Source of the DNA: an uncultured Spirochaetaceae bacterium
GTDB taxonomy: Bacteria; Spirochaetota; Spirochaetia; Sphaerochaetales; Sphaerochaetaceae
Assembly: GCA_944389065.1 (NCBI GenBank)
Contig: CALXKZ010000069.1
Coordinates: 1 to 64,000, forward strand
Direction: 5' to 3'
DNA length: 64,000 nucleotides
Each line of letters starts with the position of its first letter. The first letter of the stretch is position 1. A model generated the notes under the pieces. It searched no databases. It saw only the letters and a program-made list of their open reading frames with translations, and was not told the DNA's origin. Below are positions 1 to 64,000 of the stretch, in pieces. A program made the position numbers and the translations under genes.

Positions 1-213
1 TTCAAGGATATCTATCTTATCCTGACAGCGGCCGAGAACGAAGCAAATACTCCGGATAAGGCTATTTCATGTCTGCAAGGCTGGGTTGATTGCTTTGAGA
101 GAGCAAGAATCGCAAAGGTCATATTCGCAGGGGGAGTAAATGAACGAAACGAAGCAAATGGGCATCCCTCAATGAAGAATGCATATGAAACAGGAAATCA
201 GGTAGGAAAATAA
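1..213 (+). CDS. Flavodoxin/NADPH-dependent FMN reductase family protein, C-terminal part
   Basis: The reading frame is open from the window edge to TAA at 211-213 and gives 70 residues. The pattern LILTAAENEA followed by GWVDCFERA and an ending resembling AYETGNQVGK matches the last third of small flavodoxin-fold iron-sulfur flavoprotein/NADPH-dependent FMN reductase proteins, where a TAA-rich loop follows the last beta strand. Such proteins bind FMN and act as cytoplasmic electron carriers or reductases. The N-terminal FMN-binding loop lies outside the window, so the assignment rests on the C-terminal pattern alone. A good terminator lies about 60 bases downstream. Confidence 0.55.
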   Translation, partial: FKDIYLILTAAENEANTPDKAISCLQGWVDCFERARIAKVIFAGGVNERNEANGHPSMKNAYETGNQVGK

Positions 214-276
214 AAAGCTCTGGCAGTTTTTCGTGTTTTCATGGAAGCATTCTAAAAGGAATATCTAAAGCTGAAC

Positions 277-305
277 GAGGCGGAGCACACTACCCCGCCT
301 CTTTT
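277..305 (+). terminator. Rho-independent terminator after the flavodoxin-family gene
   Basis: A perfect 7-bp stem (GAGGCGG at 277-283 with CCGCCTC at 295-301) is followed directly by TTTT. It sits between the plus-strand flavodoxin gene and the converging minus-strand hypothetical gene. The T tract is on the plus-strand side, so it serves mainly the upstream gene. Confidence 0.75.
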
Positions 306-306
306 G

Positions 307-663
307 TCACACATCTCCGAAGATGTGCTCAGGAGTTCCTTCCGGCCAGTTGCTGAAATCCGCAGGTTCGATTCTGAGGAGTTCTTCTTTGTAATCCCCA
401 TACTTCACGCCTCCGATTTCCAGATCATCCTCTGCCGGGACAAGCTCAAGAATCTCTCCTGTCCTCAGGTTCTGGCCGCAGTAAGCAGTGCCGACGACAA
501 GCCTCTCATCCGGCTCCAGCTTCATCAGAAGTTCCTTTGCTTTCTTCAGCGCCTCACGCACATCAAGATAGCACCATGTCCAGGTGTCATCATTGTTTCC
601 GAACTCGACACAAACCGCTTTCACAACGCGGATGTGATCCGGTCTCTGGTATTTCTCTGACAT
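307..663 (-). CDS. Hypothetical protein, 118 aa
   Basis: I do not recognise this acidic cytoplasmic protein. It has no signal peptide or membrane segment. It begins MSEKYQRPDH, has a Trp/Cys-rich strand (TWTWCYLD) near residue 28, then a charged helix rich in Lys and Glu, and ends in a Pro/Trp-containing tail. I chose the ATG at 663; a longer in-frame version to 729 would run through the antitoxin operator region and looks less likely. The Shine-Dalgarno is weak. The gene is divergent from the RelB-type antitoxin and converges on the terminator at 277-305. A small accessory or phage-like gene is possible, but its function is unknown. Confidence 0.5.
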   Translation of the reverse strand: MSEKYQRPDHIRVVKAVCVEFGNNDDTWTWCYLDVREALKKAKELLMKLEPDERLVVGTAYCGQNLRTGEILELVPAEDDLEIGGVKYGDYKEELLRIEPADFSNWPEGTPEHIFGDV

Positions 664-699
664 AGGAAATAATAAGCATAAATCTTGATTCAAATTTAT

Positions 700-734
700 T
701 TGCATTGCATTTGCAAATTCAGTAAACAATGCAA
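700..734. promoter_or_regulatory. Candidate antitoxin operator
   Basis: An 8-bp perfect inverted repeat (TTGCATTG at 700-707, CAATGCAA at 727-734) encloses a second perfect palindrome, ATTTGCAAAT at 709-718. It lies 24 bases before the antitoxin ATG at 758, just upstream of its AGGAG ribosome site. RelB/DinJ antitoxins normally repress their own promoter at such palindromes, so this is the likely autoregulatory site. The sequence is observed; the role is inferred. Confidence 0.55.
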
Positions 735-757
735 TATTTTAATCAGGAGAGTATAGT

Positions 758-1030
758 ATGCAGACACAGAAAAGCAATCTCACTATCCGCATAGAACCGG
801 AACTCAAGAAAGAGGCTTCAGCTCTCTTCAGATCCTTAGGCTTAGATCTGAGCACAGCAACAGGCATTTTCTATCGTCAGGCCCTTAGGTGCCATGGCCT
901 TCCATTTGAAGTCAAGTTAGACGAGCCCAATGAGATTACATACAAAGCAATGGATGATGCGGAAAATGGCAGAGATATGCATGGCCCATACAACAGTGTG
1001 AAGGAGCTCATGGAGGCTCTTGATACTTAA
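758..1030 (+). CDS. RelB/DinJ-family antitoxin
   Basis: This 90-residue protein has a ribbon-helix-helix N-terminus: NLTIRIEPELKKEA, then the helix around LGLDLSTATGIFYRQAL. This is the DNA-binding half of RelB/DinJ antitoxins. The C-terminal 40 residues are acidic and should wrap and neutralise an RNase toxin of the YafQ/RelE fold. It acts in the cytoplasm as antidote and as repressor of its own promoter. ATG at 758 follows a clear AGGAG. It ends at 1030, and the next codon at 1031 begins the toxin frame, which is the usual tight coupling. The partner toxin is frameshifted, so the antitoxin may be an orphan. Confidence 0.85.
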   Translation: MQTQKSNLTIRIEPELKKEASALFRSLGLDLSTATGIFYRQALRCHGLPFEVKLDEPNEITYKAMDDAENGRDMHGPYNSVKELMEALDT

Positions 1031-1321
1031 TTGAAATTCACTGGCCAGTTCAAGAAAGATTATAAACGTGCTGTGAAAAGAGGCTGCCGACCAGAGAAGC
1101 AGGAAGAGGTAATCACTCTTTTATGCGAAGAGAAACCTCTTCCTGAGAAATTCAGGGATCACCAATTGCAGAATTCTCGGAATTACAAAGGCATGAGGGA
1201 ATGCCATATAGAGCCAGACTGGCTGCTGATATACAGGAAATGCTTATTCTTGGACTTATCAGAACAGGAACACATAGCGACTTATTCTGACCAAAACGTC
1301 AAATATGGCTGCATCAGATAA
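1031..1321 (+). pseudogene. YafQ-like mRNA interferase toxin, frameshifted
   Basis: The frame starts with TTG at 1031, immediately after the antitoxin stop, and encodes a YafQ/RelE-fold toxin up to residue 70. The middle carries the expected DHQLQN, RECHIEPDW and LLIYR segments, which hold His, Asp and Trp residues of the active site. After codon 1238-1240 the frame is wrong. The conserved ending LILGLIRTGTHSDLF is encoded in another frame from 1243 to the TGA at 1288-1290. In the annotated frame, translation instead runs through unrelated residues to 1321. The catalytic His and Phe of the GTHSDLF motif are therefore lost. From family spacing a net loss of about 4 bases near 1241 is likely. 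The toxin is probably inactive. Confidence 0.8.
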
Positions 1322-1552
1322 CCCTAGCTCAATGAAGATGAACTGGAAAAACCCTGTGAGTGAAGACATGGCTGATTACCCCAAACTGTATTGACGATTT
1401 CAGCTATATCCGTAAGACATTCCGTCTGATTGTATCATTAAGTTTGTTCAAACACATCTAAACATATATAAATCCATCCTTGATTTCAGTACGGATTATG
1501 ACAAAACCGGTCTGAAATTCCGAACGGTTTACAGAAAAACCATTTGAATTAT

Positions 1553-1581
1553 TTGACTGGTTTGCGGTTTGCTGATAATAT
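1553..1581 (+). promoter_or_regulatory. Sigma70-type promoter of the DUF4143 gene
   Basis: TTGACT (1553-1558) and TAATAT (1576-1581) are separated by exactly 17 bases. The -10 box ends only 6 bases before the ATG at 1588, so the predicted transcription start is at or next to the A of the start codon. No Shine-Dalgarno is present, which fits a leaderless mRNA. The rest of the 1322-1552 gap shows only AT-rich sequence with no gene I can support. Confidence 0.55.
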
Positions 1582-1587
1582 TAACTC

Positions 1588-2895
1588 ATGTCAGTGAAAG
1601 AAATTCTTCAGGAAATAATCATCGAGCATCAGAGTCTTCCTTTTCCAGAGATTATCAAAAGGGAGATCGAGATTGAACGAATACCTCGGAAAGCAACCAT
1701 TGTGATAGGTATCCGCAGGTGCGGAAAGACAACTCTGATGTATCAAAGAGAGAAAGAGCTCATTGATTCAGGTATAGACAGAAAAGCGATATGCTTCATT
1801 GATTTCTCAGATGACCGTCTTGTAAGTTTACGTAGTGGCGAACCGGGCATTGTCGCAGAAGCATACTATTCCCTTTTCCCTGAAATGGAGAATGAGAAGG
1901 TCTATTTTTTCTTCGATGAGATCCAGAATCTCAGAAGCTGGGAACTGTTTATCAACCGCATGATGAATACCAGACAATGCGAAATCAATATCACAGGTTC
2001 AAGTGCCAAGCTCCTAGAAAAGGAAGCCTCTACAGAAATAGGGGGAAGAAAACTGACATGGCACCTCTACCCTTACTCCTTTTCTGAATTCCTTCACTCC
2101 AGGAATATCGGGCAGACAATGCCGCACAGCGCAGGCGAGAAGGCCCAGCTTGTCAACATGTACCAGGCATATTCCAGAATCGGAGGCTTCCCGGAATCAC
2201 AGCTCTTCTCATCTCAGTCCGTTATACATAAGTATCTGCAGAATACGGCAAACGATATTATTTACCGTGATATCATTGAAAGATATGAAGTCGCAAATGT
2301 CATGGCAATAAAGGCTATGATGCTCATTCTTGCAGGTCAGATGTCTTCGAAGCTCAGCATTACAAAGCTCTATAAAAGACTTCGCGGAATGCAGATCAGA
2401 GTATCAAAAGAAGCCGTTGGCGAATACCTGTCATACTTCGAGGATTCATTCTTCCTCGCACTCGTCCCCATACGAAGCTACAATATTGCTGTAATCAGCA
2501 CAAACGAGAAAAAGGTATACCTTGCAGACCACGTGCTCTCTGCGGCACTATCACCGCAGAAACAATCAGAAGGGCTTGTTCTTGAGAATATCATTGCAAT
2601 GCATCTGATACGGAAGCATGGCAAGGATAATATTGCTTATTATAGAACACCACGAGGCTATGAAATTGATTTTGCAATCGGCCCTGATGATGACATTACA
2701 CTCATCCAGGTTTCTGCCAGCCTGGAAAACGAAGAGACCAGGAATAGGGAAATACGAGCAATCGAAGAGGCCCAGAGGATACTCAATCCCACGCACTCTT
2801 ATATCATTACACTTTCTGAGGAAGGTGAGATAGAAACAGATTCCGGCAGGATTCATGTGATTCCTGCATGGAAATATCTTCTCTTCCACGATTGA
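1588..2895 (+). CDS. DUF4143-type AAA ATPase
   Basis: This 435-residue protein has an N-terminal AAA domain with Walker A GIRRCGKTTL around residue 42 and Walker B VYFFFDEIQN near residue 107. Its C-terminal half has the DUF4143 pattern, a nuclease-like fold ending in the GYEIDFAI strand near residue 355. Length is normal for the family. These proteins are common in bacterial accessory regions and are often horizontally mobile; the cellular role is not established. The gene is a single unit with its own promoter ending at the ATG. The neighbourhood (toxin-antitoxin remnant, transposase remnant) supports an accessory island. Confidence 0.85.
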   Translation: MSVKEILQEIIIEHQSLPFPEIIKREIEIERIPRKATIVIGIRRCGKTTLMYQREKELIDSGIDRKAICFIDFSDDRLVSLRSGEPGIVAEAYYSLFPEMENEKVYFFFDEIQNLRSWELFINRMMNTRQCEINITGSSAKLLEKEASTEIGGRKLTWHLYPYSFSEFLHSRNIGQTMPHSAGEKAQLVNMYQAYSRIGGFPESQLFSSQSVIHKYLQNTANDIIYRDIIERYEVANVMAIKAMMLILAGQMSSKLSITKLYKRLRGMQIRVSKEAVGEYLSYFEDSFFLALVPIRSYNIAVISTNEKKVYLADHVLSAALSPQKQSEGLVLENIIAMHLIRKHGKDNIAYYRTPRGYEIDFAIGPDDDITLIQVSASLENEETRNREIRAIEEAQRILNPTHSYIITLSEEGEIETDSGRIHVIPAWKYLLFHD

Positions 2896-2924
2896 GAATC
2901 ACTCCAGACATTATCAAAACTGAG

Positions 2925-3090
2925 GTGCACTGGAATAATGAGCTTATTCAACCTTCCTCTCCAGGAGTCTCCATATTGTCTAAATCCGAAGATTGACGCA
3001 TTAAAGTCAGCGACGGAAGAAACAAAGACAAATCCGGAGTGGATTTTCCTTGCCGTCAAAGGGGCTGAAAAGACTTGGCAGCACTGGTAA
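2925..3090 (+). pseudogene. Possible decayed IS256-family transposase C-terminus
   Basis: Two adjacent frames together resemble the end of an IS256-type transposase. HWNNEL (from 2928) is comparable with NWNEL, and the next frame gives SLFNLP, then IDALKSATEETKT, then FLAVKGAEKTWQHW, ending in TAA at 3088-3090. In the intact element of this window the corresponding stretch reads TSFFQYP, TTNAIEGFNRQLRKVTKT and FLAMRDITAKW. Order and spacing agree, but identity is low and a frameshift is needed. I treat it as a probable relic of an older insertion next to the DUF4143 gene. The rest of the gap to 3140 shows nothing else. Confidence 0.35.
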
Positions 3091-3140
3091 ACGAAACACA
3101 GGAAGCAAGACCTGGCCTTATCATAAAAGGCATCAATCTC

Positions 3141-3494
3141 CTATGTTCTCTCAGCATTCCTTGTCGCTATGACATCAGCACCGGTTGAAAGCACATCATG
3201 TATGATCACATCCCCGATATGGACAGGGGCCTCGGCCTTCCTTATCTCATCCATGACAGGGAATATCATGGATCTGGGGATGGGCTTATCAACACGGACG
3301 CTCACGATCTCCATACTGCCATGAAGCAGGCGCACCGATGAAGATATCGTACGGACAGGAGAGGTAAGCTCCTGCCTGGCATACTCCTTGCCTTTGATGC
3401 AGAGATTCCCTTCAACAGTTATTTCCTTTCCATCAATATCGGCTTCAAGAGTGCATCCATTCGGGCATATTATGCATGTAAGTGTCTTTTTCAT
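3141..3494 (-). CDS. DUF1667 domain protein, Fe-S accessory subunit
   Basis: This 117-residue protein begins MKKTLTCIICPNGC and has a further Cys in GNLCIKG near residue 32. That C-x2-C-x3-C plus C pattern is the DUF1667 signature and could ligate a metal or Fe-S centre. DUF1667 genes typically follow a GlpA-like dehydrogenase and an NAD(P)/FAD oxidoreductase, exactly as here, so it probably acts as the third component of that redox system. The start overlaps the stop of the upstream oxidoreductase by 4 bases (ATGA), so the genes are translationally coupled. It is the last gene of the operon. Confidence 0.85.
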   Translation of the reverse strand: MKKTLTCIICPNGCTLEADIDGKEITVEGNLCIKGKEYARQELTSPVRTISSSVRLLHGSMEIVSVRVDKPIPRSMIFPVMDEIRKAEAPVHIGDVIIHDVLSTGADVIATRNAERT

Positions 3495-4729
3495 GATTCT
3501 ATAACGACCTCCAGATCCCCTGACGGAGAGACAGATCCCGATGGGATATCAATCATTATCATCTCGGCAGGATTTATGCGCCTCATGCGCTTTCTTACGA
3601 TATCCCTGCCATTCTGCGATACTGATACGACAGCATCCTTTTCAACCCTCGAGGCCCTCAGCGACAGTACGAATCCATCATCAGATACAACTTTCTGCGG
3701 CACAGTGTGCCCCACTCCCTTCCCGCATCTTACAAAGACATTCCTATCCGCTCTGAGGCTTCCTTCAAGATAGCGGGAAACAGAGGCTGCAAGGCGCTCG
3801 GATTCAAGTGATACATAATCCACAAGATCGTGGACATGAAGGACATTGCCCGATGAGAATATCCCCGGGATCGATGTCATGAAATGCTCATCGGCATAAG
3901 CGCCATCGGTATGCGGATCGATAAGGATTCCAGCATCCTTCATAAGCCCGTTATCAGGACAGAGCCCAACAGATAGAATCAGGGTATCGCAGGGATAGAA
4001 CTTCTCCGTTCCAGCAACAGGCGAAAGAGATGCATCGACTTCGCTTACAGTCACCCCTTCGATCCTGGACCGGCCATGGATATCCGTAACAGTATGCGAT
4101 AGATAGAGCGGTATGCCATAGTCCTCAAGGCACTGCACGATATTCCGTTCCAGTCCGTTAGGATGGTCCTGTATCTCAAAGACAGCCTTCACATCAGCGC
4201 CCTCAAGCGTAAGACGCCGTGCCATTATAAGCCCGATGTCCCCGCTTCCCAGTATCACTACGCTCTTCCCAGGCATTCTGTTGTAAAGATTCATATATGC
4301 CTGTGCGCATCCTGCCGTGAATACCCCGCTTGGGCGCTCTCCTGGTATCATAACAGAGCCTCTGGAACGTTCCCTGCATCCCATCGCAAGGATGACAGCC
4401 CTGGCAGAATATCTTAAGATCCCGGACGGAGTCACAGCCTCAACCATCCTGTCTTCTATCAGATTTATGACAGTAGCATCCGTATGGAACTCTATATTCC
4501 TTCTCAAAGCCTCGTCGATGAATATCGCGGCATATTCAGGCCCAGAGAGGCTCTTTCCGAAGCGGGAAAGCCCAAAGCCATCATGTATGCACTGCCTCAG
4601 GATGCCTCCGAGCTGGCTTTCCCTTTCAAGGATCACGGCATCATGCACCCCAAGCTTATCAAGGGCTATCGCAGCAGCAAGTCCTGCAGGGCCTCCTCCG
4701 ATGATCACAACGCTCTTTTCCTCAATCAT
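3491..4729 (-). CDS. FAD/NAD(P)-dependent oxidoreductase of the glycerol-3-phosphate dehydrogenase-type cluster
   Basis: This 412-residue pyridine nucleotide-disulfide reductase-fold flavoprotein has an N-terminal FAD-binding Rossmann motif (VIIGGGPAGLAAA), a GGILRQCIHDGFG segment near residue 45, and a second dinucleotide motif (VVILGSGDIGLIMARR) near residue 165. It lacks a CxxC redox disulfide of the thioredoxin reductase kind. In this family it works with the GlpA-like subunit and DUF1667 protein, probably passing electrons from a 2-hydroxy acid or glycerol phosphate substrate to another carrier. I chose ATG at 4729 because it overlaps the upstream stop as ATGA; a version 11 codons longer reads into the upstream gene. 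Confidence 0.85.
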   Translation of the reverse strand: MIEEKSVVIIGGGPAGLAAAIALDKLGVHDAVILERESQLGGILRQCIHDGFGLSRFGKSLSGPEYAAIFIDEALRRNIEFHTDATVINLIEDRMVEAVTPSGILRYSARAVILAMGCRERSRGSVMIPGERPSGVFTAGCAQAYMNLYNRMPGKSVVILGSGDIGLIMARRLTLEGADVKAVFEIQDHPNGLERNIVQCLEDYGIPLYLSHTVTDIHGRSRIEGVTVSEVDASLSPVAGTEKFYPCDTLILSVGLCPDNGLMKDAGILIDPHTDGAYADEHFMTSIPGIFSSGNVLHVHDLVDYVSLESERLAASVSRYLEGSLRADRNVFVRCGKGVGHTVPQKVVSDDGFVLSLRASRVEKDAVVSVSQNGRDIVRKRMRRINPAEMIMIDIPSGSVSPSGDLEVVIES

Positions 4730-6183
4730 CTTCCATCCCTCATCTTTCCGGAAAGGACCCATGAAGAATCTCTCATATACCTTATATCCTCCCCTTTGAT
4801 CCCAAGCTCCTTTTCAATCAGGCTCTCGATCTTCATCTGGCAGAAACCAGCCTGACAGCCACCCATCATCGCCCTTGTCCTGTATTTGATGCCTGTAAGC
4901 GTATGAACACCAAGCGGATTATGTATCGCTCTTATTATCTCAGCTTCCGTTACCTTCTCGCAGGAGCATACCAATAAGCCATATCCGGAATCACGGGAAA
5001 TTGCCTCATTCCTTTCTTCCTCATCCATATCCATAAAGCGCTTGACGCTTTCATGGACTGGATTGAAATCGCTTTTCAGAGCGATGCAGAAACGATCCAG
5101 AAGCAATGAGATCGCATATCTGGCAATAGGGACTGCAGCAGTAAGCCCCGGTGATTCAATCCCGATCAGATTCACAGCACCGGGAGCTATATCATCACGG
5201 ATCTCTATCCTGAAATCCTGTATCACCCCATCGCTGTCGACCCATTTCGAGAGAATTCCGGAGAAAGTCCTTATGACATCTTTTTTATCTATATGGGGCC
5301 AGAGCGTTGATGCACTCTCCCTTAGATACTCCATCTTATCGGCAGGAACGCCATAGTATCCGAAATCATCTGTATTGACTGCATCCGGCCCCACTGTGAC
5401 ATTGCCATCGACAGTAGGAGTGACATGGATTCCCATGTAAGTATTCGAAGGAACAGGATAGACCGGCATCGGAAGAAGAGGTCCAAGGCGTTTATCAAGA
5501 ACAAGATAGTTTCCTTTGCTTCCTATGACTCTATAGCCTGTTATGCCCAGCATATCGGAAATATCCTTTGCCCCCTTGCCCGCAGCATTGAATAGCCATT
5601 TCACGGAAAAATCATCTTCTTCTGTATGCAGTATATAGCCGCCATTCCTCTTTCTTATTGAAAGCACCTTATGCCCGAAGAAATACCTGGCACCGTTCTC
5701 CGCTGCATTCTCCGCTAGATTTATCGTGAAAAGGAATGGATCCATGATACCGGAAAAGCGGGAGAACATGGCAAAGCGGCCATTCACGGCAGGCACAAGC
5801 TCGTGGAGCTTTTCTTCATCTATGATCTCTAGTCCCGCCGCACCATTATCAAAGCCCTGCTTCATCGTTCTCTCAAGCTGCTTCATATCCTCATCCGTGT
5901 TCCCGACAAGGACCTTGCCTGAGCGTATGAAGCGGAATCCGAGCTCGGCGGAGAGCTGATCCATCATCCTGTTGCCCTCAACGCAGAGCCGTGCTTTGAG
6001 AGAGCCTCTGTCGTATGCAAAGCCACCATGCACAACAGCGGAGTTCCTGCCGCTTGCCTCACAGACGACATCCAGGTTCTCCTCGAGAACTGCGATTGAA
6101 AGATCATAGCGGGAAAGCTCCCTTGCAATCGCGCTTCCGACAACGCCGCCTCCGATTACAGCTGCATCAAAAGAATGGAGCAT
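4726..6183 (-). CDS. GlpA-like FAD-dependent dehydrogenase with BFD [2Fe-2S] domain
   Basis: This 485-residue protein has an N-terminal DAO/GlpA-type FAD domain (AAVIGGGVVGSAIAREL, then the RNSAVVHGG substrate-side loop near residue 47). A C-terminal BFD-like [2Fe-2S] domain near residues 408-465 has cysteines in LVCSCEKVTEAE and GGCQAGFC. The layout matches GlpA of anaerobic glycerol-3-phosphate dehydrogenase and related 2-hydroxyglutarate-type enzymes, so the exact substrate is not certain. It is first in a three-gene operon. ATG at 6183 has an AGGAGG ribosome site and a strong promoter with a palindromic operator just upstream. Confidence 0.85.
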   Translation of the reverse strand: MLHSFDAAVIGGGVVGSAIARELSRYDLSIAVLEENLDVVCEASGRNSAVVHGGFAYDRGSLKARLCVEGNRMMDQLSAELGFRFIRSGKVLVGNTDEDMKQLERTMKQGFDNGAAGLEIIDEEKLHELVPAVNGRFAMFSRFSGIMDPFLFTINLAENAAENGARYFFGHKVLSIRKRNGGYILHTEEDDFSVKWLFNAAGKGAKDISDMLGITGYRVIGSKGNYLVLDKRLGPLLPMPVYPVPSNTYMGIHVTPTVDGNVTVGPDAVNTDDFGYYGVPADKMEYLRESASTLWPHIDKKDVIRTFSGILSKWVDSDGVIQDFRIEIRDDIAPGAVNLIGIESPGLTAAVPIARYAISLLLDRFCIALKSDFNPVHESVKRFMDMDEEERNEAISRDSGYGLLVCSCEKVTEAEIIRAIHNPLGVHTLTGIKYRTRAMMGGCQAGFCQMKIESLIEKELGIKGEDIRYMRDSSWVLSGKMRDGR

Positions 6184-6212
6184 ATAGCCTCCTGATATAT
6201 ATTTCAGCTTTT

Positions 6213-6240
6213 ATTATATATAACAATGACCTGAGGTCAA
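6213..6240 (-). promoter_or_regulatory. Promoter and palindromic operator of the redox operon
   Basis: Read on the minus strand, TTGACC (6235-6240) and a perfect TATAAT (6213-6218) are 16 bases apart and drive the gene starting at 6183. A palindrome TGACC-TGA-GGTCA at 6227-6239 overlaps the -35 box and part of the spacer, and also contains the stop codon of the gntR gene. That position would block RNA polymerase, so the adjacent GntR/FCD protein is the likely repressor, released by a substrate of the operon. Confidence 0.75.
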
Positions 6241-6968
6241 TTCCTGAAGTACTGAGGGTATGCGGATATTATCCCTGGAATATTCTCAAGATAGCGGGCC
6301 ATATGACGCTCAGCTATCACTCCTGCCCTCTCCTCATCTCTTTCCTCGATAGCATGGACAAGCTCTTCATGGTCTGAAAGGATGACAGAAGTCGGACGTG
6401 TACGGAAACTGAGGATCGTTGTCCTATCGAAAAGAGGCGCATAACGCTCTGAAAGCTCATACCAGAAACCAAGATCGGCGCGTTTGTAGAACACAGCATG
6501 GAAAGCCTTATCATAAAGCAGAATCCGCTTCTCATCCTTCCGTTCCATATACATCTTCCAGAGAACAAGATTCTCATACAGCATATTGATATCATCGGAG
6601 GAAAAGATACGGCATGCGATCCTTGCAAGCTCGCTTTCAAGGGTGCTTCTCAGGTGCCTGACCTCTTCGACAAGCTTCAGGTCAATGAAGGAGACATAGG
6701 TTCCCCTCTTTGGGCGTATATTGAGTATATGACGGCTGTCAAGCTCCAGCTCAGCCTCCCTGAAGGGAGTCCGGCTCACTTTGAGAAGAGGAAGCATCAA
6801 CTCCTCATCGATCTTCTCCCCCGGTTCAAGGCCACAGCTCACGATATTATCCACCAGCACACGGAGGACATAGTCCTTTGCGGACTCTCCCTCCTCTCTT
6901 TCAGGAACAGCAAACACTCTCTGATGATAATTTCCAGCATTCCTTCTTGCAAGAAGAAAGAGTCCCAT
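6237..6968 (-). CDS. GntR-family transcriptional regulator, FCD domain
   Basis: This protein of up to 243 residues has an N-terminal winged helix (EKIDEELMLPLLKVSRTPFREAE, then the wing around IRPKRGTYVS) and a C-terminal all-helical FCD ligand domain. The FCD family often binds organic acids through His and Asp residues; here DKAFHAVF, DHEELVHAI and a late ERH are visible. Recognition-helix residues SRTPFREA are typical. It is placed directly upstream of, and co-oriented with, the GlpA-like operon, and its stop lies inside the palindromic operator. The start is uncertain because the ATG at 6968 lacks a clear ribosome site. It most likely controls the redox operon. Confidence 0.85.
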   Translation of the reverse strand: MGLFLLARRNAGNYHQRVFAVPEREEGESAKDYVLRVLVDNIVSCGLEPGEKIDEELMLPLLKVSRTPFREAELELDSRHILNIRPKRGTYVSFIDLKLVEEVRHLRSTLESELARIACRIFSSDDINMLYENLVLWKMYMERKDEKRILLYDKAFHAVFYKRADLGFWYELSERYAPLFDRTTILSFRTRPTSVILSDHEELVHAIEERDEERAGVIAERHMARYLENIPGIISAYPQYFRN

Positions 6969-7063
6969 TGCCGCATCAGACTATGGATATTATCTTTATG
7001 CACACGATAGGGCATTGCCAATAATGGTGCTGTCCTATAAATTCATCAGATAGAGGATATTCA

Positions 7064-9535
7064 ATGCAGATAGATGCAAACAGCACAAATGAAATGGAAA
7101 AGCTGCCAGTAAGGGCCATAGTGCTGCCCCTCCTTGAAAGGCCGCTCTTTCCGGAGACATTCACTACGCTGATGATAGGCCGTCCTGCGGATGTGTCAGC
7201 CATAACCCGTGTCATTGACGGAGATGGCTTCTTTGTCGCGGTGATGCAGGAAGAGAACGGCGATTTCAGAACAGTGGGAACGCTCTCCAGGATAACAAGA
7301 TACATAAAGCTCCCCAATAACTGCTATCATCTGTTCGTATCAACGATACAGAGAGTGAGAATCACAGGATTCACACCTGATGGGCAGTTCACATATGCAG
7401 AGTTCGAACCATATCCGGATGAACCGGTGAGGGAGAAGGCTGTACAGTCATATGTCAGGATTCTCCGTGACACGATCATGGGACTCAGCCAGACAACGAA
7501 CCTTTTCTCCTTCGCTTCCGATGTCAATGTGACGAATATCGACGATGCGACGATGCTCTCATTCTATGCATCATCGGCAATCAATGCGCCGGGAACATTC
7601 CTTGAAGAGCTGCTGGAGATCCCGAATCCAAAGGAGAGAATCGAGAAGCTCCTTTCTTACATTGCCGCTGAAAAGGAGATCCTGGACAAGGAGAACGCTG
7701 TCAAGCAGGAGATCTACGACAGGATAAAGAACAGGAACAGGGAGCAGATACTCAGAGAGCAGATAAAAGCTCTCAAGGATGAGCTTGCACAGATCTCCGG
7801 CAAGGCAAAAGGCGGGGATCTGTCCGATGATCTTTATCAGAGGGCGGAGAGCACCAGACTGCCGGATGTATTCAGAAAGCAGGTGGACAAGGAGCTGGAC
7901 AAGCTTTCAGGACTTGAGACGATGAATCCTGAATATGCGATGACAAAGCTGTATATCGAGACAATCCTTGCCCTCCCCTTCTCATTTGAGGACAAGGTCC
8001 CTGATTACAGCATATCGAAAGTAAGGCATATTCTTGAGCATGACCACTATGGCATGAAGGATGTGAAGGAAAGGATCCTTGAGTTCCTTGCCTCCAGACT
8101 CAAGGCAAAGAACGGAAAAGGTGCGATACTCTGCCTTGCCGGTCCTCCGGGGGTCGGGAAGACCTCTGTCGGATACTCTATCGCAAGAGCTCTCGGAAAG
8201 AAGTTCTACCGCTTCTCCGTCGGAGGCATGAGGGATGAGGCAGAGATCAAGGGCCACAGAAGGACATATGTCGGAGCCATGCCAGGAAAGATCATCCAGG
8301 CCATGAAGACAACAGGAGTTCCTGATCCGGTGATCCTAATCGATGAGATTGACAAGATGGGAGAGTCCTTCCACGGCGATCCTGCATCGGCTCTTCTCGA
8401 GGTTCTCGATCCTGAGCAGAACACAGGATTCCAGGATTTCTACATAGATCTCCCGTACGATCTCTCGCATGTCCTATTCATTGTCACAGCAAATGATCCA
8501 TCGCGCATACCGGAGCCGCTTCTCGACAGAATGGAGATGATCGAGCTCTCGGGATACACCCCAGAGGAGAAGCTGAACATCGGGCATGATTACCTTGTTC
8601 CAAGGCTGCTGAAGAAGAACGGACTCACATCCAAGGAGATCAGGTTCGACAGCAAGGCTCTTGGACTGATTGCAGAGGAATATGCAAGGGAAGCCGGTGT
8701 AAGGAACTATGAGAAGCTTATTGACAAGGTCATGCGCAAGGTTGCTTTGAAGATCCTTCAGGAGAAGGAGCTGAAGCTTCCCGTATATATAAGGGGAACG
8801 GGTGTGGAGGCATATCTTGGAAAGCCTGTATTCCCCTCTGATGACATCATCAAAGCCGACAAGCCGGGAACTGCAATAGGACTTGCCTGGACCAGCATGG
8901 GAGGGGACGTGCTTCTGATCGAGGCGGAGGCTATTCCGATCAAGGGAGAGCTGAAGGTCACGGGGCAGCTTGGATCGGTGATGCAGGAGTCGGTATCGAT
9001 TGCGTGGTCGTCACTGAAGAAGGAGGCGTACCTCAGAGGCCTTGATCTCAGCTTCTTCGATGACGAGACTGTTCATCTCCATATCCCTGAAGGGGCGGTA
9101 CCTAAAGATGGTCCGTCTGCTGGCATAACGCTATTCACTGCCCTCTGGTCGATGTACAGGGAGGAGACTGTGAAAGAAGGGCTTGCGATGACAGGAGAGC
9201 TCACGCTCACAGGCCGTGTCATGCCGATCGGAGGCTTGAAGGAGAAGATCCTTGCCGCAAGACGGAACAGGATCAAAGAGATAATCATCCCCGAGCGCAA
9301 CAAGGCCGATCTGGACAAGCTCGATGATGAAGTCAAAGGCGAAGTGGTCTTCCACCTCGTATCAGACATCTCAGATGTGATAAACATAGCATTCCCGGAG
9401 GAAAGCACAAAGAGGCTTGAGAAATCGATACTGGATGCAATGATGCAGGAAAAGAAGCGCAAGGACGAAGAGGAGCGCATGAAATCCCAGCAGAGGCAGT
9501 CAGAGATATATGAGAAGGTGATGCAATGGCAATAG
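7064..9535 (+). CDS. lon: ATP-dependent protease Lon
   Basis: This 823-residue protein has all three Lon parts. The N-terminal substrate domain includes the usual PLLERPLFPE start; the AAA module has Walker A GPPGVGKTS near residue 360 and Walker B PVILIDEIDKM; the serine-lysine protease domain has catalytic Ser in KDGPSAG near residue 685 and Lys in GGLKEK near 726. It degrades misfolded and regulatory proteins in the cytoplasm. The C-terminal 30 residues are charged and Glu/Lys-rich, longer than in E. coli Lon. An AGAGGA ribosome site precedes the ATG. It overlaps the following U32 gene by 10 bases, so the two are probably co-translated. Confidence 0.97.
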   Translation: MQIDANSTNEMEKLPVRAIVLPLLERPLFPETFTTLMIGRPADVSAITRVIDGDGFFVAVMQEENGDFRTVGTLSRITRYIKLPNNCYHLFVSTIQRVRITGFTPDGQFTYAEFEPYPDEPVREKAVQSYVRILRDTIMGLSQTTNLFSFASDVNVTNIDDATMLSFYASSAINAPGTFLEELLEIPNPKERIEKLLSYIAAEKEILDKENAVKQEIYDRIKNRNREQILREQIKALKDELAQISGKAKGGDLSDDLYQRAESTRLPDVFRKQVDKELDKLSGLETMNPEYAMTKLYIETILALPFSFEDKVPDYSISKVRHILEHDHYGMKDVKERILEFLASRLKAKNGKGAILCLAGPPGVGKTSVGYSIARALGKKFYRFSVGGMRDEAEIKGHRRTYVGAMPGKIIQAMKTTGVPDPVILIDEIDKMGESFHGDPASALLEVLDPEQNTGFQDFYIDLPYDLSHVLFIVTANDPSRIPEPLLDRMEMIELSGYTPEEKLNIGHDYLVPRLLKKNGLTSKEIRFDSKALGLIAEEYAREAGVRNYEKLIDKVMRKVALKILQEKELKLPVYIRGTGVEAYLGKPVFPSDDIIKADKPGTAIGLAWTSMGGDVLLIEAEAIPIKGELKVTGQLGSVMQESVSIAWSSLKKEAYLRGLDLSFFDDETVHLHIPEGAVPKDGPSAGITLFTALWSMYREETVKEGLAMTGELTLTGRVMPIGGLKEKILAARRNRIKEIIIPERNKADLDKLDDEVKGEVVFHLVSDISDVINIAFPEESTKRLEKSILDAMMQEKKRKDEEERMKSQQRQSEIYEKVMQWQ

Positions 9536-10758
9536 AGCTTCTTGCCCCTGCGGGGAATGCTGAGAAACTCAGGACTGCATTCGCATATGGCGCGGATGCA
9601 GCCTATATGGGACTGACGGAATTCTCATTGAGAAAGAATGCAGGGAATTTCACCCCTGAGGAGCTGGAGGAAGTATCAAAGCTGAAAGCGGCAACGGGCA
9701 AGAAGATCTACTGCACGATGAACATCATCTTCCATGAAGATCAGATACAGAAGCTGAGAACCATGAAGGATGAGATAGGAAGATGGCCGTTCGACGCCTT
9801 CATCGTCTCTGATATCGGCACAGTTCCATTCCTGAAGGAGAACTTCCCAGAAAAGGAACTGCATCTTTCAACCCAGGCTTCATGCATAAACAGCGAGAGC
9901 GCGAAAATGTACAGGAAGATGGGATTTGACCGGGTGATCCTCGGAAGAGAGGCATCTCTTGATGATATAAAGAGAATCAAGGATGCAGTTCCTGAGCTTG
10001 AGCTTGAGGCATTCGTCCATGGAGCGATGTGCATGGCATACTCCGGACGATGTCTGCTTTCGGCGCATCTTGCTGGACGAAGCGGGAATCAGGGGGATTG
10101 TGCGCATACCTGCCGCTGGAACTACAAGCTCCACTATGCGCTGGAAGAGGAAGAAAGACCTGGCATCTACTACCCCATAGAGGAAGAGGATGGCTACACT
10201 ACGATACTCTCTTCAAAGGATCTCTGCATGATAGACCATATAAGAGAGCTGGAGGATGCGGGACTGTCATCGCTCAAGATCGAAGGAAGAATGAAGTCGG
10301 TGTATTATGTGGCTGTGGTCACAAGAGCATACAGGAAGGCAATAGACAGAGTCCCTGATCTTGATATGTACAAGCGTGATCTCTTTGACGTCTCGCACAG
10401 AGAATACACCACAGGTTTCTTCTTCTCCTCGGATGCTATAGATACAGCAGATGTATCACGCCCTACAAGCTATGGCTATGAAAGGAACTACATATTCCTC
10501 GGAAGCGTCAGGGAGAAGACAGAGGATGGTGCATATGCCCTTGATATCCGCAACCAGATAAAGAAAGGAGACAGGCTTGAGTTCATCGGACCGGATGTCC
10601 CCCTCCTTTTAGATGATGAATATGTGCTTGTGGATGGAGAAGGAAACGAGACAGAGCAGCTGGATCATGGGAAAGCGGGATCCATACGCACATCACTTCC
10701 CCTCAAAGAAGGATATATCATGCGTAAGCTCTCAGGAAGCTGCAGCATCATAAAATGA
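9526..10758 (+). CDS. Peptidase U32 family protein (TrhP/YegQ-like)
   Basis: This 410-residue protein starts with the family signature LLAPAGNAEKLRTAFAYGADAAYMG. It carries the U32 motif EAFVHGAMCMAYSGRC followed by a GNQGDCAHTCRW segment, whose cysteines are those proposed to bind an Fe-S cluster. Members of this length resemble TrhP, which takes part in tRNA wobble-uridine hydroxylation; others were described as collagenases. Context does not decide between them, but the length and single domain favour the tRNA-modification group. Its ATG lies within the end of lon, preceded by GAGAAGG. Confidence 0.85.
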   Translation: MAIELLAPAGNAEKLRTAFAYGADAAYMGLTEFSLRKNAGNFTPEELEEVSKLKAATGKKIYCTMNIIFHEDQIQKLRTMKDEIGRWPFDAFIVSDIGTVPFLKENFPEKELHLSTQASCINSESAKMYRKMGFDRVILGREASLDDIKRIKDAVPELELEAFVHGAMCMAYSGRCLLSAHLAGRSGNQGDCAHTCRWNYKLHYALEEEERPGIYYPIEEEDGYTTILSSKDLCMIDHIRELEDAGLSSLKIEGRMKSVYYVAVVTRAYRKAIDRVPDLDMYKRDLFDVSHREYTTGFFFSSDAIDTADVSRPTSYGYERNYIFLGSVREKTEDGAYALDIRNQIKKGDRLEFIGPDVPLLLDDEYVLVDGEGNETEQLDHGKAGSIRTSLPLKEGYIMRKLSGSCSIIK

Positions 10759-10759
10759 T

Positions 10760-10795
10760 ATGGATGGGATTCTCCGGATGCGGAGAATCATCCAT
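10760..10795 (+). terminator. Long hairpin after lon-U32, possible terminator
   Basis: Two stacked stems are present: ATGGAT (10760-10765) with ATCCAT (10790-10795), and the 9-bp GATTCTCCG/CGGAGAATC around a GATG loop. A two-base bulge on one side separates them. It follows the U32 stop directly. There is no T tract, so it may act as a 3-prime stabiliser or a Rho-assisted terminator rather than a classical one. Confidence 0.45.
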
Positions 10796-10916
10796 TGCTG
10801 CAACCGGAAAAGAGCATGCAGCCAAGTCCTCTCTGGCTGTTCCATTAGTTGCGGATATCAGTTTATAATAGTACAGGCTGTGCTTCCGCCATAAAGTATA
10901 CAGAGGAGAACAATCG

Positions 10917-11645
10917 ATGAAACGCATAATGCTTATCATTCCAATGGCTCTGCTTTGCCTTGCGTCATTATGTGCTTATACGGATTCATTCAGTACGATG
11001 AACAATGATCCGCTTTTTCTGGCAATGCTGGATGTCGTCAAGAACGGCGGATCTCCGGAAGATGCGGAGGAAGCATATGCGGCATACATGGCACAGGATA
11101 TCTCAGAAACAGAGAGATCAAGGGCCGAATACCATATGGTCAGGTACTACAAGGATATGGGCAATGACGATATGGCAAGAAAGCATCTCGGGAGAGAGCA
11201 GAAGGCCTATGAATCGATTGACGAGAGCGCAAGCGAAGTCGAAAGGCTTACAGCCCAGGCCGATATGGTCTCCGCTGAGTACTACATAACAGGGAAGATG
11301 GGAACGGGAATGGAGAGCAGCAATCTGATGAAGGATCTTTATAAGAAATATCCTGATGAGTTTTATATATCAATCCAGGAAGCATTCCGTCTCCTTTATA
11401 CTCCACCGATTGCAGGAGGATCCCACAAAAAGGCTCTGAAGATCATAAATGCTGTTGAAGCCGATATGGATGGAATCTCAAAACTTGATACCTACTCCCT
11501 CCTGATGGCAAAGGCCATGGCTCTTTCCAAGAACAAGGAATGGGAAGAAAGCGATGAGTATCTCGACAGAGCGACATCGATCTATACCTTCGATACCGCC
11601 ATTGATGATATCCGCAAAGACAACAGAAGGGGACGCAGGAACTGA
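10917..11645 (+). CDS. Exported TPR-like protein, unknown function
   Basis: This 242-residue protein has an N-terminal Sec signal (MKRIMLIIPMALLCLASLCA) and probable cleavage after CAY or nearby. The rest is helical and reads as pairs of amphipathic helices (EDAEEAYAAYMAQ, ARKHLGREQKAYESI, SHKKALKIINAVEADM, EWEESDEYLDRATSIY), suggesting tetratricopeptide-like repeats without a strict consensus. It is likely periplasmic, or lipid-anchored through the Cys near the signal end. GAGGAG precedes the ATG. Its stop overlaps the glycosyltransferase start (TGATG), so it belongs to an envelope-related operon. No named family was recognised. Confidence 0.7.
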   Translation: MKRIMLIIPMALLCLASLCAYTDSFSTMNNDPLFLAMLDVVKNGGSPEDAEEAYAAYMAQDISETERSRAEYHMVRYYKDMGNDDMARKHLGREQKAYESIDESASEVERLTAQADMVSAEYYITGKMGTGMESSNLMKDLYKKYPDEFYISIQEAFRLLYTPPIAGGSHKKALKIINAVEADMDGISKLDTYSLLMAKAMALSKNKEWEESDEYLDRATSIYTFDTAIDDIRKDNRRGRRN

Positions 11646-12790
11646 TGGAAGGCTATCTGGCACTATTCTCGGCGGTAATGTTCATCATCGGTGTCTATTC
11701 TTTCATCGCGACACTGCTCAATCTGAGGCACTTCAGGAAGCTTGGCAATGTCAAAGATGAGACAGATGGACCTCTTATCTCCGTCATCATACCTGCCAGA
11801 AACGAGGAGAATTCCCTTGGACGCCTGCTGGAATCGATGATCGCACAGAGCTACAGGAATCTCGAGATACTCGTCATAAACGACCAGAGCACAGACAGGA
11901 CAGGCGAGATAATCGAGGAGTATGCAAGAAGGGATCCTCGCATCAGGGGCTTTGAGACAGATCCGGGGAAAAAGCTCCACTCCAATGGCAAGATCAATGC
12001 GCTGCTTCAGCTTATACCCCACGCAGAGGGGGAGTATCTTATTGCAACAGATGCGGATACAGAGCACGCGCCGGACTGCGTCACCCATGCCTATTCTATA
12101 ATGAAGAAGAACAATCTTGATATCATATCAGGATTCCCGACAGAGATATGCCCGAGCTTCATGGGAACTGTGAATATCTCCGCGATGATGTTCACGAATA
12201 TCATGATCCCGCACTTCCTGGTCTATCATTTCCCGATTCCCTCTGCTTCATTCGCAATCGGACAGTTCATAATGATGAAGAGAAGCGCATATGAGGAAAC
12301 AGGTGGCTATAAGAGCATAAGAGGCACCATCTGCGATGATGTCGGCATAGTCCGTCTCTTCGTAAGGAAGAAGAAGCACTTCGCATTCGTCTCGATATCC
12401 GATTATCTGAAGTGCTATATGTACGGAACTGCAAAGGAAGCTTTCAGAGGCATCGAGAGATCGATCGCAGGGGTCTTCCCACCGCGCCCGGCTACCATCA
12501 TACCGATTCTCCTGATTGTCATAATCATCCTGCACATGGCACTCTCTCCACTGCTTTCGCTGCTGTTCCTTTTCCATCTTAGCTTCTCTCCCTCGCTATT
12601 TGTGCTTATAGCAGGATGGGCCCTTCTCTTCCTTTCATGGTATATCGGATGCCGTGCTGCCAACTGGAGGAAGAGGATATCGATAGCATGCCCTCTGGCG
12701 CTTTTCCAGATTGCGATGATGTACCTGCATGGCCTGTATAAGCAATTGTCGGGCGAAGGATTCATCTGGAAGGGACGCAAGGTCTCATAA
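11645..12790 (+). CDS. Membrane glycosyltransferase, family 2
   Basis: This 381-residue protein has one N-terminal membrane segment and a GT-A catalytic domain: PLISVIIPARNEENSL near residue 39, LVINDQSTDRTGEI near 75, and the metal-binding DxD-type motif ATDADTEHA near 138. An ICDDVGIVRLF segment near 223 takes the place of the usual ED acceptor motif. The C-terminal 100 residues form three or four membrane helices. The family transfers a nucleotide-activated sugar to a lipid or polysaccharide acceptor at the inner membrane. The C-terminal helices resemble hopanoid- or carotenoid-type and polysaccharide GT2 enzymes. It is translationally coupled to the upstream exported protein and precedes a predicted barrel. 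Confidence 0.85.
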   Translation: MEGYLALFSAVMFIIGVYSFIATLLNLRHFRKLGNVKDETDGPLISVIIPARNEENSLGRLLESMIAQSYRNLEILVINDQSTDRTGEIIEEYARRDPRIRGFETDPGKKLHSNGKINALLQLIPHAEGEYLIATDADTEHAPDCVTHAYSIMKKNNLDIISGFPTEICPSFMGTVNISAMMFTNIMIPHFLVYHFPIPSASFAIGQFIMMKRSAYEETGGYKSIRGTICDDVGIVRLFVRKKKHFAFVSISDYLKCYMYGTAKEAFRGIERSIAGVFPPRPATIIPILLIVIIILHMALSPLLSLLFLFHLSFSPSLFVLIAGWALLFLSWYIGCRAANWRKRISIACPLALFQIAMMYLHGLYKQLSGEGFIWKGRKVS

Positions 12791-12838
12791 CACAGTTCCC
12801 AAGTAGAAAGATTATCGGATAATGTGTATCCTTTTCAT

Positions 12839-14581
12839 ATGAAGCGAATCGTAGCCCTGATCCTTATCGTCATATCATCATCATTTCTCTGGAGTGCTCC
12901 GTCTCAGAGCGATTTCATCCCGCTTGATTCCAGTTTCTACGAAGAGTTCGATACGCTCCTTGTCTCAATCGGCAGAAAGGTGAATATGACAAGGCCGTAC
13001 ACATATGGCGAAGCGAGGATCCATCTTGATTCATTGTCATCATATGATATGTCCCTGCCGGAGAAGAGAGTATACGATAAGCTCATCACGATGGTGAAGG
13101 GAAAGGAAAGCGATAAAGTCTTCACATTCGACTACTCTATGAAGCTCCAGCCTGAGATCTACATACATGGGAACACCTCATTCAGCGACAGAGTCGATTT
13201 CATGAATCTTGAGAATGCGGCAGCATCCGGCATCGAATACGGGTATCAGAATCAGGATAAGTATCTGACATGGGACAGGGATAAGCCCCACTTCCTCGAT
13301 CTCGATCTCTCGCTCTCGGTGAAGGACCGCGTAACGCTTCTTTTCAGATTCCCGGTGACGAATACCGTCCATACCGGAACGCCCTCCGGATCGAAAGTAT
13401 TCATGACGAACATCCCGTTCCTTGCATCTTTCACGGATTTCTCAGCGAAGAACTTCCAGGACTTCTCGATGAATTTCCCGTACAGAGCATATCTGAGTGC
13501 CGCAGACAGCTGGTACAGCGTGCTTATCGGCCGCGAGAGATTCAACTATGGTGCTGGAAAGACAGGAAACTTCATCGTGGATGGATCGCTGCCCTACCAT
13601 AATGCGCTCTCACTCTCATTCTTCTCCTCAACGTTCAAATACACATTCATGCTCTCATTCTTCCCACACCCTTCGCAGTACATTGAGAGAAATGAAGATA
13701 ACACCATCATAATCAATGGAACCGAGTATGCTTCCGATCTCATATTCGACCAGAATACGAATGCCTTCACAGGCATAAAGATGTTCATGTCCCACCGCTT
13801 CGACTGGACTATGGATAATGGAAAGCACAGGATGGCTGTGACGGAAGCGATAGTCTACCAGAACGATTCATCTGTGCTCGATCTCCAGATACTCAATCCT
13901 ATGATGTTCTTCCACAATCTCTATATAGCGGGAAATACAAACTCCTTCCTGCAGGTCGAGTGGGATATGGCGATCATCAAGGGTTTGTCACAGCACGTTG
14001 CAATAGCTGTAGATGACTTCAATATACCATTCGAGAGCACTGATGGCAGTGATCCAAGGCCGAATGCGATAGGTGTCCAGTACGGTCTCGATACCAGCCA
14101 TCCCATTGGCAACGGATTTCTTGAAAGCTCAATCGAGCTTACATACATGAGCCCCTATTTCTATCTCAGGGACGGGAAGAGCGATTCCTCCTTCCCCCTT
14201 GATTTCGTCGTCGCAATACGCAATCAGCGCTCAGCATATGGCATCTATGACCTTTATACATTGGGCTATCCCGGAGGAGGAGACCAGACAGTCGTCCATC
14301 TTTCCTTCTCCTACAGGGAGCCATTCCACTACAAAGCAGGGTTCATTGCTGAATACAGATTGTATGGCACGAAGAATCTGATGACGGTATACGCAAAGGG
14401 CGATGACTCAAAGCCTTTCACCCATTCAATCAGGCTTCAGGCAGCTGGTGATTACTACATAATGGATAATCTTAAGGTATCATCATCACTTACAGGGCTG
14501 ATCTTCCTCAACTACAACAATGAGGAAGGAAGAACGGAGAATGATATCCAATTCAGGATTTCCTTGTGCTACATCATATAA
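12839..14581 (+). CDS. Predicted outer-membrane beta-barrel, Wzi-like
   Basis: This 580-residue protein, starting at the ATG at 12839, has the Sec signal MKRIVALILIVISSSFLWSA. The mature part begins with a helical segment holding the GEARIHLDSL pattern, as in spirochaete and Bacteroidetes barrels that pair an N-terminal helical region with a barrel. It continues as many alternating strands rich in Tyr, Phe and Ser. The central section (RERFNYGAGKTGNFIVDG, then EAIVYQ and ILNPMMFFHNLY) resembles the capsule-assembly Wzi family, in which a conserved Arg/Glu pair faces the barrel. It is likely an outer-membrane surface protein linked to polysaccharide. The role is inferred from fold and from the preceding glycosyltransferase. 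Confidence 0.6.
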   Translation: MKRIVALILIVISSSFLWSAPSQSDFIPLDSSFYEEFDTLLVSIGRKVNMTRPYTYGEARIHLDSLSSYDMSLPEKRVYDKLITMVKGKESDKVFTFDYSMKLQPEIYIHGNTSFSDRVDFMNLENAAASGIEYGYQNQDKYLTWDRDKPHFLDLDLSLSVKDRVTLLFRFPVTNTVHTGTPSGSKVFMTNIPFLASFTDFSAKNFQDFSMNFPYRAYLSAADSWYSVLIGRERFNYGAGKTGNFIVDGSLPYHNALSLSFFSSTFKYTFMLSFFPHPSQYIERNEDNTIIINGTEYASDLIFDQNTNAFTGIKMFMSHRFDWTMDNGKHRMAVTEAIVYQNDSSVLDLQILNPMMFFHNLYIAGNTNSFLQVEWDMAIIKGLSQHVAIAVDDFNIPFESTDGSDPRPNAIGVQYGLDTSHPIGNGFLESSIELTYMSPYFYLRDGKSDSSFPLDFVVAIRNQRSAYGIYDLYTLGYPGGGDQTVVHLSFSYREPFHYKAGFIAEYRLYGTKNLMTVYAKGDDSKPFTHSIRLQAAGDYYIMDNLKVSSSLTGLIFLNYNNEEGRTENDIQFRISLCYII

Positions 14582-14657
14582 AAGAAAAAGTATCCATTGT
14601 TTTCTGTAGCCAGTATGCTATGATATATATTTGAAATCAGACACAAAGGAGTTTTCA

Positions 14658-14840
14658 ATGACAATTCATGAGGAGCTTGTCTCGCAGTTTGAGACATATC
14701 TTGCTGAGAATAAGAGGTTCGAGGAGAAAGGCATTAAGGTATCAGGAGCAAGAGCGAGAAAGGCACTTGCTGAAATCGGAAAGCTCTGCAAGGAGAGAAG
14801 GAAGGAAATCCAGGACGCCAAGACAAGCGCCGAAGGCTAA
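14658..14840 (+). CDS. Histone H1-like small basic protein (Hc1 type)
   Basis: This 60-residue protein starts at ATG 14658, 6 bases after AAAGGAG; a start 9 codons earlier lacks a ribosome site. It is a helical, Lys/Arg-rich protein with the motif KVSGARARKALAEIGKLCKERRKEIQ. This resembles the Hc1 histone-like family of chlamydiae and small histone H1-like proteins of spirochaetes and Bacteroidetes, which bind DNA and compact the nucleoid. The Ala-rich Hc2-type tail is absent. It is a single gene ended by a clear terminator. Assignment is by residue pattern over a short length. Confidence 0.65.
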   Translation: MTIHEELVSQFETYLAENKRFEEKGIKVSGARARKALAEIGKLCKERRKEIQDAKTSAEG

Positions 14841-14852
14841 TACATGAACTGA

Positions 14853-14879
14853 AGAGGCTCACAAGGGCCTCTTTCTTTT
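14853..14879 (+). terminator. Rho-independent terminator of the histone-like gene
   Basis: The stem AGAGGC (14853-14858) with GCCTCT (14867-14872) has an 8-base loop and is followed by TTCTTTT. It lies 12 bases after the stop codon. Confidence 0.8.
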
Positions 14880-14941
14880 GCTTGATATCGTATTTCTCTG
14901 TGTTTTTGTTTTTTCCATCTAGCCAAGAGAGGATGGCGCTG

Positions 14942-15013
14942 TTATCATTGCCCTTGCATCCCCGGCGTTGCCGGGAGACTAAGAAAGAGGAATCGGCACA
15001 GCCGGAATGATAA
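14942..15013 (+). ncRNA. Structured leader RNA of dat-ddc, candidate DABA-DC-AT motif
   Basis: Three stems can be read directly. P1 is TTATCATT (14942-14949) with AATGATAA (15006-15013). P2 is CCCGGC (14961-14966) with GCCGGG (14970-14975) around GTT. P3 is TCGGC (14993-14997) with GCCGG (15001-15005) around ACA. P1 closes both others, giving a three-way junction whose joining segments are unpaired, with purine-rich AGACTAAGAAAGAGGAA between P2 and P3. It ends 25 bases before the aminotransferase ATG, close to its AAAGGA ribosome site. A motif called DABA-DC-AT has been described from comparative genomics upstream of diaminobutyrate aminotransferase/decarboxylase genes. Position and gene context fit; a covariance match was not run. 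Confidence 0.6.
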
Positions 15014-15037
15014 TCATGGAATAAGGACAGAAAGGAC

Positions 15038-16390
15038 ATGAACACACACAGCAACAAGTACTTCACTGACCGTCAGAGTGACTTTGAGTCATCAGCAAGG
15101 AGCTATCCCAGGAAATTCCCTGTAGCTCTCGTAAAGGCAAAAGGATCATGGGTAGAGGATGCAGATGGCAGAAGATACCTCGATTTCCTTTGCGGAGCAG
15201 GAACGCTTGCTCTCGGGCATAATAACGACAGCGTGAATAAGGCGATGATCGACCTTATATCATCAGGAGCCCCTCTCCATACACTCGACCTCACAACCCC
15301 TGCAAAAGACAGATTCGTCGAGGCGATATTCTCAACCCTTCCGGAAAAGCTAAGGACAAATGCAAAGATACAGTTCTGCTCACCCTCAGGAACAGATGCT
15401 ACCGATGCTGCTATCAAGCTCTGCAAGACTGCGACAGGAAGAGGATCGGTGATGGCATTCTCCGGCGGTTATCATGGAATGGGCCATGGAGCCCTCGCCC
15501 TTACCGGTAACCATAATGCGAAGAACAAGGTGCAGAATCTTATGCCTGGCGTGCAGTTCATGCCATATCCTTATTCATACAGATGCCCGTTCGGACTTGG
15601 AGGAGAAGCGGGAGAGAAAGCTGCCTCTGCGTATTTTGAGAGAATGCTCAAGGACCCGGAAAGCGGTGTTACACGCCCAGCAGCTGTCATTCTGGAAGCC
15701 ATACAGGGAGAGGGAGGAGTAATCCCTGCCCCACGCTCATTCCTAAAGACTGTTAGGAGAGTGACAGAGGAACTCTCTATACCTCTCATCCTTGATGAGA
15801 TCCAGTGCGGAATGGGAAGATCCGGGGATATCTGGGCATTCGAGGATGCGGGTATTGTTCCTGATGTCATTCTGATGAGCAAGGCAATCGGAGGCAGCCA
15901 GCCGATGAGCGTCGTCGTATACAATAAGGACCTTGATGCATGGACCGCAGGTGCCCACGCAGGCACATTCCGTGGCAACCAGCTTGCGATGGCTGCAGGC
16001 ACCGTTGTGCTTGAGACGATATCGAAGCCCGGATTCCTTGAGGAAGTAAAGAGAAAAGGAGATATCATCAGGAATGCGCTGATGGATCTCAAGAATGAAA
16101 TATCGATAATAGGCGATGTGCGCGGCAGGGGGCTCATGATTGGGATAGAGTTCATAGATCCTGCAGGAAAGAAGGACATAATGGGTAATCCCGTACCCAG
16201 CAGTGAGATTGCCGCCCAGATTCAGAAAAGATGCTTTGAGCGCGGACTCATCATGGAAAAGGGTGGAAGGAACGGAAGTGTCATGAGATGCCTCTGTGCC
16301 CTGACTGTCTCTGACAGCGAGATCGATACCATGCTCGATATTTTCTCGTCAGCAGCTATGGAGCTTGACCGTGAGATCAGGTATCGATGA
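15038..16390 (+). CDS. dat: L-2,4-diaminobutyrate:2-oxoglutarate 4-aminotransferase
   Basis: This 450-residue class III, PLP-dependent aminotransferase has AGTLALGHNN near residue 52, FCSPSGTDATDAAIKLCKTAT near 112, and the PLP aspartate in ILDEIQCGMGRSG near 251. The PLP lysine is in ILMSKAIGGSQPMSVV near 281. The pattern fits the EctB/Dat group, which makes L-2,4-diaminobutyrate from aspartate semialdehyde and glutamate. The directly following decarboxylase makes the diaminopropane assignment more likely than ectoine synthesis, since ectA and ectC are absent. A structured leader RNA lies upstream. The ATG has an AAAGGA ribosome site. Confidence 0.88.
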   Translation: MNTHSNKYFTDRQSDFESSARSYPRKFPVALVKAKGSWVEDADGRRYLDFLCGAGTLALGHNNDSVNKAMIDLISSGAPLHTLDLTTPAKDRFVEAIFSTLPEKLRTNAKIQFCSPSGTDATDAAIKLCKTATGRGSVMAFSGGYHGMGHGALALTGNHNAKNKVQNLMPGVQFMPYPYSYRCPFGLGGEAGEKAASAYFERMLKDPESGVTRPAAVILEAIQGEGGVIPAPRSFLKTVRRVTEELSIPLILDEIQCGMGRSGDIWAFEDAGIVPDVILMSKAIGGSQPMSVVVYNKDLDAWTAGAHAGTFRGNQLAMAAGTVVLETISKPGFLEEVKRKGDIIRNALMDLKNEISIIGDVRGRGLMIGIEFIDPAGKKDIMGNPVPSSEIAAQIQKRCFERGLIMEKGGRNGSVMRCLCALTVSDSEIDTMLDIFSSAAMELDREIRYR

Positions 16391-17801
16391 CATCACAGTC
16401 CTCTCCTCTGGAGAGAGGGAAAAACAGGCACTGGCAAAGGCTGTCAATGAGATGCTTGAAGCCATTCTATCATCGATGGAGGACGACAGGGCCTACTCAG
16501 GAATAGATCCGGTAAGACTCCGATCCTTGATAAGCTCCCTTCCAGTCCTCCCAGGCAAGGGAGACGGATGGAATGGGATGATGGACAGCATCAGGAAGGA
16601 TATCATTCCGCATATGCTCCGGACATGGTCTACTTCCTATATGCCGCACCTCCACTCCCCTGTCCTTATCGAGACAATTGCATCCGAGCTGATGATCGCC
16701 GCATTCAACAGCAGCATGGACAGCTGGGATCAGGGACCGGCGGCTACAGAGATCGAAGTGAGGGTTGTGGATGAGCTTCTCTCGATATTCGGATATGGAG
16801 AAGGCGCAGACGGTACATTCACATCGGGCGGAAGCCAGTCAAACATCTCTGCCATGATAATCCACAGGGACCGTTTTCTCGATAAGCTCGGATACGATGT
16901 GAAGAAGGAAGGCCTTCCCCCGCTCTTGAATAAGCTCAGGATCTACGTTTCGGGGATCTCCCACTTCTCTTTCGACAAAGGTGCCCATATCCTCGGACTT
17001 GGATACAATGCCGTAGTCAAGCTTCCTGTCGATGAATTCTGCCGCATCAATACAGAGAAGGCGGAGAGAATCATTATGGAGGATAAGGCAGATGGATTCA
17101 TTCCTTTCATGATCGCAGCGACAGCAGGTACTACCGACTTCGGAAGCATTGATGATCTGGAAGCTCTCAGGAAAATCGCAGATAAGCACGGCATGTATCT
17201 TCATGCAGATGCGGCATATGGATCAGGAGCGATCCTCTCAAGCTACAGTGACAGAGTATCGTCACTGCATCTTGCCGACTCGATCACAGTGGACTTCCAC
17301 AAGATGTTCCTGATACCTATCAGCGCCTCCGCGCTTTTGGTGAAGGACGGTTCGGAGCTTGAAGCGTTCCAGCTCCATGCCGATTACCTCAACAGAAAGG
17401 AGGATGAGGAGGACGGATACATAAACCTCGTCGGAAAATCAATGCAGACGACAAGGCGCTTTGATGCATTGAAAGTCTACATGGCTTTCAGGATGAGAGG
17501 GCGCGACGGATACAGGAAGATCATAGACAGGATGATGGATAACGCATCATATTTCTATCGATGCATATCCTCCGACAGCGAATTCATCGCACCTGTCAAG
17601 CCCGAGCTCAGCTCTGTCGTCTTTGCTCTCTGTGGCGGTGATGACAGAAACAGGAATGCAAGAAGAGCGCTGATGCAGGAAGGAATAATAATCGGCCAGA
17701 CAGTCTACAAAGACCAGGTGATGCTTAAGTTCACCCTGCTCAACCCTGCTCTAAGCCATGATCATATAGATACCCTTATCAAAAGAATCAGATCTCTCTG
17801 A
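16371..17801 (+). CDS. ddc: L-2,4-diaminobutyrate decarboxylase
   Basis: This 476-residue group II PLP decarboxylase converts L-2,4-diaminobutyrate to 1,3-diaminopropane in the cytoplasm. It carries GTFTSGGSQSNISAM near residue 147, HADAAYGSGAIL near 276 with the PLP-contacting Asp, and the PLP lysine in DSITVDFHKMF near 307. I place the start at GTG 16371, 7 bases after GGAG inside the end of dat; TTG at 16365 would be only one base from that ribosome site. The 20-base overlap with dat implies coupled translation. Carboxynorspermidine genes are not in the window, so diaminopropane may be the product or feed a pathway elsewhere. Confidence 0.85.
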   Translation: MRSGIDDITVLSSGEREKQALAKAVNEMLEAILSSMEDDRAYSGIDPVRLRSLISSLPVLPGKGDGWNGMMDSIRKDIIPHMLRTWSTSYMPHLHSPVLIETIASELMIAAFNSSMDSWDQGPAATEIEVRVVDELLSIFGYGEGADGTFTSGGSQSNISAMIIHRDRFLDKLGYDVKKEGLPPLLNKLRIYVSGISHFSFDKGAHILGLGYNAVVKLPVDEFCRINTEKAERIIMEDKADGFIPFMIAATAGTTDFGSIDDLEALRKIADKHGMYLHADAAYGSGAILSSYSDRVSSLHLADSITVDFHKMFLIPISASALLVKDGSELEAFQLHADYLNRKEDEEDGYINLVGKSMQTTRRFDALKVYMAFRMRGRDGYRKIIDRMMDNASYFYRCISSDSEFIAPVKPELSSVVFALCGGDDRNRNARRALMQEGIIIGQTVYKDQVMLKFTLLNPALSHDHIDTLIKRIRSL

Positions 17802-18159
17802 TATCAGGGCATTCAATCTCCATGAGGCTCTCTATCATTGAATGGAGGAGCCTCGATTTCTCTGTATCGGCAGCTTTATAATACACCTCTTTCCCGCTTC
17901 TCCTGCTGACAATCAGATTCCCGGCCTTGAGCTGTCTGAGATGGTGGGAGACGGCAGGACTTGACATATTCACGATCGAAGAGAGATTTATCACGCACTC
18001 TTCAAGATGGCAGAGAACCCAGAAGATCCTAAGCCTGCTCTCATCGCCAAGCTGGCTGAAGATATATGAAAGGGTCTGAAAGCTTCCCTCTGAGGGAAGA
18101 TGCGCAATGAGCTTCTCTGCATTCTGCCCATGATCATGCGGCAATGATGGATATGACAT
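17788..18159 (-). CDS. ArsR/SmtB-family metal-responsive repressor
   Basis: This 123-residue winged-helix protein has a recognition helix in SSPAVSHHLRQLKAGNLI and a wing at RRSGKEVYY. The helix usually holding the alpha-3N metal site reads CHLEECVINLSSI, with cysteines in the expected place of ELCVCDL-type sensors. The N-terminus carries His/Asp (LPHDHGQN), and C-terminal His/Glu residues could complete an alpha-5 site, as in zinc or cadmium sensors. It is divergent from an HMA protein and P1B-ATPase with a 26-base palindromic operator between them, so it should repress both. Its 3-prime end overlaps the converging ddc by 14 bases. Confidence 0.88.
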   Translation of the reverse strand: MSYPSLPHDHGQNAEKLIAHLPSEGSFQTLSYIFSQLGDESRLRIFWVLCHLEECVINLSSIVNMSSPAVSHHLRQLKAGNLIVSRRSGKEVYYKAADTEKSRLLHSMIESLMEIECPDIREI

Positions 18160-18243
18160 ACTTCAATGATAATGTTTTCATCATCTTTCGGAAATGGCTT
18201 TTCCTCTATTGACGTACAGCAGATGGAGGATTATTATTGAATC

Positions 18244-18269
18244 AACAATTAAAAGATTGTTTAATTGTT
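18244..18269. promoter_or_regulatory. ArsR-family operator
   Basis: A perfect 10-bp inverted repeat, AACAATTAAA (18244-18253) and TTTAATTGTT (18260-18269), is separated by 6 bases. It is AT-rich like known SmtB/CzrA-type operators. It ends 14 bases before the HMA-protein ATG, over its probable ribosome and start region, and lies 84 bases from the arsR start. Confidence 0.75.
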
Positions 18270-18283
18270 AAAGGAACAGCCCC

Positions 18284-18502
18284 ATGAAGAAGATATACGG
18301 AATCGAAGTCGACTGCGCTAACTGCGCAAATAAAATGGAGAATGCTGCATCAAGGACAGATGGAGTCAAGGCATGCACTGTGAATTTCATGACACAGAAG
18401 ATGATCGTCGAATTCCAGGAAGGCGCTGACAGGGACTTGGTGATGGATAACGTCAGAAAGAACTGCAAGAGAGTCGAAAGAGACTGCGAAGTCTTCATCT
18501 GA
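18284..18502 (+). CDS. Heavy-metal-associated (HMA) domain protein
   Basis: This 72-residue single HMA domain with a ferredoxin-like fold carries the metal-binding CxxC in EVDCANCANKME near residue 11, followed by the usual GVKACTVNFMTQKM strand. It probably binds Zn, Cd or Cu and hands it to the P-type ATPase encoded 10 bases downstream. The ATPase itself lacks an N-terminal HMA domain, so the two act like a split CadA/ZntA. It is under the ArsR operator. Confidence 0.85.
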   Translation: MKKIYGIEVDCANCANKMENAASRTDGVKACTVNFMTQKMIVEFQEGADRDLVMDNVRKNCKRVERDCEVFI

Positions 18503-18512
18503 GAGGAAAACA

Positions 18513-20396
18513 ATGAACAGAAAGCAGAAGCTGATGCTGATACGCATAGTGCTATCCATGCTGATGACAGTGGCGTTATCATTTATCCCTGTATCAGGAA
18601 TACCCCGCTTCGCACTCTATATGGCGGCATACCTGATTGTCGGCTATGATATCCTCCTCAAAGCTGCGAGGGGAATAATAAACGGACAGGTATTCGATGA
18701 GTGCTTTCTGATGGCAATCGCAACTGTCGGAGCAATTGCTCTGGCCATTTATGAGAATAGCGGGGATTACACAGAAGCTGTGGCTGTAATGCTTTTCTAT
18801 CAGGTGGGGGAGCTCTTCCAGAGCTATGCTGTAGGCAGGAGCAGGAAGAACATCACAGAGCTGATGGATATACGCCCCGACTATGCTAATATCGAGAAGG
18901 ATGGGAAGCTTGAGCGCGTTGATCCTGAGGATGTGGAAAGAGGATCCGTGATCATTGTACAGCCTGGGGAGAAGGTTCCTATCGACGGTGTTGTCATCGA
19001 AGGATCCTCATCTCTCAACACTAGTGCACTGACAGGTGAAAGCCTTCCAAGGGATATCCATGAAGGCGATGGGATAATCTCAGGATCGATAAACCTTACA
19101 GGAGTGTTGAAGATAAGGACAGAGAAGGAGTTCGGAGAATCGACTGTCTCAAAAATCCTGGATCTTGTCGAGAATGCAAGTTCCAGGAAATCCAGATCCG
19201 AGGACTTCATATCGAAGTTCGCCAGGGTATACACCCCCGCAGTCTGCCTCTCTGCTCTTGCCCTTGCCATTCTTCCTCCCCTTTTCCTGATCCTGGCCGG
19301 GAATCAGCCGATGTGGGAGAGCTGGACTTACAGAGCCCTGACGTTCCTTGTCATATCATGTCCATGCGCACTCGTCATATCCATCCCACTTTCGTTCTTC
19401 GCCGGCATCGGGGGAGCCAGCAATGCAGGCATCCTGATAAAAGGCTCGAACTATCTCGAGACATTGTCAAAGACGAAGATAGTTGTCTTCGATAAGACAG
19501 GAACCCTTACAGAAGGTGTGTTCGAGGTGAATGGAATACACCATGGAACGATCGATGACGAGAAGATAATCGAGTATGCCGCGCTTGCAGAGAGCGCCTC
19601 ATCCCACCCTATATCGAAAAGCCTGCAGAAAGCTTATGGAATGGAAATAGACAGATCCAGGGTATCGGATATCGAAGAAATAAGCGGGAATGGAATCAAA
19701 GCCGTCGTTGACGGACATGATATAGCTTGCGGAAATGATAAGCTGATGCATTCCCTTGGTATCGACCCGATAATGTGTCACAGCACTGGCACTATCATAC
19801 ACGTTGCCATCGATGGCAGGTACTCTGGCCATATAGTCATATCAGATGTGATCAAAAAGCAGTCAAAGGCTGCAATAACAGCCCTGAAGGATATCGGTAT
19901 AAGAAAAACAGTGATGCTTACAGGCGATGGGCAGAAAGCCGCAGAGAGCGTTGCATCTGAGCTAGGCATTGATGAGGAGTACAGCAATCTTCTTCCTGCG
20001 GACAAGGTTGGAAAAGTAGAGGAGCTTCTGCAGTCAGAAGGAAGGAAGGAGAAACTGGCATTCGTCGGAGACGGAATAAACGATGCACCGGTCCTTGGCC
20101 GGGCAGACATAGGCATCGCGATGGGTGCAATGGGATCGGATGCTGCTATCGAAGCTGCCGATGTGGTCCTGATGGATGATGATCCGATGAAGATAGCGAA
20201 AGCAATACGCATTTCGCAGAAATGCCTCCGCATAGTCTATGAGAACATCGTATTCGCACTAGGCATCAAGCTCATATGCCTTGTTCTCGGCGCTATGGGG
20301 ATTGCAAACATGTGGCTTGCGATCTTCGCCGATGTCGGCGTCATGGTCATTGCAGTGCTGAATGCAATAAGAGCCCTGAATACAAAGAGACTCTGA
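18513..20396 (+). CDS. Heavy-metal P1B-type ATPase (CadA/ZntA-like)
   Basis: This 627-residue metal pump of the inner membrane has the actuator motif TGES near residue 176, the transmembrane CPC motif in ISCPCALVISIP near 288, the phosphorylated Asp in VFDKTGTLTEG near 328, the nucleotide-domain SSHPIS motif and the hinge GDGINDAPVL near 514. Its N-terminal HMA domain is missing and is supplied by the preceding gene. CPC together with a late membrane Asp (IFADVGVM) fits Zn/Cd/Pb export rather than Cu. Expression is predicted to be derepressed when the ArsR protein binds metal. It ends at a long terminator. Confidence 0.93.
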   Translation: MNRKQKLMLIRIVLSMLMTVALSFIPVSGIPRFALYMAAYLIVGYDILLKAARGIINGQVFDECFLMAIATVGAIALAIYENSGDYTEAVAVMLFYQVGELFQSYAVGRSRKNITELMDIRPDYANIEKDGKLERVDPEDVERGSVIIVQPGEKVPIDGVVIEGSSSLNTSALTGESLPRDIHEGDGIISGSINLTGVLKIRTEKEFGESTVSKILDLVENASSRKSRSEDFISKFARVYTPAVCLSALALAILPPLFLILAGNQPMWESWTYRALTFLVISCPCALVISIPLSFFAGIGGASNAGILIKGSNYLETLSKTKIVVFDKTGTLTEGVFEVNGIHHGTIDDEKIIEYAALAESASSHPISKSLQKAYGMEIDRSRVSDIEEISGNGIKAVVDGHDIACGNDKLMHSLGIDPIMCHSTGTIIHVAIDGRYSGHIVISDVIKKQSKAAITALKDIGIRKTVMLTGDGQKAAESVASELGIDEEYSNLLPADKVGKVEELLQSEGRKEKLAFVGDGINDAPVLGRADIGIAMGAMGSDAAIEAADVVLMDDDPMKIAKAIRISQKCLRIVYENIVFALGIKLICLVLGAMGIANMWLAIFADVGVMVIAVLNAIRALNTKRL

Positions 20397-20407
20397 TACC
20401 TACTAAG

Positions 20408-20444
20408 ATCCCGGGGACCTTTCCGGAGGTTTCTGGGATTTTCT
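20408..20444 (+). terminator. Terminator of the metal-efflux operon
   Basis: A 13-bp stem with several G-U pairs runs from ATCCC at 20408 to GGGAT at 20439 around a TTCCGG loop and is followed by TTTTCT. It lies 12 bases after the ATPase stop. Confidence 0.75.
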
Positions 20445-20523
20445 GCAATCAGCTCCAGCTATAGCTCTCAGCGCTTATCCGATCTATATGGATCAGAGAG
20501 TACTGCATGCTTTCATGACTTCC

Positions 20524-20880
20524 CTATCTTTTCCACTCCGGACGGAGAACGGAAGCTCCGCGGAGATACACCATCACAGGTTTCTTTTCGCTTTTCTCAA
20601 CAGTGATGATCACACGCACTGCAAGAGGAAGAGAGCCTTCGGTATCTGCTTCCTGAACACAGAAAAGAGGAGCGGAGGCACAGAATCCACCACGTCTGCA
20701 TGCCGCTGCGGCATTTCTGGATCTTATATCCTTTGTCTGGGAGAAGATCACTGAGATTATCTCATCTTCCGAAAGACAATTTGCATTGAATATCTCAGCC
20801 ATGAGCTCCTTCACAGCGCTGTCGACTGCTTCCGGAGTATCTTTTTCGACAGTTGTTGCACCGCGGAGTGCATAGATCAT
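20524..20880 (-). CDS. aroH: Chorismate mutase, AroH type
   Basis: This 118-residue monofunctional chorismate mutase of the trimeric Bacillus AroH fold has LRGATTVEKDTPEAV at the N-terminus, whose Arg is a catalytic contact. It continues with an acidic/neutral QEADTEGSLPLAVRVIITVE segment holding the active-site Glu and Arg near residues 77-88, and ends in VYLRGASVLRP. It converts chorismate to prephenate for phenylalanine and tyrosine. It is the last gene of a three-gene set with thiamine pyrophosphokinase and a membrane protein, overlapping the latter by 4 bases (ATGA). Confidence 0.92.
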   Translation of the reverse strand: MIYALRGATTVEKDTPEAVDSAVKELMAEIFNANCLSEDEIISVIFSQTKDIRSRNAAAACRRGGFCASAPLFCVQEADTEGSLPLAVRVIITVEKSEKKPVMVYLRGASVLRPEWKR

Positions 20881-21227
20881 AATGTACCTCCATATGAGAA
20901 ACCGCTCACGATAATGGTATTCAGGATATCAAGGATAATCGATATGGCAAAATATGCGGCAAGACGCAGAACAGTCATTATGATCGGAGATACACAGGCA
21001 ACATGGGAATAGAAGAGCTGATACACCGATGCAAGGATTATCCAGCTACCTTCAAGGAATATGGTCCAGCCAAGAACCATCTGGAATGCCGTCACGAATG
21101 TGACAAGGACCTCACTTACGGGGAAATAGAGGAACAGCACGAAAAGCAGCGCAAAAAACAGATACAGCGCCAGAAGATAGGAATGTATCCTTGAGGAAAA
21201 TGCAAGTATCCTTCTGAATGCAAGCAT
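20877..21227 (-). CDS. Small membrane protein, unknown
   Basis: This 116-residue protein has three or four hydrophobic segments, roughly residues 16-37, 39-66 and 84-110, and a basic N-terminus (AFRRILAFSSRIHS). That suggests an inner-membrane protein with the N-terminus inside. There is no conserved motif I recognise. It lies between thiN and aroH in the same direction and overlaps aroH by 4 bases. No recognisable transporter or enzyme signature is present. Confidence 0.6.
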   Translation of the reverse strand: MLAFRRILAFSSRIHSYLLALYLFFALLFVLFLYFPVSEVLVTFVTAFQMVLGWTIFLEGSWIILASVYQLFYSHVACVSPIIMTVLRLAAYFAISIILDILNTIIVSGFSYGGTL

Positions 21228-21251
21228 ATATGAATAATAGCACCCAGAATG

Positions 21252-21875
21252 TTACCGGACAACAGCCCTGAGATGAAGCCTGCAGAAGCTTTCTGGAGCG
21301 ACACGGGCCATCACAACACCATCAGGATCGATTGTTATACAATCCTTTGCAGCTCTGTTTGAGAGAGAGACGGATGCTGATGAAAGCGGGAATGAATCAA
21401 GCTCCCATACAAGCCCCTCTGTATGGACATGCACTGTTCCAGAGAGCGCGAAAAAGGAGATATCAGTTCCGGCAGGGATCAGGATCTGGATCTTTCTGTC
21501 AATCCTGAACACAGTATCGGCAGCCATATACCAGACACATGGAGCTCCCAGGCGCTGCATCATGGACAAGAGCTCGAGAGTATGATCGATCCGTCCCTCT
21601 CCTCCTCCGATAAGATCATAATCCCCCGCACCGCTTCTTACAGCAAGCTCTGTATCGGAGCAGTCCTTATCATGGGAACATGGAACGAAGCCCTTTGCTA
21701 TCAGCCTGTCCCTGAATCCAGTAGAATCGAAATCCCCTACGGCCCTGTCAATCTCTATCCCCAGCCTTTCTGCAGTATCGAACCCGGAATCCGCAGCGAT
21801 GACCTCAGAATACAGGCTTCTGTCTATGCATAGTTTTCCCGGAGCGTTTCCTCCGATTATTATCAGACGCTTCAT
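21252..21875 (-). CDS. thiN: Thiamine pyrophosphokinase
   Basis: This 207-residue enzyme makes thiamine diphosphate from thiamine and ATP. The N-terminal domain has ADSGFDTAERLGIEIDRAVGDFDST with the catalytic Asp residues, then DKDCSDTELAV near residue 68 and GGGEGRIDHTLE near residue 90, all characteristic of the TPK family. The C-terminal beta-sandwich thiamine-binding domain is shorter and more divergent. It is first in a minus-strand set with the membrane protein and aroH, divergent from the DUF1015 gene. It is cytoplasmic. Confidence 0.9.
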   Translation of the reverse strand: MKRLIIIGGNAPGKLCIDRSLYSEVIAADSGFDTAERLGIEIDRAVGDFDSTGFRDRLIAKGFVPCSHDKDCSDTELAVRSGAGDYDLIGGGEGRIDHTLELLSMMQRLGAPCVWYMAADTVFRIDRKIQILIPAGTDISFFALSGTVHVHTEGLVWELDSFPLSSASVSLSNRAAKDCITIDPDGVVMARVAPESFCRLHLRAVVR

Positions 21876-21932
21876 ACCCTATAAAAAATACAACATTGCA
21901 TCTTCTACTGCTATAATATCGGAGGAGGATTT

Positions 21933-23222
21933 ATGAAAGATCTTGGATTTTCACCAGCTGACATACTTGTTCCCAGAGAGGGAATCGATCTTGAGAAATG
22001 GGCAGTTGTTGCCTGCGACCAGTTCACTTCTGACAGAAGCTACTGGGAAAAAGCAGAGGAATTCATAAAAGACGCACCATCTACACTGCATATAACGCTA
22101 CCCGAGGTATATCTTGAGGATGATGACAAGAAAGAACGCATAACCAGAATCGACAGGACAATGGAGAAATATCTCAGTGATGGAGTCTTCAGAACGCTTC
22201 CCTCATCATTCGTTCTCGTTGAGAGAAGGACGGAAACAGGAACAAGATTCGGACTTGTTGGCAAACTCGATCTTGAGGAATATGACTATAGTCCCGATTC
22301 CCTTTCCCTTATAAGAGCGACAGAGGGAACGATACTCTCAAGGATTCCTCCTAGAAAGGAGATACGGAAGAACGCTGTCCTTGAAGTACCGCACATAATG
22401 GTGCTTATATCCGATCCGGACCGTGCAGTCATCGAAAGGCTCAGAGATAAGAGGGACACGCTAGAAATAGCATACGATACAGAGCTCATGCTCGGCGGAG
22501 GGCATCTGACAGGATATATCGTCTCATCAGACGAGGATGTATCAGAGGTATTATCCGCAATTGAGAGGATATACAGCGGACTCGATAGATCGAACCCGCT
22601 GCTTTTCGCCATGGGAGACGGAAACCACAGTCTGGCAACGGCCAAAAGCTCCTGGGAGGATATAAAGAAAACACTGAGCGAAGAAGAAAGGAAGGATCAC
22701 CCTGCACGCTATGCTCTTGTAGAGATCGAGAACATATTCGATGAAGGCCTTATGTTCGAACCGATACACAGAGTCTTCTTCGGTCTTAGCCTGGATAAGT
22801 TCGACAATGTGCTCGGAAGATTCTGCGCTTCTATCAGAAAGCATGATGAAGCGGATCTGGACGATGCGGTCAAAGCCATCAACGGAAAATCCGGATGCTT
22901 CATCGTCACAGACAGAAGCGGAAGGTTCACCGTCTACGAAACAGGAGGCACGGAAAAATCACTCTCTGCATGGATAATCCAGAGCGTGATCGACGCTCTT
23001 CTGGAAGAGAATGCCTGCCGTGTTGATTACATCCACGGCAAAGATGAGACAATAGCACTGGCCAAGGAAGATGGGAACATCGGCATAATCCTCCCAGATA
23101 TCCACAAAGAGACATTCTTTGAAGCAATCCTACGCGATAAGGCATATCCTAGGAAGACATTCTCCATCGGGCATGCAGAGGAGAAGCGCTACTATATGGA
23201 AGCACGTAGAATCGTCAGATGA
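21933..23222 (+). CDS. DUF1015 family protein
   Basis: This 429-residue protein has the DUF1015 hallmarks: an N-terminal DILVPREGIDLEKWAVVACDQFTSD segment, the central FAMGDGNHSLATAK motif near residue 225 with its Asp/His pair, and a late HGKDE segment. The family is widespread in anaerobes and spirochaetes, often near serine or glycerate metabolism genes, but its biochemical role is not established. A perfect GGAGGAGG ribosome site precedes ATG 21933, with a TATAAT box just upstream. Its stop converges with the Sua5-like gene, overlapping by 8 bases. Confidence 0.88.
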   Translation: MKDLGFSPADILVPREGIDLEKWAVVACDQFTSDRSYWEKAEEFIKDAPSTLHITLPEVYLEDDDKKERITRIDRTMEKYLSDGVFRTLPSSFVLVERRTETGTRFGLVGKLDLEEYDYSPDSLSLIRATEGTILSRIPPRKEIRKNAVLEVPHIMVLISDPDRAVIERLRDKRDTLEIAYDTELMLGGGHLTGYIVSSDEDVSEVLSAIERIYSGLDRSNPLLFAMGDGNHSLATAKSSWEDIKKTLSEEERKDHPARYALVEIENIFDEGLMFEPIHRVFFGLSLDKFDNVLGRFCASIRKHDEADLDDAVKAINGKSGCFIVTDRSGRFTVYETGGTEKSLSAWIIQSVIDALLEENACRVDYIHGKDETIALAKEDGNIGIILPDIHKETFFEAILRDKAYPRKTFSIGHAEEKRYYMEARRIVR

Positions 23223-23763
23223 TGTAAGCTCCCTGCCTGAGCACTTTATATGGGTGCACAGTCGCATCGATAAGAGTAGAAGGCAACCCTCCGGAGACGA
23301 AGGGGTCTTCTATTATGAAATCAACGAGATCGTCAAATACAGGAAGGATGTCATCAAAAGCAAGAAGGCTCTTCTCCCCTGAGAAATTCACGGAAGTCGA
23401 ATATATCGGCCCGGAAATGCCCAGCACCCGCTGCACATAGTCATCCGAAGGTATGCGTACTGCATGCGTCTCTCCATTGCAATCCTTCAGGATAGCCGTA
23501 AAAGGAGCCGGCCATCGCTCGATTATATCATCAGGAACATCAAGCGAGGATGATGCAAGGTCTGTTAGTGTCATAAGCGTTATGAAAGACTTGGACTGGG
23601 GACGGCGCTTTATCTCATACAGTCTTTCCGCTATTTCTTCCGAGACACAGCCGGAAAGTCCATAGATCGTATCGCACGGAATGATCCCCACCATTCCCGA
23701 ACACAGAAGCCTTCCAGCCTCCTCTGCACTTCCCTCTTCACTCTTCTTTATTATCAGAGCCAT
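23215..23763 (-). CDS. Sua5/YciO/YrdC family protein, threonylcarbamoyl-AMP synthase-like
   Basis: This 182-residue protein has the YrdC fold: GMVGIIPCDTIYGLSG near residue 28, KRRPQSKSFITLM near 53 with the nucleotide-binding Lys/Arg residues, and STSVNFSGEKSLL near 142. TsaC-type members make threonylcarbamoyl-AMP for the t6A modification of tRNAs; YciO-type members are close relatives of unknown role. The C-terminal Sua5 domain is absent, as in bacterial TsaC. Single-domain length and motif set support the assignment, though TsaC versus YciO is not settled here. Confidence 0.85.
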   Translation of the reverse strand: MALIIKKSEEGSAEEAGRLLCSGMVGIIPCDTIYGLSGCVSEEIAERLYEIKRRPQSKSFITLMTLTDLASSSLDVPDDIIERWPAPFTAILKDCNGETHAVRIPSDDYVQRVLGISGPIYSTSVNFSGEKSLLAFDDILPVFDDLVDFIIEDPFVSGGLPSTLIDATVHPYKVLRQGAYII

Positions 23764-23864
23764 TGATATCCTCCCCGCGCATTTCTCCTCCCTTTTCCGC
23801 TGAAAATGTGCGGAAAACTATTGCAAGAAGGAAAATACGTTTTCTAAAAAGAGAAACTTTATCC

Positions 23865-23893
23865 TTGTTTTCATTATATGACAATGCTATGAT
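23865..23893 (+). promoter_or_regulatory. Promoter of the valine/proline-repeat membrane protein gene
   Basis: TTGTTT (23865-23870) and TATGAT (23888-23893) are 17 bases apart and lie 37 bases before ATG 23931, which has a GGAGGAAAC ribosome site. The boxes are moderately close to consensus. Confidence 0.5.
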
Positions 23894-23930
23894 AACAACA
23901 TAAGCGTACTTTGGTATACTCGGAGGAAAC

Positions 23931-24845
23931 ATGGCCAGACCTTCAAACACAGCAAAGCTTGTCATAACAAGCATAGTCATTTCGCTTATTGTTCTTGCGG
24001 TTTTTGTTCTGATATTCATCAGCTATATCGTTCCGGCATACCAGATTACAGAAGAACAGATCTATTCCGTCCTCGTCAAGCTCTTTCCTGTATTGATCGG
24101 ACTCGTGCTCATCCAGATCGGAGTGATGGTCGGAAGAAGAGGAGAACCCGATTACAGCGAGACAATAGACAAGCTTGCGCCTAATGCATATGACAGCCCG
24201 CTCTATACCGCGCCAAAGGATGATCCGATGGCAAGGGGCAAGGTCGATGCATCGGTTCTCGGCACAGGAAACGGCGAAGAGGCAAAGGTGATTGAGAGAA
24301 TCGTCGAGAAGGAAGTGCCAGTAGAAGTAGTCAAGGAAGTTCCTGTCGAGGTCGTTAAGACTGTTGAGGTTCCTGTCGAGATCATCAGAGAGATACAGGT
24401 ACCGGTAGAGGTTATCAAGGAAGTTCCTGTCGAGGTCGTTGTAGAGAAGCAGGTTCCGGTAGAAGTTGTAAAGGAAGTCCCTGTTGAGATCGTGAAGACT
24501 GTTGAGGTACCTGTGGAAGTCGAGAAGGAAACAGAGAAAGCACCTGTCATGCTCACATTCCACGATGTGCTCAGAATGGAGACCGATGATGCTGTAAATG
24601 GCCATTACGATCTTTCCATCGTCGCCTTGCAGGAAAGAGATGGCCTGACAGAAGATGGAATCGAAGCTGCATTCGGCGAAGATACTCTTGTATTCGGAGA
24701 GAACGGATGGTTCTATGCCATTCTTCCGCTTTACAGCAAAGAAGAGGCAGAATGGGCAGCAAGGGATCTCGCACCATGCAGCATTGTTTCGCTTGGAGAC
24801 AGGAGGATCGACGGGGAAACACTTCTCCAAGAAGCATCAAGGTAG
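23931..24845 (+). CDS. Membrane protein with a V-P-V-E heptad repeat stalk
   Basis: This 304-residue protein has two hydrophobic segments near residues 11-35 and 47-67, then a short linker. Residues about 123-204 form a near-perfect seven-residue repeat (KEVPVEV, KTVEVPVE and variants) of alternating acidic/basic residues with fixed Val and Pro. The last 100 residues form a globular acidic domain starting near VMLTFHDVLRM. Similar VPVEKVV-type stretches occur in bacterial surface and cytoskeletal proteins, where they act as rigid spacers. Topology of the C-terminal domain is not certain. The single-gene unit ends at a terminator that overlaps the next gene's ribosome site. Confidence 0.75.
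   Translation: MARPSNTAKLVITSIVISLIVLAVFVLIFISYIVPAYQITEEQIYSVLVKLFPVLIGLVLIQIGVMVGRRGEPDYSETIDKLAPNAYDSPLYTAPKDDPMARGKVDASVLGTGNGEEAKVIERIVEKEVPVEVVKEVPVEVVKTVEVPVEIIREIQVPVEVIKEVPVEVVVEKQVPVEVVKEVPVEIVKTVEVPVEVEKETEKAPVMLTFHDVLRMETDDAVNGHYDLSIVALQERDGLTEDGIEAAFGEDTLVFGENGWFYAILPLYSKEEAEWAARDLAPCSIVSLGDRRIDGETLLQEASR
24297..24542 (+). repeat. Coding heptad tandem repeat
   Basis: About eleven copies of a 21-base coding unit encode K/T-E-V-P-V-E-V type heptads. Third codon positions vary between copies while the protein pattern is kept, so the repeat is maintained at protein level rather than being a recent DNA expansion. The opposite strand of the same stretch also stays open and reads as Thr/Ser/Gly repeats, which is only a mirror effect. 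Confidence 0.9.
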
Positions 24846-24853
24846 CTCCCGCG

Positions 24854-24875
24854 CCTCCCTTTTCAGGGAGGTTTT
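24854..24875 (+). terminator. Terminator hairpin overlapping a ribosome-binding site
   Basis: A perfect 6-bp stem CCTCCC (24854-24859) with GGGAGG (24866-24871) has loop TTTTCA and is followed by TTTTC. The 3-prime arm is also the only Shine-Dalgarno for the chromate transporter ATG at 24886, 14 bases away. It probably terminates the upstream gene and may restrict translation of read-through mRNA. Confidence 0.7.
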
Positions 24876-24885
24876 CTATATCATC

Positions 24886-25446
24886 ATGGATAAGAAACTT
24901 AGAAAATACTGGAAATTATTCTCTTCTGTCTTCATGATAAGCGCCTTCACTTTCGGAGGCGGATTCGTCATTGTTCCTCTGATGAAGAGGAAGTTCGTCG
25001 ATGACCTTGGATGGCTGGGAGAGGAAGAGATGCTTGATCTGACTGCTATAGCGCAGTCCTCGCCTGGAGCGATAGCTGTAAATGCCGCGATCCTTATCGG
25101 ATACAAGACCCTTGGCATACCAGGAGCACTTACAGCAATACTTGGAACGATAATCCCGCCCTTTGTCATCATCTCGGTGATCTCGATGTTCTATAAAGCA
25201 TTCAGGGCAAACAGATTCGTATCGATGGCGATGGCTGGAATGATAGCAGGGGTTGCTGCGGTTGTCACAGATGTTGTCATAACTATGACGAAGTCAATAC
25301 TATCTGAAAAGCGGATACTGCCGGTCATCGTACTCATAGCAGCATTCATTGCCCTCAGGGTATTCTCTGTAAGCATTCTTATTATAATCATAGCAGCAGG
25401 AGCAATCGGCTTTATATCCGGAAGGAGGGAAAATGGTCTATCTTGA
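24886..25446 (+). CDS. chrA: Chromate transporter, first half-size subunit
   Basis: This 186-residue membrane protein of the CHR family begins MDKKLRKYWKLF and carries FTFGGGFVIVPLMKR near residue 19 and the motif QSSPGAIAVNAA near 60, typical of the ChrA N-terminal half. Six hydrophobic segments are visible. In this short-chain group two separate half-size proteins form the transporter, moving chromate or sulfate-like oxyanions across the inner membrane. The true substrate in anaerobes is often unclear. ATG 24886 is used; the open frame upstream is a shadow of the previous gene. It overlaps the second subunit by 14 bases. Confidence 0.88.
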   Translation: MDKKLRKYWKLFSSVFMISAFTFGGGFVIVPLMKRKFVDDLGWLGEEEMLDLTAIAQSSPGAIAVNAAILIGYKTLGIPGALTAILGTIIPPFVIISVISMFYKAFRANRFVSMAMAGMIAGVAAVVTDVVITMTKSILSEKRILPVIVLIAAFIALRVFSVSILIIIIAAGAIGFISGRRENGLS

Positions 25447-25996
25447 TCTTCTTCTCGCATTCTTCCAGATAGGTCTCTTCAGCATAGGCGGCGGTTATGC
25501 TGCAATGCCGCTTATACAGCATCAGGCAATAGAAGTGCATTCCTGGCTTACAATGGCTCAGTTTGCTGATATCATGACGATATCAGAGATGACGCCAGGG
25601 CCTATAGCGATAAACAGCGCCACATTCGTCGGCATCCAGGTAGCAGGAATCCCCGGAGCCCTTGTTGCGACTCTCGGATGCATCCTCCCCGCATGCTTCA
25701 TCGTCACATTCCTGGCTTTCATCTACTACAAGGCAAGGGGATTGTCATCGGTGCAGGGAATACTCAAGGGAATAAGGCCTGCAGTGATCGCAATGATCGC
25801 ATCCGCAGCCTTATCTTTGATATCAATGGCTCTTTATGGCGCTGATGGCATTTCAGCAGGCCTTGAGACCATAGACATCATCGCCGCAGGGCTTTTCATC
25901 GCTTCATTTGCGATACTCAGGATATGGAAGCCGAACCCGATTGCCGTCATGGCAGGATGCGGTCTTGCCGGTATAATCCTCTATCAGCTATTCTGA
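25433..25996 (+). CDS. chrA: Chromate transporter, second half-size subunit
   Basis: This 187-residue partner of the preceding gene has FSIGGGYAAMPLIQHQ near residue 17 and the motif SEMTPGPIAINSATFVG near residue 52, the standard second-half signature of CHR proteins. Five to six membrane segments are present. Start overlap with the upstream gene implies coupled synthesis. The final codons overlap the converging RNase Z gene by 13 bases. The pair is a short-chain ChrA system rather than one fused protein. Confidence 0.88.
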   Translation: MVYLDLLLAFFQIGLFSIGGGYAAMPLIQHQAIEVHSWLTMAQFADIMTISEMTPGPIAINSATFVGIQVAGIPGALVATLGCILPACFIVTFLAFIYYKARGLSSVQGILKGIRPAVIAMIASAALSLISMALYGADGISAGLETIDIIAAGLFIASFAILRIWKPNPIAVMAGCGLAGIILYQLF

Positions 25997-26928
25997 GCCT
26001 CAGTGTTGTCCTTCAGAGGAATATCGAAGGACATGCGATCCCGTGTAAGCACAGTCTCAGGAAATACCTCCTGAGCATCCCTTAAAAGCATCTTCAGTTC
26101 TCTGTCGCTATAGCGCGGAGAGTAATGCTGGAGGCAGAGCTTCAGACTGCCGCTGTCCCGGGCTATGATTCCTGCCTCATACGCAGTCATATGCTTTTTC
26201 TCCCTTGCTGTCTCCACTAGGGATTTCTCGAACATGCCTTCGCAGAAAAGGATGTCGGAATCATGGACATAATCAGCAATCTCAGGGAAGTACATCGTGT
26301 CAGTGACATAGCTTATCTTCCTTGCTTCCCTGGGCGGTCCCATGACCATATCACTGGTGATCACCCTGCCATCCTCAAGCGTCACTGGCGTCCCGCTCTG
26401 GAGTGTCCCCCAGAGCTTTCCCTTCGGAACTCCGAGAGCAATTGCCTTATCAGGGAAGAACTCCCCTTTCCTCCTCTCCTCGACAAGGGAATAGCCAAAG
26501 CACGGCTTTGTGTGCATCAACGGAAAAGCCTGGATCGTAAAGCCATCTCCTGTGTACACGATTCCTGTATCAACAGGGATTACCTTGATCTCATAGTTTA
26601 TGTACATATCAAGGATGTGGCGCTGGGACTCGATATAGTCCTGAAGCCGGCTTGGACCGAAGATGTACAGTGGCTCAGTCCTGTCCACCTGGGATGAGAG
26701 CATAAGCATGCCAGGCAGCCCTGTAACATGATCTGCATGCATATGGGAGATGAAGATAGCAGAGATCTTCTTCCATCTAAGATTCAGCATCTTCATGGAA
26801 ACCTGCGTACCCTCTCCCGAATCGAAGAGAAATAGATCTCCGTCACGGCGGACAAGCACAGATGTAAGAAAACGCCCAGGAAGCGGCATCATACCGCTTG
26901 TTCCGAGCTGAAATGCTTCAAGATTCAC
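25984..26928 (-). CDS. rnz: Ribonuclease Z
   Basis: This 314-residue metallo-beta-lactamase-fold nuclease trims tRNA 3-prime trailers. The zinc-binding HxHxDH motif reads SHMHADHVTG near residue 61, and LFDSGEGTQVSM near 34 is the conserved RNase Z N-terminus. Further ligands appear as LMHTKPCFGY near 137, SYVTDTMY near 210 and the terminal LQHYSPRYSD near 269. Length and the short exosite region fit bacterial RNase Z (ElaC type). It is a stand-alone minus-strand gene converging on chrA. Confidence 0.95.
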   Translation of the reverse strand: MNLEAFQLGTSGMMPLPGRFLTSVLVRRDGDLFLFDSGEGTQVSMKMLNLRWKKISAIFISHMHADHVTGLPGMLMLSSQVDRTEPLYIFGPSRLQDYIESQRHILDMYINYEIKVIPVDTGIVYTGDGFTIQAFPLMHTKPCFGYSLVEERRKGEFFPDKAIALGVPKGKLWGTLQSGTPVTLEDGRVITSDMVMGPPREARKISYVTDTMYFPEIADYVHDSDILFCEGMFEKSLVETAREKKHMTAYEAGIIARDSGSLKLCLQHYSPRYSDRELKMLLRDAQEVFPETVLTRDRMSFDIPLKDNTEAQNS

Positions 26929-27093
26929 GGTGAAATACTATCAGTGAATAGCCTTATCTGCAATATGCGGCACTTGATCGGATATTCCTTCTGCAGCCGT
27001 TCTTCATTCAGACTGTGATTTAAGGTGCTGTATTGGCAAGTCCGCTCAGCTTCCAGTCCTTCCCACTCCTCTTCTGCCAAATACCTCTGAAGA

Positions 27094-28227
27094 TCAGTTC
27101 ATTCTCTTTATAAGACGGAATAGAGATAACTCCACGCTTATGAATGCGACTGAGAGCATGAGAATGATCATAAGAATGACCCTGGCCCATGGTATGCTGA
27201 CAGAGAATGACATCACATAGTAGCTCAGTATAGCAGGATCGGAGAGCGAGATGGCTTGGAATGCATATGGAGAAAGAAGCCCCAGCACTATCCCGATAAC
27301 AGCACCTGCCGATGCAGCGATTGCTGTTCCTGCCATGGTGATCATCATGTACAGTGACCTGATCAAAGAAACAGGAGATCCAAGCATAACCAGTATCTTT
27401 ATATCCTCCCTGTCCCTCGATATATAGACATATGCTGCATCACAGGCAAAGTAGGCTGCAAGAAGGGCAACTGCCATGAATATCAGATAAAGGGCATTGA
27501 TCGAGGATACAGCATTGCTGTAGATACTGCTGTACATATCCATATAGCTCAATGCAGGAAATCCTGCCTTACCCAGTTCTTCCTCAAGGCCTTCTGAGCC
27601 ATATCCCTCCGGAAGAAGGATCTCATAGCCATCGGGGGCGTATCCGGATGAATCAAGAGGAATGTATATAAGTGAGCTGTCAAGCTGCGGATAGACAGAT
27701 TGGAATATGCCGCTCACAGTCAGAAGAAGCGGACGGGTCCTGTTCTTATCAGATTGATAGAGAAGGAGCGTCATCCTGTCCCCTAAGCCGACAGATAGCT
27801 TTTCTGCCATAGCTGATGATATCACAGCAGGATTGAGAGCATCGCCATCCTGGATTTCCACATCAAGATACTCCCCTCTCATTCCATCGAAATACCCAGG
27901 ACCGACAGCATGGATGAATGCAGATCCCTCCGCATTCTCTGAATATACAAGGCCTTCAAGAAGCTTTGAAGGAGAAACCTCGGCATCATATGGGATAATC
28001 AGAGAATCAGGAGGATATTCTGACTGCACAAAGACCGTACCGCGGCCCAGAAGCTCAAGCATGCGCTCTATAGTCCCGGAGACAGACTGGATGAATACAA
28101 GGGCAAAGACAAGAACAGCTGCTATCAGCAGAATCAGAGCCATGGGAAGCATGAAGGCGATTTTCCTGTCAGCGCCAAGGCCTGCTCCGCACTTTCTGGG
28201 GATATAGAGCGATGAGAACTCAGACAT
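27094..28227 (-). CDS. ABC transporter permease, FtsX/LolE type
   Basis: This 377-residue membrane protein has one N-terminal helix near residues 25-50, a large periplasmic domain (about 51-240), and three C-terminal helices. This is the MacB/LolCE arrangement with the FtsX domain at the end. Beta-rich stretches DYDAEVSPSKLLEGL and AISSAMAEKLSVGLGDRM resemble the MacB-type core. Likely roles are lipoprotein release to LolA or export of another envelope molecule. Its start overlaps the ATPase by 8 bases, so it is the third gene of a permease-ATPase-permease operon. The start at 28227 is assumed from the overlap. Confidence 0.82.
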   Translation of the reverse strand: MSEFSSLYIPRKCGAGLGADRKIAFMLPMALILLIAAVLVFALVFIQSVSGTIERMLELLGRGTVFVQSEYPPDSLIIPYDAEVSPSKLLEGLVYSENAEGSAFIHAVGPGYFDGMRGEYLDVEIQDGDALNPAVISSAMAEKLSVGLGDRMTLLLYQSDKNRTRPLLLTVSGIFQSVYPQLDSSLIYIPLDSSGYAPDGYEILLPEGYGSEGLEEELGKAGFPALSYMDMYSSIYSNAVSSINALYLIFMAVALLAAYFACDAAYVYISRDREDIKILVMLGSPVSLIRSLYMMITMAGTAIAASAGAVIGIVLGLLSPYAFQAISLSDPAILSYYVMSFSVSIPWARVILMIILMLSVAFISVELSLFRLIKRMN

Positions 28228-28900
28228 CCGAAAGCCTTCCTTCCGATAGCAGGAAAGTCCGGTCAGCCCTTGCTGCGAACTCTGGATTATGCGTCACATA
28301 CACAAGCGCAGCCCCTGCAGTCCGGGCTGCAGAGAGAAGCATATCCTCCACGCATCCAGCGCTCTTCTCATCCAGCGATCCTGTAGGTTCATCGGCAAAG
28401 ATCAAAGCCGGCTCTGCTGAAAGCGCACGGGCAATAGCTACCCTCTGCTTCTCCCCGCCCGATAGCTTATCAGGCCTATGGTCCTTTCTGTCTTCCAGAT
28501 CCAGCATCCTGAGCATCTCCAGTGCTCTGGAATATGCATTCTTCCTGCTCATTCCCTGTATCAGCAAAGGCATTGCCGCATTCTCCAGCGCTGTAAAGTC
28601 AGCAAGGAGCAGGGAGGACTGGAATACGAATCCTATACTTCTTCTTCTGATATCAAGTCTTTCCTTCATTCCCATGCATGATGCATCACGTCCAAGTATC
28701 TCAACAGTGCCGCTGTCCGGAGGGGAAAGAAGGGCCGCGATGTAAAGCAGAGTGGATTTACCAGAGCCGCTTCTTCCTTCTATAGCAGCAATCTCCCCTT
28801 CCTTTACACAGAGATCTATGCCGGAAAGGATGGAAAGGCTTCCTCCAGATGGAGAAGGAAAGGATTTATGGATGTTCTCAAGTCTCAGCGCATCACTCAC
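28220..28900 (-). CDS. ABC transporter ATP-binding protein, LolD type
   Basis: This 226-residue ATPase has Walker A GRSGSGKSTLL near residue 39, the LolD/MacB-type Q loop QSSLL, the signature LSGGEKQRVAIARAL near 142 and Walker B ALIFADEPTGSLD near 161. The ADEPTG form is typical of the LolD/MacB/FtsE group, which powers mechanotransmission rather than substrate channels. It sits between two FtsX-type permeases with 8-base overlaps on both sides. LolA and LolB are not visible in the window. Confidence 0.92.
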   Translation of the reverse strand: MSDALRLENIHKSFPSPSGGSLSILSGIDLCVKEGEIAAIEGRSGSGKSTLLYIAALLSPPDSGTVEILGRDASCMGMKERLDIRRRSIGFVFQSSLLLADFTALENAAMPLLIQGMSRKNAYSRALEMLRMLDLEDRKDHRPDKLSGGEKQRVAIARALSAEPALIFADEPTGSLDEKSAGCVEDMLLSAARTAGAALVYVTHNPEFAARADRTFLLSEGRLSDV

Positions 28901-29951
28901 CTGTCACCTCCTTGAATGATGAGCGCTCTGTCTTCCGGCCTTCCAGAATGGAGAATACGAGCGCTATGACTATAAGATAGAGCGAAAGGACTATGAATCC
29001 ATTATAAGGAATGAACAGCTCAGAGCCACGATGGAGGATGCTGTCAAGATAGATTCCCGCGGGAGAAAGCAGAAGCCTGGCTGAAAGATATCCCACTGCA
29101 ATACCCAGTATGAGCACTATCATGAATGAGAGGAAGAATGAAAGATGCATGCGGCCTCTTTCCATCCCGAGTATCATGAGCTCTGCGATCTCGGCCCGTC
29201 TCTCCCTGTAGAATATCCTGATCATCTGCTTCATAGAGACAGCTATTATGATAAACAGGAGGAAAAGAACCATGTACATCATCAGCTTCTCAAGCATCAA
29301 TGCAGAATAGAGCGCGCTCTCGCTCTTCTTCCAGCTTTCCGCCCCCATCATCTGCAGCTCTGATGATACATCCCTGCCTTTGACTGCGGTATGCATGGAC
29401 ACGCCTTCAGGCATGGCAGAAAGGGGCATGAACACATATATCCCATCGAATTCCCGTCCCATCGCTGTCGTAAATATACCGCTGACGGACACATCCACAG
29501 AGGATGGAAGCATTCTTCCGCTTCTTCCCTTTGATAGAAGCAGAAGTGAAGCTGAACCGCTTTCAGGAAGAGAGAGCATCACAGGGTATGAGACAACAAG
29601 CCCCTCCTGATTGCCTTGAAGCATTATGACGCCACCGTCATAGTCCTCATCAATGAATCTCACACGGACAGCACGGCCTGAAATGAGAGCTTCAGCTTCT
29701 CCATATGAGAATACCTCTAGATCAGGATAGAGCTCACGGATCTCATCTGCATGATTCCCTGGAACAATTGTATCGAATGAACGCACAGCCCTGATTCTCT
29801 CAAGCCGCCCTTCCTGCAGCGCCTCCATGACAGAGATGACGATGAGGACTGCTGCAATCGAGACTGCTACAGTAAGGGCAAGCCTGATGCTTCTTGCCCT
29901 GTGTCTTCCTGTCGATGAGAAGCTGTACCGGAAGGCAAGGCTGAAAATCAT
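28893..29951 (-). CDS. ABC transporter permease, FtsX/LolC type
   Basis: This 352-residue permease starts with an N-terminal membrane helix near residues 23-45 (LALTVAVSIAAVLIVISVM). It continues with a periplasmic domain, then three C-terminal helices around 225-250, 270-295 and 315-340. AELMILGMERGRMHLSFFL is the FtsX-type coupling helix next to the ATPase interface. It pairs with the other permease as a LolC/LolE-like heterodimer. It overlaps the preceding exported-protein gene by 4 bases (ATGA), tying that protein to the transporter. Confidence 0.82.
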   Translation of the reverse strand: MIFSLAFRYSFSSTGRHRARSIRLALTVAVSIAAVLIVISVMEALQEGRLERIRAVRSFDTIVPGNHADEIRELYPDLEVFSYGEAEALISGRAVRVRFIDEDYDGGVIMLQGNQEGLVVSYPVMLSLPESGSASLLLLSKGRSGRMLPSSVDVSVSGIFTTAMGREFDGIYVFMPLSAMPEGVSMHTAVKGRDVSSELQMMGAESWKKSESALYSALMLEKLMMYMVLFLLFIIIAVSMKQMIRIFYRERRAEIAELMILGMERGRMHLSFFLSFMIVLILGIAVGYLSARLLLSPAGIYLDSILHRGSELFIPYNGFIVLSLYLIVIALVFSILEGRKTERSSFKEVTGE

Positions 29952-30874
29952 CTGAAATTCTCCACTCGTCTTATTCTCAGTCCATCGCTGTCAAACAGTA
30001 TGAGGCTCTTCCTCTTTCCGTCCCTGTACCGGATCTCCTCAATAGACCCATCCTCATTGTATGTCCGGCTTTTCCGCAGAGTATCATCAATGTAGATATC
30101 TTCATGGAGAAGCTTACCATCAGTGTAATCCGATACGGTACGTACACTGCCTTCTATCACATCAGACTGCACAATCTCCCCTTCTTCTCCATAGCAATAG
30201 GACTCGCTTCTCTCTCCGCTCCGGAATGAAATAAGCCTTCCCTCAGGGGAGAATACACGTGAAACCTCCGTGCCATCCTCCTCTGTCACGGTTCCCGACC
30301 AGTTGCCATTCTCATCGACTGAGTAGACAGCCGGATCAGGTATAAAAAGAGGCTCATCTCCGCTTCCATCGGTATGCAGTGACACCTTAACCGAATCCCC
30401 ATCAAGGGTATAGACGTAGTAAAACGGCGTAAGATAGCTATGCTCATCACCGGAAAGTCCTGCAAGATGACCTCCTGGAGTATCGATATACTCGATAATC
30501 CTGCTTATCCCGCTGCCATCTGTTATTGCCACAGAGCTCAGTCTGTCCCCGTCATAGCTATAGACGCGCTCTGTTATCATTCCATTCTCGTCAGTAGTAT
30601 CGCTTATACGCCGTCCGCTGCTATCAAGGACAACGGAGAGGCTGTATCCATCCTCGGATACCGTATACCCATTCTCTGAATCAGTCCGTGTCCTTACTGG
30701 TTCTCCATCAAGATAGATTATGGTCGTTCCACCGCTGCTCTCTCCCTCATACCCCGCTCCCGAGAGATCTTCCTTCATGCCAAGATCCTGTCCAAGGGCA
30801 TTGGAATCGAAATAAGCTGCCTCCAGGGATAGAAGAAGGAAAAGAGAAAAGAGAATGGCGAACGCTTTCTTCAT
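29948..30874 (-). CDS. Exported YD/MORN-like repeat protein
   Basis: This 308-residue protein has Sec signal MKKAFAILFSLFLLLSLEAA. The mature part consists of short, Gly/Asp/Tyr-rich beta units such as DENGMITERVYSYDGDRLSSV and YNEDGSIEEIRYRDGKRKSL. These recall RHS/YD or MORN-like strand-turn-strand repeats without a strict consensus. It is acidic and likely periplasmic or surface-attached. Because its gene is directly fused by overlap to the LolCDE-like operon and follows ftsY, it may be that transporter's envelope partner or substrate. Function is unknown. Confidence 0.7.
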   Translation of the reverse strand: MKKAFAILFSLFLLLSLEAAYFDSNALGQDLGMKEDLSGAGYEGESSGGTTIIYLDGEPVRTRTDSENGYTVSEDGYSLSVVLDSSGRRISDTTDENGMITERVYSYDGDRLSSVAITDGSGISRIIEYIDTPGGHLAGLSGDEHSYLTPFYYVYTLDGDSVKVSLHTDGSGDEPLFIPDPAVYSVDENGNWSGTVTEEDGTEVSRVFSPEGRLISFRSGERSESYCYGEEGEIVQSDVIEGSVRTVSDYTDGKLLHEDIYIDDTLRKSRTYNEDGSIEEIRYRDGKRKSLILFDSDGLRIRRVENFR

Positions 30875-31749
30875 TGATCAAGTCCCAGAAGAGAGTCAAG
30901 GAAGCTGTCCTTGTCGAATCTTCTTATATCCTCATAGCGCTCACCGACGCATACAAATACAACAGGCAGTCCCATCGTACGCCCGATCTGTATCAGTGCT
31001 CCGCCTTTTGCAGCACTATCGTACTTCGTCAATATGATTCCATCCAGATGGACCGCCTGATTGAACAGCATGGCCTGTGATACACCATTCTGCCCAGTGG
31101 TCGCATCGATGACGAGGAACTTCTTATACCGCCCTTCCTCTATTCCCTTGGCTCTGATGACCTTATCCATCTTCTGGAGCTCCTTCATCAGGTTCTCCTT
31201 GTTATGCATGCGTCCTGCAGTATCTGCAAGGATCAGATCATCACCATGGGCCTGGGCAGATGTGATCGCATCGAAGATGACAGCTCCTGGATCAGAACCC
31301 ATCTGCTGCTTGACGATGCGCATTCCAAGACGCTCTGCGTGGATATCGAGCTGGTCGACAGCTGCAGCACGGAACGTATCACCTGCAGCCATGACAACGC
31401 TCAGTCCCTTCTGGGTAAAGTATCTTGCCATCTTGGCAATCGTCGTTGTCTTCCCGACTCCATTGACACCAAGGATCATATATACAGAAAGATGGCCCTT
31501 TCCAGGATCCTCATCGTAGCCGGATATATACCCGGAAAGTATCTCCTTCATACGGGACTGAAGATCAGAAGCCTCAGTCAGTCCTTCCTTCTTCGCAATC
31601 TCCCTGAGCTCTGTGACTATCTCATCTGTAAGCTTTGCTCCGAGATCGCCTTCTATAAGCGTATCCTCAAGCTCTTCAAAGAACGCCTCATCTATCTTCC
31701 TTCCTCCGAAAAGGCTTTTGATCTTCTCGCCGAATTTCCTAAAGAACAT
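30871..31749 (-). CDS. ftsY: Signal recognition particle receptor FtsY
   Basis: This 292-residue SRP GTPase has a short helical N-domain beginning MFFRKFGEKIKSLFGG and no long acidic A-domain, as in many spirochaetes and Gram-positives. The G-domain has GVNGVGKTTTIAKMA near residue 94, AAGDTFRAAAVDQL near 120, DTAGR near 175, and the TKYD and GGAL motifs near the end. It receives ribosome-SRP complexes at the inner membrane for co-translational insertion. It lies between the PEGA protein gene and the exported-protein gene, sharing the operon with prfB. Confidence 0.96.
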   Translation of the reverse strand: MFFRKFGEKIKSLFGGRKIDEAFFEELEDTLIEGDLGAKLTDEIVTELREIAKKEGLTEASDLQSRMKEILSGYISGYDEDPGKGHLSVYMILGVNGVGKTTTIAKMARYFTQKGLSVVMAAGDTFRAAAVDQLDIHAERLGMRIVKQQMGSDPGAVIFDAITSAQAHGDDLILADTAGRMHNKENLMKELQKMDKVIRAKGIEEGRYKKFLVIDATTGQNGVSQAMLFNQAVHLDGIILTKYDSAAKGGALIQIGRTMGLPVVFVCVGERYEDIRRFDKDSFLDSLLGLDQ

Positions 31750-31757
31750 CCATCCTC

Positions 31758-32981
31758 CTACATGCCAAGCCTTGCTGCCTGGAAATAATCGAAAGCAGAA
31801 TCCATAAGCTCGACAAGCTGTACAACGCTTATGCCTGCAAATACAGCACCGACAGGTGCTATCCCCCAGTCAGGGAATATATCCGAAACCGAATTGGCTG
31901 CGACCTGCAGCCCAAAAGACAGGAGCGTCGAGAGAAGAAGCGAATAGAATCTTCCCTTGCTGCGCTCTATCATATCATTCTCACTCATCCATTCAGGCCT
32001 GAGCTCTATATCTATCCGCGAATACGGAGCAGCTGTAGCCTGCACCGAATATGGAGCGAATCCGCTCCGCACAGCAGCAACGGTGAATGGAACAGAGCCA
32101 TTCTCTGCTATGTGATTCTCAACTTTCGTCCCCTGATAGTAGATATCAGCATCGAATGGAATCGAATGAATGAACATGGGTCCCGAGAATACGGGAACGA
32201 GAACAGGCCTGAGAGCCGTATTCTCATCGACTGCCACTGTTTCCTCAAGAGTATGATACACAGGGGATGCGTAGCTGATCTCATGCTCTCCCTTCTCCAG
32301 CGCAATATATCCGTTGACAAGAGAGACTGCCCGGCCATCAACAGATAGCGATACGGTTCTTGGAATCTCTACGGGAATGATGAGGGTATCGCTGCTCTTG
32401 AGGCAAGGCAGGATGGAAGAGGCAAGAGCAAGGAACTCATCCCCTTCCTCTGCCGATACATACAGCTCCTCATGTATCAGATTCCCGTTTGCATAAACCA
32501 CTGAATGGCTCATGAGCCCTTCTTCCTCGACTTTGGCAGCGATAATCAGATCAAGATCCTTCAGGATCCTCAGATACTCTTCAGCATGTCTGTCCCCGGA
32601 AAGGAGGTATTCCATCTCGCTTTCGGTGAATGTCTCCTCTGCAATCTCGAGAACAAGCTCGGAATCATCTGCCTCCTCTGGGGATGAATAGCTGTCAAGC
32701 GATGAGAATGACTCCGAGACCCTGTATCCGGAAAGGGTGCTGTCCTCTCCTGCCTGACGCTCGAATTCATACTGTTTCCAGAAGGCAGCTTCGGCATCAG
32801 GGGATGTGACATCTCCTGAAAGCAGAGACAGGGCTGAAAGCATGACCTGCAGATAGCCCGGATCATCCGAGACTACCGCAGTCCTGTATCCTGCGCTCCA
32901 TAGCGGAAGCGAAAGAAGAAGAGTGATCAAGAAAAAGCTAAGCTTCTTTCTGGAAGTGGAGATAGGCTTCGATAAAATCAT
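31758..32981 (-). CDS. Exported PEGA-domain protein with C-terminal membrane segment
   Basis: This 407-residue protein, counting from the ATG at 32981, has signal-like MILSKPISTSRKKLSFFLITLLL and a cleavage region near LWSAG. The N-terminal half is acidic and helical. The middle has PEGA-type beta units (TVSLSVDGRAVSLVNGYIALEKGEHEIS, then FIHSIPFDADIYYQGTKVE), often involved in surface or cell-wall binding. Hydrophobic segments lie near the C-terminus. It overlaps prfB by about 44 bases, so the exact start is uncertain; a start 4 codons earlier also exists. It resembles spirochaete PEGA lipoproteins and barrel-linked proteins, role unknown. Confidence 0.7.
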   Translation of the reverse strand: MILSKPISTSRKKLSFFLITLLLSLPLWSAGYRTAVVSDDPGYLQVMLSALSLLSGDVTSPDAEAAFWKQYEFERQAGEDSTLSGYRVSESFSSLDSYSSPEEADDSELVLEIAEETFTESEMEYLLSGDRHAEEYLRILKDLDLIIAAKVEEEGLMSHSVVYANGNLIHEELYVSAEEGDEFLALASSILPCLKSSDTLIIPVEIPRTVSLSVDGRAVSLVNGYIALEKGEHEISYASPVYHTLEETVAVDENTALRPVLVPVFSGPMFIHSIPFDADIYYQGTKVENHIAENGSVPFTVAAVRSGFAPYSVQATAAPYSRIDIELRPEWMSENDMIERSKGRFYSLLLSTLLSFGLQVAANSVSDIFPDWGIAPVGAVFAGISVVQLVELMDSAFDYFQAARLGM

Positions 32982-34036
32982 CAATACCCCCATCCATGAC
33001 AGCCTGGATATTCCCTGTGCTGCATCCTGTGCGGTGATCCTTCACAAGCGTATATGGCTGGAAGACATAGCTTCTTATCTGGTTCCCCCATGAGATATCC
33101 TTCTTGGCAATAGCATCCTTCTGATGCTCTTCCTCCCTCTTCTTCTGATAGTACTCATAGAGCCTTGAGCGGAGCATCTTGAATGCGACATCCTTGTTCA
33201 TATACTGGCTGCGCTCATTCTGGCACTGGACAACGATACCGGTTGCATAGTGGGTGATCCTGACAGCGCTGTCTGTCTTATTGACATGCTGACCTCCGGC
33301 ACCGCCTGCACGGTATGTATCAAGTCTGTAATCCTCAGGCTTCAGTTCTATCTCGATATCATCATCGACCTCAGGAGACGCATAGACTGACGCAAAGGAC
33401 GTATGGCGTCTTTTAGCTGCATCGAACGGGGAGATCCTAACAAGACGATGCACCCCTGCCTCGCCTTTAAGATATCCGAATGCATAAGGGCCGGAGATCT
33501 TCATTGAAACACTCTTGATTCCGCCCTCATCCTCCTGGAGATCCAATACCTCGCACTTAAAGCCATGACGCTCTGCCCAGCGCGTGTACATACGGGTAAG
33601 CATCTGTGTCCAGTCTGAAGCTTCATTGCCACCGGCACCCGAATGGACCGAAAGGAATACATTGTTCTTGTCATTCTTGCCATCAAGCAGGGTCTTCAGC
33701 CTCAGAGGACGGAATTTCTCATCCAGAGCATCAATCTGGGACTCAAGCTCAGTGCGAAGGCTCTCATCATCCTCCGATGAGTAAAGCTCTATAAGCTCCC
33801 CTAGATCATCAATTTCTGAAACAAGCTCCTTCCATGGGTAATAGCTGTCCTTGAGCAGAGAAAGCTCAGAAAATATCTTCTCTGCCTTCTCCTTGTCATT
33901 CCAGAAGTCAGGAGCCAGGGTATCTTCTTCCAGTTTCTTTATCTTATCTTCAGTCCCAGCCTGTTCAAAGACGCCTCCATACAGTATAGGCTTCTTCCTT
34001 GATATCTTCGAACTTTGCTCTGTTTTCAATGAACAT
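32938..34036 (-). CDS. prfB: Peptide chain release factor 2, with +1 programmed frameshift
   Basis: Release factor 2 ends translation at UGA and UAA. The SPF anticodon-like motif in RISPFDAAKRRH and the catalytic GGQ in AGGAGGQHVNKTD are present. Translation begins at ATG 34036 (MFIENRAKFEDIKEEAYTV), and 23 codons later the frame reads CTT TGA. After a +1 shift it continues as EQAGTEDKIKKL and gives a normal 365-residue RF2. An SD-like GGAGG three bases before CTT is the usual stimulator. The ribosome site GGAGAGAG is inside the end of the upstream GH57-like gene. This provides RF2 autoregulation: low RF2 means slow UGA reading and more shift. Confidence 0.93.
33965..33978 (-). other. prfB programmed +1 frameshift site
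   Basis: On the minus strand GGAGG (33974-33978), the three-base spacer CGT and the slippery CTT (33968-33970) followed by TGA (33965-33967) reproduce the known RF2 recoding signal. The base after TGA is A instead of the C seen in E. coli. Confidence 0.92.
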
Positions 34037-34037
34037 A

Positions 34038-35861
34038 TTATTCTCTCTCCTTTGAACTGTTATCCGCAGCACGGGCTATAAGCCTGTACATCCTTGCCTC
34101 ACCTTTCTTGAGGGAAAGGGGGAATGAGATATCCAGGCGGGTATACAATCCGAACTTCTCCAGTCCTATCGATGTGTACTGGCTCTGCGTCACCCTCTCC
34201 TCAGACAGCGAGAAGCTGTCAGTAGACGAGAAAGAAACGAGAAGGCCTGCCGACTGGTCAGTATACCTGACGGTCCTTACATCATCAAGAAGTCCAAGCA
34301 TCAGCAGCCTCCTCTGATCAAGAGAAGACAGCTCCAGATCGGTATCTGACAGATAGAATGGCACGATATACTGCCCTTCTATATCCTCATCCGCTGTTAT
34401 CACGCTCTCCATCACGACAGTCTGGCTTCTGAGCTTGAAGTGCTTCAGTATCGAAAGCCGGCCATCGGCAAGGGACGCTGAGAACTGGAACTCACCACGG
34501 GTTCTGGAAAGCACATCCGCATCATAGATGATATCAGTGCCATCGAAGAATGAGCCATCCGAGAACCTGAATCTGTCGGAAAAGGATTTATTCATGGAAA
34601 CGAATGGGAACTCCTTCTCGAAAGGAGTGCGGGTATCAATGAGATTCATGGCAAGAGGACGGAATGAGAGCTCCGCAAGCCCCCCTCCCTTTGGGGAGAA
34701 AACCGCAATATATGTCTTGTTGCGGGCAATATAGTCATTGACTCTTGCTTCCTCGAAGTCATACTCCTTGTATAAAGCAGAGCTGTCGCAGTCCCATATC
34801 TTCCCCTCTGATTCTATGATGGCTTTCCAGAAGAGCTTCCGCTCTGCAGCTCTCATCGGAGCGCACTGCGCATCGTGGATGAAGAGTGTTCCCAAAGATA
34901 CATGGAACATATCGGAAGCAACCTCCCGCTTCAGCGCCTTATCCTTCTTATATGAAGCGATGAAGTCTGAAAGGGCTATGTATCTGTTGAACATGTACCT
35001 GAAGCTCTCGTTTCTGACGAATATATCATTGAAAGAAGTCAGCCCGCGTGCCCATGCATCACGTCCATACCATCCAGAATCAAGGTAGCCTGGACGGGAT
35101 GCATCGACTGCGGACAGAGGAATGATGGAGGAAGCGTGCTCAGAAAGGATGGAAATGAAAAGATCCTTGAGCCTTTCATCGCTTCCATCACGGCTAGCTC
35201 CTTCCAGAAGCTGATCGATATTCAGAAATAGGACGACATCACCTGAAGACGTACTGATGATATCATCAATCCCGGCCTTAAGCTCATCGAAATCTATCTT
35301 CCCCTGCGCAAAATGCGAAACCAGCGCAGCCGCATCATCGGATGGGACATGTATCCTTACCCTCTTTCCCAGTTCATTCATTATGAATGAGCCCCGCTCG
35401 ATAGTCTCACGCTGAGGAGCCCTGTATGCGGATATCACAACCGATGAGATACCGGAATTGCGAAGCGGAAGGATGAATGAAGGAGACCATATCTGGCCAT
35501 AGAAGAAGCACGACGTTGCCCTGACACCATAGTATCTTCTGATCATCGTGGTCATCTTCTCGATCTGGAGGCTTCTGTCCTTCGGAGGATTGAGGGAGAT
35601 TATCGTCTGGCTGTAGGAGCCTGTTATTATCTCAAGGTCAGAGCGTTTTGCAAGGGATGCGAGAAGGAAATTGACCTCGGTCGCCCCGGAGCTGTCAATG
35701 TGCCTGATCATCGCTGCGCTCTGATACAGCGACATCTTCAGTCCAGGATTGTTATACAGATAAGAGAAGACCGGCCGGTAAATAAGAGCCAGCGCCCTGC
35801 GGAAAGCAGGGGCTGGTGTAGACTGGGCCATCTCTGTGTATATACCGAGTGCAAGCCTCAC
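34038..35861 (-). CDS. GH57-like protein, probable pseudoenzyme
   Basis: This 607-residue protein follows the layout of glycoside hydrolase family 57 4-alpha-glucanotransferases: a seven-stranded barrel start, a helical middle, and a C-terminal beta-sandwich (DUF1926-like) after residue 390. The ordering MSLYQSAAMI, LASLAKRSDLEIITGSYSQTIIS and IWSPSFILPLRNSGISSVVISAY matches that family region by region. But the N-terminal HNHQP motif is replaced by YTEMAQ, and the nucleophile segment expected as LTERVWQPE reads FYGQIWSPS, with no Glu. It therefore probably does not catalyse the standard reaction. No signal peptide is present. It is directly upstream of prfB. Confidence 0.75.
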   Translation of the reverse strand: MRLALGIYTEMAQSTPAPAFRRALALIYRPVFSYLYNNPGLKMSLYQSAAMIRHIDSSGATEVNFLLASLAKRSDLEIITGSYSQTIISLNPPKDRSLQIEKMTTMIRRYYGVRATSCFFYGQIWSPSFILPLRNSGISSVVISAYRAPQRETIERGSFIMNELGKRVRIHVPSDDAAALVSHFAQGKIDFDELKAGIDDIISTSSGDVVLFLNIDQLLEGASRDGSDERLKDLFISILSEHASSIIPLSAVDASRPGYLDSGWYGRDAWARGLTSFNDIFVRNESFRYMFNRYIALSDFIASYKKDKALKREVASDMFHVSLGTLFIHDAQCAPMRAAERKLFWKAIIESEGKIWDCDSSALYKEYDFEEARVNDYIARNKTYIAVFSPKGGGLAELSFRPLAMNLIDTRTPFEKEFPFVSMNKSFSDRFRFSDGSFFDGTDIIYDADVLSRTRGEFQFSASLADGRLSILKHFKLRSQTVVMESVITADEDIEGQYIVPFYLSDTDLELSSLDQRRLLMLGLLDDVRTVRYTDQSAGLLVSFSSTDSFSLSEERVTQSQYTSIGLEKFGLYTRLDISFPLSLKKGEARMYRLIARAADNSSKERE

Positions 35862-35864
35862 AGA

Positions 35865-36659
35865 TCAGCTCCTTTTCACTATGCACTTCTGCGGGCAGGC
35901 TTCAGCTGCAGCAGGGGCTGCGTCCTGCGGGGCGTGGTAGTCATTGACAGAAAGGAAATCCGTGACTGTGAATGGAGACTCGGGAACCTTTGTCTGGCAG
36001 ATTCTGCATCCAATGCATCCAACCTGGCAGATCTTACGGACTTTTCCTCCTGCTTCATGGTTGTTGCATGCACAGATATACTCAGCGCTGTATGGCACAA
36101 GCTTGATGACATGGTTAGGACACACCTGAGTGCATTTCCCGCACCCGATGCAGGCTTCCTTATCGACAACGATATTGCCGCTGCCGTCCTTGGAAATGGC
36201 ACCAACGGGACAGACAGAGATACATGACCCAAGATGGAGACAGCCTTCCTTGCATGCATTCGGTCCGCCCTGGAGGAGAGCAGCTGCATTGCAGTCAGCC
36301 ATTCCCTTATACTCGTAGTCGGGCTTTGTCACATCCTTTCCGCCGCGGCAGAAAACAAATGCGACCATTCTCTCCTTCACCTCTACCTTGACTCCGAGTA
36401 TCTCTCCCATCCTGGCGGCAAGCGCAGCGCCTCCTGGAGAACAGAGACCAGGTTCAGCCTCCCCTTTGAAGACAGCATCAGCATATGCTGTGCAGCCAGC
36501 GAATCCACAGCCTCCGCAGTTTGCGCCAGGCATGGCATTCTCGAGTTCGACAAGCTTCTTATCCTTCTCGATAGCAAGCTTCTTATCTGCGATAGCGAGA
36601 CCAAGTCCGAGAAGAAGGCCGAGCACGCCAACGATGATGAATGCAATAACGATACTCAT
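35865..36659 (-). CDS. rnfB: Rnf electron transport complex subunit B
   Basis: This 264-residue iron-sulfur protein of the ferredoxin:NAD Rnf complex has an N-terminal membrane helix followed by the CGGCGFAGC-type Fe-S domain near residues 48-60. Several [4Fe-4S] motifs follow (CLHLGSCISVCPVGA near 140, CIGCGKCTQVCPNH near 170, CIGCRICQ near 218). The C-terminal tail is Ala/Pro-rich and ends with a cysteine pair. It accepts electrons from ferredoxin at the cytoplasmic face. It is the last gene of rnfCDGEAB, separated by 10 bases from rnfA. Confidence 0.95.
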   Translation of the reverse strand: MSIVIAFIIVGVLGLLLGLGLAIADKKLAIEKDKKLVELENAMPGANCGGCGFAGCTAYADAVFKGEAEPGLCSPGGAALAARMGEILGVKVEVKERMVAFVFCRGGKDVTKPDYEYKGMADCNAAALLQGGPNACKEGCLHLGSCISVCPVGAISKDGSGNIVVDKEACIGCGKCTQVCPNHVIKLVPYSAEYICACNNHEAGGKVRKICQVGCIGCRICQTKVPESPFTVTDFLSVNDYHAPQDAAPAAAEACPQKCIVKRS

Positions 36660-36669
36660 TCCTTCCTCC

Positions 36670-37263
36670 TTATACGAGACCGAGATTGGTCAGAAGACTC
36701 TTATCGAACATCATGAATGCGAGCGCCATGAGACCAGCGGATATGAATGCGATAGGAACACCCTGGAAGACCTTCCTGACAGGTGTCATATCGAGCTTCT
36801 CGCGGATATTGCTCATCAGGATGATTGCCATCGTGAATCCAAGTCCTGCAGCAAGCCCTGCTGTGAAGCTCTCGAGCAGATTGTATCCATTGTCGATATT
36901 TATGATTGCAATACCGAGAACCGCACAGTTTGTCGTAATGAGCGGCAGATAAATCCCAAGAGCCTTGTAAAGTCCAGGGCTCATCTTCCTGATGACCATC
37001 TCGACAAGCTGAACAAGAGCTGCGATGACAAGGATGAATGAGATTGTCCTGAGATACTCGAGTCCGAAGGGAGCAAGCAGGAATGTATGCACAGCCCAGC
37101 AGACAACAGATGCAATAGCTGTGACGAACGTTACCGCGACGCCCATTCCTATAGCACTCTCACTGTTTTTTGATACTCCGATGAAAGGACAGAGCCCAAG
37201 GAACTGCACAAGAATGAAGTTCTGGACGAATATATATGTTACAAGTATTCCGATATAGCTCAT
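36670..37263 (-). CDS. rnfA: Rnf complex subunit A
   Basis: This 197-residue integral membrane protein has six hydrophobic segments and the conserved FVQNFILVQFLGLCPFIGVSK start near residue 11, characteristic of RnfA/NqrE. It includes an NCAVLG stretch holding the buried cysteine that is thought to help coordinate an Fe-S centre between RnfA and RnfE. Together with RnfE it carries the ion path. Start overlaps rnfE by 4 bases. Confidence 0.95.
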   Translation of the reverse strand: MSYIGILVTYIFVQNFILVQFLGLCPFIGVSKNSESAIGMGVAVTFVTAIASVVCWAVHTFLLAPFGLEYLRTISFILVIAALVQLVEMVIRKMSPGLYKALGIYLPLITTNCAVLGIAIINIDNGYNLLESFTAGLAAGLGFTMAIILMSNIREKLDMTPVRKVFQGVPIAFISAGLMALAFMMFDKSLLTNLGLV

Positions 37264-37886
37264 GCCTGGCCTCCCTTATTGCTCTTCCATGTGAAGAATG
37301 CCTTGAGGTATCCCATCAGAAGGAGAGCACCTGCTGCAAGCGTCATGACACGCACAGGGCTTGCCGATAGTCCTGGAAGCGTTATTGTACCGCTGAATGA
37401 TCCTATCGGGAAGAGCGTTATCGTACCGGCGCCTATGACCTCTCTTATAAGGGCAATGAACGAAAGCGACATAGTGAATCCGATTCCCATTCCTATTCCG
37501 TCGAGCGCGCTGTCAAGGACACCGTTCTTTCCAGCGAAAGCCTCTGCACGTCCAAGGATGATGCAGTTTACGACTATAAGAGGAAGATAAACGCCTAAAG
37601 CCTCGTAGATTGCAGGCACAAAAGCATGCATGACCATCTCAACAACCGTAACGAACGATGCGATTATGACAATGTACGAAGGGATTCTGATTGAATCAGG
37701 AATGACCTTGCGGAGCATAGATATGAAGATATTCGAACAGGTAAGGACGAATATGACAGCGACACCCATTCCAAGTGCATTCGACACCTGGGTCGATACA
37801 CTTAAAGTCGGGCACATTCCAAGCATGATTATGAATGTAGGGTTCTCCTTGAAGAGGCCCTTTGTAAGTTCCTTCATGTGACTCAT
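37260..37886 (-). CDS. rnfE: Rnf complex subunit E
   Basis: This 208-residue membrane protein of six segments carries the RnfE/NqrD signature NPTFIIMLGMCPTLSVST near residue 16 and the cysteine-containing VVNCIILGRAEAFA near residue 105. It forms the inverted-repeat partner of RnfA. The gene overlaps rnfG and rnfA by 4 bases each (ATGA). Confidence 0.95.
   Translation of the reverse strand: MSHMKELTKGLFKENPTFIIMLGMCPTLSVSTQVSNALGMGVAVIFVLTCSNIFISMLRKVIPDSIRIPSYIVIIASFVTVVEMVMHAFVPAIYEALGVYLPLIVVNCIILGRAEAFAGKNGVLDSALDGIGMGIGFTMSLSFIALIREVIGAGTITLFPIGSFSGTITLPGLSASPVRVMTLAAGALLLMGYLKAFFTWKSNKGGQA
37883..37886 (-). other. Four-base ATGA overlap, rnfG-rnfE
   Basis: The rnfG stop and rnfE start share ATGA. 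The same coupling repeats at rnfC/rnfD, rnfD/rnfG and rnfE/rnfA, so five subunits are translationally linked and should be made in near-equal amounts. Confidence 0.85.
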
Positions 37887-38440
37887 ACAGCACCTCCAAG
37901 GCTCTTTACATAGTCCGAGCCGGCACGCAGGGCGGATGTGACTCCAGAGAATGTCACGGAAGCACCGGAGACAAGAGCGCTCTGCTCTGATGGAAGATCA
38001 TTCTTCGTTACAGGAATCGGGCTATCCGCACCAAGACCTTTGAACATATCCATATACCAGTCGTTCTCAGCTTTCTTTCCGATACCAGGAGTCTCTGAGT
38101 TCGTTGTGAGCTTAGCGGCCATCACGGATCCATCGGTGGAATACGATGCGATTATGTCCATCGCCCCGCCATAACCATTTGCAGTAAGACCCAGGATATA
38201 TCCTGCAGTATCACCTGCTTCATCCGTAAGCGGAATGGCATAGCCGACAGTACCGCCATCGCCATCCATTTCCTCGCCTATCGTAAGCCCAGAGGAGACG
38301 GCAGACAGAGCCGCAAGCCTGTCATTCTCGTTGTTCAGCGCTATGACAGGAGCTGTCATGTTATTCACAATTGCGCAGAGGAGTGTACAGACTGCCGATA
38401 TAAGGAATAGCGTAACTGCTGTCTTTATATACCTTGTCAT
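37883..38440 (-). CDS. rnfG: Rnf complex subunit G (covalent FMN)
   Basis: This 185-residue protein has an N-terminal membrane helix and a periplasmic FMN-binding domain. The motif ALVSGASVTFSGVTSALR near residue 158 has the Thr to which FMN is attached by a phosphodiester bond. DGDGGTVGYAIPLTDEAGD near residue 60 belongs to the same fold. It passes electrons on the outer face. It is placed between rnfD and rnfE in the usual order. Confidence 0.95.
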   Translation of the reverse strand: MTRYIKTAVTLFLISAVCTLLCAIVNNMTAPVIALNNENDRLAALSAVSSGLTIGEEMDGDGGTVGYAIPLTDEAGDTAGYILGLTANGYGGAMDIIASYSTDGSVMAAKLTTNSETPGIGKKAENDWYMDMFKGLGADSPIPVTKNDLPSEQSALVSGASVTFSGVTSALRAGSDYVKSLGGAV

Positions 38441-39501
38441 GCCTTTGCCTCCTTTGCTTTCTTCTCAAGCTTCACATAGCCGAAATGCTTTGTCTTCACG
38501 AACCTATCGATTGTCGGTGTGACAATATTCATGAGGATGATCGCAAGGGAAACGCCTTCTGGAAGCGAACCGAAGTACCTGATGAGGAAAGTGAAGAATC
38601 CGCAGCCTATTGCGAATATGATCTCACCCTTCGGCGTCGTAGGAGTCGTGACCCAGTCAGTCGCCATGAAGAACGCACCAAGCATCAGACCGCCGGAGAA
38701 TACGGGGAGAAGGATCTCGCCATGGAATACGCCAAGGCCATACGGCACTCCTCCGAACATCCATGAAAGGAGAGCGAATGATCCGATATAGATCACAGGA
38801 ATCCTCCATGTGATGATCTTCGTGCAGAGAAGGAAGATCCCTCCTACGAGAAGCAGCAATGCGGAAACCTCTCCGATACATCCTCCGACATTTCCGAAGA
38901 ATGCATCGACAGCATATGGTGATACACCAAGCTTGTCAGAAACGGATGCTGCAAAATCCGTGACAGGAAGAGAAAGGAGATCTGTGCTCCTTCCAGCTCC
39001 TCCTGCGGAGACCGCAGTCTTCATAGCTGAAAGAGGAGTAGCAGAAGTGACAGCATCAGACAGAAATACGCGAGGGGTACGGAATGTGGACATCTGCGAT
39101 GTGAAAGAGAAGAATACGAATACACGGCCTGCAAGGGCTGGATTCATCCAGTTGCAGCCAAGTCCTCCGAATGTCCACTTCACAACTCCGATAGCGAATG
39201 CCGATGCGATGAGCGGGATATAGAACTGATGGAACTCAAGCGGGGGCATATTCATGCCGACAAGCAGTCCCGTGACCATAGCCGAGCCATCACGGAGCGT
39301 GAACTCCTTGGACACCTTGCCAAGAAGATACTCTGCCAGAAGCGCTGATCCGATTGAGACAACAAGCACGAAGAGTGCTCTAAGGCCAAAAGACCAGACA
39401 CCCCATAACGCTGCGGGAAGAAGCGCGATGAAAACCATGAGCATCGCTTTATCAGTCCTCAGACTCCCGTGGACATGAGGACTAGTGCGTACTGTCATCA
39501 T
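38437..39501 (-). CDS. rnfD: Rnf complex subunit D
   Basis: This 354-residue membrane protein starts at ATG 39501, which overlaps the rnfC stop as ATGA; the longer open frame upstream reads back through rnfC and is not used. About ten membrane helices are seen. The motif DAVTSATPLSAMK near residue 190 has the Thr that binds FMN covalently in RnfD/NqrB. The beginning SPHVHGSLRTDKAMLMVFIAL is typical. It forms the membrane core of the complex with RnfA, E and G. Confidence 0.95.
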   Translation of the reverse strand: MMTVRTSPHVHGSLRTDKAMLMVFIALLPAALWGVWSFGLRALFVLVVSIGSALLAEYLLGKVSKEFTLRDGSAMVTGLLVGMNMPPLEFHQFYIPLIASAFAIGVVKWTFGGLGCNWMNPALAGRVFVFFSFTSQMSTFRTPRVFLSDAVTSATPLSAMKTAVSAGGAGRSTDLLSLPVTDFAASVSDKLGVSPYAVDAFFGNVGGCIGEVSALLLLVGGIFLLCTKIITWRIPVIYIGSFALLSWMFGGVPYGLGVFHGEILLPVFSGGLMLGAFFMATDWVTTPTTPKGEIIFAIGCGFFTFLIRYFGSLPEGVSLAIILMNIVTPTIDRFVKTKHFGYVKLEKKAKEAKA

Positions 39502-40805
39502 TTCTTCTTCCTCCCTAGTTTCTTCCCAAGCTTGAAGCCCTGGACAAGAGGCAGATGCGATGGGCAAGTGTATGCACAGCATCCGCATTCCTTGCAGTCC
39601 ATAAGCCCGAGATCCATCGCAGCCTGGTAATTCCCGTATTTGATGTTCCTGAACATCTTGTTTGGCTGCAGCCCCATTGGGCAGTGCTGGACGCACTTTC
39701 CACAGAGGACACAGGGGAAAGACACATCATCAATCATCTGAGGAAGCATCAGAACACCACCGGAGCCCTTCACCATAGGAGTATCGGGATCAGCAACTGC
39801 GAATCCCATCATCGGACCACCGGCAATCAATGACACAAGATCATCCTTTGCTCCTCCGGCATATGCTATGAGATCGGAGAACTTGGTCCCGATCGGAGCG
39901 ATCACGTTCTTCGGTTCATTCACAGCCTCGCCGCTTATCGTGCATATACGCTCAAATAGCGGCTTATGGAAGCGGACAGCCTCATAGATCGCGAATACAG
40001 TCGAGGCATTGCAGACAACTGCTCCCACATCAAGAGGAAGCTTTCCAGAAGGAACCTCCCTTCCTATTGTTGCTTTAAGAAGCTGCTTCTCATCTCCCTG
40101 AGGATATTTCATCTTCAGGCGCTCTACAGCGATCGGATAGCCGTTTGAGGCAATCTTGCTTTCCAGAAGATCTGCTGCATCCAGCTTGTTGGCTTCGATA
40201 CCTATTATTATCCTATCGGGATTGAGGATCTTCGCAGCGGCCATAACACCCTCAAGCATCTCATCAGGGCGCTCCATCATCAGACGGTAATCCGATGTGA
40301 GATATGGCTCGCACTCAACTCCGTTTATGACCAGAGCATCGACCTTCTTTCCCATAGGGACAGTGAGCTTCACATCGGTCGGAAACGTTGCGCCTCCCAT
40401 GCCGACTATACCCATTGACCTGATGAGCTTGAGAAGCTCCTCGGAGCTCTCGCTTCTCCAGTCATAGCTCTCTGTAAACGGATCGGTCTGCTCCTCATTG
40501 CACTTGATGACAATGGCATCAGCCACCGCACCAGATGCTACCCTAACCTTTCGGATATCCGTAACGACACCGTCGGCAGGACTGTGGACATCTGCCGATA
40601 CGAAAGACGATGCAGAACCAATCACCTCGCCTTTTCTTACAGTATCGCCTTTTTTCTTCAGCAGCGTTGCAGGAGCACCAAGATGCTGAGACATGGAAAC
40701 TATGAGCTCGGAAGGAAGAGGCAGCCTCTCGATAGCCTTATCCTTGGAAAGCTCTTTCCTGTCAGCAGGGTGCACTCCACCGCGCCTGAAAGTAGCCAGT
40801 TTCAT
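39498..40805 (-). CDS. rnfC: Rnf complex subunit C
   Basis: This 435-residue soluble subunit interacts with NAD. It has the N-terminal barrel-sandwich domain, an SLBB-type middle, the GMGGATFPTDVKL motif near residue 140 for NADH/FMN binding, and two [4Fe-4S] motifs (CVLCGKCVQHCPMG near 368 and CKECGCCAYTCPSH near 407). The C-terminus is basic and short, without the long Ala-rich repeats of enterobacterial RnfC. It is first in the operon, with TAGGAGATGG upstream of ATG. Confidence 0.95.
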   Translation of the reverse strand: MKLATFRRGGVHPADRKELSKDKAIERLPLPSELIVSMSQHLGAPATLLKKKGDTVRKGEVIGSASSFVSADVHSPADGVVTDIRKVRVASGAVADAIVIKCNEEQTDPFTESYDWRSESSEELLKLIRSMGIVGMGGATFPTDVKLTVPMGKKVDALVINGVECEPYLTSDYRLMMERPDEMLEGVMAAAKILNPDRIIIGIEANKLDAADLLESKIASNGYPIAVERLKMKYPQGDEKQLLKATIGREVPSGKLPLDVGAVVCNASTVFAIYEAVRFHKPLFERICTISGEAVNEPKNVIAPIGTKFSDLIAYAGGAKDDLVSLIAGGPMMGFAVADPDTPMVKGSGGVLMLPQMIDDVSFPCVLCGKCVQHCPMGLQPNKMFRNIKYGNYQAAMDLGLMDCKECGCCAYTCPSHLPLVQGFKLGKKLGRKKK

Positions 40806-40966
40806 CTAACCATCTCCTAAGAAGTCTATGAAGTAAATGATAAACCCCTTTGTCCCTTGGAACAATAGGCGAACACATCTATTTAGAGCACAAGAAAATC
40901 GATAAAAAAAGAGATAAATGATAGTCTAAGAGGGGAATCCGAGGGATTGGAACATGACTGGTGAAA

Positions 40967-42193
40967 TCAGAGATCATGCTCCTCTGCCATAGTCTTAGGG
41001 GCTTCCTGCACAGCAATTCTCTTCTGGCCTTTGCGTCTTTTCTTCTTTCCGGAAGCCGCAGTTGACAGCTCCTCCTCAGCCGCACGCTTACGGCCTATCA
41101 TCGCATTCGGCTTCTTCCTTCTTATTCTTGCCTCCGGACTCTTCCTCTGCCGTCTGAGGCCAAGATCCTGCATGATCATCTCGATAGCACGCTCAAGCTC
41201 GTAATTAGGCGGCGTCATCGGTGAAAGAAGTATTTTCGCCTGCCTGAATCCCTCTTTGAAGAGCTCATCAGATGACATTGAAGAGGAATCAGGGAAGACT
41301 ATCATAGGCTTGAGGAAGCGGTAGATGATCTCCTCCTTCTGCAGCGGCGCCCCGCTTTCCCTCCCCGCTTTCACAGCTTCATCGAGTTCTGCAATCGATC
41401 TCTGCACAGCATCATATCCGAGATAGACCGATACCTGCGGCAGGATATACTCAACAAGACCGAACTTCTCAAGATTCAGGAGTATCGGAAGCGCAGAGCC
41501 GGATGACAGGATCTTCGACACCTCCTCCGTAAGCCTTGAAGTGGAGCATTGCTGTATATTCACAGCATTCTTCTTTATGGCACGTCTGACATCGGCTTTG
41601 AGGCGGAACCCTGTAGTCGCCTGGTATTTCAGCGCCCTGATCATTCTCACCGGATCCTCTGAAAAAGAGTATGAAAGCGGAATCAGCGAACGGATTATGC
41701 GGCGTCTGAAATCGGGCATGGCATCATTGAAATCAAGCAACTGTCCATTTGCGGGATTATAATAAAGACTGTTGATGGAGAAATCGCGGCGCTTTGCATC
41801 CTGCTCGATTGTCCCGAACACATTATTGCGTCCATCCTCGAAGTTCTCCTCATCGGAGCGGAATGTCGTCACTTCGATTATCTTCTGACCGAAGAACAGA
41901 TGGACGATGCGGAAGCGCCTCCCTATTATCCTCGCATTCCAGAAAAGACGCTGGACCTGCCTGGGAGAAAGGGATGTCGCGATATCGAAATCCTTTGGAG
42001 CACGTCCAAGGAGTATGTCACGGAGAGCACCTCCGACGATATAAGCCTCCCCTCCGGACTGCTGTATCTTCCTGATGGCCCACAGTGCATCCTTGTCAAT
42101 CTGGCTGTTGCGGATGGGATGCTCTTCCTGAGTATATATGCTTGCGACAGGAACGCTCCTGCCATTTCCATTGCTCTTGTATCTTCTGAACAC
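40967..42193 (-). CDS. pcnB: Poly(A) polymerase I / PcnB-type nucleotidyltransferase
   Basis: This 408-residue template-independent polymerase of class II has GGALRDILLGRAPKDFDIATS near residue 54, with the GG and DxD catalytic motifs, EQDAKRRDFSINSLYY near 130 and SEDPVRMIRALKYQATTGF near 180. The RRDFSINSLYY and EDPVRMIRALK forms favour PcnB over CCA-adding enzymes, though the two are close relatives. The last 70 residues are strongly Arg/Lys-rich, probably binding RNA. No tRNA-specific HD domain is visible. The start at 42193 has no decisive ribosome site. Confidence 0.88.
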   Translation of the reverse strand: MFRRYKSNGNGRSVPVASIYTQEEHPIRNSQIDKDALWAIRKIQQSGGEAYIVGGALRDILLGRAPKDFDIATSLSPRQVQRLFWNARIIGRRFRIVHLFFGQKIIEVTTFRSDEENFEDGRNNVFGTIEQDAKRRDFSINSLYYNPANGQLLDFNDAMPDFRRRIIRSLIPLSYSFSEDPVRMIRALKYQATTGFRLKADVRRAIKKNAVNIQQCSTSRLTEEVSKILSSGSALPILLNLEKFGLVEYILPQVSVYLGYDAVQRSIAELDEAVKAGRESGAPLQKEEIIYRFLKPMIVFPDSSSMSSDELFKEGFRQAKILLSPMTPPNYELERAIEMIMQDLGLRRQRKSPEARIRRKKPNAMIGRKRAAEEELSTAASGKKKRRKGQKRIAVQEAPKTMAEEHDL

Positions 42194-42343
42194 TGTTCCA
42201 TTCCGTCAGGCTGCCCAGGAAAGAACATTCATGGCTTCCCGCCCAGCCGGACTCCTTCTTGCATGATACCATATGAGAGATAAGCTGAGAACTCCCCAGG
42301 GGAGATAGACCCCGCCTGTATTCAATGATATTATCCGGGATAT

Positions 42344-43630
42344 ATGATAGAACCATCAGTACTCAAGGGATTCAGGGATAGTCTTCCAGAGGAGGAGATC
42401 CCGAAGAAAAGGATAATAAGGATACTCGAGGATGTATTCTCCTCATACGGCTTTGTTCCTATAGACACTCCGGTGCTTGAATATACGGAGGTCCTTTTAG
42501 GGAAAGGCGGCGGAGAGACCGATAAGCAGATATTCCGTTTCCAGGATAACGGAGGAAGGGATGTTGCCATGCGCTTTGACCTCACTGTTCCGTTCGCCCG
42601 CTTTCTAGCAATGCACCATGACAAGCTCGGCATTCCCTTCAAGCGCTACCACATAAATAAAGTCTGGAGGGGCGAGAATCCGCAGAAAGGCAGGTACAGG
42701 GAGTTCATCCAGTGCGATTTCGACATCGTAGGAGCGGACAATGCAGAATCTGATTACGAAATACTTTCGATGATGCACCGTTCATTCTCCGCCCTCGGAA
42801 TCGATGGATATACATTCCATCTCTCCCACAGGGCTCTTTTCAGCGCATTCCTTGAGCATATCGGCATAGAGGATAAAGCTGTGGAAATCCTCCGCACAGT
42901 AGACAAGATGAGGAAGATCGGCACCGATGAGGTCAGAAAGCTCCTTGATGGGATAACAGGAGATCCTGCTAAGACCGAGGGCATCCTTTCATTCATCACA
43001 TCAGGTGAGGGAAGAAGCTTTACAGAGACTCTTGATGCTATAGAAGCACTGTCCGGAGGAGAATCCGAGCACTCAAAGCGCATGAGGACTATCTATTCAC
43101 TTCTGGAGAACACGGGAATAGCTTCATCATTTGTATTCGATCCCTCGATAACAAGAGGCCTCGATTACTATACAGGAATCGTCTATGAGACATTCCTCGA
43201 CAAGCTTCCATCGCTCGGCTCTGTATGCTCCGGAGGAAGATACAATGACCTTGCATCCCTCTACACCAAGGAGAAGCTTCCAGGGGTTGGTTCTTCGATA
43301 GGTCTGGACAGACTGATGGCAGGGCTGATGGAGCTCGGAAGCCCTCTCCTGACAGATTCCTCAGCAGCCGATGTTCTCATCATCCACAGTGCTGAGGATA
43401 CAGAGAAGGCGATCATTGCAGGAGAGAAGCTGCGGAAGAGCGGCATACGCACGGATATCTATCTTGTTCCGGAAGCCAAGATGAAGAGAATATACAGCTA
43501 TGCTGAAGAAAGGCATATTCCCTATTCGCTTCAGATAAAGGATGGGAAATATATCCTCAAGAATCTCAGCACCAGAGAGGAATTCTCATTCGACGAGCCG
43601 GAGAAGATCCGGGAGGCAATTATTGGTTGA
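42344..43630 (+). CDS. hisS: Histidyl-tRNA synthetase
   Basis: This 428-residue class II synthetase charges tRNA-His. Class II motif 2 is at KRYHINKVWRGENPQKGRYREF near residue 105; the histidine-A motif RGLDYYTGIVYE is near 267 and motif 3 near GVGSSIGLDRLM at 310. An anticodon-binding domain follows at the C-terminus. It starts with MIEPSVLKGFRD. The terminal region overlaps the helicase gene by 8 bases. Confidence 0.97.
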   Translation: MIEPSVLKGFRDSLPEEEIPKKRIIRILEDVFSSYGFVPIDTPVLEYTEVLLGKGGGETDKQIFRFQDNGGRDVAMRFDLTVPFARFLAMHHDKLGIPFKRYHINKVWRGENPQKGRYREFIQCDFDIVGADNAESDYEILSMMHRSFSALGIDGYTFHLSHRALFSAFLEHIGIEDKAVEILRTVDKMRKIGTDEVRKLLDGITGDPAKTEGILSFITSGEGRSFTETLDAIEALSGGESEHSKRMRTIYSLLENTGIASSFVFDPSITRGLDYYTGIVYETFLDKLPSLGSVCSGGRYNDLASLYTKEKLPGVGSSIGLDRLMAGLMELGSPLLTDSSAADVLIIHSAEDTEKAIIAGEKLRKSGIRTDIYLVPEAKMKRIYSYAEERHIPYSLQIKDGKYILKNLSTREEFSFDEPEKIREAIIG

Positions 43631-46064
43631 TTTCAAAGCTCTTCCTGTATACAGGCACAGAGAAGAGATACTGAGAGCACTGGAGACGAGCCAGACCATC
43701 ATAGTCGAAAGCCCCACGGGATCGGGAAAGACGACGCAGATACCCCTGATACTCAGGGAGGCCGGCTATGATTCAAATGGCATCATAGGCATAACGCAGC
43801 CAAGGCGCATTGCAGCTCTTTCCGTATGCGATTTCATCAAGAAGCAGATAGGGGACACAGGCTCATATGCAGCATACAAGATGCGTTTTGCCGATACCTC
43901 CTCAAAGGATACCAGAATAAAGATAATGACAGATGGCATCCTCCTGCAGGAGGTCAAGCTGGACAAAACCCTCTCACGCTACTCAGTCATAATGGTGGAT
44001 GAGGCCCATGAAAGAAGCCTGAACATAGATTTCATACTGGGACTTCTGAAGGAGATTGCAGAAAAGCGGAAGGATCTGAAGATCATAATAAGCAGTGCAA
44101 CGATAAACGCTGAGTCATTCTCCAGATTCTTCTCGGATGCCCCTGTGATATCAATAGACAGCAGACCATTCGAGGTCGAGGTGAAGTACTGCCCTGCAGT
44201 CCTTTCCAGGGATACAGAGGATTACTACTACGCAAAGCTTCTCCAGATTGTCCATGAAGCTATGGAAAGCAACATGGGTGATGTGCTCATATTCCTTCCT
44301 GGAGAGGCTGAGATAAAGAATGCCGTCTCTTACCTTGAGAATGCACCATTCGGGAAAAAGCTCACAGTATACCCGCTTTACGGCAGGCTTTCGAAGGAGG
44401 AGCAGGAACGGGTATTCATCCCCACAGAAGAAGGGAAGATGAAGGTTGTTGTCGCCACGAACATCGCAGAGACATCCCTTACCATCGATGGAATCAGGAC
44501 TGTCATCGACTCAGGAATGGCAAAGGTCAATTTCTACAACCAGAAGAACTTCACCTCTGCCCTCCTCCCGATGCCCATCTCCCGTGCGTCTTCAGACCAG
44601 CGGAAAGGACGGGCAGGAAGGACTGCTCCTGGAATCTGCTACAGGATGTATAGCAGACAGAGCTATGAATCCAGACCTGAATACTCAGAAGAGGAGATAC
44701 TCCACTCCGATCTGGCAGAAGTTGTTCTCAGGATGAGTGAGCTTGAGATATACAATACGGACTCATTCCCCTTTATAACACCTCCTAGAAAGAGCGCCCT
44801 CCAGTCAGCGGAAGAAACACTGATGATCATCGGAGCAATCGAGAAGGACCACCGTCTGACAAAAATCGGGGAGATGATGATCTCATTCCCTCTCCTTCCA
44901 AGGCTTTCAAGGGTAATAGTTGAAGCTATCATGAACTATCCGGATGTAATCGGAGCAGTACTTATCGCAGTGGCAACGCTCTCTGCAAAAACCCCTTATG
45001 TGCTTCCGCCTGGAGAAGAACTGCAGGCACGTGATCAGCATAGGACTCTCTCTGATTCCTTCTATGGCGATTTCGTGACGATGCTTAAGCTGTTCAGGCG
45101 CTACAAGGCCATAGAAGGGAAAAAGGGGCGTGAGGACTTCTGCCATAGGAAGTACCTTGATTACGAGACGATGGAGGAGATACAGCATATAAAGACCCAG
45201 CTTGAGGAGATTGTATCGGAAATGGGGATACCTATATCCGATCAGCCGAAGATAGCAGAGTACTTCTGCTGCCTCACAGCGGGCCTAAGACAGTATGTCT
45301 GCATGAAGATCGACAGATTCTCATACCGCTCCATAACTGCTGATAAGATAATGATCCATCCGGGATCGGCATGGTTCAGGGTGCTTCCTGATTTCATACT
45401 TGCAGGAGAGATCGTACAGACAACGAAGATGTACGCACGGCAGGTCTCTCCTTTAAGGAAAGAATGGATCAACAGAGTGGATCCAATGCTTCTGGAGAAT
45501 CTGAGAAGCGGCAGCAGGAAGAAAGCCGGGAAGACCCTTACTTCGCCTGAAGAGAGCCTCAGGGAGATGAGGAAGTACAGAATAAACAAGGGAAAGAGCG
45601 AAGTATACGCTGTTCCTCTAAGCGCTGTAAGCTCAATCCCGGTACGTTCTCCTTCAGTAAAGTTCTACATCCGATGCGGACAATCCCTTTCAAAATGCAT
45701 GTTCAAAGCATCGCGCATCGATAAGGAGATATCACTGATACCGAAGGTGCAGAGCCCTGCGAAGACGAAAATGAAAGGAAAATACAGTCCGGATGACAAA
45801 GAGTTCGGAGAACTCTCATCGCTCATCGATTCAGCGTTTATGCCCATCACATCAGGCAAGAAGAGCTTCTCTTTTCTTGGCATAACAGAAAAAGGCGGAA
45901 GATTTGCCCTTGCACCTTTCCCTTCTGTCGGGAGTGCTGCAAAGGAAACTCTCTTCTCCCTCTCGTCCATGCTGGACAGGATACCTAAAAAGCAGGAGAA
46001 GCTGAGAAGGAAAGCACTGGCTCTGCAGAGCAGGATAACCACAGCCCTCGATATGGATGAGTGA
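43623..46064 (+). CDS. DEAH-box RNA helicase, HrpA/HrpB-like
   Basis: This 813-residue helicase is read from TTG 43623, which has a perfect GGGAGG ribosome site 6 bases before it; the open frame further upstream is inside hisS. Motif I is SPTGSGKTTQIP near residue 30, motif II VDEAHERS near 125, motif III SSAT near 157, motif VI around QRKGRAGRTAPGICYRMY near 324. A helicase-associated domain with HrpA/HrpB-type RALGAIE-like segment follows near 400, then a basic extension. HrpA-type members resolve stalled or collided ribosomes, while HrpB is less known; length is closer to HrpB. Confidence 0.88.
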   Translation: MVDFKALPVYRHREEILRALETSQTIIVESPTGSGKTTQIPLILREAGYDSNGIIGITQPRRIAALSVCDFIKKQIGDTGSYAAYKMRFADTSSKDTRIKIMTDGILLQEVKLDKTLSRYSVIMVDEAHERSLNIDFILGLLKEIAEKRKDLKIIISSATINAESFSRFFSDAPVISIDSRPFEVEVKYCPAVLSRDTEDYYYAKLLQIVHEAMESNMGDVLIFLPGEAEIKNAVSYLENAPFGKKLTVYPLYGRLSKEEQERVFIPTEEGKMKVVVATNIAETSLTIDGIRTVIDSGMAKVNFYNQKNFTSALLPMPISRASSDQRKGRAGRTAPGICYRMYSRQSYESRPEYSEEEILHSDLAEVVLRMSELEIYNTDSFPFITPPRKSALQSAEETLMIIGAIEKDHRLTKIGEMMISFPLLPRLSRVIVEAIMNYPDVIGAVLIAVATLSAKTPYVLPPGEELQARDQHRTLSDSFYGDFVTMLKLFRRYKAIEGKKGREDFCHRKYLDYETMEEIQHIKTQLEEIVSEMGIPISDQPKIAEYFCCLTAGLRQYVCMKIDRFSYRSITADKIMIHPGSAWFRVLPDFILAGEIVQTTKMYARQVSPLRKEWINRVDPMLLENLRSGSRKKAGKTLTSPEESLREMRKYRINKGKSEVYAVPLSAVSSIPVRSPSVKFYIRCGQSLSKCMFKASRIDKEISLIPKVQSPAKTKMKGKYSPDDKEFGELSSLIDSAFMPITSGKKSFSFLGITEKGGRFALAPFPSVGSAAKETLFSLSSMLDRIPKKQEKLRRKALALQSRITTALDMDE

Positions 46065-46096
46065 CCGGCCCCTCCCTCCCAGTGGGAAGGCTGTTC

Positions 46097-46126
46097 TTGA
46101 ATCATGGAATGAATATATGCTAGCAT
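46097..46126 (+). promoter_or_regulatory. Candidate promoter for the ABC-F leader
   Basis: TTGAAT (46097-46102) and TAGCAT (46121-46126) are 18 bases apart, with an extended-10 TG upstream of the latter. The predicted start is near 46133, so the mRNA would begin about at the GGGAGG of the small leader ORF. The match is moderate. Confidence 0.4.
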
Positions 46127-46145
46127 CCTGCAGGGAGGCAGAAAC

Positions 46146-46172
46146 ATGTCATCAATCCAGGAAACAATCTGA
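46146..46172 (+). CDS. Putative 8-codon leader peptide of the ABC-F gene
   Basis: The codons MSSIQETI and TGA follow a perfect GGGAGG (46133-46138) with a 7-base gap. The leader ORF ends 24 bases before the ABC-F ATG. A short complement, TCCAG (46156-46160) within the leader and CTGGA (46185-46189) overlapping the ABC-F ribosome site GGAGG (46187-46191), could hide that site when the leader is not translated. ABC-F resistance genes are often controlled by such ribosome-stalling leaders. This is an inference from layout; the stem is only 5 bp. Confidence 0.4.
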   Translation: MSSIQETI

Positions 46173-46196
46173 TCTGAATCCATTCTGGAGGTACCG

Positions 46197-47708
46197 ATGT
46201 TTCTGCATCTTGACAATATTTCATACTCATACCCGGGTTCGGGCTCTGATCTCTTTTCCGATCTGTCATTATCATTTGCTGAGGGATGGACTGTAATAGC
46301 CGGCGCAAACGGCTCAGGAAAGAGCACTCTCATCTCGATAGCCTCAGGCCTTATCATCCCGGACTCCGGCAGCGTCCGGAGAGGCGGCGTGGCGATACTC
46401 TGCCCACAGGTATTCAGAGGCCTCATGCCTGAGGACTGGAGCGATATATTCTCCGGATCGAACCATGTCGGCATGCTCAAGTCATCTCTGTCCCTCACCG
46501 ATAGTATGATAGAACGAGAGGAGACGCTCTCCGGAGGCGAGAAGAAGAGGCTCCAGATTCTTGCAGCGCTCTCCCACTCTCCTGAGATCCTCGTTCTTGA
46601 TGAACCGACAAACCATCTGGACATGTATAGCAAGGACCTTCTTATCAACGCACTCCGGCTGTTCGATGGCATAGGCATCATCGTCACCCATGACAGAGAA
46701 TTCGCAGCTGCACTGTCATCCAGGACTATCCTCCTTGAGCGCGGCACTGATAAGGCAGCGACCGCAGAGGATATCCCTCTTCCGCTTCCTACGGCACTTG
46801 ATGAAAGCAGCAGAAGACGAAGAGACGGACGTGATTCATATGACAGGATCCTTTCCGCGATATCCAAGGAGAATATGATTGCTAAAATGCTTGGTGAGAA
46901 AAGCCAGTCCAGACAGAAGGCCCTATCTAAAAAAGGAATAAACAGCAAGGATCACGATGCAAAGGCGAAAATCGATGGTGCACGGCTAACGGGAAAGGAT
47001 GCATCCCTTGATGGGGCAATGAGGAATCATCTGTCGCATTCCAGACAGCTTGGAGAGAAGCTGGAATCGAGCACGAAACCCCTGATGAGGAAGGAAGGAT
47101 TGTCTTTTATAGGAAACATGCATGTTCCTGATATCTCCTTCCCTGAATCGGTTATCAATATCGGTGAGTACTCGCTATTCATTCCTTCGCTTTCGGTGAA
47201 GGCAGGGACTCATATAGCGCTCACAGGACGGAATGGAAGCGGCAAGACTCTCTTTCTGAAAGCCCTCTACCATCATCTGGAAGAGCAGGAAAAGAGTAGA
47301 TATGTCCTGTATCTTCCCCAGGAATTCAGCGAAAAGGAGACAGAGAAGATGCACTCTGCATTCGCTTCCCTTGAAGATGATGAGAAGGGACTCATACTAT
47401 CTGACATGTACAGGATGGGTTCCAATCCATCAGCACTCTTCCAGGATTCACTCAATCTGAGTCCCGGTGAGATGAAGAAGCTCGCGATCGCGCTGTCGCG
47501 GAGGAAGGGAAAGACTGTGCTTCTGATGGATGAGCCTACGAACCATCTCGATATAGTATCCATGAGGATACTCGAAAGAATGCTCAGGGAAGACTGCAGG
47601 GATATGACGATGATCCTTGTCAGCCATGATGTGGCATTCCTATCAGCCTGCACCGACACTGAATGGAAAACCGAGCGACGCGGAAACAGAGGAAAGCTGG
47701 GAGTGTAA
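46197..47708 (+). CDS. ABC-F family ATPase
   Basis: This 503-residue protein has two nucleotide-binding domains and no membrane region. NBD1 has Walker A GANGSGKSTLIS near residue 36, signature ETLSGGEKKRLQIL near 109 and Walker B LVLDEPTNHLDMY near 132. NBD2 has GRNGSGKTLFL near 344, LSPGEMKKLAIAL near 424 and LLMDEPTNHLDIV near 441. The linker between them is Lys/Arg/Ser-rich, and the LDEPTNHLD pairs are typical. ABC-F proteins act on ribosomes, in antibiotic protection or translation control. The C-terminus is short, ending 6 bases before the IS256 element. GGAGG precedes ATG with a 5-base gap. Confidence 0.9.
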   Translation: MFLHLDNISYSYPGSGSDLFSDLSLSFAEGWTVIAGANGSGKSTLISIASGLIIPDSGSVRRGGVAILCPQVFRGLMPEDWSDIFSGSNHVGMLKSSLSLTDSMIEREETLSGGEKKRLQILAALSHSPEILVLDEPTNHLDMYSKDLLINALRLFDGIGIIVTHDREFAAALSSRTILLERGTDKAATAEDIPLPLPTALDESSRRRRDGRDSYDRILSAISKENMIAKMLGEKSQSRQKALSKKGINSKDHDAKAKIDGARLTGKDASLDGAMRNHLSHSRQLGEKLESSTKPLMRKEGLSFIGNMHVPDISFPESVINIGEYSLFIPSLSVKAGTHIALTGRNGSGKTLFLKALYHHLEEQEKSRYVLYLPQEFSEKETEKMHSAFASLEDDEKGLILSDMYRMGSNPSALFQDSLNLSPGEMKKLAIALSRRKGKTVLLMDEPTNHLDIVSMRILERMLREDCRDMTMILVSHDVAFLSACTDTEWKTERRGNRGKLGV

Positions 47709-47713
47709 TTCGT

Positions 47714-47725
47714 TTTGTGGACATT
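47714..47725. repeat. Left terminal inverted repeat of the IS256 element
   Basis: TTTGTGGACATT is the exact reverse complement of 49149-49160. Confidence 0.9.
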
Positions 47726-47879
47726 CCCTCTTAGCTAGGTAGAAGAAGGGAAATAATCTGTAGCTGAGGCAGCAGACTGCCACCTTTTACCAGCTATCAG
47801 AAGTCTAGATGCATACAAAGGCGCTGTCAACGAATACCGCTGGCAGTGCCTTTCCTTTCAGTCGATACATTGATCCAGA

Positions 47880-49101
47880 TCAGGCAAAATCCTCATCGCT
47901 TATCCTGTTCGGGAACGAGATCATCAGCTGGGAGACTATAAGGCCCAAGTTGTGCGGCTTGCCGTACCACTTGGCCGTTATGTCCCTCATCGCAAGGAAC
48001 AGCAGCTTCAGAAGCGAATCGTCGGTCGGGAACACCGTTCTGGTCTTTGTAACCTTCCTCAGCTGCCTGTTGAAGCCTTCTATGGCATTGGTTGTATAGA
48101 TCAGGCTCCTCATCTCGTATGGATACTGGAAGAAGGATGTCAGCTCATTCCAGTTGTCCCTCCAGCTCTTCACCGCAGCAGGATACTTCTTCCCCCATTT
48201 TGAGTCGAATGCATCAAGCTGCTCCCATGCATCCTCCTGCGTATTCGCCTTGTAGACCTTCTTGAGGTCGGAGACGAAGCGCGTGGAGGAGCGTATCTGG
48301 TGTATGATGCACCTCTGGATGTCCGTCTGGGGATAGACGGTTGTAATGGCATCGCAGAAGCCGGAGAGCCCATCGACGCAGCAGACGAGTATATCCTGCA
48401 CGCCTCTGGCCTTGAGATCGTTGAGGATGCCCAGCCAGTACTTCGCGCTCTCATTGCCACCTATGTACATCCCCATCACTTCCTTCATCCCATCAAGGCG
48501 GATGCCTATGGCGATGTATACTGCCTTCTTCACGACCAGGCTGTCCTCTTTCACATGGTAGTGGATGGCATCAAGGAACATGACGATGTATTTGCTCTCA
48601 AGCGGCCTAGACTGCCAGGCCTTCGCCTCAGGGAGCACCCTGTCGGTTATCTTGCTGATCATCTCAGCTGATGCCTCTATGCCATAGATGTCCTCGAGAT
48701 GGGATGAGATGTCTCTGGTGGCCATGCCCTTTGCATACATCGAGATGACCCTGCTCTCTATGTCCGATACATCCCTCTGATGCTTCTTCACGATCTGCGG
48801 CTCGAATGTGCTGTTCCGGTCACGAGGCACCTCGAGGTCCATGTCCCCGAATGATGTCGTGACTTTCTTGCTCCTGTGGCCATTGCGGCTGTTTGCTCCG
48901 CTTTCCCCGCTATGCTCGTATTTCTCATAGCCGAGATGGTCGTCAAGCTCTCCCTCAAGCATCTCCTGCAGCATCGGGGGAGAACATGTCCCTGAACATA
49001 TCCTCGATGTCCTTTGCGCTCTTGATGTCGAATTCATCAATGAGCTTCGAAATGAGTTCCTTCCTTTCAGGGCTCAATTGTTTTGCCGGCTTCTTTGCCA
49101 T
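47880..49101 (-). pseudogene. IS256-family transposase, frameshifted in a C run
   Basis: A DDE transposase of about 406 residues. The N-terminal part begins at ATG 49101 (MAKKPAKQLSPERK) and reads to MFRDMFSP. The expected continuation MLQEMLEGELDDHLGYEKYE lies in the adjacent frame. The break falls at a run of five G on the plus strand, 48976-48980 (CCCCC in the gene); four would restore one frame. DDE-type catalytic segments are intact: FLDAIHYHV, VCCVDGLSGF and the late NAIEGFNRQLRK region with its Glu. It is either an inactivating insertion or a slippage signal. IS256 elements usually have one uninterrupted gene, so inactivation is more likely. Confidence 0.85.
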
Positions 49102-49148
49102 ATACAAACTCCTATGCCTTCCTCTTTTCCAGCATAGGAGCTTTTTCA

Positions 49149-49160
49149 AATGTCCACAAA
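49149..49160. repeat. Right terminal inverted repeat of the IS256 element
   Basis: AATGTCCACAAA is the exact reverse complement of 47714-47725. The transposase start codon lies about 48 bases inside this end. Confidence 0.9.
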
Positions 49161-49202
49161 CTTATTTACAGTCTCGGAAAGCTGCTGGCTCATTGCTGAA
49201 AA

Positions 49203-49234
49203 GAAGAAGGCAGGATCCTCTCCCCGATCCTGCC
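49203..49234 (-). terminator. Terminator of the glycerate kinase gene
   Basis: A 9-bp perfect stem (GGCAGGATC with GATCCTGCC, arms at 49209-49217 and 49226-49234) is followed, on the minus strand, by TTCTTCTTTT. It lies 24 bases after the glycerate kinase stop. Confidence 0.85.
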
Positions 49235-49257
49235 TCCGTTATCACAAGAGTCTTCTG

Positions 49258-50406
49258 TCAGGCACCAAGCCTCTTCATGAATCTCAGAAGGTTGTCCATC
49301 GTGAGCTTCATGTCGCTCTCAGCCCTTGGACGTGCCTCCTTGTATGGCACAGCGACGCGGTTGGTGGAGAATATGCCGACAACACCCTCGCCGTATGCAG
49401 GCTCGATATTGTCTCCGATATCGCCGACAACAGCGATAACAGGGATTCCCATGGCCTTTGCCTTCCTTGCTACACCGATCACGACCTTTCCTCTCAGGGA
49501 CTGGCCATCAATCTTGCCTTCACCTGTGAAGATGAAATCAGCATCGGAGGCAATCTCATCGAACTTGGTGACATCGAGCACAGTCTCTATGCCCATCTGA
49601 AGCTCGCCATTGAAGAATGCTTTCATGCCTCCGCCCATTCCTCCTGCAGCGCCGCTTCCAGCAATCGCCTGAAGGTCAATGCCAAGCTCCTTCCTGACCA
49701 GATCTGCCAGCTTCATCATCTTGCCATCAAGGACCTTCACCATGTTCTCATCAGCGCCTTTCTGCGGACCATAGACAGCAGAGGCCCCTGTAGGACCATA
49801 GAAAGGATTGTCTATATCGCACATGATAGTCACAGGAAGCGCTTTCACATCCTCATCAAGGGTTGAGATATCGATATGGGCAATCTCGTCCAGAGTTCCG
49901 CCGACAGGAACGAACTTCTTTCCATCCTTATCGAAGAATCCAACTCCGCATGCTGCAGCAGCTCCGCATCCGGCATCGTTTGTCGCACTTCCGCCAAGAC
50001 CTATGACCAGCTTCTTCGCGCCATTCTTCGCAGCATGGAGAATAAGCTCTCCCACACCATATGTCGTTGTCTTCGAAGGATCCTTCCTGTCTCCAACCTG
50101 GGGAAGCCCGGCAGATGCAGCCATCTCAATGACAGCGGTTTTATCAGGAAGCATGCCATAGAAGCTCTCAATCTCCTCATTCCATGGACCATGTGTCTTA
50201 AGCGTGATCTTATCCCCGCCAAGAGCCGTAAGGAATGAATCTACGCTGCCCTCTCCGCCGTCCGCCACAGGAATCTGGACTACACTGCAGTCAGGATAGT
50301 ATGAAAGGATCCTCTCCTTCATGATTGAAATGATCTTCTCGCTTGACATCGTTCCCTTGAACGAATCAGGTATAAGTACTGCTTTCTTCATATAATGCAA
50401 AACCAC
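49258..50406 (-). CDS. glxK: Glycerate kinase, GlxK type
   Basis: This glycerate kinase of up to 382 residues is the GlxK/GckA family (glycerate 2- or 3-kinase, glyoxylate and serine routes). MKKAVLIPDSFKGTMSS and IPVADGGEGSVDSFL near the N-terminus hold the conserved substrate Asp and Gly-rich loops, and GLGGSATNDAGCGAAAACG near residue 133 and FTGEGKIDGQSLRGKV near 300 are the ATP-binding segments. Start is ambiguous between GTG 50406 and ATG 50391. The only good Shine-Dalgarno, GGAGG at 50428-50432, is separated by a 15-base hairpin. Confidence 0.88.
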   Translation of the reverse strand: MVLHYMKKAVLIPDSFKGTMSSEKIISIMKERILSYYPDCSVVQIPVADGGEGSVDSFLTALGGDKITLKTHGPWNEEIESFYGMLPDKTAVIEMAASAGLPQVGDRKDPSKTTTYGVGELILHAAKNGAKKLVIGLGGSATNDAGCGAAAACGVGFFDKDGKKFVPVGGTLDEIAHIDISTLDEDVKALPVTIMCDIDNPFYGPTGASAVYGPQKGADENMVKVLDGKMMKLADLVRKELGIDLQAIAGSGAAGGMGGGMKAFFNGELQMGIETVLDVTKFDEIASDADFIFTGEGKIDGQSLRGKVVIGVARKAKAMGIPVIAVVGDIGDNIEPAYGEGVVGIFSTNRVAVPYKEARPRAESDMKLTMDNLLRFMKRLGA

Positions 50407-50421
50407 AGCTGGAAACCAGCT
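50407..50421. other. Small hairpin between the Shine-Dalgarno and glycerate kinase start
   Basis: AGCTGG-AAA-CCAGCT is a perfect 6-bp stem. It lies between GGAGG (50428-50432) and the start codon at 50406/50391. If folded, the effective distance from GGAGG to GTG 50406 is 6 bases. It is followed by five T on the plus strand, so a terminator reading on that strand is also possible though no plus-strand gene ends there. Confidence 0.4.
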
Positions 50422-50513
50422 TTTTGTCCTCCTTATGGTAAATACTATAAGATAGAAACAGACAAATCGGAAGAGGAACCAGCTATAAGAAGCTTCTAAA
50501 TAAGCCCATCTGT

Positions 50514-52376
50514 TCAGAATTTCCTGTCATAGAGCAATGCAGCCAGCATTACAACGAATACTGAACCAACATTATGGACCAAGGCCCCCGTTGTCGGTGT
50601 CAGTAAGCCAAGAATCGACAATGTCACTGCCACAGCATTGATGCAAAGCGAAAGCGAAATACTCAGCCGTATCGTATTGACTGCTGCATTGGAAAGCCTT
50701 TTAAGGTACGGAATCTTACCAAGATCATCGCCCATGAGCGCAATATCCGCAGCCTCTATTGCTATATCGCTCCCGATTGCCCCCATTGCTATACCTGTAT
50801 CGGCGCTTTTCAGAGCAGGGGCATCATTGACTCCATCGCCGATCATTGCGACAGATTCGCCACTCTTCTGGATTTCTCCGATGATATCCACCTTCTGGGA
50901 AGGGAGAAGCCCTGAATGGATATCCTTGAGTCCCAGTTCCGAGGCAATGTATTCTGCGGCTTCGGGATTATCACCGGTGAGAAGTACCGTCCTCACTCCT
51001 ATTCCATGGAGGCTTGAGAGCATTTCCCTTGCTCCGCTGCGGATCTGGTCTGAGAAAGCAGCGATGAGCGATGCTTTTCCATCGATTGCCACTATCATCA
51101 CAGCTTTTCCCTGGCTGCTTAGTCTCCGGATTCCATCCTCTGCGTTTTCCGCATAGATACCATGCTCAGCCATCATCCTCATATTGCCGCAGAGGATGCT
51201 GTGCCCACTGACCTCTGCGTCGATTCCCCTTCCTGCCTCCATGGAGAATGCTGATGGATCCTGGAGCTCCACGCCCTTCTCCTCAGCATATGCCACAAGA
51301 GCGGAAGCCAGAGGATGGCTGCTTCTTTTTTCAGCGGAGGCAGCCATTGAAAGGGCAAACCGCTCCTCCGTTCCATCGCTGAGGATGATATCAGAGACAA
51401 CAGGCTTTCCATATGTCAGTGTACCGGTCTTGTCGAATGCGATGACATTTGTCTTCCCCATCTTCTCAAGAGCTTCCCCAGATTTTATGATCACTCCATT
51501 CTTCGTTGCCTGCCCGATCGCGGCCATAATCGCAGTGGGAGTTGCAAGAACAAGGGCACAAGGGCAGAATACGACAAGAACCGTAACAGCTCTTACGATA
51601 TCCCCGGTGATAAAGTATGCTGCTATAGCAATCAGAAGAGCTGCAGGAACCAGCCAGCTTGCCCATCTGTCAGCTATGCGCTGTATCGGGGCTTTGTTTC
51701 TGTCAGCTTCATCCACAAGCCTGATAAGCTGCTCAAGCGAGCTGTCCTTGCCGACTCTCTCGGCCTTCATGTCCACAGATCCATAGAGATTGATTGTGCC
51801 GGAATAAAGCTCATCGCCGGGATTCTTATCGACGGGTAGCGATTCTCCGGTCAGAACGGACTGGTCAACAGAGGTATTCCCGCTGACTATCACGCCATCC
51901 ACCGGAATGCTCTCTCCAGGAAGGACTCTTATCATATCACCAACCGCAATGCTCTCAGGGGCTACGATCTCCTCCTTCCCATTCCTGATTCTCCTTGCTG
52001 TCTGAGGGACTATCCTTATAAGCTTCTCCAGCCCTCTTCTCGCTCTCTCTGTTGTCTTATCCTCAAGGATTGCCCCTATTGCCATGATGAAGGCGACCTC
52101 CCCCGCCGCAAAGAGATCACCTATAGCTATAGCCGCTATCATTGCTATTGATATCAGAAGTGCTGATGATATCTTTGATATCCCCTGATTGAATATTACA
52201 CGCCAGATGGCAAGATACAGAAGCGGTATACCGGAGATTACCACGGAAGCCCAGGCAGGATCCACCGCAAGCACGATTCCCCTGAGGGAAAGGACAAAGC
52301 TCAGAATAAGGAAGACACCGCTGACGATTGTCATAAGTATTCCTGCAAGTAAATCATCCAGTCTTTTCATCATCAT
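50514..52376 (-). CDS. P1B-type metal ATPase without HMA domain
   Basis: This protein of about 620 residues has the actuator motif LTGESLPVDK near residue 180, the CPC motif in VVFCPCALVLATP near 288, the phosphorylated DKTGTLTYG near 330 and GDGVNDAPAL near 520. It carries no N-terminal metal-binding domain. The final helices contain LVHNVGSVFVVMLAALL, a pattern more like the Mn/Fe/Co-type P1B ATPases (CtpC/CtpD-like) than like CadA, so substrate is open. Start is uncertain: 52376 opens the ATG-ATG-ATG run, while 52403 and 52487 are also in frame. It is divergent from a TetR gene. Confidence 0.85.
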   Translation of the reverse strand: MMMKRLDDLLAGILMTIVSGVFLILSFVLSLRGIVLAVDPAWASVVISGIPLLYLAIWRVIFNQGISKISSALLISIAMIAAIAIGDLFAAGEVAFIMAIGAILEDKTTERARRGLEKLIRIVPQTARRIRNGKEEIVAPESIAVGDMIRVLPGESIPVDGVIVSGNTSVDQSVLTGESLPVDKNPGDELYSGTINLYGSVDMKAERVGKDSSLEQLIRLVDEADRNKAPIQRIADRWASWLVPAALLIAIAAYFITGDIVRAVTVLVVFCPCALVLATPTAIMAAIGQATKNGVIIKSGEALEKMGKTNVIAFDKTGTLTYGKPVVSDIILSDGTEERFALSMAASAEKRSSHPLASALVAYAEEKGVELQDPSAFSMEAGRGIDAEVSGHSILCGNMRMMAEHGIYAENAEDGIRRLSSQGKAVMIVAIDGKASLIAAFSDQIRSGAREMLSSLHGIGVRTVLLTGDNPEAAEYIASELGLKDIHSGLLPSQKVDIIGEIQKSGESVAMIGDGVNDAPALKSADTGIAMGAIGSDIAIEAADIALMGDDLGKIPYLKRLSNAAVNTIRLSISLSLCINAVAVTLSILGLLTPTTGALVHNVGSVFVVMLAALLYDRKF

Positions 52377-52405
52377 CTCGCTTACGGAAATATCCTTCAC
52401 CATTA

Positions 52406-52440
52406 CGGTACACAATGTTCTATAATGCATATTATGTACG
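52406..52440. promoter_or_regulatory. First candidate TetR site in the ATPase-TetR intergenic region
   Basis: CGGTACA (52406-52412) and TGTACG (52435-52440) are imperfect inverted copies of the motif at 52475-52500, around AT-rich DNA with TATAAT/TATAGA boxes in both directions. It overlaps the likely promoter of the ATPase gene. Spacing differs from the second site, so it is weaker evidence. Confidence 0.4.
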
Positions 52441-52474
52441 CTGGGAATAATCAATTCTCTCTGTTTATTCCTTA

Positions 52475-52500
52475 CCGTACAAATCATCGAATCTGTACGG
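52475..52500. promoter_or_regulatory. Second candidate TetR operator
   Basis: CCGTACA (52475-52481) and TGTACGG (52494-52500) form a perfect 7-bp inverted repeat with 12 bases between. It ends 8 bases before the TetR ATG at 52509. Sharing the TACCGTAC core with the site near the ATPase start fits joint control of both genes by the TetR protein. Confidence 0.55.
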
Positions 52501-52508
52501 GGATAATC

Positions 52509-53063
52509 ATGGATAGACGTCAGAAAAAGAGCAGGAAGGCAATATTCAGCGCATTCAGCAGACTGCTGGAGGAGAAAAGCTATTCAAGGATAACTGTACA
52601 GGAAATAATCGATGAAGCCGATGTCGGCAGAACTACATTCTATGCACACTTCCCTACAAAGGATGATCTTTTATCGGAGCTCTGCAGGGAGATGTTCGAC
52701 CATGTCTTCTCCCCATCCCTGGAAAAGGAGCCGACGCACGACTTCAGCGGAGAGGAAGGAGATACGGAAAAAGAGCTTGTGCATATGCTCTACCACATAA
52801 GGGACAACGATGCGCCCCGTATACTCAGAGGTGAGAGCAGAGAGCTTTTCTTCCGCTATTTCCGCTCTCGGATTGCCCCGTTTCTAAAGAAGATCATACG
52901 CATAGACGATGTATCAGGCATTCCGGAGGACTTCATACTGAACCAGCTCTCAAGCAGTCTTATTTCCACAATCGAATGGTGGCTGTCAGAGGATCTGAGA
53001 TCCTCTCCTGAGGAAACTGCCGGATACTATCTGGCTGCAAACAGCGCATTAATTAAGAAATAG
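52509..53063 (+). CDS. TetR-family transcriptional regulator
   Basis: This 184-residue protein, counted from ATG 52509 (MDRRQKKSRKAIFSAF), has an N-terminal helix-turn-helix with ITVQEIIDEADVGRTTFYAHFPTKDDLLSEL, typical of TetR. The ligand domain is acidic and divergent, with no recognisable metal site. The longer open frame upstream to 52425 is intergenic DNA. Divergent from the metal ATPase with two related palindromes between, so regulation of that pump and of itself is likely; the inducer is unknown. Confidence 0.88.
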   Translation: MDRRQKKSRKAIFSAFSRLLEEKSYSRITVQEIIDEADVGRTTFYAHFPTKDDLLSELCREMFDHVFSPSLEKEPTHDFSGEEGDTEKELVHMLYHIRDNDAPRILRGESRELFFRYFRSRIAPFLKKIIRIDDVSGIPEDFILNQLSSSLISTIEWWLSEDLRSSPEETAGYYLAANSALIKK

Positions 53064-53087
53064 GCCGGCAATGCCAGCCTATGCATC

Positions 53088-54773
53088 TCAGAGACCCGAA
53101 TCCATGTCGATGAATCCCATCATATCTGAAATGGATGCACCAGGGGCAACCATCGGATAGACCTTGTCATCGATAGGAATCTGGACATCAATCACGACAG
53201 GGCGGCCAAGAGAGACAGCACTGCGGAGTATAGCTTCCGGATCATCATCTACGCCTATCCGCATTCCCTCTACTCCATAGGCATTGGCAAGCATCACCCA
53301 GTCAAGAGGAGTGTCGAGAGTCGTCTCTGAATAGTGCTTATCATAGAAGAGCGTCTGCCACTGTCTCACCATTCCGAGGGCATGGTTGTTCATCACTATG
53401 ATGATCACAGGAAGGCGATAGCGTGCAATTGTTGCAAGCTCATTCGCATTCATTCTGAAAGAACCATCTCCAGCAATGTTGACGACACGCGCTTCAGGAT
53501 GGGCAATCTGCGCACCGATTGAGGCTCCTGTTCCATATCCCATTGTTCCCAGGCCTCCTGATGTGAGGAAACGGCGTGGTCTATGGGTATGGAGGAACTG
53601 TGCTGCCCACATCTGATGCTGTCCGACTTCAGTAGCGATATAGCTATCCTCCGGGAGTACTTTCTCAAGCGCTTCAATGATCTGCTTAGGCCTCTTTGAA
53701 TCAGATGTCACCTTCATTGGATAACGACGGCGGTTATCAGCAAGCTTATCCATCCAGACATGATGATCCAAAGGTTTATCTATAAGAGCGATAAGCCTCT
53801 CCAGTGCCACCTTGATGTCCCCTACGACATGGACCTCGGTCATGATGTTCTTATTGAATTCCGCAGGATCGACATCAATCTGGATGATCCTTGCCTGGGA
53901 TGCGAAATCACTGGCCTTTGATATGACCCTGTCTGAGAACCTCGCTCCTATTACGATCAGAAGATCGCAGTTGTTGATCGTCATATTCGAAAGCTTAGTA
54001 CCATGCATACCGATCATGCCTGTAAAACGCTCTGAGCATGCATCAACGGCTCCGAGGCCCATCAGGGATGAACCGCAGGGAGAATCTATGAGATTGATGA
54101 ATCTGTTGAGAGCATCGGATGCATCGGATCTTATCACCCCTCCTCCGATATAGCACATAGGACGCTCTGCAGCCTTTATCATCGATGCGGCCTTCTCAAG
54201 ATCCTTTTCGCGGAGATGAACGGTTATCGGCTCAACCTTCTTGGGCTCAAACGGCTCGAAGTCATACTCTGCGACCTGTATATCCTTCGGCACATCGATA
54301 AGGACAGGCCCCGGTCTTCCTTCCTTTGCGATATAGAATGCTTCCCTGATCGTATCTGAAAGCTCTGCAATATCCTTCACGATATAGTTGTGCTTCGTGA
54401 TATTCAGCGTGATGCCAGTGATATCCACTTCCTGGAAGCTATCACGGCCAAGAAGCGAAAGGGGGACATTCCCTGTTATTGCAACGACGGGCACTGAATC
54501 CATATATGCAGTTGCAAGTCCGGTGACAAGATTCGTCGCACCTGGACCTGATGTGGCAATGCATACACCGATCTTCCCTGTGGACCTGGCATAGCCGTCA
54601 GCTGCATGGCTTGCCCCCTGTTCATGGGCTGTGAGTATATGGCGGAGCTTCCCCTTTTTCCTGTAGATTGCATCATAAAGAGGAATGACCTGCCCACCAG
54701 GATAGCCGAATACGGTATCAACGCCCTCCTCAAGAAGGCATTCAACGATTATGTCAGCACCGGTTATCTTCAT
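53088..54773 (-). CDS. ilvB: Acetolactate synthase large subunit
   Basis: This 561-residue thiamine diphosphate enzyme, counted from the ATG at 54773 ([12 protein letters not shown]), forms acetolactate or acetohydroxybutyrate. GYPGGQVIPLYDAIY and the catalytic Glu in LTAHEQGASHAADGYARS near residue 48 are present. NIAGDGSFRMNANELATIARY near residue 425 is the thiamine diphosphate/Mg motif, with NNHALGMVRQWQ following. It is the last gene of the operon and overlaps ilvD by one base (TGATG). Partner small subunit IlvN is encoded at the operon start. A longer frame reads into ilvD and is not used. Confidence 0.97.
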   Translation of the reverse strand: MKITGADIIVECLLEEGVDTVFGYPGGQVIPLYDAIYRKKGKLRHILTAHEQGASHAADGYARSTGKIGVCIATSGPGATNLVTGLATAYMDSVPVVAITGNVPLSLLGRDSFQEVDITGITLNITKHNYIVKDIAELSDTIREAFYIAKEGRPGPVLIDVPKDIQVAEYDFEPFEPKKVEPITVHLREKDLEKAASMIKAAERPMCYIGGGVIRSDASDALNRFINLIDSPCGSSLMGLGAVDACSERFTGMIGMHGTKLSNMTINNCDLLIVIGARFSDRVISKASDFASQARIIQIDVDPAEFNKNIMTEVHVVGDIKVALERLIALIDKPLDHHVWMDKLADNRRRYPMKVTSDSKRPKQIIEALEKVLPEDSYIATEVGQHQMWAAQFLHTHRPRRFLTSGGLGTMGYGTGASIGAQIAHPEARVVNIAGDGSFRMNANELATIARYRLPVIIIVMNNHALGMVRQWQTLFYDKHYSETTLDTPLDWVMLANAYGVEGMRIGVDDDPEAILRSAVSLGRPVVIDVQIPIDDKVYPMVAPGASISDMMGFIDMDSGL

Positions 54774-56446
54774 CAGTCCTCCCTCAGCACAGCGCCATAG
54801 CGCGCGCTTGTCACATGCTTTGAATATCTGTAGAGATACCCGGTTCTGATCGGGCATTCATGCTCCTTCAGATTCTTCCTTCTCTCCTCAAGCACGCTCG
54901 CATCCACAAGGATATCGAGCTTTCCGGCAGGAATATCTATTGAGATGATATCCCCTTCCTCAATAAGAGCTATCGGACCACCGGATGCGGCTTCAGGTGA
55001 GACATGGCCGATCGAGGCACCTCTTGTCGCTCCTGAGAAGCGGCCATCGGTTATAAGCGCGACCTCTTTATCAAGTCCCATTCCGGCTATTACCGATGTC
55101 GGGCTGAGCATCTCCCTCATTCCCGGACCGCCTTTAGGTCCTTCATAGCGGATGATCACAACATCACCGGGCTTTATCTTATTTGCAAAGATAGCGGCGC
55201 TTGCCTCTTCCTCGCTATTGAATACCCTGGCAGGCCCCTTATGGACATACATCTCTGGAGCTACTGCGCTCTTTTTGACAACAGCTCCCTCCGGTGCAAG
55301 CGTTCCATAGAGAACGGCGATTCCGCCTGTCTCCATATATGGCTTATCGATAGGTCTTATCACCTCCGGATCCGTATTCCTCGCTGCCGCGACAGAGTCT
55401 CCTATAGGCTTTCCTGTGACAGTGACCAGCGAGAGATCAAGGATATCCTTCTTCGAAAGCTCCTTCATCACAGCCATGACTCCCCCTGCCTGATAAAGCT
55501 CTTCCATATGATGAGGACCTGCAGGAGCAAGGTGGCAGATATTAGGGACCCTGGCACTGATCTCATTTGCGATCGAGATATCGATATCGATTCCGGCTTC
55601 ATGGGCGATAGCAGGAAGATGGAGCATAGTATTCGTAGAGCATCCAAGAGCCATATCCACGGAAAGAGCATTGATGAATGCCTTCTCTGTCATTATGTCT
55701 CTTGCTGTTATCCCCTTCTTCAGAAGTTCCATCACCTGATAGCCTGCATCCTTTGCAAGCCTTATGCGCTCTGAATAGACTGCGGGGATCGTACCATTGC
55801 CGGGCAATCCCATTCCGATAGCCTCCGTAAGGCAGTTCATTGAGTTCGCTGTATACATTCCGGAACACGAACCGCATGTCGGGCATGCACTGTTCTCATA
55901 CTCAAGGAGCTCTTTATCATCCATCTTGCCAGCAGCATGCTTTCCAACAGCTTCGAACATAAGGGAAAGCGACATTCCTCTCTTATCCCCACCCTTGATA
56001 TGCCCTGCAAGCATCGGACCGCCGGAGACGAATATCGATGGGATATCAAGACGAGCGGCAGCCATGAGCATACCAGGGACTATCTTGTCGCAGTTCGGGA
56101 TGAATACAAGCGCATCGAAAGGATGAGCTGTAGCCATCACCTCTATTGAGTCCGCAATGAGCTCACGGGAGCATAGAGAGTACTTCATACCCTTATGCCC
56201 CATTGCTATTCCATCACACACACCTATCACGGGGAAGACAACAGGATTCCCGCCATTTTCACGGACACCGGCCTTCACAGCTTCCGCTATCCTGCCAAGC
56301 TCCATATGTCCCGGGATTATCTCATTCTCGGCAGAGACGATGCCGACAACAGGCTTCTCCATCTCCCTGTCTGTCCATCCAAGGGCCTTCATAAGCGATC
56401 TGTTAGGGGCCTTCGAAACCCCTTTCTTCATATCATCGGATCTCAT
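54773..56446 (-). CDS. ilvD: Dihydroxyacid dehydratase
   Basis: This 557-residue Fe-S dehydratase removes water from dihydroxy acids in valine/isoleucine synthesis. The cluster cysteines are in [14 protein letters not shown] near residue 117 and [19 protein letters not shown] near 190; [14 protein letters not shown] near 30 and the glycine-rich [15 protein letters not shown] near 440 are typical. It overlaps leuB by 4 bases. It acts after IlvC in the pathway, matching its place in the operon. Confidence 0.97.
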
Positions 56447-57510
56447 GAGATTCTCTCCTCTATGATCTTTCCTGCCTCATCCGTTCCAACCCAGTCGCCA
56501 CCAGAGGCTATATCCTTGGTTCTGTATCCTTCTGAGAGGAATGAACGTACGGCTTTGTCGATTGCATCGGCCTCTTTATCCAGCGAGAAGCTGTATCTGA
56601 GCATCATCCCAGCAGAAAGAATCGTCGCAATCGGATTCGCGATATTCTTTCCCGCGATATCAGGAGCAGAGCCGTGGATCGGCTCATACATGCCGAACCT
56701 GTCCTCCCTGAGGGATGCGGATGCAAGCATTCCGATCGAACCGGTGATCATCGAAGCCTCATCGGACAGGATATCACCGAACATATTCTCAGTGAGTATG
56801 ACATCGAATGCCTTCGGATTGCGGACAAGCTGCATCGATGCATTATCGACATACATGAAGTCAAGCTGCACATCGCTGTACTCCCTCTCGGCAAGAGCAG
56901 ACACAGTCTCCCTCCAGAGCCTTGATGTCTCCAGGACATTGGCCTTGTCGACAAGAGTGACATGGCCTCTGCGCTTTCTTGCGCTCTCGAAGGCCTTTCT
57001 CGATATGCGCTCAATCTCGGGAACAGAGTAACGCATCATATCGTAAGCCTCCGTCCCTTCATCATTCCTGCCCTTCTCTCCGAAGTATATTCCTCCTGTC
57101 AGCTCACGGACGACCAGAAGGTCCACGCCGTCACTTATGATCTCCTTCTTCAAAGGAGATGCATCTGATAGCTCCGGATAGATTACCGCAGGACGGAAAT
57201 TGCAGAACAGCCCCAGTCCGCTTCTGAGTCCCAGGAGCGCACGCTCCGGACGTTTGTTCCCAGGGCATGAATCCCATTTTGGACCGCCTACCGCACCAAG
57301 AAGAACGGCATCTGCTTCCTTTGCGCTTTCAAGAGCGTCATCAGTAAGAGGAATTCCGTACTTATCGATCGAAACACCACCCGCATCAATGGTTCTGTAG
57401 CTGATGCTGTGGCCATAGACAGCTACCGTCCTGTCAAGAATACGGACAGCCTGTCTGACAATATCCGGTCCGATGCCATCACCAGGCACCAGTGCAATCT
57501 TCATCTCCAT
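56443..57510 (-). CDS. leuB: 3-isopropylmalate dehydrogenase
   Basis: This 355-residue NAD-dependent decarboxylating dehydrogenase of leucine synthesis has [20 protein letters not shown] at the start, [19 protein letters not shown] near residue 90, [15 protein letters not shown] near 132 with the catalytic Tyr, and [20 protein letters not shown] near 245 with the metal Asp residues. Its ATG shares a base with the leuD stop (TGATG), after AAGGAG. Confidence 0.97.
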
Positions 57511-57998
57511 CAGTAGTTCTCCTTGATATACTCTGCAAGCCCGCCGGATTCAATCAGCTTCTGCATGAAAGGAGGAAACGGCTCAGCCTTGTACTCCTTT
57601 CCTGTGGTCTTATCGACTATGATGCCGGTTGAAAGATCGACAGAGACTATATCGCCATTCCCGATCTCTTCAGCAGCCTCAGGGCACTCCAGGATCGGAA
57701 GCCCGATATTTATCGAATTACGGAAGAAGATGCGGGCGAATGTGGATGCGATTACGCAGCTGATTCCTGATGCCTTGATTGCGATAGGAGCATGTTCACG
57801 GGATGATCCGCAGCCGAAATTCCTTCCTCCTACGATGATATCCCCTTCATGGACATTCTTCACGAAGTCCTTGTCGATATCCTCCATGCAGTGCGATGCA
57901 AGTTCCTTATGCTCCGATGTGTTGAGATAGCGTGCGGGGATTATGACATCCGTATCTATATTATCCCCATAGCGGAATACTCTTCCTTCCCTGTTCAT
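57510..57998 (-). CDS. leuD: 3-isopropylmalate dehydratase small subunit
   Basis: This 162-residue aconitase-swivel subunit is in the short form usual for archaeal-type IPM isomerases. It has the conserved [15 protein letters not shown] near residue 13 and [21 protein letters not shown] near 58. It assembles with LeuC to isomerise 2- and 3-isopropylmalate. Overlaps leuC by 4 bases and leuB by one. Confidence 0.97.
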
Positions 57999-59254
57999 AA
58001 TGCCTCCGGTGCTGTAATGAATCCTGTGACAGCTGAAGCTGCTGCAGTATAAGGAGATGCAAGGTACACCTCGCTTTCAGTATGTCCCATTCTGCCTACA
58101 AAGTTGCGGTTGGTGGTAGAGACACACCTTTCGCCCTTTCCGAGAATGCCCATATACCCTCCAAGGCACGGCCCGCATGTCGGAGTTGAGACCACGCAGC
58201 CAGCGTCTACGAAGATATCAAATAGTCCCTCATGCATCGCTTCCTTCCAGATTTTCTGCGTTGCGGGTATTATTATGCACCTGACCCCATCAGCGACTTT
58301 CCGCCCTTTAAGGATGGAGGAAGCCGCCCTGAGATCGGAAAGCCGTCCGTTCGTACAGCTTCCGATGACTACCTGATCGATCTTTATCGATGATCCTTCA
58401 GATGCAGGGTGTGTATTCTCTGGAAGATGAGGATACGAGACAGTAGGCACAATATCCCCTAAATTGATATCAATCACCTTCTCATACTCAGCATCAGGAT
58501 CCGACTGGTATATCCGTGGCTCCTTGGCGCCGCTCTCCTTCAGATAAAGAAGGGTTTTTCCGTCTACAGGGAATATACCATTCTTGGCACCTGCTTCGAT
58601 TGCCATATTGCTTACTGTGAATCTATCATCCATTGAAAGGGAGGAAACCCCTTCCCCTGTGAACTCCATAGCCTTATACAGCGCACCATCGACTCCGATC
58701 ATCCCGATTATATGAAGTATGAGATCCTTTCCTGAGACGAAAGGCCTGAAAGAGCCATGAAGGCGGAAAAGAATCGTCGGAGGAACCTTGAACCATGCCT
58801 TGCCGATTGCCATGCCCGCTGCCATATCTGTAGACCCGACTCCTGTCGAGAATGCACCGAGCGCACCATATGTGCATGTATGGCTATCTGCTCCAATAAC
58901 TACATCGCCGGCAGTCACAAGCCCCTGCTCAGGAAGGAGCGCGTGCTCAATCCCTACACGTCCAACTTCGAAGTAATTCGTTATGTTCTCACTCTTTGCG
59001 AACTGCCTTACACAGGCACACTGCTCTGCAGCCTTGATATCCTTATTCGGAGTGAAATGATCTGGGACAAGCGCGATCCTGTCCTTATCGAAAACATTTT
59101 TTCTTCCGAACTTCGGGAACTCCTTGATTGCGACAGGGCTTGTGATATCATTGCCCAGAACCATATCAAGATCGGCCATGATAAGCTGCCCGGGATGCAC
59201 CTCCCTCTCTTTTGAAGCTGCTGCAAGGATCTTCTCTGTCATTGTCATCGGCAT
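57995..59254 (-). CDS. leuC: 3-isopropylmalate dehydratase large subunit
   Basis: This 419-residue [4Fe-4S] aconitase-family protein has the cluster cysteines in [17 protein letters not shown] near residue 300 and [14 protein letters not shown] near 358, plus [21 protein letters not shown] near 130. The length places it in the shorter LeuC group that pairs with a 160-residue LeuD, as found here. One base separates it from leuA. Confidence 0.97.
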
Positions 59255-59255
59255 T

Positions 59256-60848
59256 TCAGACCTCCTTATCCGTGTGCCCTACGAGCATATCGTTATCAAA
59301 AGACATCTTGATTGCGCTCTCTCCCCCTGACAGCGATGAGCTTTCGCCTTCAAGCATCCTGTTCACAGCTGAAAGGCATGCAAGGATAGAAGCTTCAATG
59401 ACATCGGTGGAAACACCGCGTCCACGGTATGTATGCTCACCGTCGGAGATCTTGACCAGAGCCTCTCCGAGAGCATCCCTGTGCTCCGTGACGGCGGAAA
59501 GCTGGTATTCCTCAAGGGAGAATGGATGGTGGATGATCTTCTCAACAGCCCTGAGCGATGCATATACCGGTCCTGTTCCAGCTGCGATGCCTTCATAGAC
59601 CTTGTCCCCTTTCTTAAGTGAAATGCATGCCGTGCTTGTCATTTTGTTTCCGCTGTTCACGACATAGGAAGCAAGCGACCAGATCTTCTTCTCCGGCTGT
59701 TCGGTAGACTCGACAAGTGCGATGATGTCGCGATCCGTGACATTCTTCTTCCTGTCGCAGAGCTTCTTGAACTCCGCAAAGAGGTTCGCAATCTCATCAT
59801 CGGAGAGAACATATCCCATATCCTCAAGCTTACGGCGGAGTGCATGCTGCCCGGAGTGCTTTCCAAGGACATAGTTCGTCTTCACGACACCAACACTTTC
59901 CGGAGTCATGATCTCATAGGTAAGGGAGTTGGCCATCATGCCATGCTGATGGATACCTGATTCATGGGCAAAGGCATTATCACCGACGATTGCCTTGGAT
60001 GGGAAGATCTTCACACCTGTGGTAGATGAAAGAAGACGAGCAGAGCGATAGAGCTCCTCTGTCTTTATGTTCATCTCGAGATCATAGAGATCCGGGCGTG
60101 TCTTTATCGCCATGACAATCTCTTCCAGCGCCGCATTTCCTGCCCTTTCACCTATTCCGCAGAGAGTACATTCAACCTGTCTTGCACCAGCCCTGACTCC
60201 AGCAAGCGTATTCGCAACACCCAGTCCGAGATCATCGTGGCAGTGCATTGAAATGACAGCCTTGTCGATATTCGGGACGCGGGTCACGACATCGTTGACC
60301 ATCTTCGTTATATCTTCTGTAGAAGCATACCCTACAGTATCCGGAAGATTGATCGTTGTTGCACCTGCATTTATCGCGGCTTCGACCACACGGCACATGT
60401 AATCATGATCTGTGCGGGTCGCATCCTCAAGGGAGAACTCTATATCAGGGCAGAGAGAACGTGCATATGCGACATTCTCCTTGACCCTTTCCAGAGCTTC
60501 TTCCCTGGACATGCGGAGCTTGTACTCCAGATGAAGGTCAGATGTTGCAAGAAATACATGGATCCGTGGCCTGTTTGCCACCTTCACGGCATTCCATGCT
60601 GCATCGATATCCTTTCTGACACATCGCGCCAGTGATGCGACAGTCACATTGCTTACCGACCGCGCAATCGCCTCTACGCTCTCTGCATCTCCAGGGGAGG
60701 AGATGGCAAAGCCCGCTTCGATTATGTCGACCCCTAGGGCCTCAAGCTGCTTCGCGATCCTGATTTTCTCCTCCAGGTTCATGCTGTATCCCGGAGCCTG
60801 CTCACCGTCCCTAAGGGTTGTATCGAATATATAAAGACGCTCTGCCAT
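59256..60848 (-). CDS. leuA: 2-isopropylmalate synthase
   Basis: This 530-residue enzyme condenses acetyl-CoA with 2-ketoisovalerate, the first leucine step. The catalytic barrel begins [20 protein letters not shown] with the metal Asp; [20 protein letters not shown] near residue 200 gives the metal His pair. The C-terminal half from about residue 390 is the allosteric leucine-binding domain, so feedback inhibition is expected. Length and domains are standard. It sits between ilvC and leuC. Confidence 0.96.
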
Positions 60849-60867
60849 CTTCTTTTCTCTCCTATGA

Positions 60868-61878
<1,011 letters not shown>

Positions 61879-62412
61879 TTATCTATCTTCCTCATGGAAG
61901 TCAGTTTCAGACAAAGCCCTCGAACCACGCTCGAGCGCTGTTATTCCCGTTCTCACCAGCTCAACTATGCCATAAGGCTCTGCAAGCGAGAGAAATGACT
62001 CAAGCTTATCAAGAGAACCTGTAAGCTGCATTGTCATCGTCATAGGCGTTACATCGATTATCTTGGCCTTGAATATCTCTGCGATGTCAGTAAGCTGGCT
62101 TCTCGTCTCGGCATCGGCTCTAAGCTTCACAAGCACAAGCTCCCTCTGAAGCGACCTGTTCGGAGCCATCTCATATGCTTTCTTCACATCAACCAGCTTC
62201 TCAACCTGACGGATTATCTGCTCGACTATCTGCCTGTCCCCGGTAACGACAATCGTAATGCGGCTGGTCTTCGGATCCTCAGTCTCTCCTACAGAGAGCG
62301 AATCGATGTTGTACCCTCTTCTGGAGAAAAGAGCGACAACACGCATCAGAACACCGGACTTGTTGTTTACAAGCAGGGCCAGAGTGTAGCTGTTCTTTCT
62401 ATCAAATACCAT
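61879..62412 (-). CDS. ilvN: Acetolactate synthase regulatory subunit
   Basis: This 177-residue protein has an N-terminal ACT domain (TLALLVNNKSGVLMRVVALFSRRGYNIDSLSVG) and the usual C-terminal regulatory domain of IlvH/IlvN proteins. It makes acetolactate synthase sensitive to valine and stabilises the catalytic subunit IlvB, encoded at the other end of the operon. ATG 62412 has AAGGAGGCGG immediately upstream. First structural gene behind the leader-peptide attenuator. Confidence 0.97.
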   Translation of the reverse strand: MVFDRKNSYTLALLVNNKSGVLMRVVALFSRRGYNIDSLSVGETEDPKTSRITIVVTGDRQIVEQIIRQVEKLVDVKKAYEMAPNRSLQRELVLVKLRADAETRSQLTDIAEIFKAKIIDVTPMTMTMQLTGSLDKLESFLSLAEPYGIVELVRTGITALERGSRALSETDFHEEDR

Positions 62413-62428
62413 AATCCGCCTCCTTACG

Positions 62429-62459
62429 AAAAAAGCCCGGGTAACTATTTACCACGGGC
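62429..62459 (-). terminator. Attenuator terminator of the ilv-leu operon
   Basis: On the minus strand GCCCG-T-GGTAA (to 62459) pairs with TTACC-CGGGC (62435-62444) around ATAG and is followed by six T (62429-62434). The competing pairing joins ACCACGG (62486-62492), directly after the leader stop codon, with CCGTGGT (62451-62457) in the first arm of the terminator. A ribosome stalled on leader Ile/Leu/Val codons leaves the first segment free and so prevents termination; one reaching the stop covers it. Confidence 0.9.
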
Positions 62460-62492
62460 CTCTGGACATCATCAGAACTCTGAAACCGTGGT

Positions 62493-62555
62493 TCAGCATG
62501 TAATGACGATGAGAGATAGAAGGAGAGCTGAAGAGATTATTGAGTTATTCATCAT
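62493..62555 (-). CDS. ilv leader peptide, 20 aa
   Basis: MMNNSIISSALLLSLIVITC followed by TGA, with GGAGG seven bases upstream (62563-62567). Of 20 residues, four are Ile, four Leu and one Val, the products of the operon. This is the classical layout of a transcription-attenuation leader. Too short for automatic gene finding. The second ATG may be the true start. No known homolog is claimed; the function follows from composition and from the terminator/antiterminator downstream. Confidence 0.88.
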   Translation of the reverse strand: MMNNSIISSALLLSLIVITC

Positions 62556-62586
62556 GTCCCAGCCTCCTTTTTTCTGGATTTACCTT

Positions 62587-62616
62587 CTTATACGGCAATG
62601 CCAGGGTGAGTGTCAA
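62587..62616 (-). promoter_or_regulatory. Promoter of the ilv-leu operon
   Basis: On the minus strand TTGACA (62611-62616, perfect consensus) and TATAAG (62587-62592) are 18 bases apart. Transcription should begin near 62580, leaving about 12 bases before the leader peptide ribosome site. Confidence 0.75.
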
Positions 62617-62663
62617 CAAATCAATGGATAAAAACTGCATGTTTATCCATAATTATGAATGAG

Positions 62664-62732
62664 CTACCTTTTCCTTCGCGTGAGCGACCATACGATGATT
62701 CCGGAAAGCAGGAATATGATTATGCTTTCCAT
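62664..62732 (-). CDS. Membrane microprotein, 22 aa
   Basis: An ORF of 22 residues starts MESIIIFLLSGIIVW and ends SLTRRKR. Its ATG shares a base with the stop of the HAD gene (TAATG) and has GGAGAG seven bases upstream. The layout, one hydrophobic helix plus a positively charged end, fits an inner-membrane microprotein, and also resembles a C-terminal sorting tail. Whether it is translated is not known. It is not preceded by any other open frame of its own. Confidence 0.5.
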   Translation of the reverse strand: MESIIIFLLSGIIVWSLTRRKR

Positions 62733-63316
62733 TACAGCTCTCCGATGAAGGAGCAAAGGCGTTCCAGCCTGTTCTCTCCCTTATATTGAAATGCCCGGAT
62801 CCCGATTGACATAGCTGCTTGGCAGTTCTCTTCCAGATCATCGATGAACACCGTCTCATCAGCGCTGCAATGCTCTGTATCGCAGATATACTTCCAGAAT
62901 GCCGTATCAGGCTTGGCAAGATGGATGATGTGAGAGGCATAGAGCGCATCAAAATGGGAAAGAGGATGTGATGGCATCGACTTAACATATGCCCAATGAG
63001 GGGCGAATGTATTCGATCCGACAACAACCCTCTGTCCATCCTCCCGGAGCATATCGCATAGATTCAGAACATGCTCGTCAATCGTTGGATGGAAGAAATC
63101 AAGAAAAGGATCTCCTTCAACTGCTATGCCGAACACGCTCTCAAGATGACGATAGTACTCATCAGGCATCATGCTTCCATCCATAAGCTGATGCTCATTG
63201 GCAGAATAATCGGCGCGGAGCTGATCCTCATCTATCCCGAATGCTCCAGCCATGCCTTTCAGCACGGCAATGCCTGTAAGGAATACATTTCCCATATCGA
63301 ATATGAAAAGCTTCAT
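62732..63316 (-). CDS. HAD-family hydrolase
   Basis: This 194-residue protein, counted from ATG 63316 (MKLFIFDMGNVFL), is a haloacid dehalogenase-fold phosphatase. The nucleophile Asp is in FDMGNV; VVGSNTF near residue 92 is motif II; LAKPDTAFW with Lys near 131 is motif III; VFIDDLEENCQAA near 153 is motif IV. A helical cap lies between residues 16 and 80, as in YihX/epoxide hydrolase-like members. The exact substrate is open. The longer frame upstream to 63478 is intergenic. It is coupled to the microprotein ORF. Confidence 0.85.
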   Translation of the reverse strand: MKLFIFDMGNVFLTGIAVLKGMAGAFGIDEDQLRADYSANEHQLMDGSMMPDEYYRHLESVFGIAVEGDPFLDFFHPTIDEHVLNLCDMLREDGQRVVVGSNTFAPHWAYVKSMPSHPLSHFDALYASHIIHLAKPDTAFWKYICDTEHCSADETVFIDDLEENCQAAMSIGIRAFQYKGENRLERLCSFIGEL

Positions 63317-63425
63317 AACCGGATAATAGCATACAAGGAAAGAAGAAAATATCATTAAGAGGTCTTCTCTGCCCTTTTCCTGACCTGCCTTCTGGTGGTA
63401 TTCTTCACCCAAACCGGAGGAAAAC

Positions 63426-64000
63426 ATGAAGAAATTCTTTGCTATTGCTCTAGTATCGGTTCTTCTGATCACAGCCATTGCTGCCAGCGGCCAGAAGGAG
63501 ACCGGAGAGGATCTCTCGCTTCAGAATGTCATTGATAAAGGCACATTCGTGCTTGGTCTGGATGACTCCTTCCCCCCGATGGGTTTCAGGGATGAGAATG
63601 GCGAGATTGTCGGTTTCGATATCGATGTAGCCAGAGAAGTATCTTCCCGTCTCGGCGTTGAGCTTGTTCCTCAGCCGATTGACTGGAATGCCAAGGAGCA
63701 GGAGCTCGCTACAGGCAACATAGACTGTATCTGGAATGGCTTCACAGTCACTCCCGAAAGAGAAGCTGTGATGAGCTTTTCAGAGCCATATGTTAAGAAT
63801 GCCCAGGTTGTTGTCGTCCGCAGCGACTCACCTGTGAATACCCTTGGTGACCTTGCCGGAGGCGCTGTCGGAGTGCAGGCAGGATCATCTGCGCAGATTG
63901 CGATTGACGATACAGAAGGATTCCGCGAAAGCCTCGATGAGGTGGTCGAGTTCAAAGAGAACCTCACTGCCCTTATGGATCTTGAGATCGGAGGAGTCGA
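63426..64000 (+). CDS. ABC transporter substrate-binding protein, amino-acid type, partial
   Basis: The first 191 residues are seen; the gene continues past the window. The N-terminal signal MKKFFAIALVSVLLITAIAA is followed by SGQKETGEDL, without lipobox Cys. The mature part follows the type 3 periplasmic binding fold: LVLGLDDSFPPMGF-like start near residue 41, GFDIDVAREVSSRLG near 63, the NGFTVTPEREAVMSFSEPYV motif near 103 and GAVGVQAGSS. It binds a polar or acidic amino acid for uptake. Permease and ATPase genes are expected downstream. GGAGGAAAAC precedes ATG. Confidence 0.93.
   Translation, partial: MKKFFAIALVSVLLITAIAASGQKETGEDLSLQNVIDKGTFVLGLDDSFPPMGFRDENGEIVGFDIDVAREVSSRLGVELVPQPIDWNAKEQELATGNIDCIWNGFTVTPEREAVMSFSEPYVKNAQVVVVRSDSPVNTLGDLAGGAVGVQAGSSAQIAIDDTEGFRESLDEVVEFKENLTALMDLEIGGV

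Follow-up and report, generated by a model that had tools for sequence, protein, structure and literature searches.

A conserved two-codon upstream ORF with a putative Shine-Dalgarno sequence of its own in the dat-ddc leader of Sphaerochaetaceae-type spirochetes

By what kind of element is the diaminobutyrate operon of an uncultured Spirochaetaceae bacterium preceded? The question was raised by positions 14942–15013 of the window, i.e. the whole stretch of 64,000 nucleotides that was analysed (contig CALXKZ010000069.1, forward strand), to which all coordinates refer. A sequence-only reading had described this segment as a three-way-junction leader RNA, in which a helix P1 closes two G/C-rich hairpins, and had considered a metabolite-sensing switch controlling translation as plausible. 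The location of this 72-nt leader directly upstream of dat-ddc was borne out. The first gene, dat (15038–16390, + strand), encodes an L-2,4-diaminobutyrate:2-oxoglutarate aminotransferase (TIGR00709, 584 bits with a cut-off of 401.6). It is followed by ddc (16386–17801, + strand), which overlaps the end of dat with a start that is not fixed and encodes a PLP enzyme resembling L-2,4-diaminobutyrate decarboxylase; its best family was NF052646 with 347.7 bits, below the cut-off of 900 for that family, and a match to Pyridoxal_deC was also obtained. Jointly, both enzymes lead from aspartate semialdehyde to 1,3-diaminopropane by an established pathway. The carboxynorspermidine route was considered and dropped because nothing convincing for nspC was found in the genome (87% complete), the best score being only 26 bits with a cut-off of 409; diaminopropane is therefore probably the end product of the pathway. 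On the 3' side of ddc (17788–20396), an ArsR/SmtB-type regulator lies opposite a small ORF. By eye, this small ORF (from 18284) resembles a heavy-metal-binding protein and the ORF at 18513–20396 a P-type ATPase; the three probably form a metal-efflux unit.

Just 5' of the dat leader, a gene at 14658–14840 encodes an Hc1-like (histone H1-like) protein of 60 amino acids. An intrinsic terminator (14851–14881, + strand), made of a stem of 10 pairs (14851–14874) and a T-rich tail, separates this gene from the dat transcript, and dat therefore needs a promoter of its own. The sole promoter-like site within 14600–15100 was found at 14920–14948 (+ strand, TAGCCA-n17-TGnTATCAT), with TAGCCA as −35 box, 17 nt of spacing, TATCAT as −10 box and an extended TG. 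This promoter is conserved in relatives; the −35 box reads TAGCCA in 30 of the 36 leaders that were fitted by the promoter pattern, which itself imposes the 17-nt spacing. The conserved TAGCCA (CTAGCCA) at 14920–14925 stands in the place of TTGACA and may represent a lineage-specific −35 box or an operator. From the position of the promoter, transcription is predicted to start at 14955 (+ strand, ±2 nt), about 7 nt past the −10 box.

The inverted repeat TTATCATT/AATGATAA (14942–14949 with 15006–15013), which had been taken as P1, is present in the DNA. Its 5' arm coincides with the −10 box of the promoter, upstream of the predicted start, and should therefore be absent from the RNA. Covariation of P1, proposed earlier as a check, was not found in the homologous leaders: across the 36 leaders the two arms pair on average at 4.0 of 8 positions, as compared to 3.85 when the partners were shuffled, and full pairing (8/8) is seen in the window only. 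On both counts P1 was rejected as an RNA helix. The three-way junction was rejected as well, its closing helix being neither transcribed, according to the prediction, nor covarying. Unless transcription also begins farther upstream, P1 would be an inverted repeat that arose by chance, with one arm in the promoter DNA and the other in the leader. From the proposed architecture, the two G/C-rich hairpins were retained, while the closing helix and the junction were lost. A likely false riboswitch candidate is thereby corrected, and the case illustrates that a promoter −10 box can mimic the arm of a helix.

The leader had also been related to the DABA-DC-AT motif. This RNA, reportedly described by Weinberg and colleagues in 2017, is said to sit before diaminobutyrate decarboxylase and aminotransferase genes, and the leader of the window is like it in its placement upstream of dat-ddc. 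Membership, on the other hand, is unsupported: no Rfam match was obtained at the gathering score in the window, at E-values up to 10 around the leader, or at E-values up to 1–3 in 54 related loci, with a library that may lack the DABA-DC-AT model. No paper on DABA-DC-AT or on the dat/ddc leader was found in the literature.

Compensating changes in aligned homologous leaders were seen for both hairpins. The first one, P2 (14961–14975, + strand, CCCGGC-GTT-GCCGGG), has a covariation score that was reached by 0 of 500 shuffles, in an alignment that is partly out of register with 65% of the cells paired. The second one, P4 (14993–15005, + strand, TCGGC-ACA-GCCGG), corresponds to the hairpin P3 of the earlier reading. 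Among 50 leaders, compensating changes occur in all five pairs of P4, 98% of the cells are paired and 59 cells carry double changes; its covariation score is 0.72 versus 0.28 in shuffles, with 0 of 500 shuffles reaching that score. Between both hairpins lies a conserved ACUUA-like core (14978–14982, + strand), which reads ACTAA in the window. In folding calculations the isolated 72-mer was more stable than most shuffles (z −2.0, 8/200), while the longer leader was not outstanding (z −1.2, 22/200). The minimum-energy fold of the window joins the arms of P2 and P4 over a long range, because both hairpins are palindromic (CCGGC/GCCGG) in the window and its near relatives; this pairing was rejected, as leaders with unlike stems show separate hairpins. 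Two further pairings involve SD1, a Shine-Dalgarno-like sequence 5' of P4. The CUU of the ACUUAA core is paired with SD1 in 96.5% of the cases, mostly with invariant letters, and a slid register gives 97.2%. The 5' CCCUU of the transcript was tried as an anti-Shine-Dalgarno sequence and rejected: its complementarity to SD1 is frequent among the leaders, yet no better than with permuted partners (10.0 for the real ones, 10.6 for the permuted ones).

Two covarying hairpins flanking a conserved and mostly unpaired core, in an element restricted to dat/ddc, could be expected from a riboswitch that senses a metabolite. Its aptamer, made of both hairpins (P2 and P4) and the ACUUAA core, would bind diaminobutyrate, diaminopropane or a polyamine and open or close a ribosome site, and any AUG and stop codon nearby would be incidental or serve as output only. 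This explanation is improbable. Besides the loss of P1 and the lack of an Rfam match in the searches above, the hairpins are unlike those of an aptamer, as both the sequence and the shape of P2 are free to vary, one leader (L034) has almost no P2, and P4 is missing from 17–18 leaders. Furthermore, the best conserved letters of the leader are those of an AUG and a stop codon.

These letters belong to a two-codon mini-ORF, AUG-GAA-UAA (15016–15024, + strand), which begins 3 nt past the flagged stretch, went unnoticed in the sequence-only reading and stops 13 nt before dat. It represents the most conserved feature of the leader: in an alignment of 50 leaders, no columns are invariant except those of the AUG and of the first letter (T) of the stop codon. 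Among the dat leaders of the family, 82 were readable, and 73 of these contain a mini-ORF, defined as an AUG, one codon or none, and a stop; this figure is partly circular as the leaders were collected and scored via AUG and stop. By comparison, such a mini-ORF turns up in 3.5% of displaced windows, a background rate that rests on the window's 52 predicted genes. Less circular and firmer evidence, all of it comparative, comes from the tree counts, from SD1 and P4, and from the case of a leader in front of ddc. The second codon is found as GAA, GAG, AAA, AAG, GTA, GTG, GAC, GAT or ACT, and it is lacking in two leaders, which display a bare AUG-stop (ATGTAA, ATGTGA). The stop is TAA in 36 leaders, TAG in 25 and TGA in 12. 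Along the dat tree, at least 14 changes are required in the second codon and at least 12 in the stop codon, none of which turned the stop into a sense codon. By our own estimate, twelve changes that keep the stop would occur by chance with a probability below 1%, because at best two thirds of the changes keep a stop, even if all of them were transitions. The frame of the mini-ORF relative to dat is not conserved either (35/21/17). As the encoded residue is free and the frame is not kept, the comparison argues that the sequence of the peptide does not matter. What the leaders have conserved is AUG, one codon and stop as an ORF, as expected of a minigene. The mini-ORF is missing in nine dat leaders, including L028, L062, L063, L080 and those of the g13 and g22 genomes, and is therefore dispensable.

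The comparison of sequences also places a ribosome-binding site of its own at working distance from the mini-ORF. SD1 (14986–14992, + strand) reads AGAGGAA in the window and AAGGG in most relatives. This AAGG(G)-like sequence abuts the 5' side of P4, and the AUG comes 8–14 nt after the hairpin, so that P4 lies between SD1 and the AUG. Nearly all of the leaders devoid of P4 have AGG 6–16 nt immediately 5' of the AUG. From this pattern, P4 looks like an insert that is looped out of the spacer between SD1 and AUG. At the other end, the ribosome-binding region of dat (15023–15036, + strand) consists of AAGGA, which overlaps the stop of the mini-ORF, and AAAGGA. AGGA or GGAG is present within the spacer between mini-ORF and dat in 61 of 73 leaders, and the distance from stop to dat start has a median of 13 nt, mostly 10–17 nt. 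In a terminating ribosome, the 3' edge lies some 15 nt past the P site. Since the dat Shine-Dalgarno sequence begins at the stop of the mini-ORF, it would be covered by the terminating ribosome.

Alternatively, AUGGAAUAAGGA could be an untranslated but conserved part of the dat ribosome site, or a sequence bound by an RNA or a protein, in line with its position adjoining the dat Shine-Dalgarno sequence. This is very improbable, given that the three stops interchange, that the second codon varies at all three bases and can be lost with the stop being kept, and that a separate SD1 is located at ribosomal distance. That the mini-ORF is translated can be inferred with high confidence.

The distribution of the element was analysed with a model (R1) comprising the unit of SD1, P4 and mini-ORF, which was scanned over 138 genomes of the family. 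One match per genome was obtained in 55 of the 138 genomes, and it is located before dat with two exceptions. In one genome (G131), which was not part of the R1 model, no dat was found and the same leader, with a second codon not seen in the dat leaders (ATG-GCA-TAA), precedes ddc (L267:396-1856). In the other (G017), a weak, chance-like match lies inside a coding region. As judged from these matches, the element is one that tracks the dat/ddc pathway. Mini-ORFs before other genes of the window's genome were considered and rejected, as R1 matches only dat/ddc besides the weak match in a coding region; a search with the mini-ORF pattern gave 17 places in that genome, of which only the one at dat was convincing. 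Elsewhere in the same genome (L110, G000:C74:30475), ATGGAATAATGGAAGGAAGG is found immediately 5' of a 501-codon frame.

In distant homologues, which served as a second control, such a mini-ORF was present in about 4 of 67 cases (~6%). Leaders from Treponemataceae (an inferred name) and other Spirochaetia (L125–L155) display a conserved GUAAUGGAGAA within the 20 nt that precede dat: TAA, TGA or TAG occupies a fixed position as a stop triplet, and an AUG or GUG is located 13–14 nt before dat and out of frame with it. Two of them have a bare start-stop before dat, ATGTGA in L134 and ATGTAA in L154. The sequence in front of dat in this group is possibly a related start-stop device. Copies of dat with about 70% identity, devoid of the mini-ORF, were also found on contigs labelled as Methanomethylophilaceae archaeon from goat and deer (L162–L164), which is attributed to misbinning or transfer.

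Taken together, the comparison of leaders shows the mini-ORF with SD1, both hairpins (P4 and P2), the promoter, and the association of the element with dat or ddc. The sequence-only reading was right in seeing a structured leader directly before dat-ddc, with dat translation as the likely control point. The reading that we favour, and consider probable, is a translated minimal upstream ORF, the ribosome of which overlaps the ribosome site of dat and couples or attenuates the translation of dat-ddc. In this model, looping out of P4 would bring SD1 to working distance from the AUG of the mini-ORF. Ribosomes would start there and terminate almost immediately, 13 nt 5' of dat and atop its Shine-Dalgarno sequence. 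Owing to this overlap, dat and the mini-ORF could not be initiated independently of each other, and translation of the mini-ORF would either compete with dat initiation or feed it. The speed at which the ribosome terminates and leaves, or re-initiates, would then set the translation of dat-ddc. We infer, with reasonable confidence, that the mini-ORF controls dat-ddc.

A sub-case of this upstream ORF reading dispenses with regulation: the mini-ORF would be a constitutive enhancer, whose sole role is to attract ribosomes or to shield the mRNA so that dat is translated well, with nothing being sensed. A precedent exists in the axe-txe minigene, by which the following gene is translated more strongly, in cis and across a gap of 15 nt from stop to start (PMC8708949), as compared to 13 nt here. 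The conserved hairpin between SD1 and AUG and the core suggest more than a simple enhancer, and this sub-case is considered unlikely. Returning to a regulated upstream ORF, polyamines (diaminopropane, spermidine) may alter the effect of the mini-ORF, via termination or via the region of P2, core and SD1, with the balance of probability somewhat against it. A peptide-independent start-stop attenuator, in which polyamine- or diaminopropane-modulated termination on the upstream ORF feeds back on the operon of Sphaerochaetaceae-type spirochetes, is possible, if rather doubtful. Such a device would be a bacterial counterpart of the eukaryotic start-stop and polyamine control by upstream ORFs, and the hairpin between Shine-Dalgarno sequence and AUG would add an extra control point. 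The dat leader offers a compact system for testing start-stop control of the next gene by termination and the action of polyamines.

Minimal ORFs have been known from the bar minigenes of phage lambda (AUG-AUA-stop), which have their own Shine-Dalgarno sequence and show slow termination and drop-off of peptidyl-tRNA. They share with the dat mini-ORF the two-codon format and the dedicated Shine-Dalgarno sequence; they differ in being neither cis leaders of a gene nor conserved leaders. In the toxin-antitoxin operon axe-txe, 15 nt separate the end of the two-codon minigene mg2 from the toxin gene, and the effect of mg2 in cis is positive, possibly through protection of the mRNA (PMC8708949). For the ler (LEE1) minigene, cited in the same source, the sign of the effect depends on distance (PMC8708949). 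Both resemble the dat mini-ORF in having ATG, one codon and stop shortly before the main start, and they act in cis on how the following gene is translated, as is predicted for dat. Unlike them, the dat mini-ORF is conserved across seven genera, has its own Shine-Dalgarno sequence and an apparently looped-out hairpin, and belongs to an operon for polyamine-type biosynthesis; moreover, the axe-txe minigene lies within the antitoxin gene.

Upstream ORFs in leaders of polyamine genes are also found in enterobacteria, where speFL and mdtU of E. coli respond to ornithine or spermidine and control the downstream gene (PMC7815308). By analogy, a polyamine response of the dat leader is plausible. The peptides of speFL and mdtU have tens of residues (34 codons for mdtU) and a conserved sequence, whereas the dat mini-ORF has no peptide to conserve; they act via Rho termination or mRNA structure, whereas no terminator is seen in the dat leader. 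The presence of the mini-ORF in 73 leaders, with both codon and stop changing, argues for long-term selection on the minimal ORF itself and not on a peptide. Bacterial two-codon minigenes have been known as isolated cases; to this known kind the dat leader adds a new form, which is conserved, spaced by a hairpin and placed before a diaminobutyrate operon.
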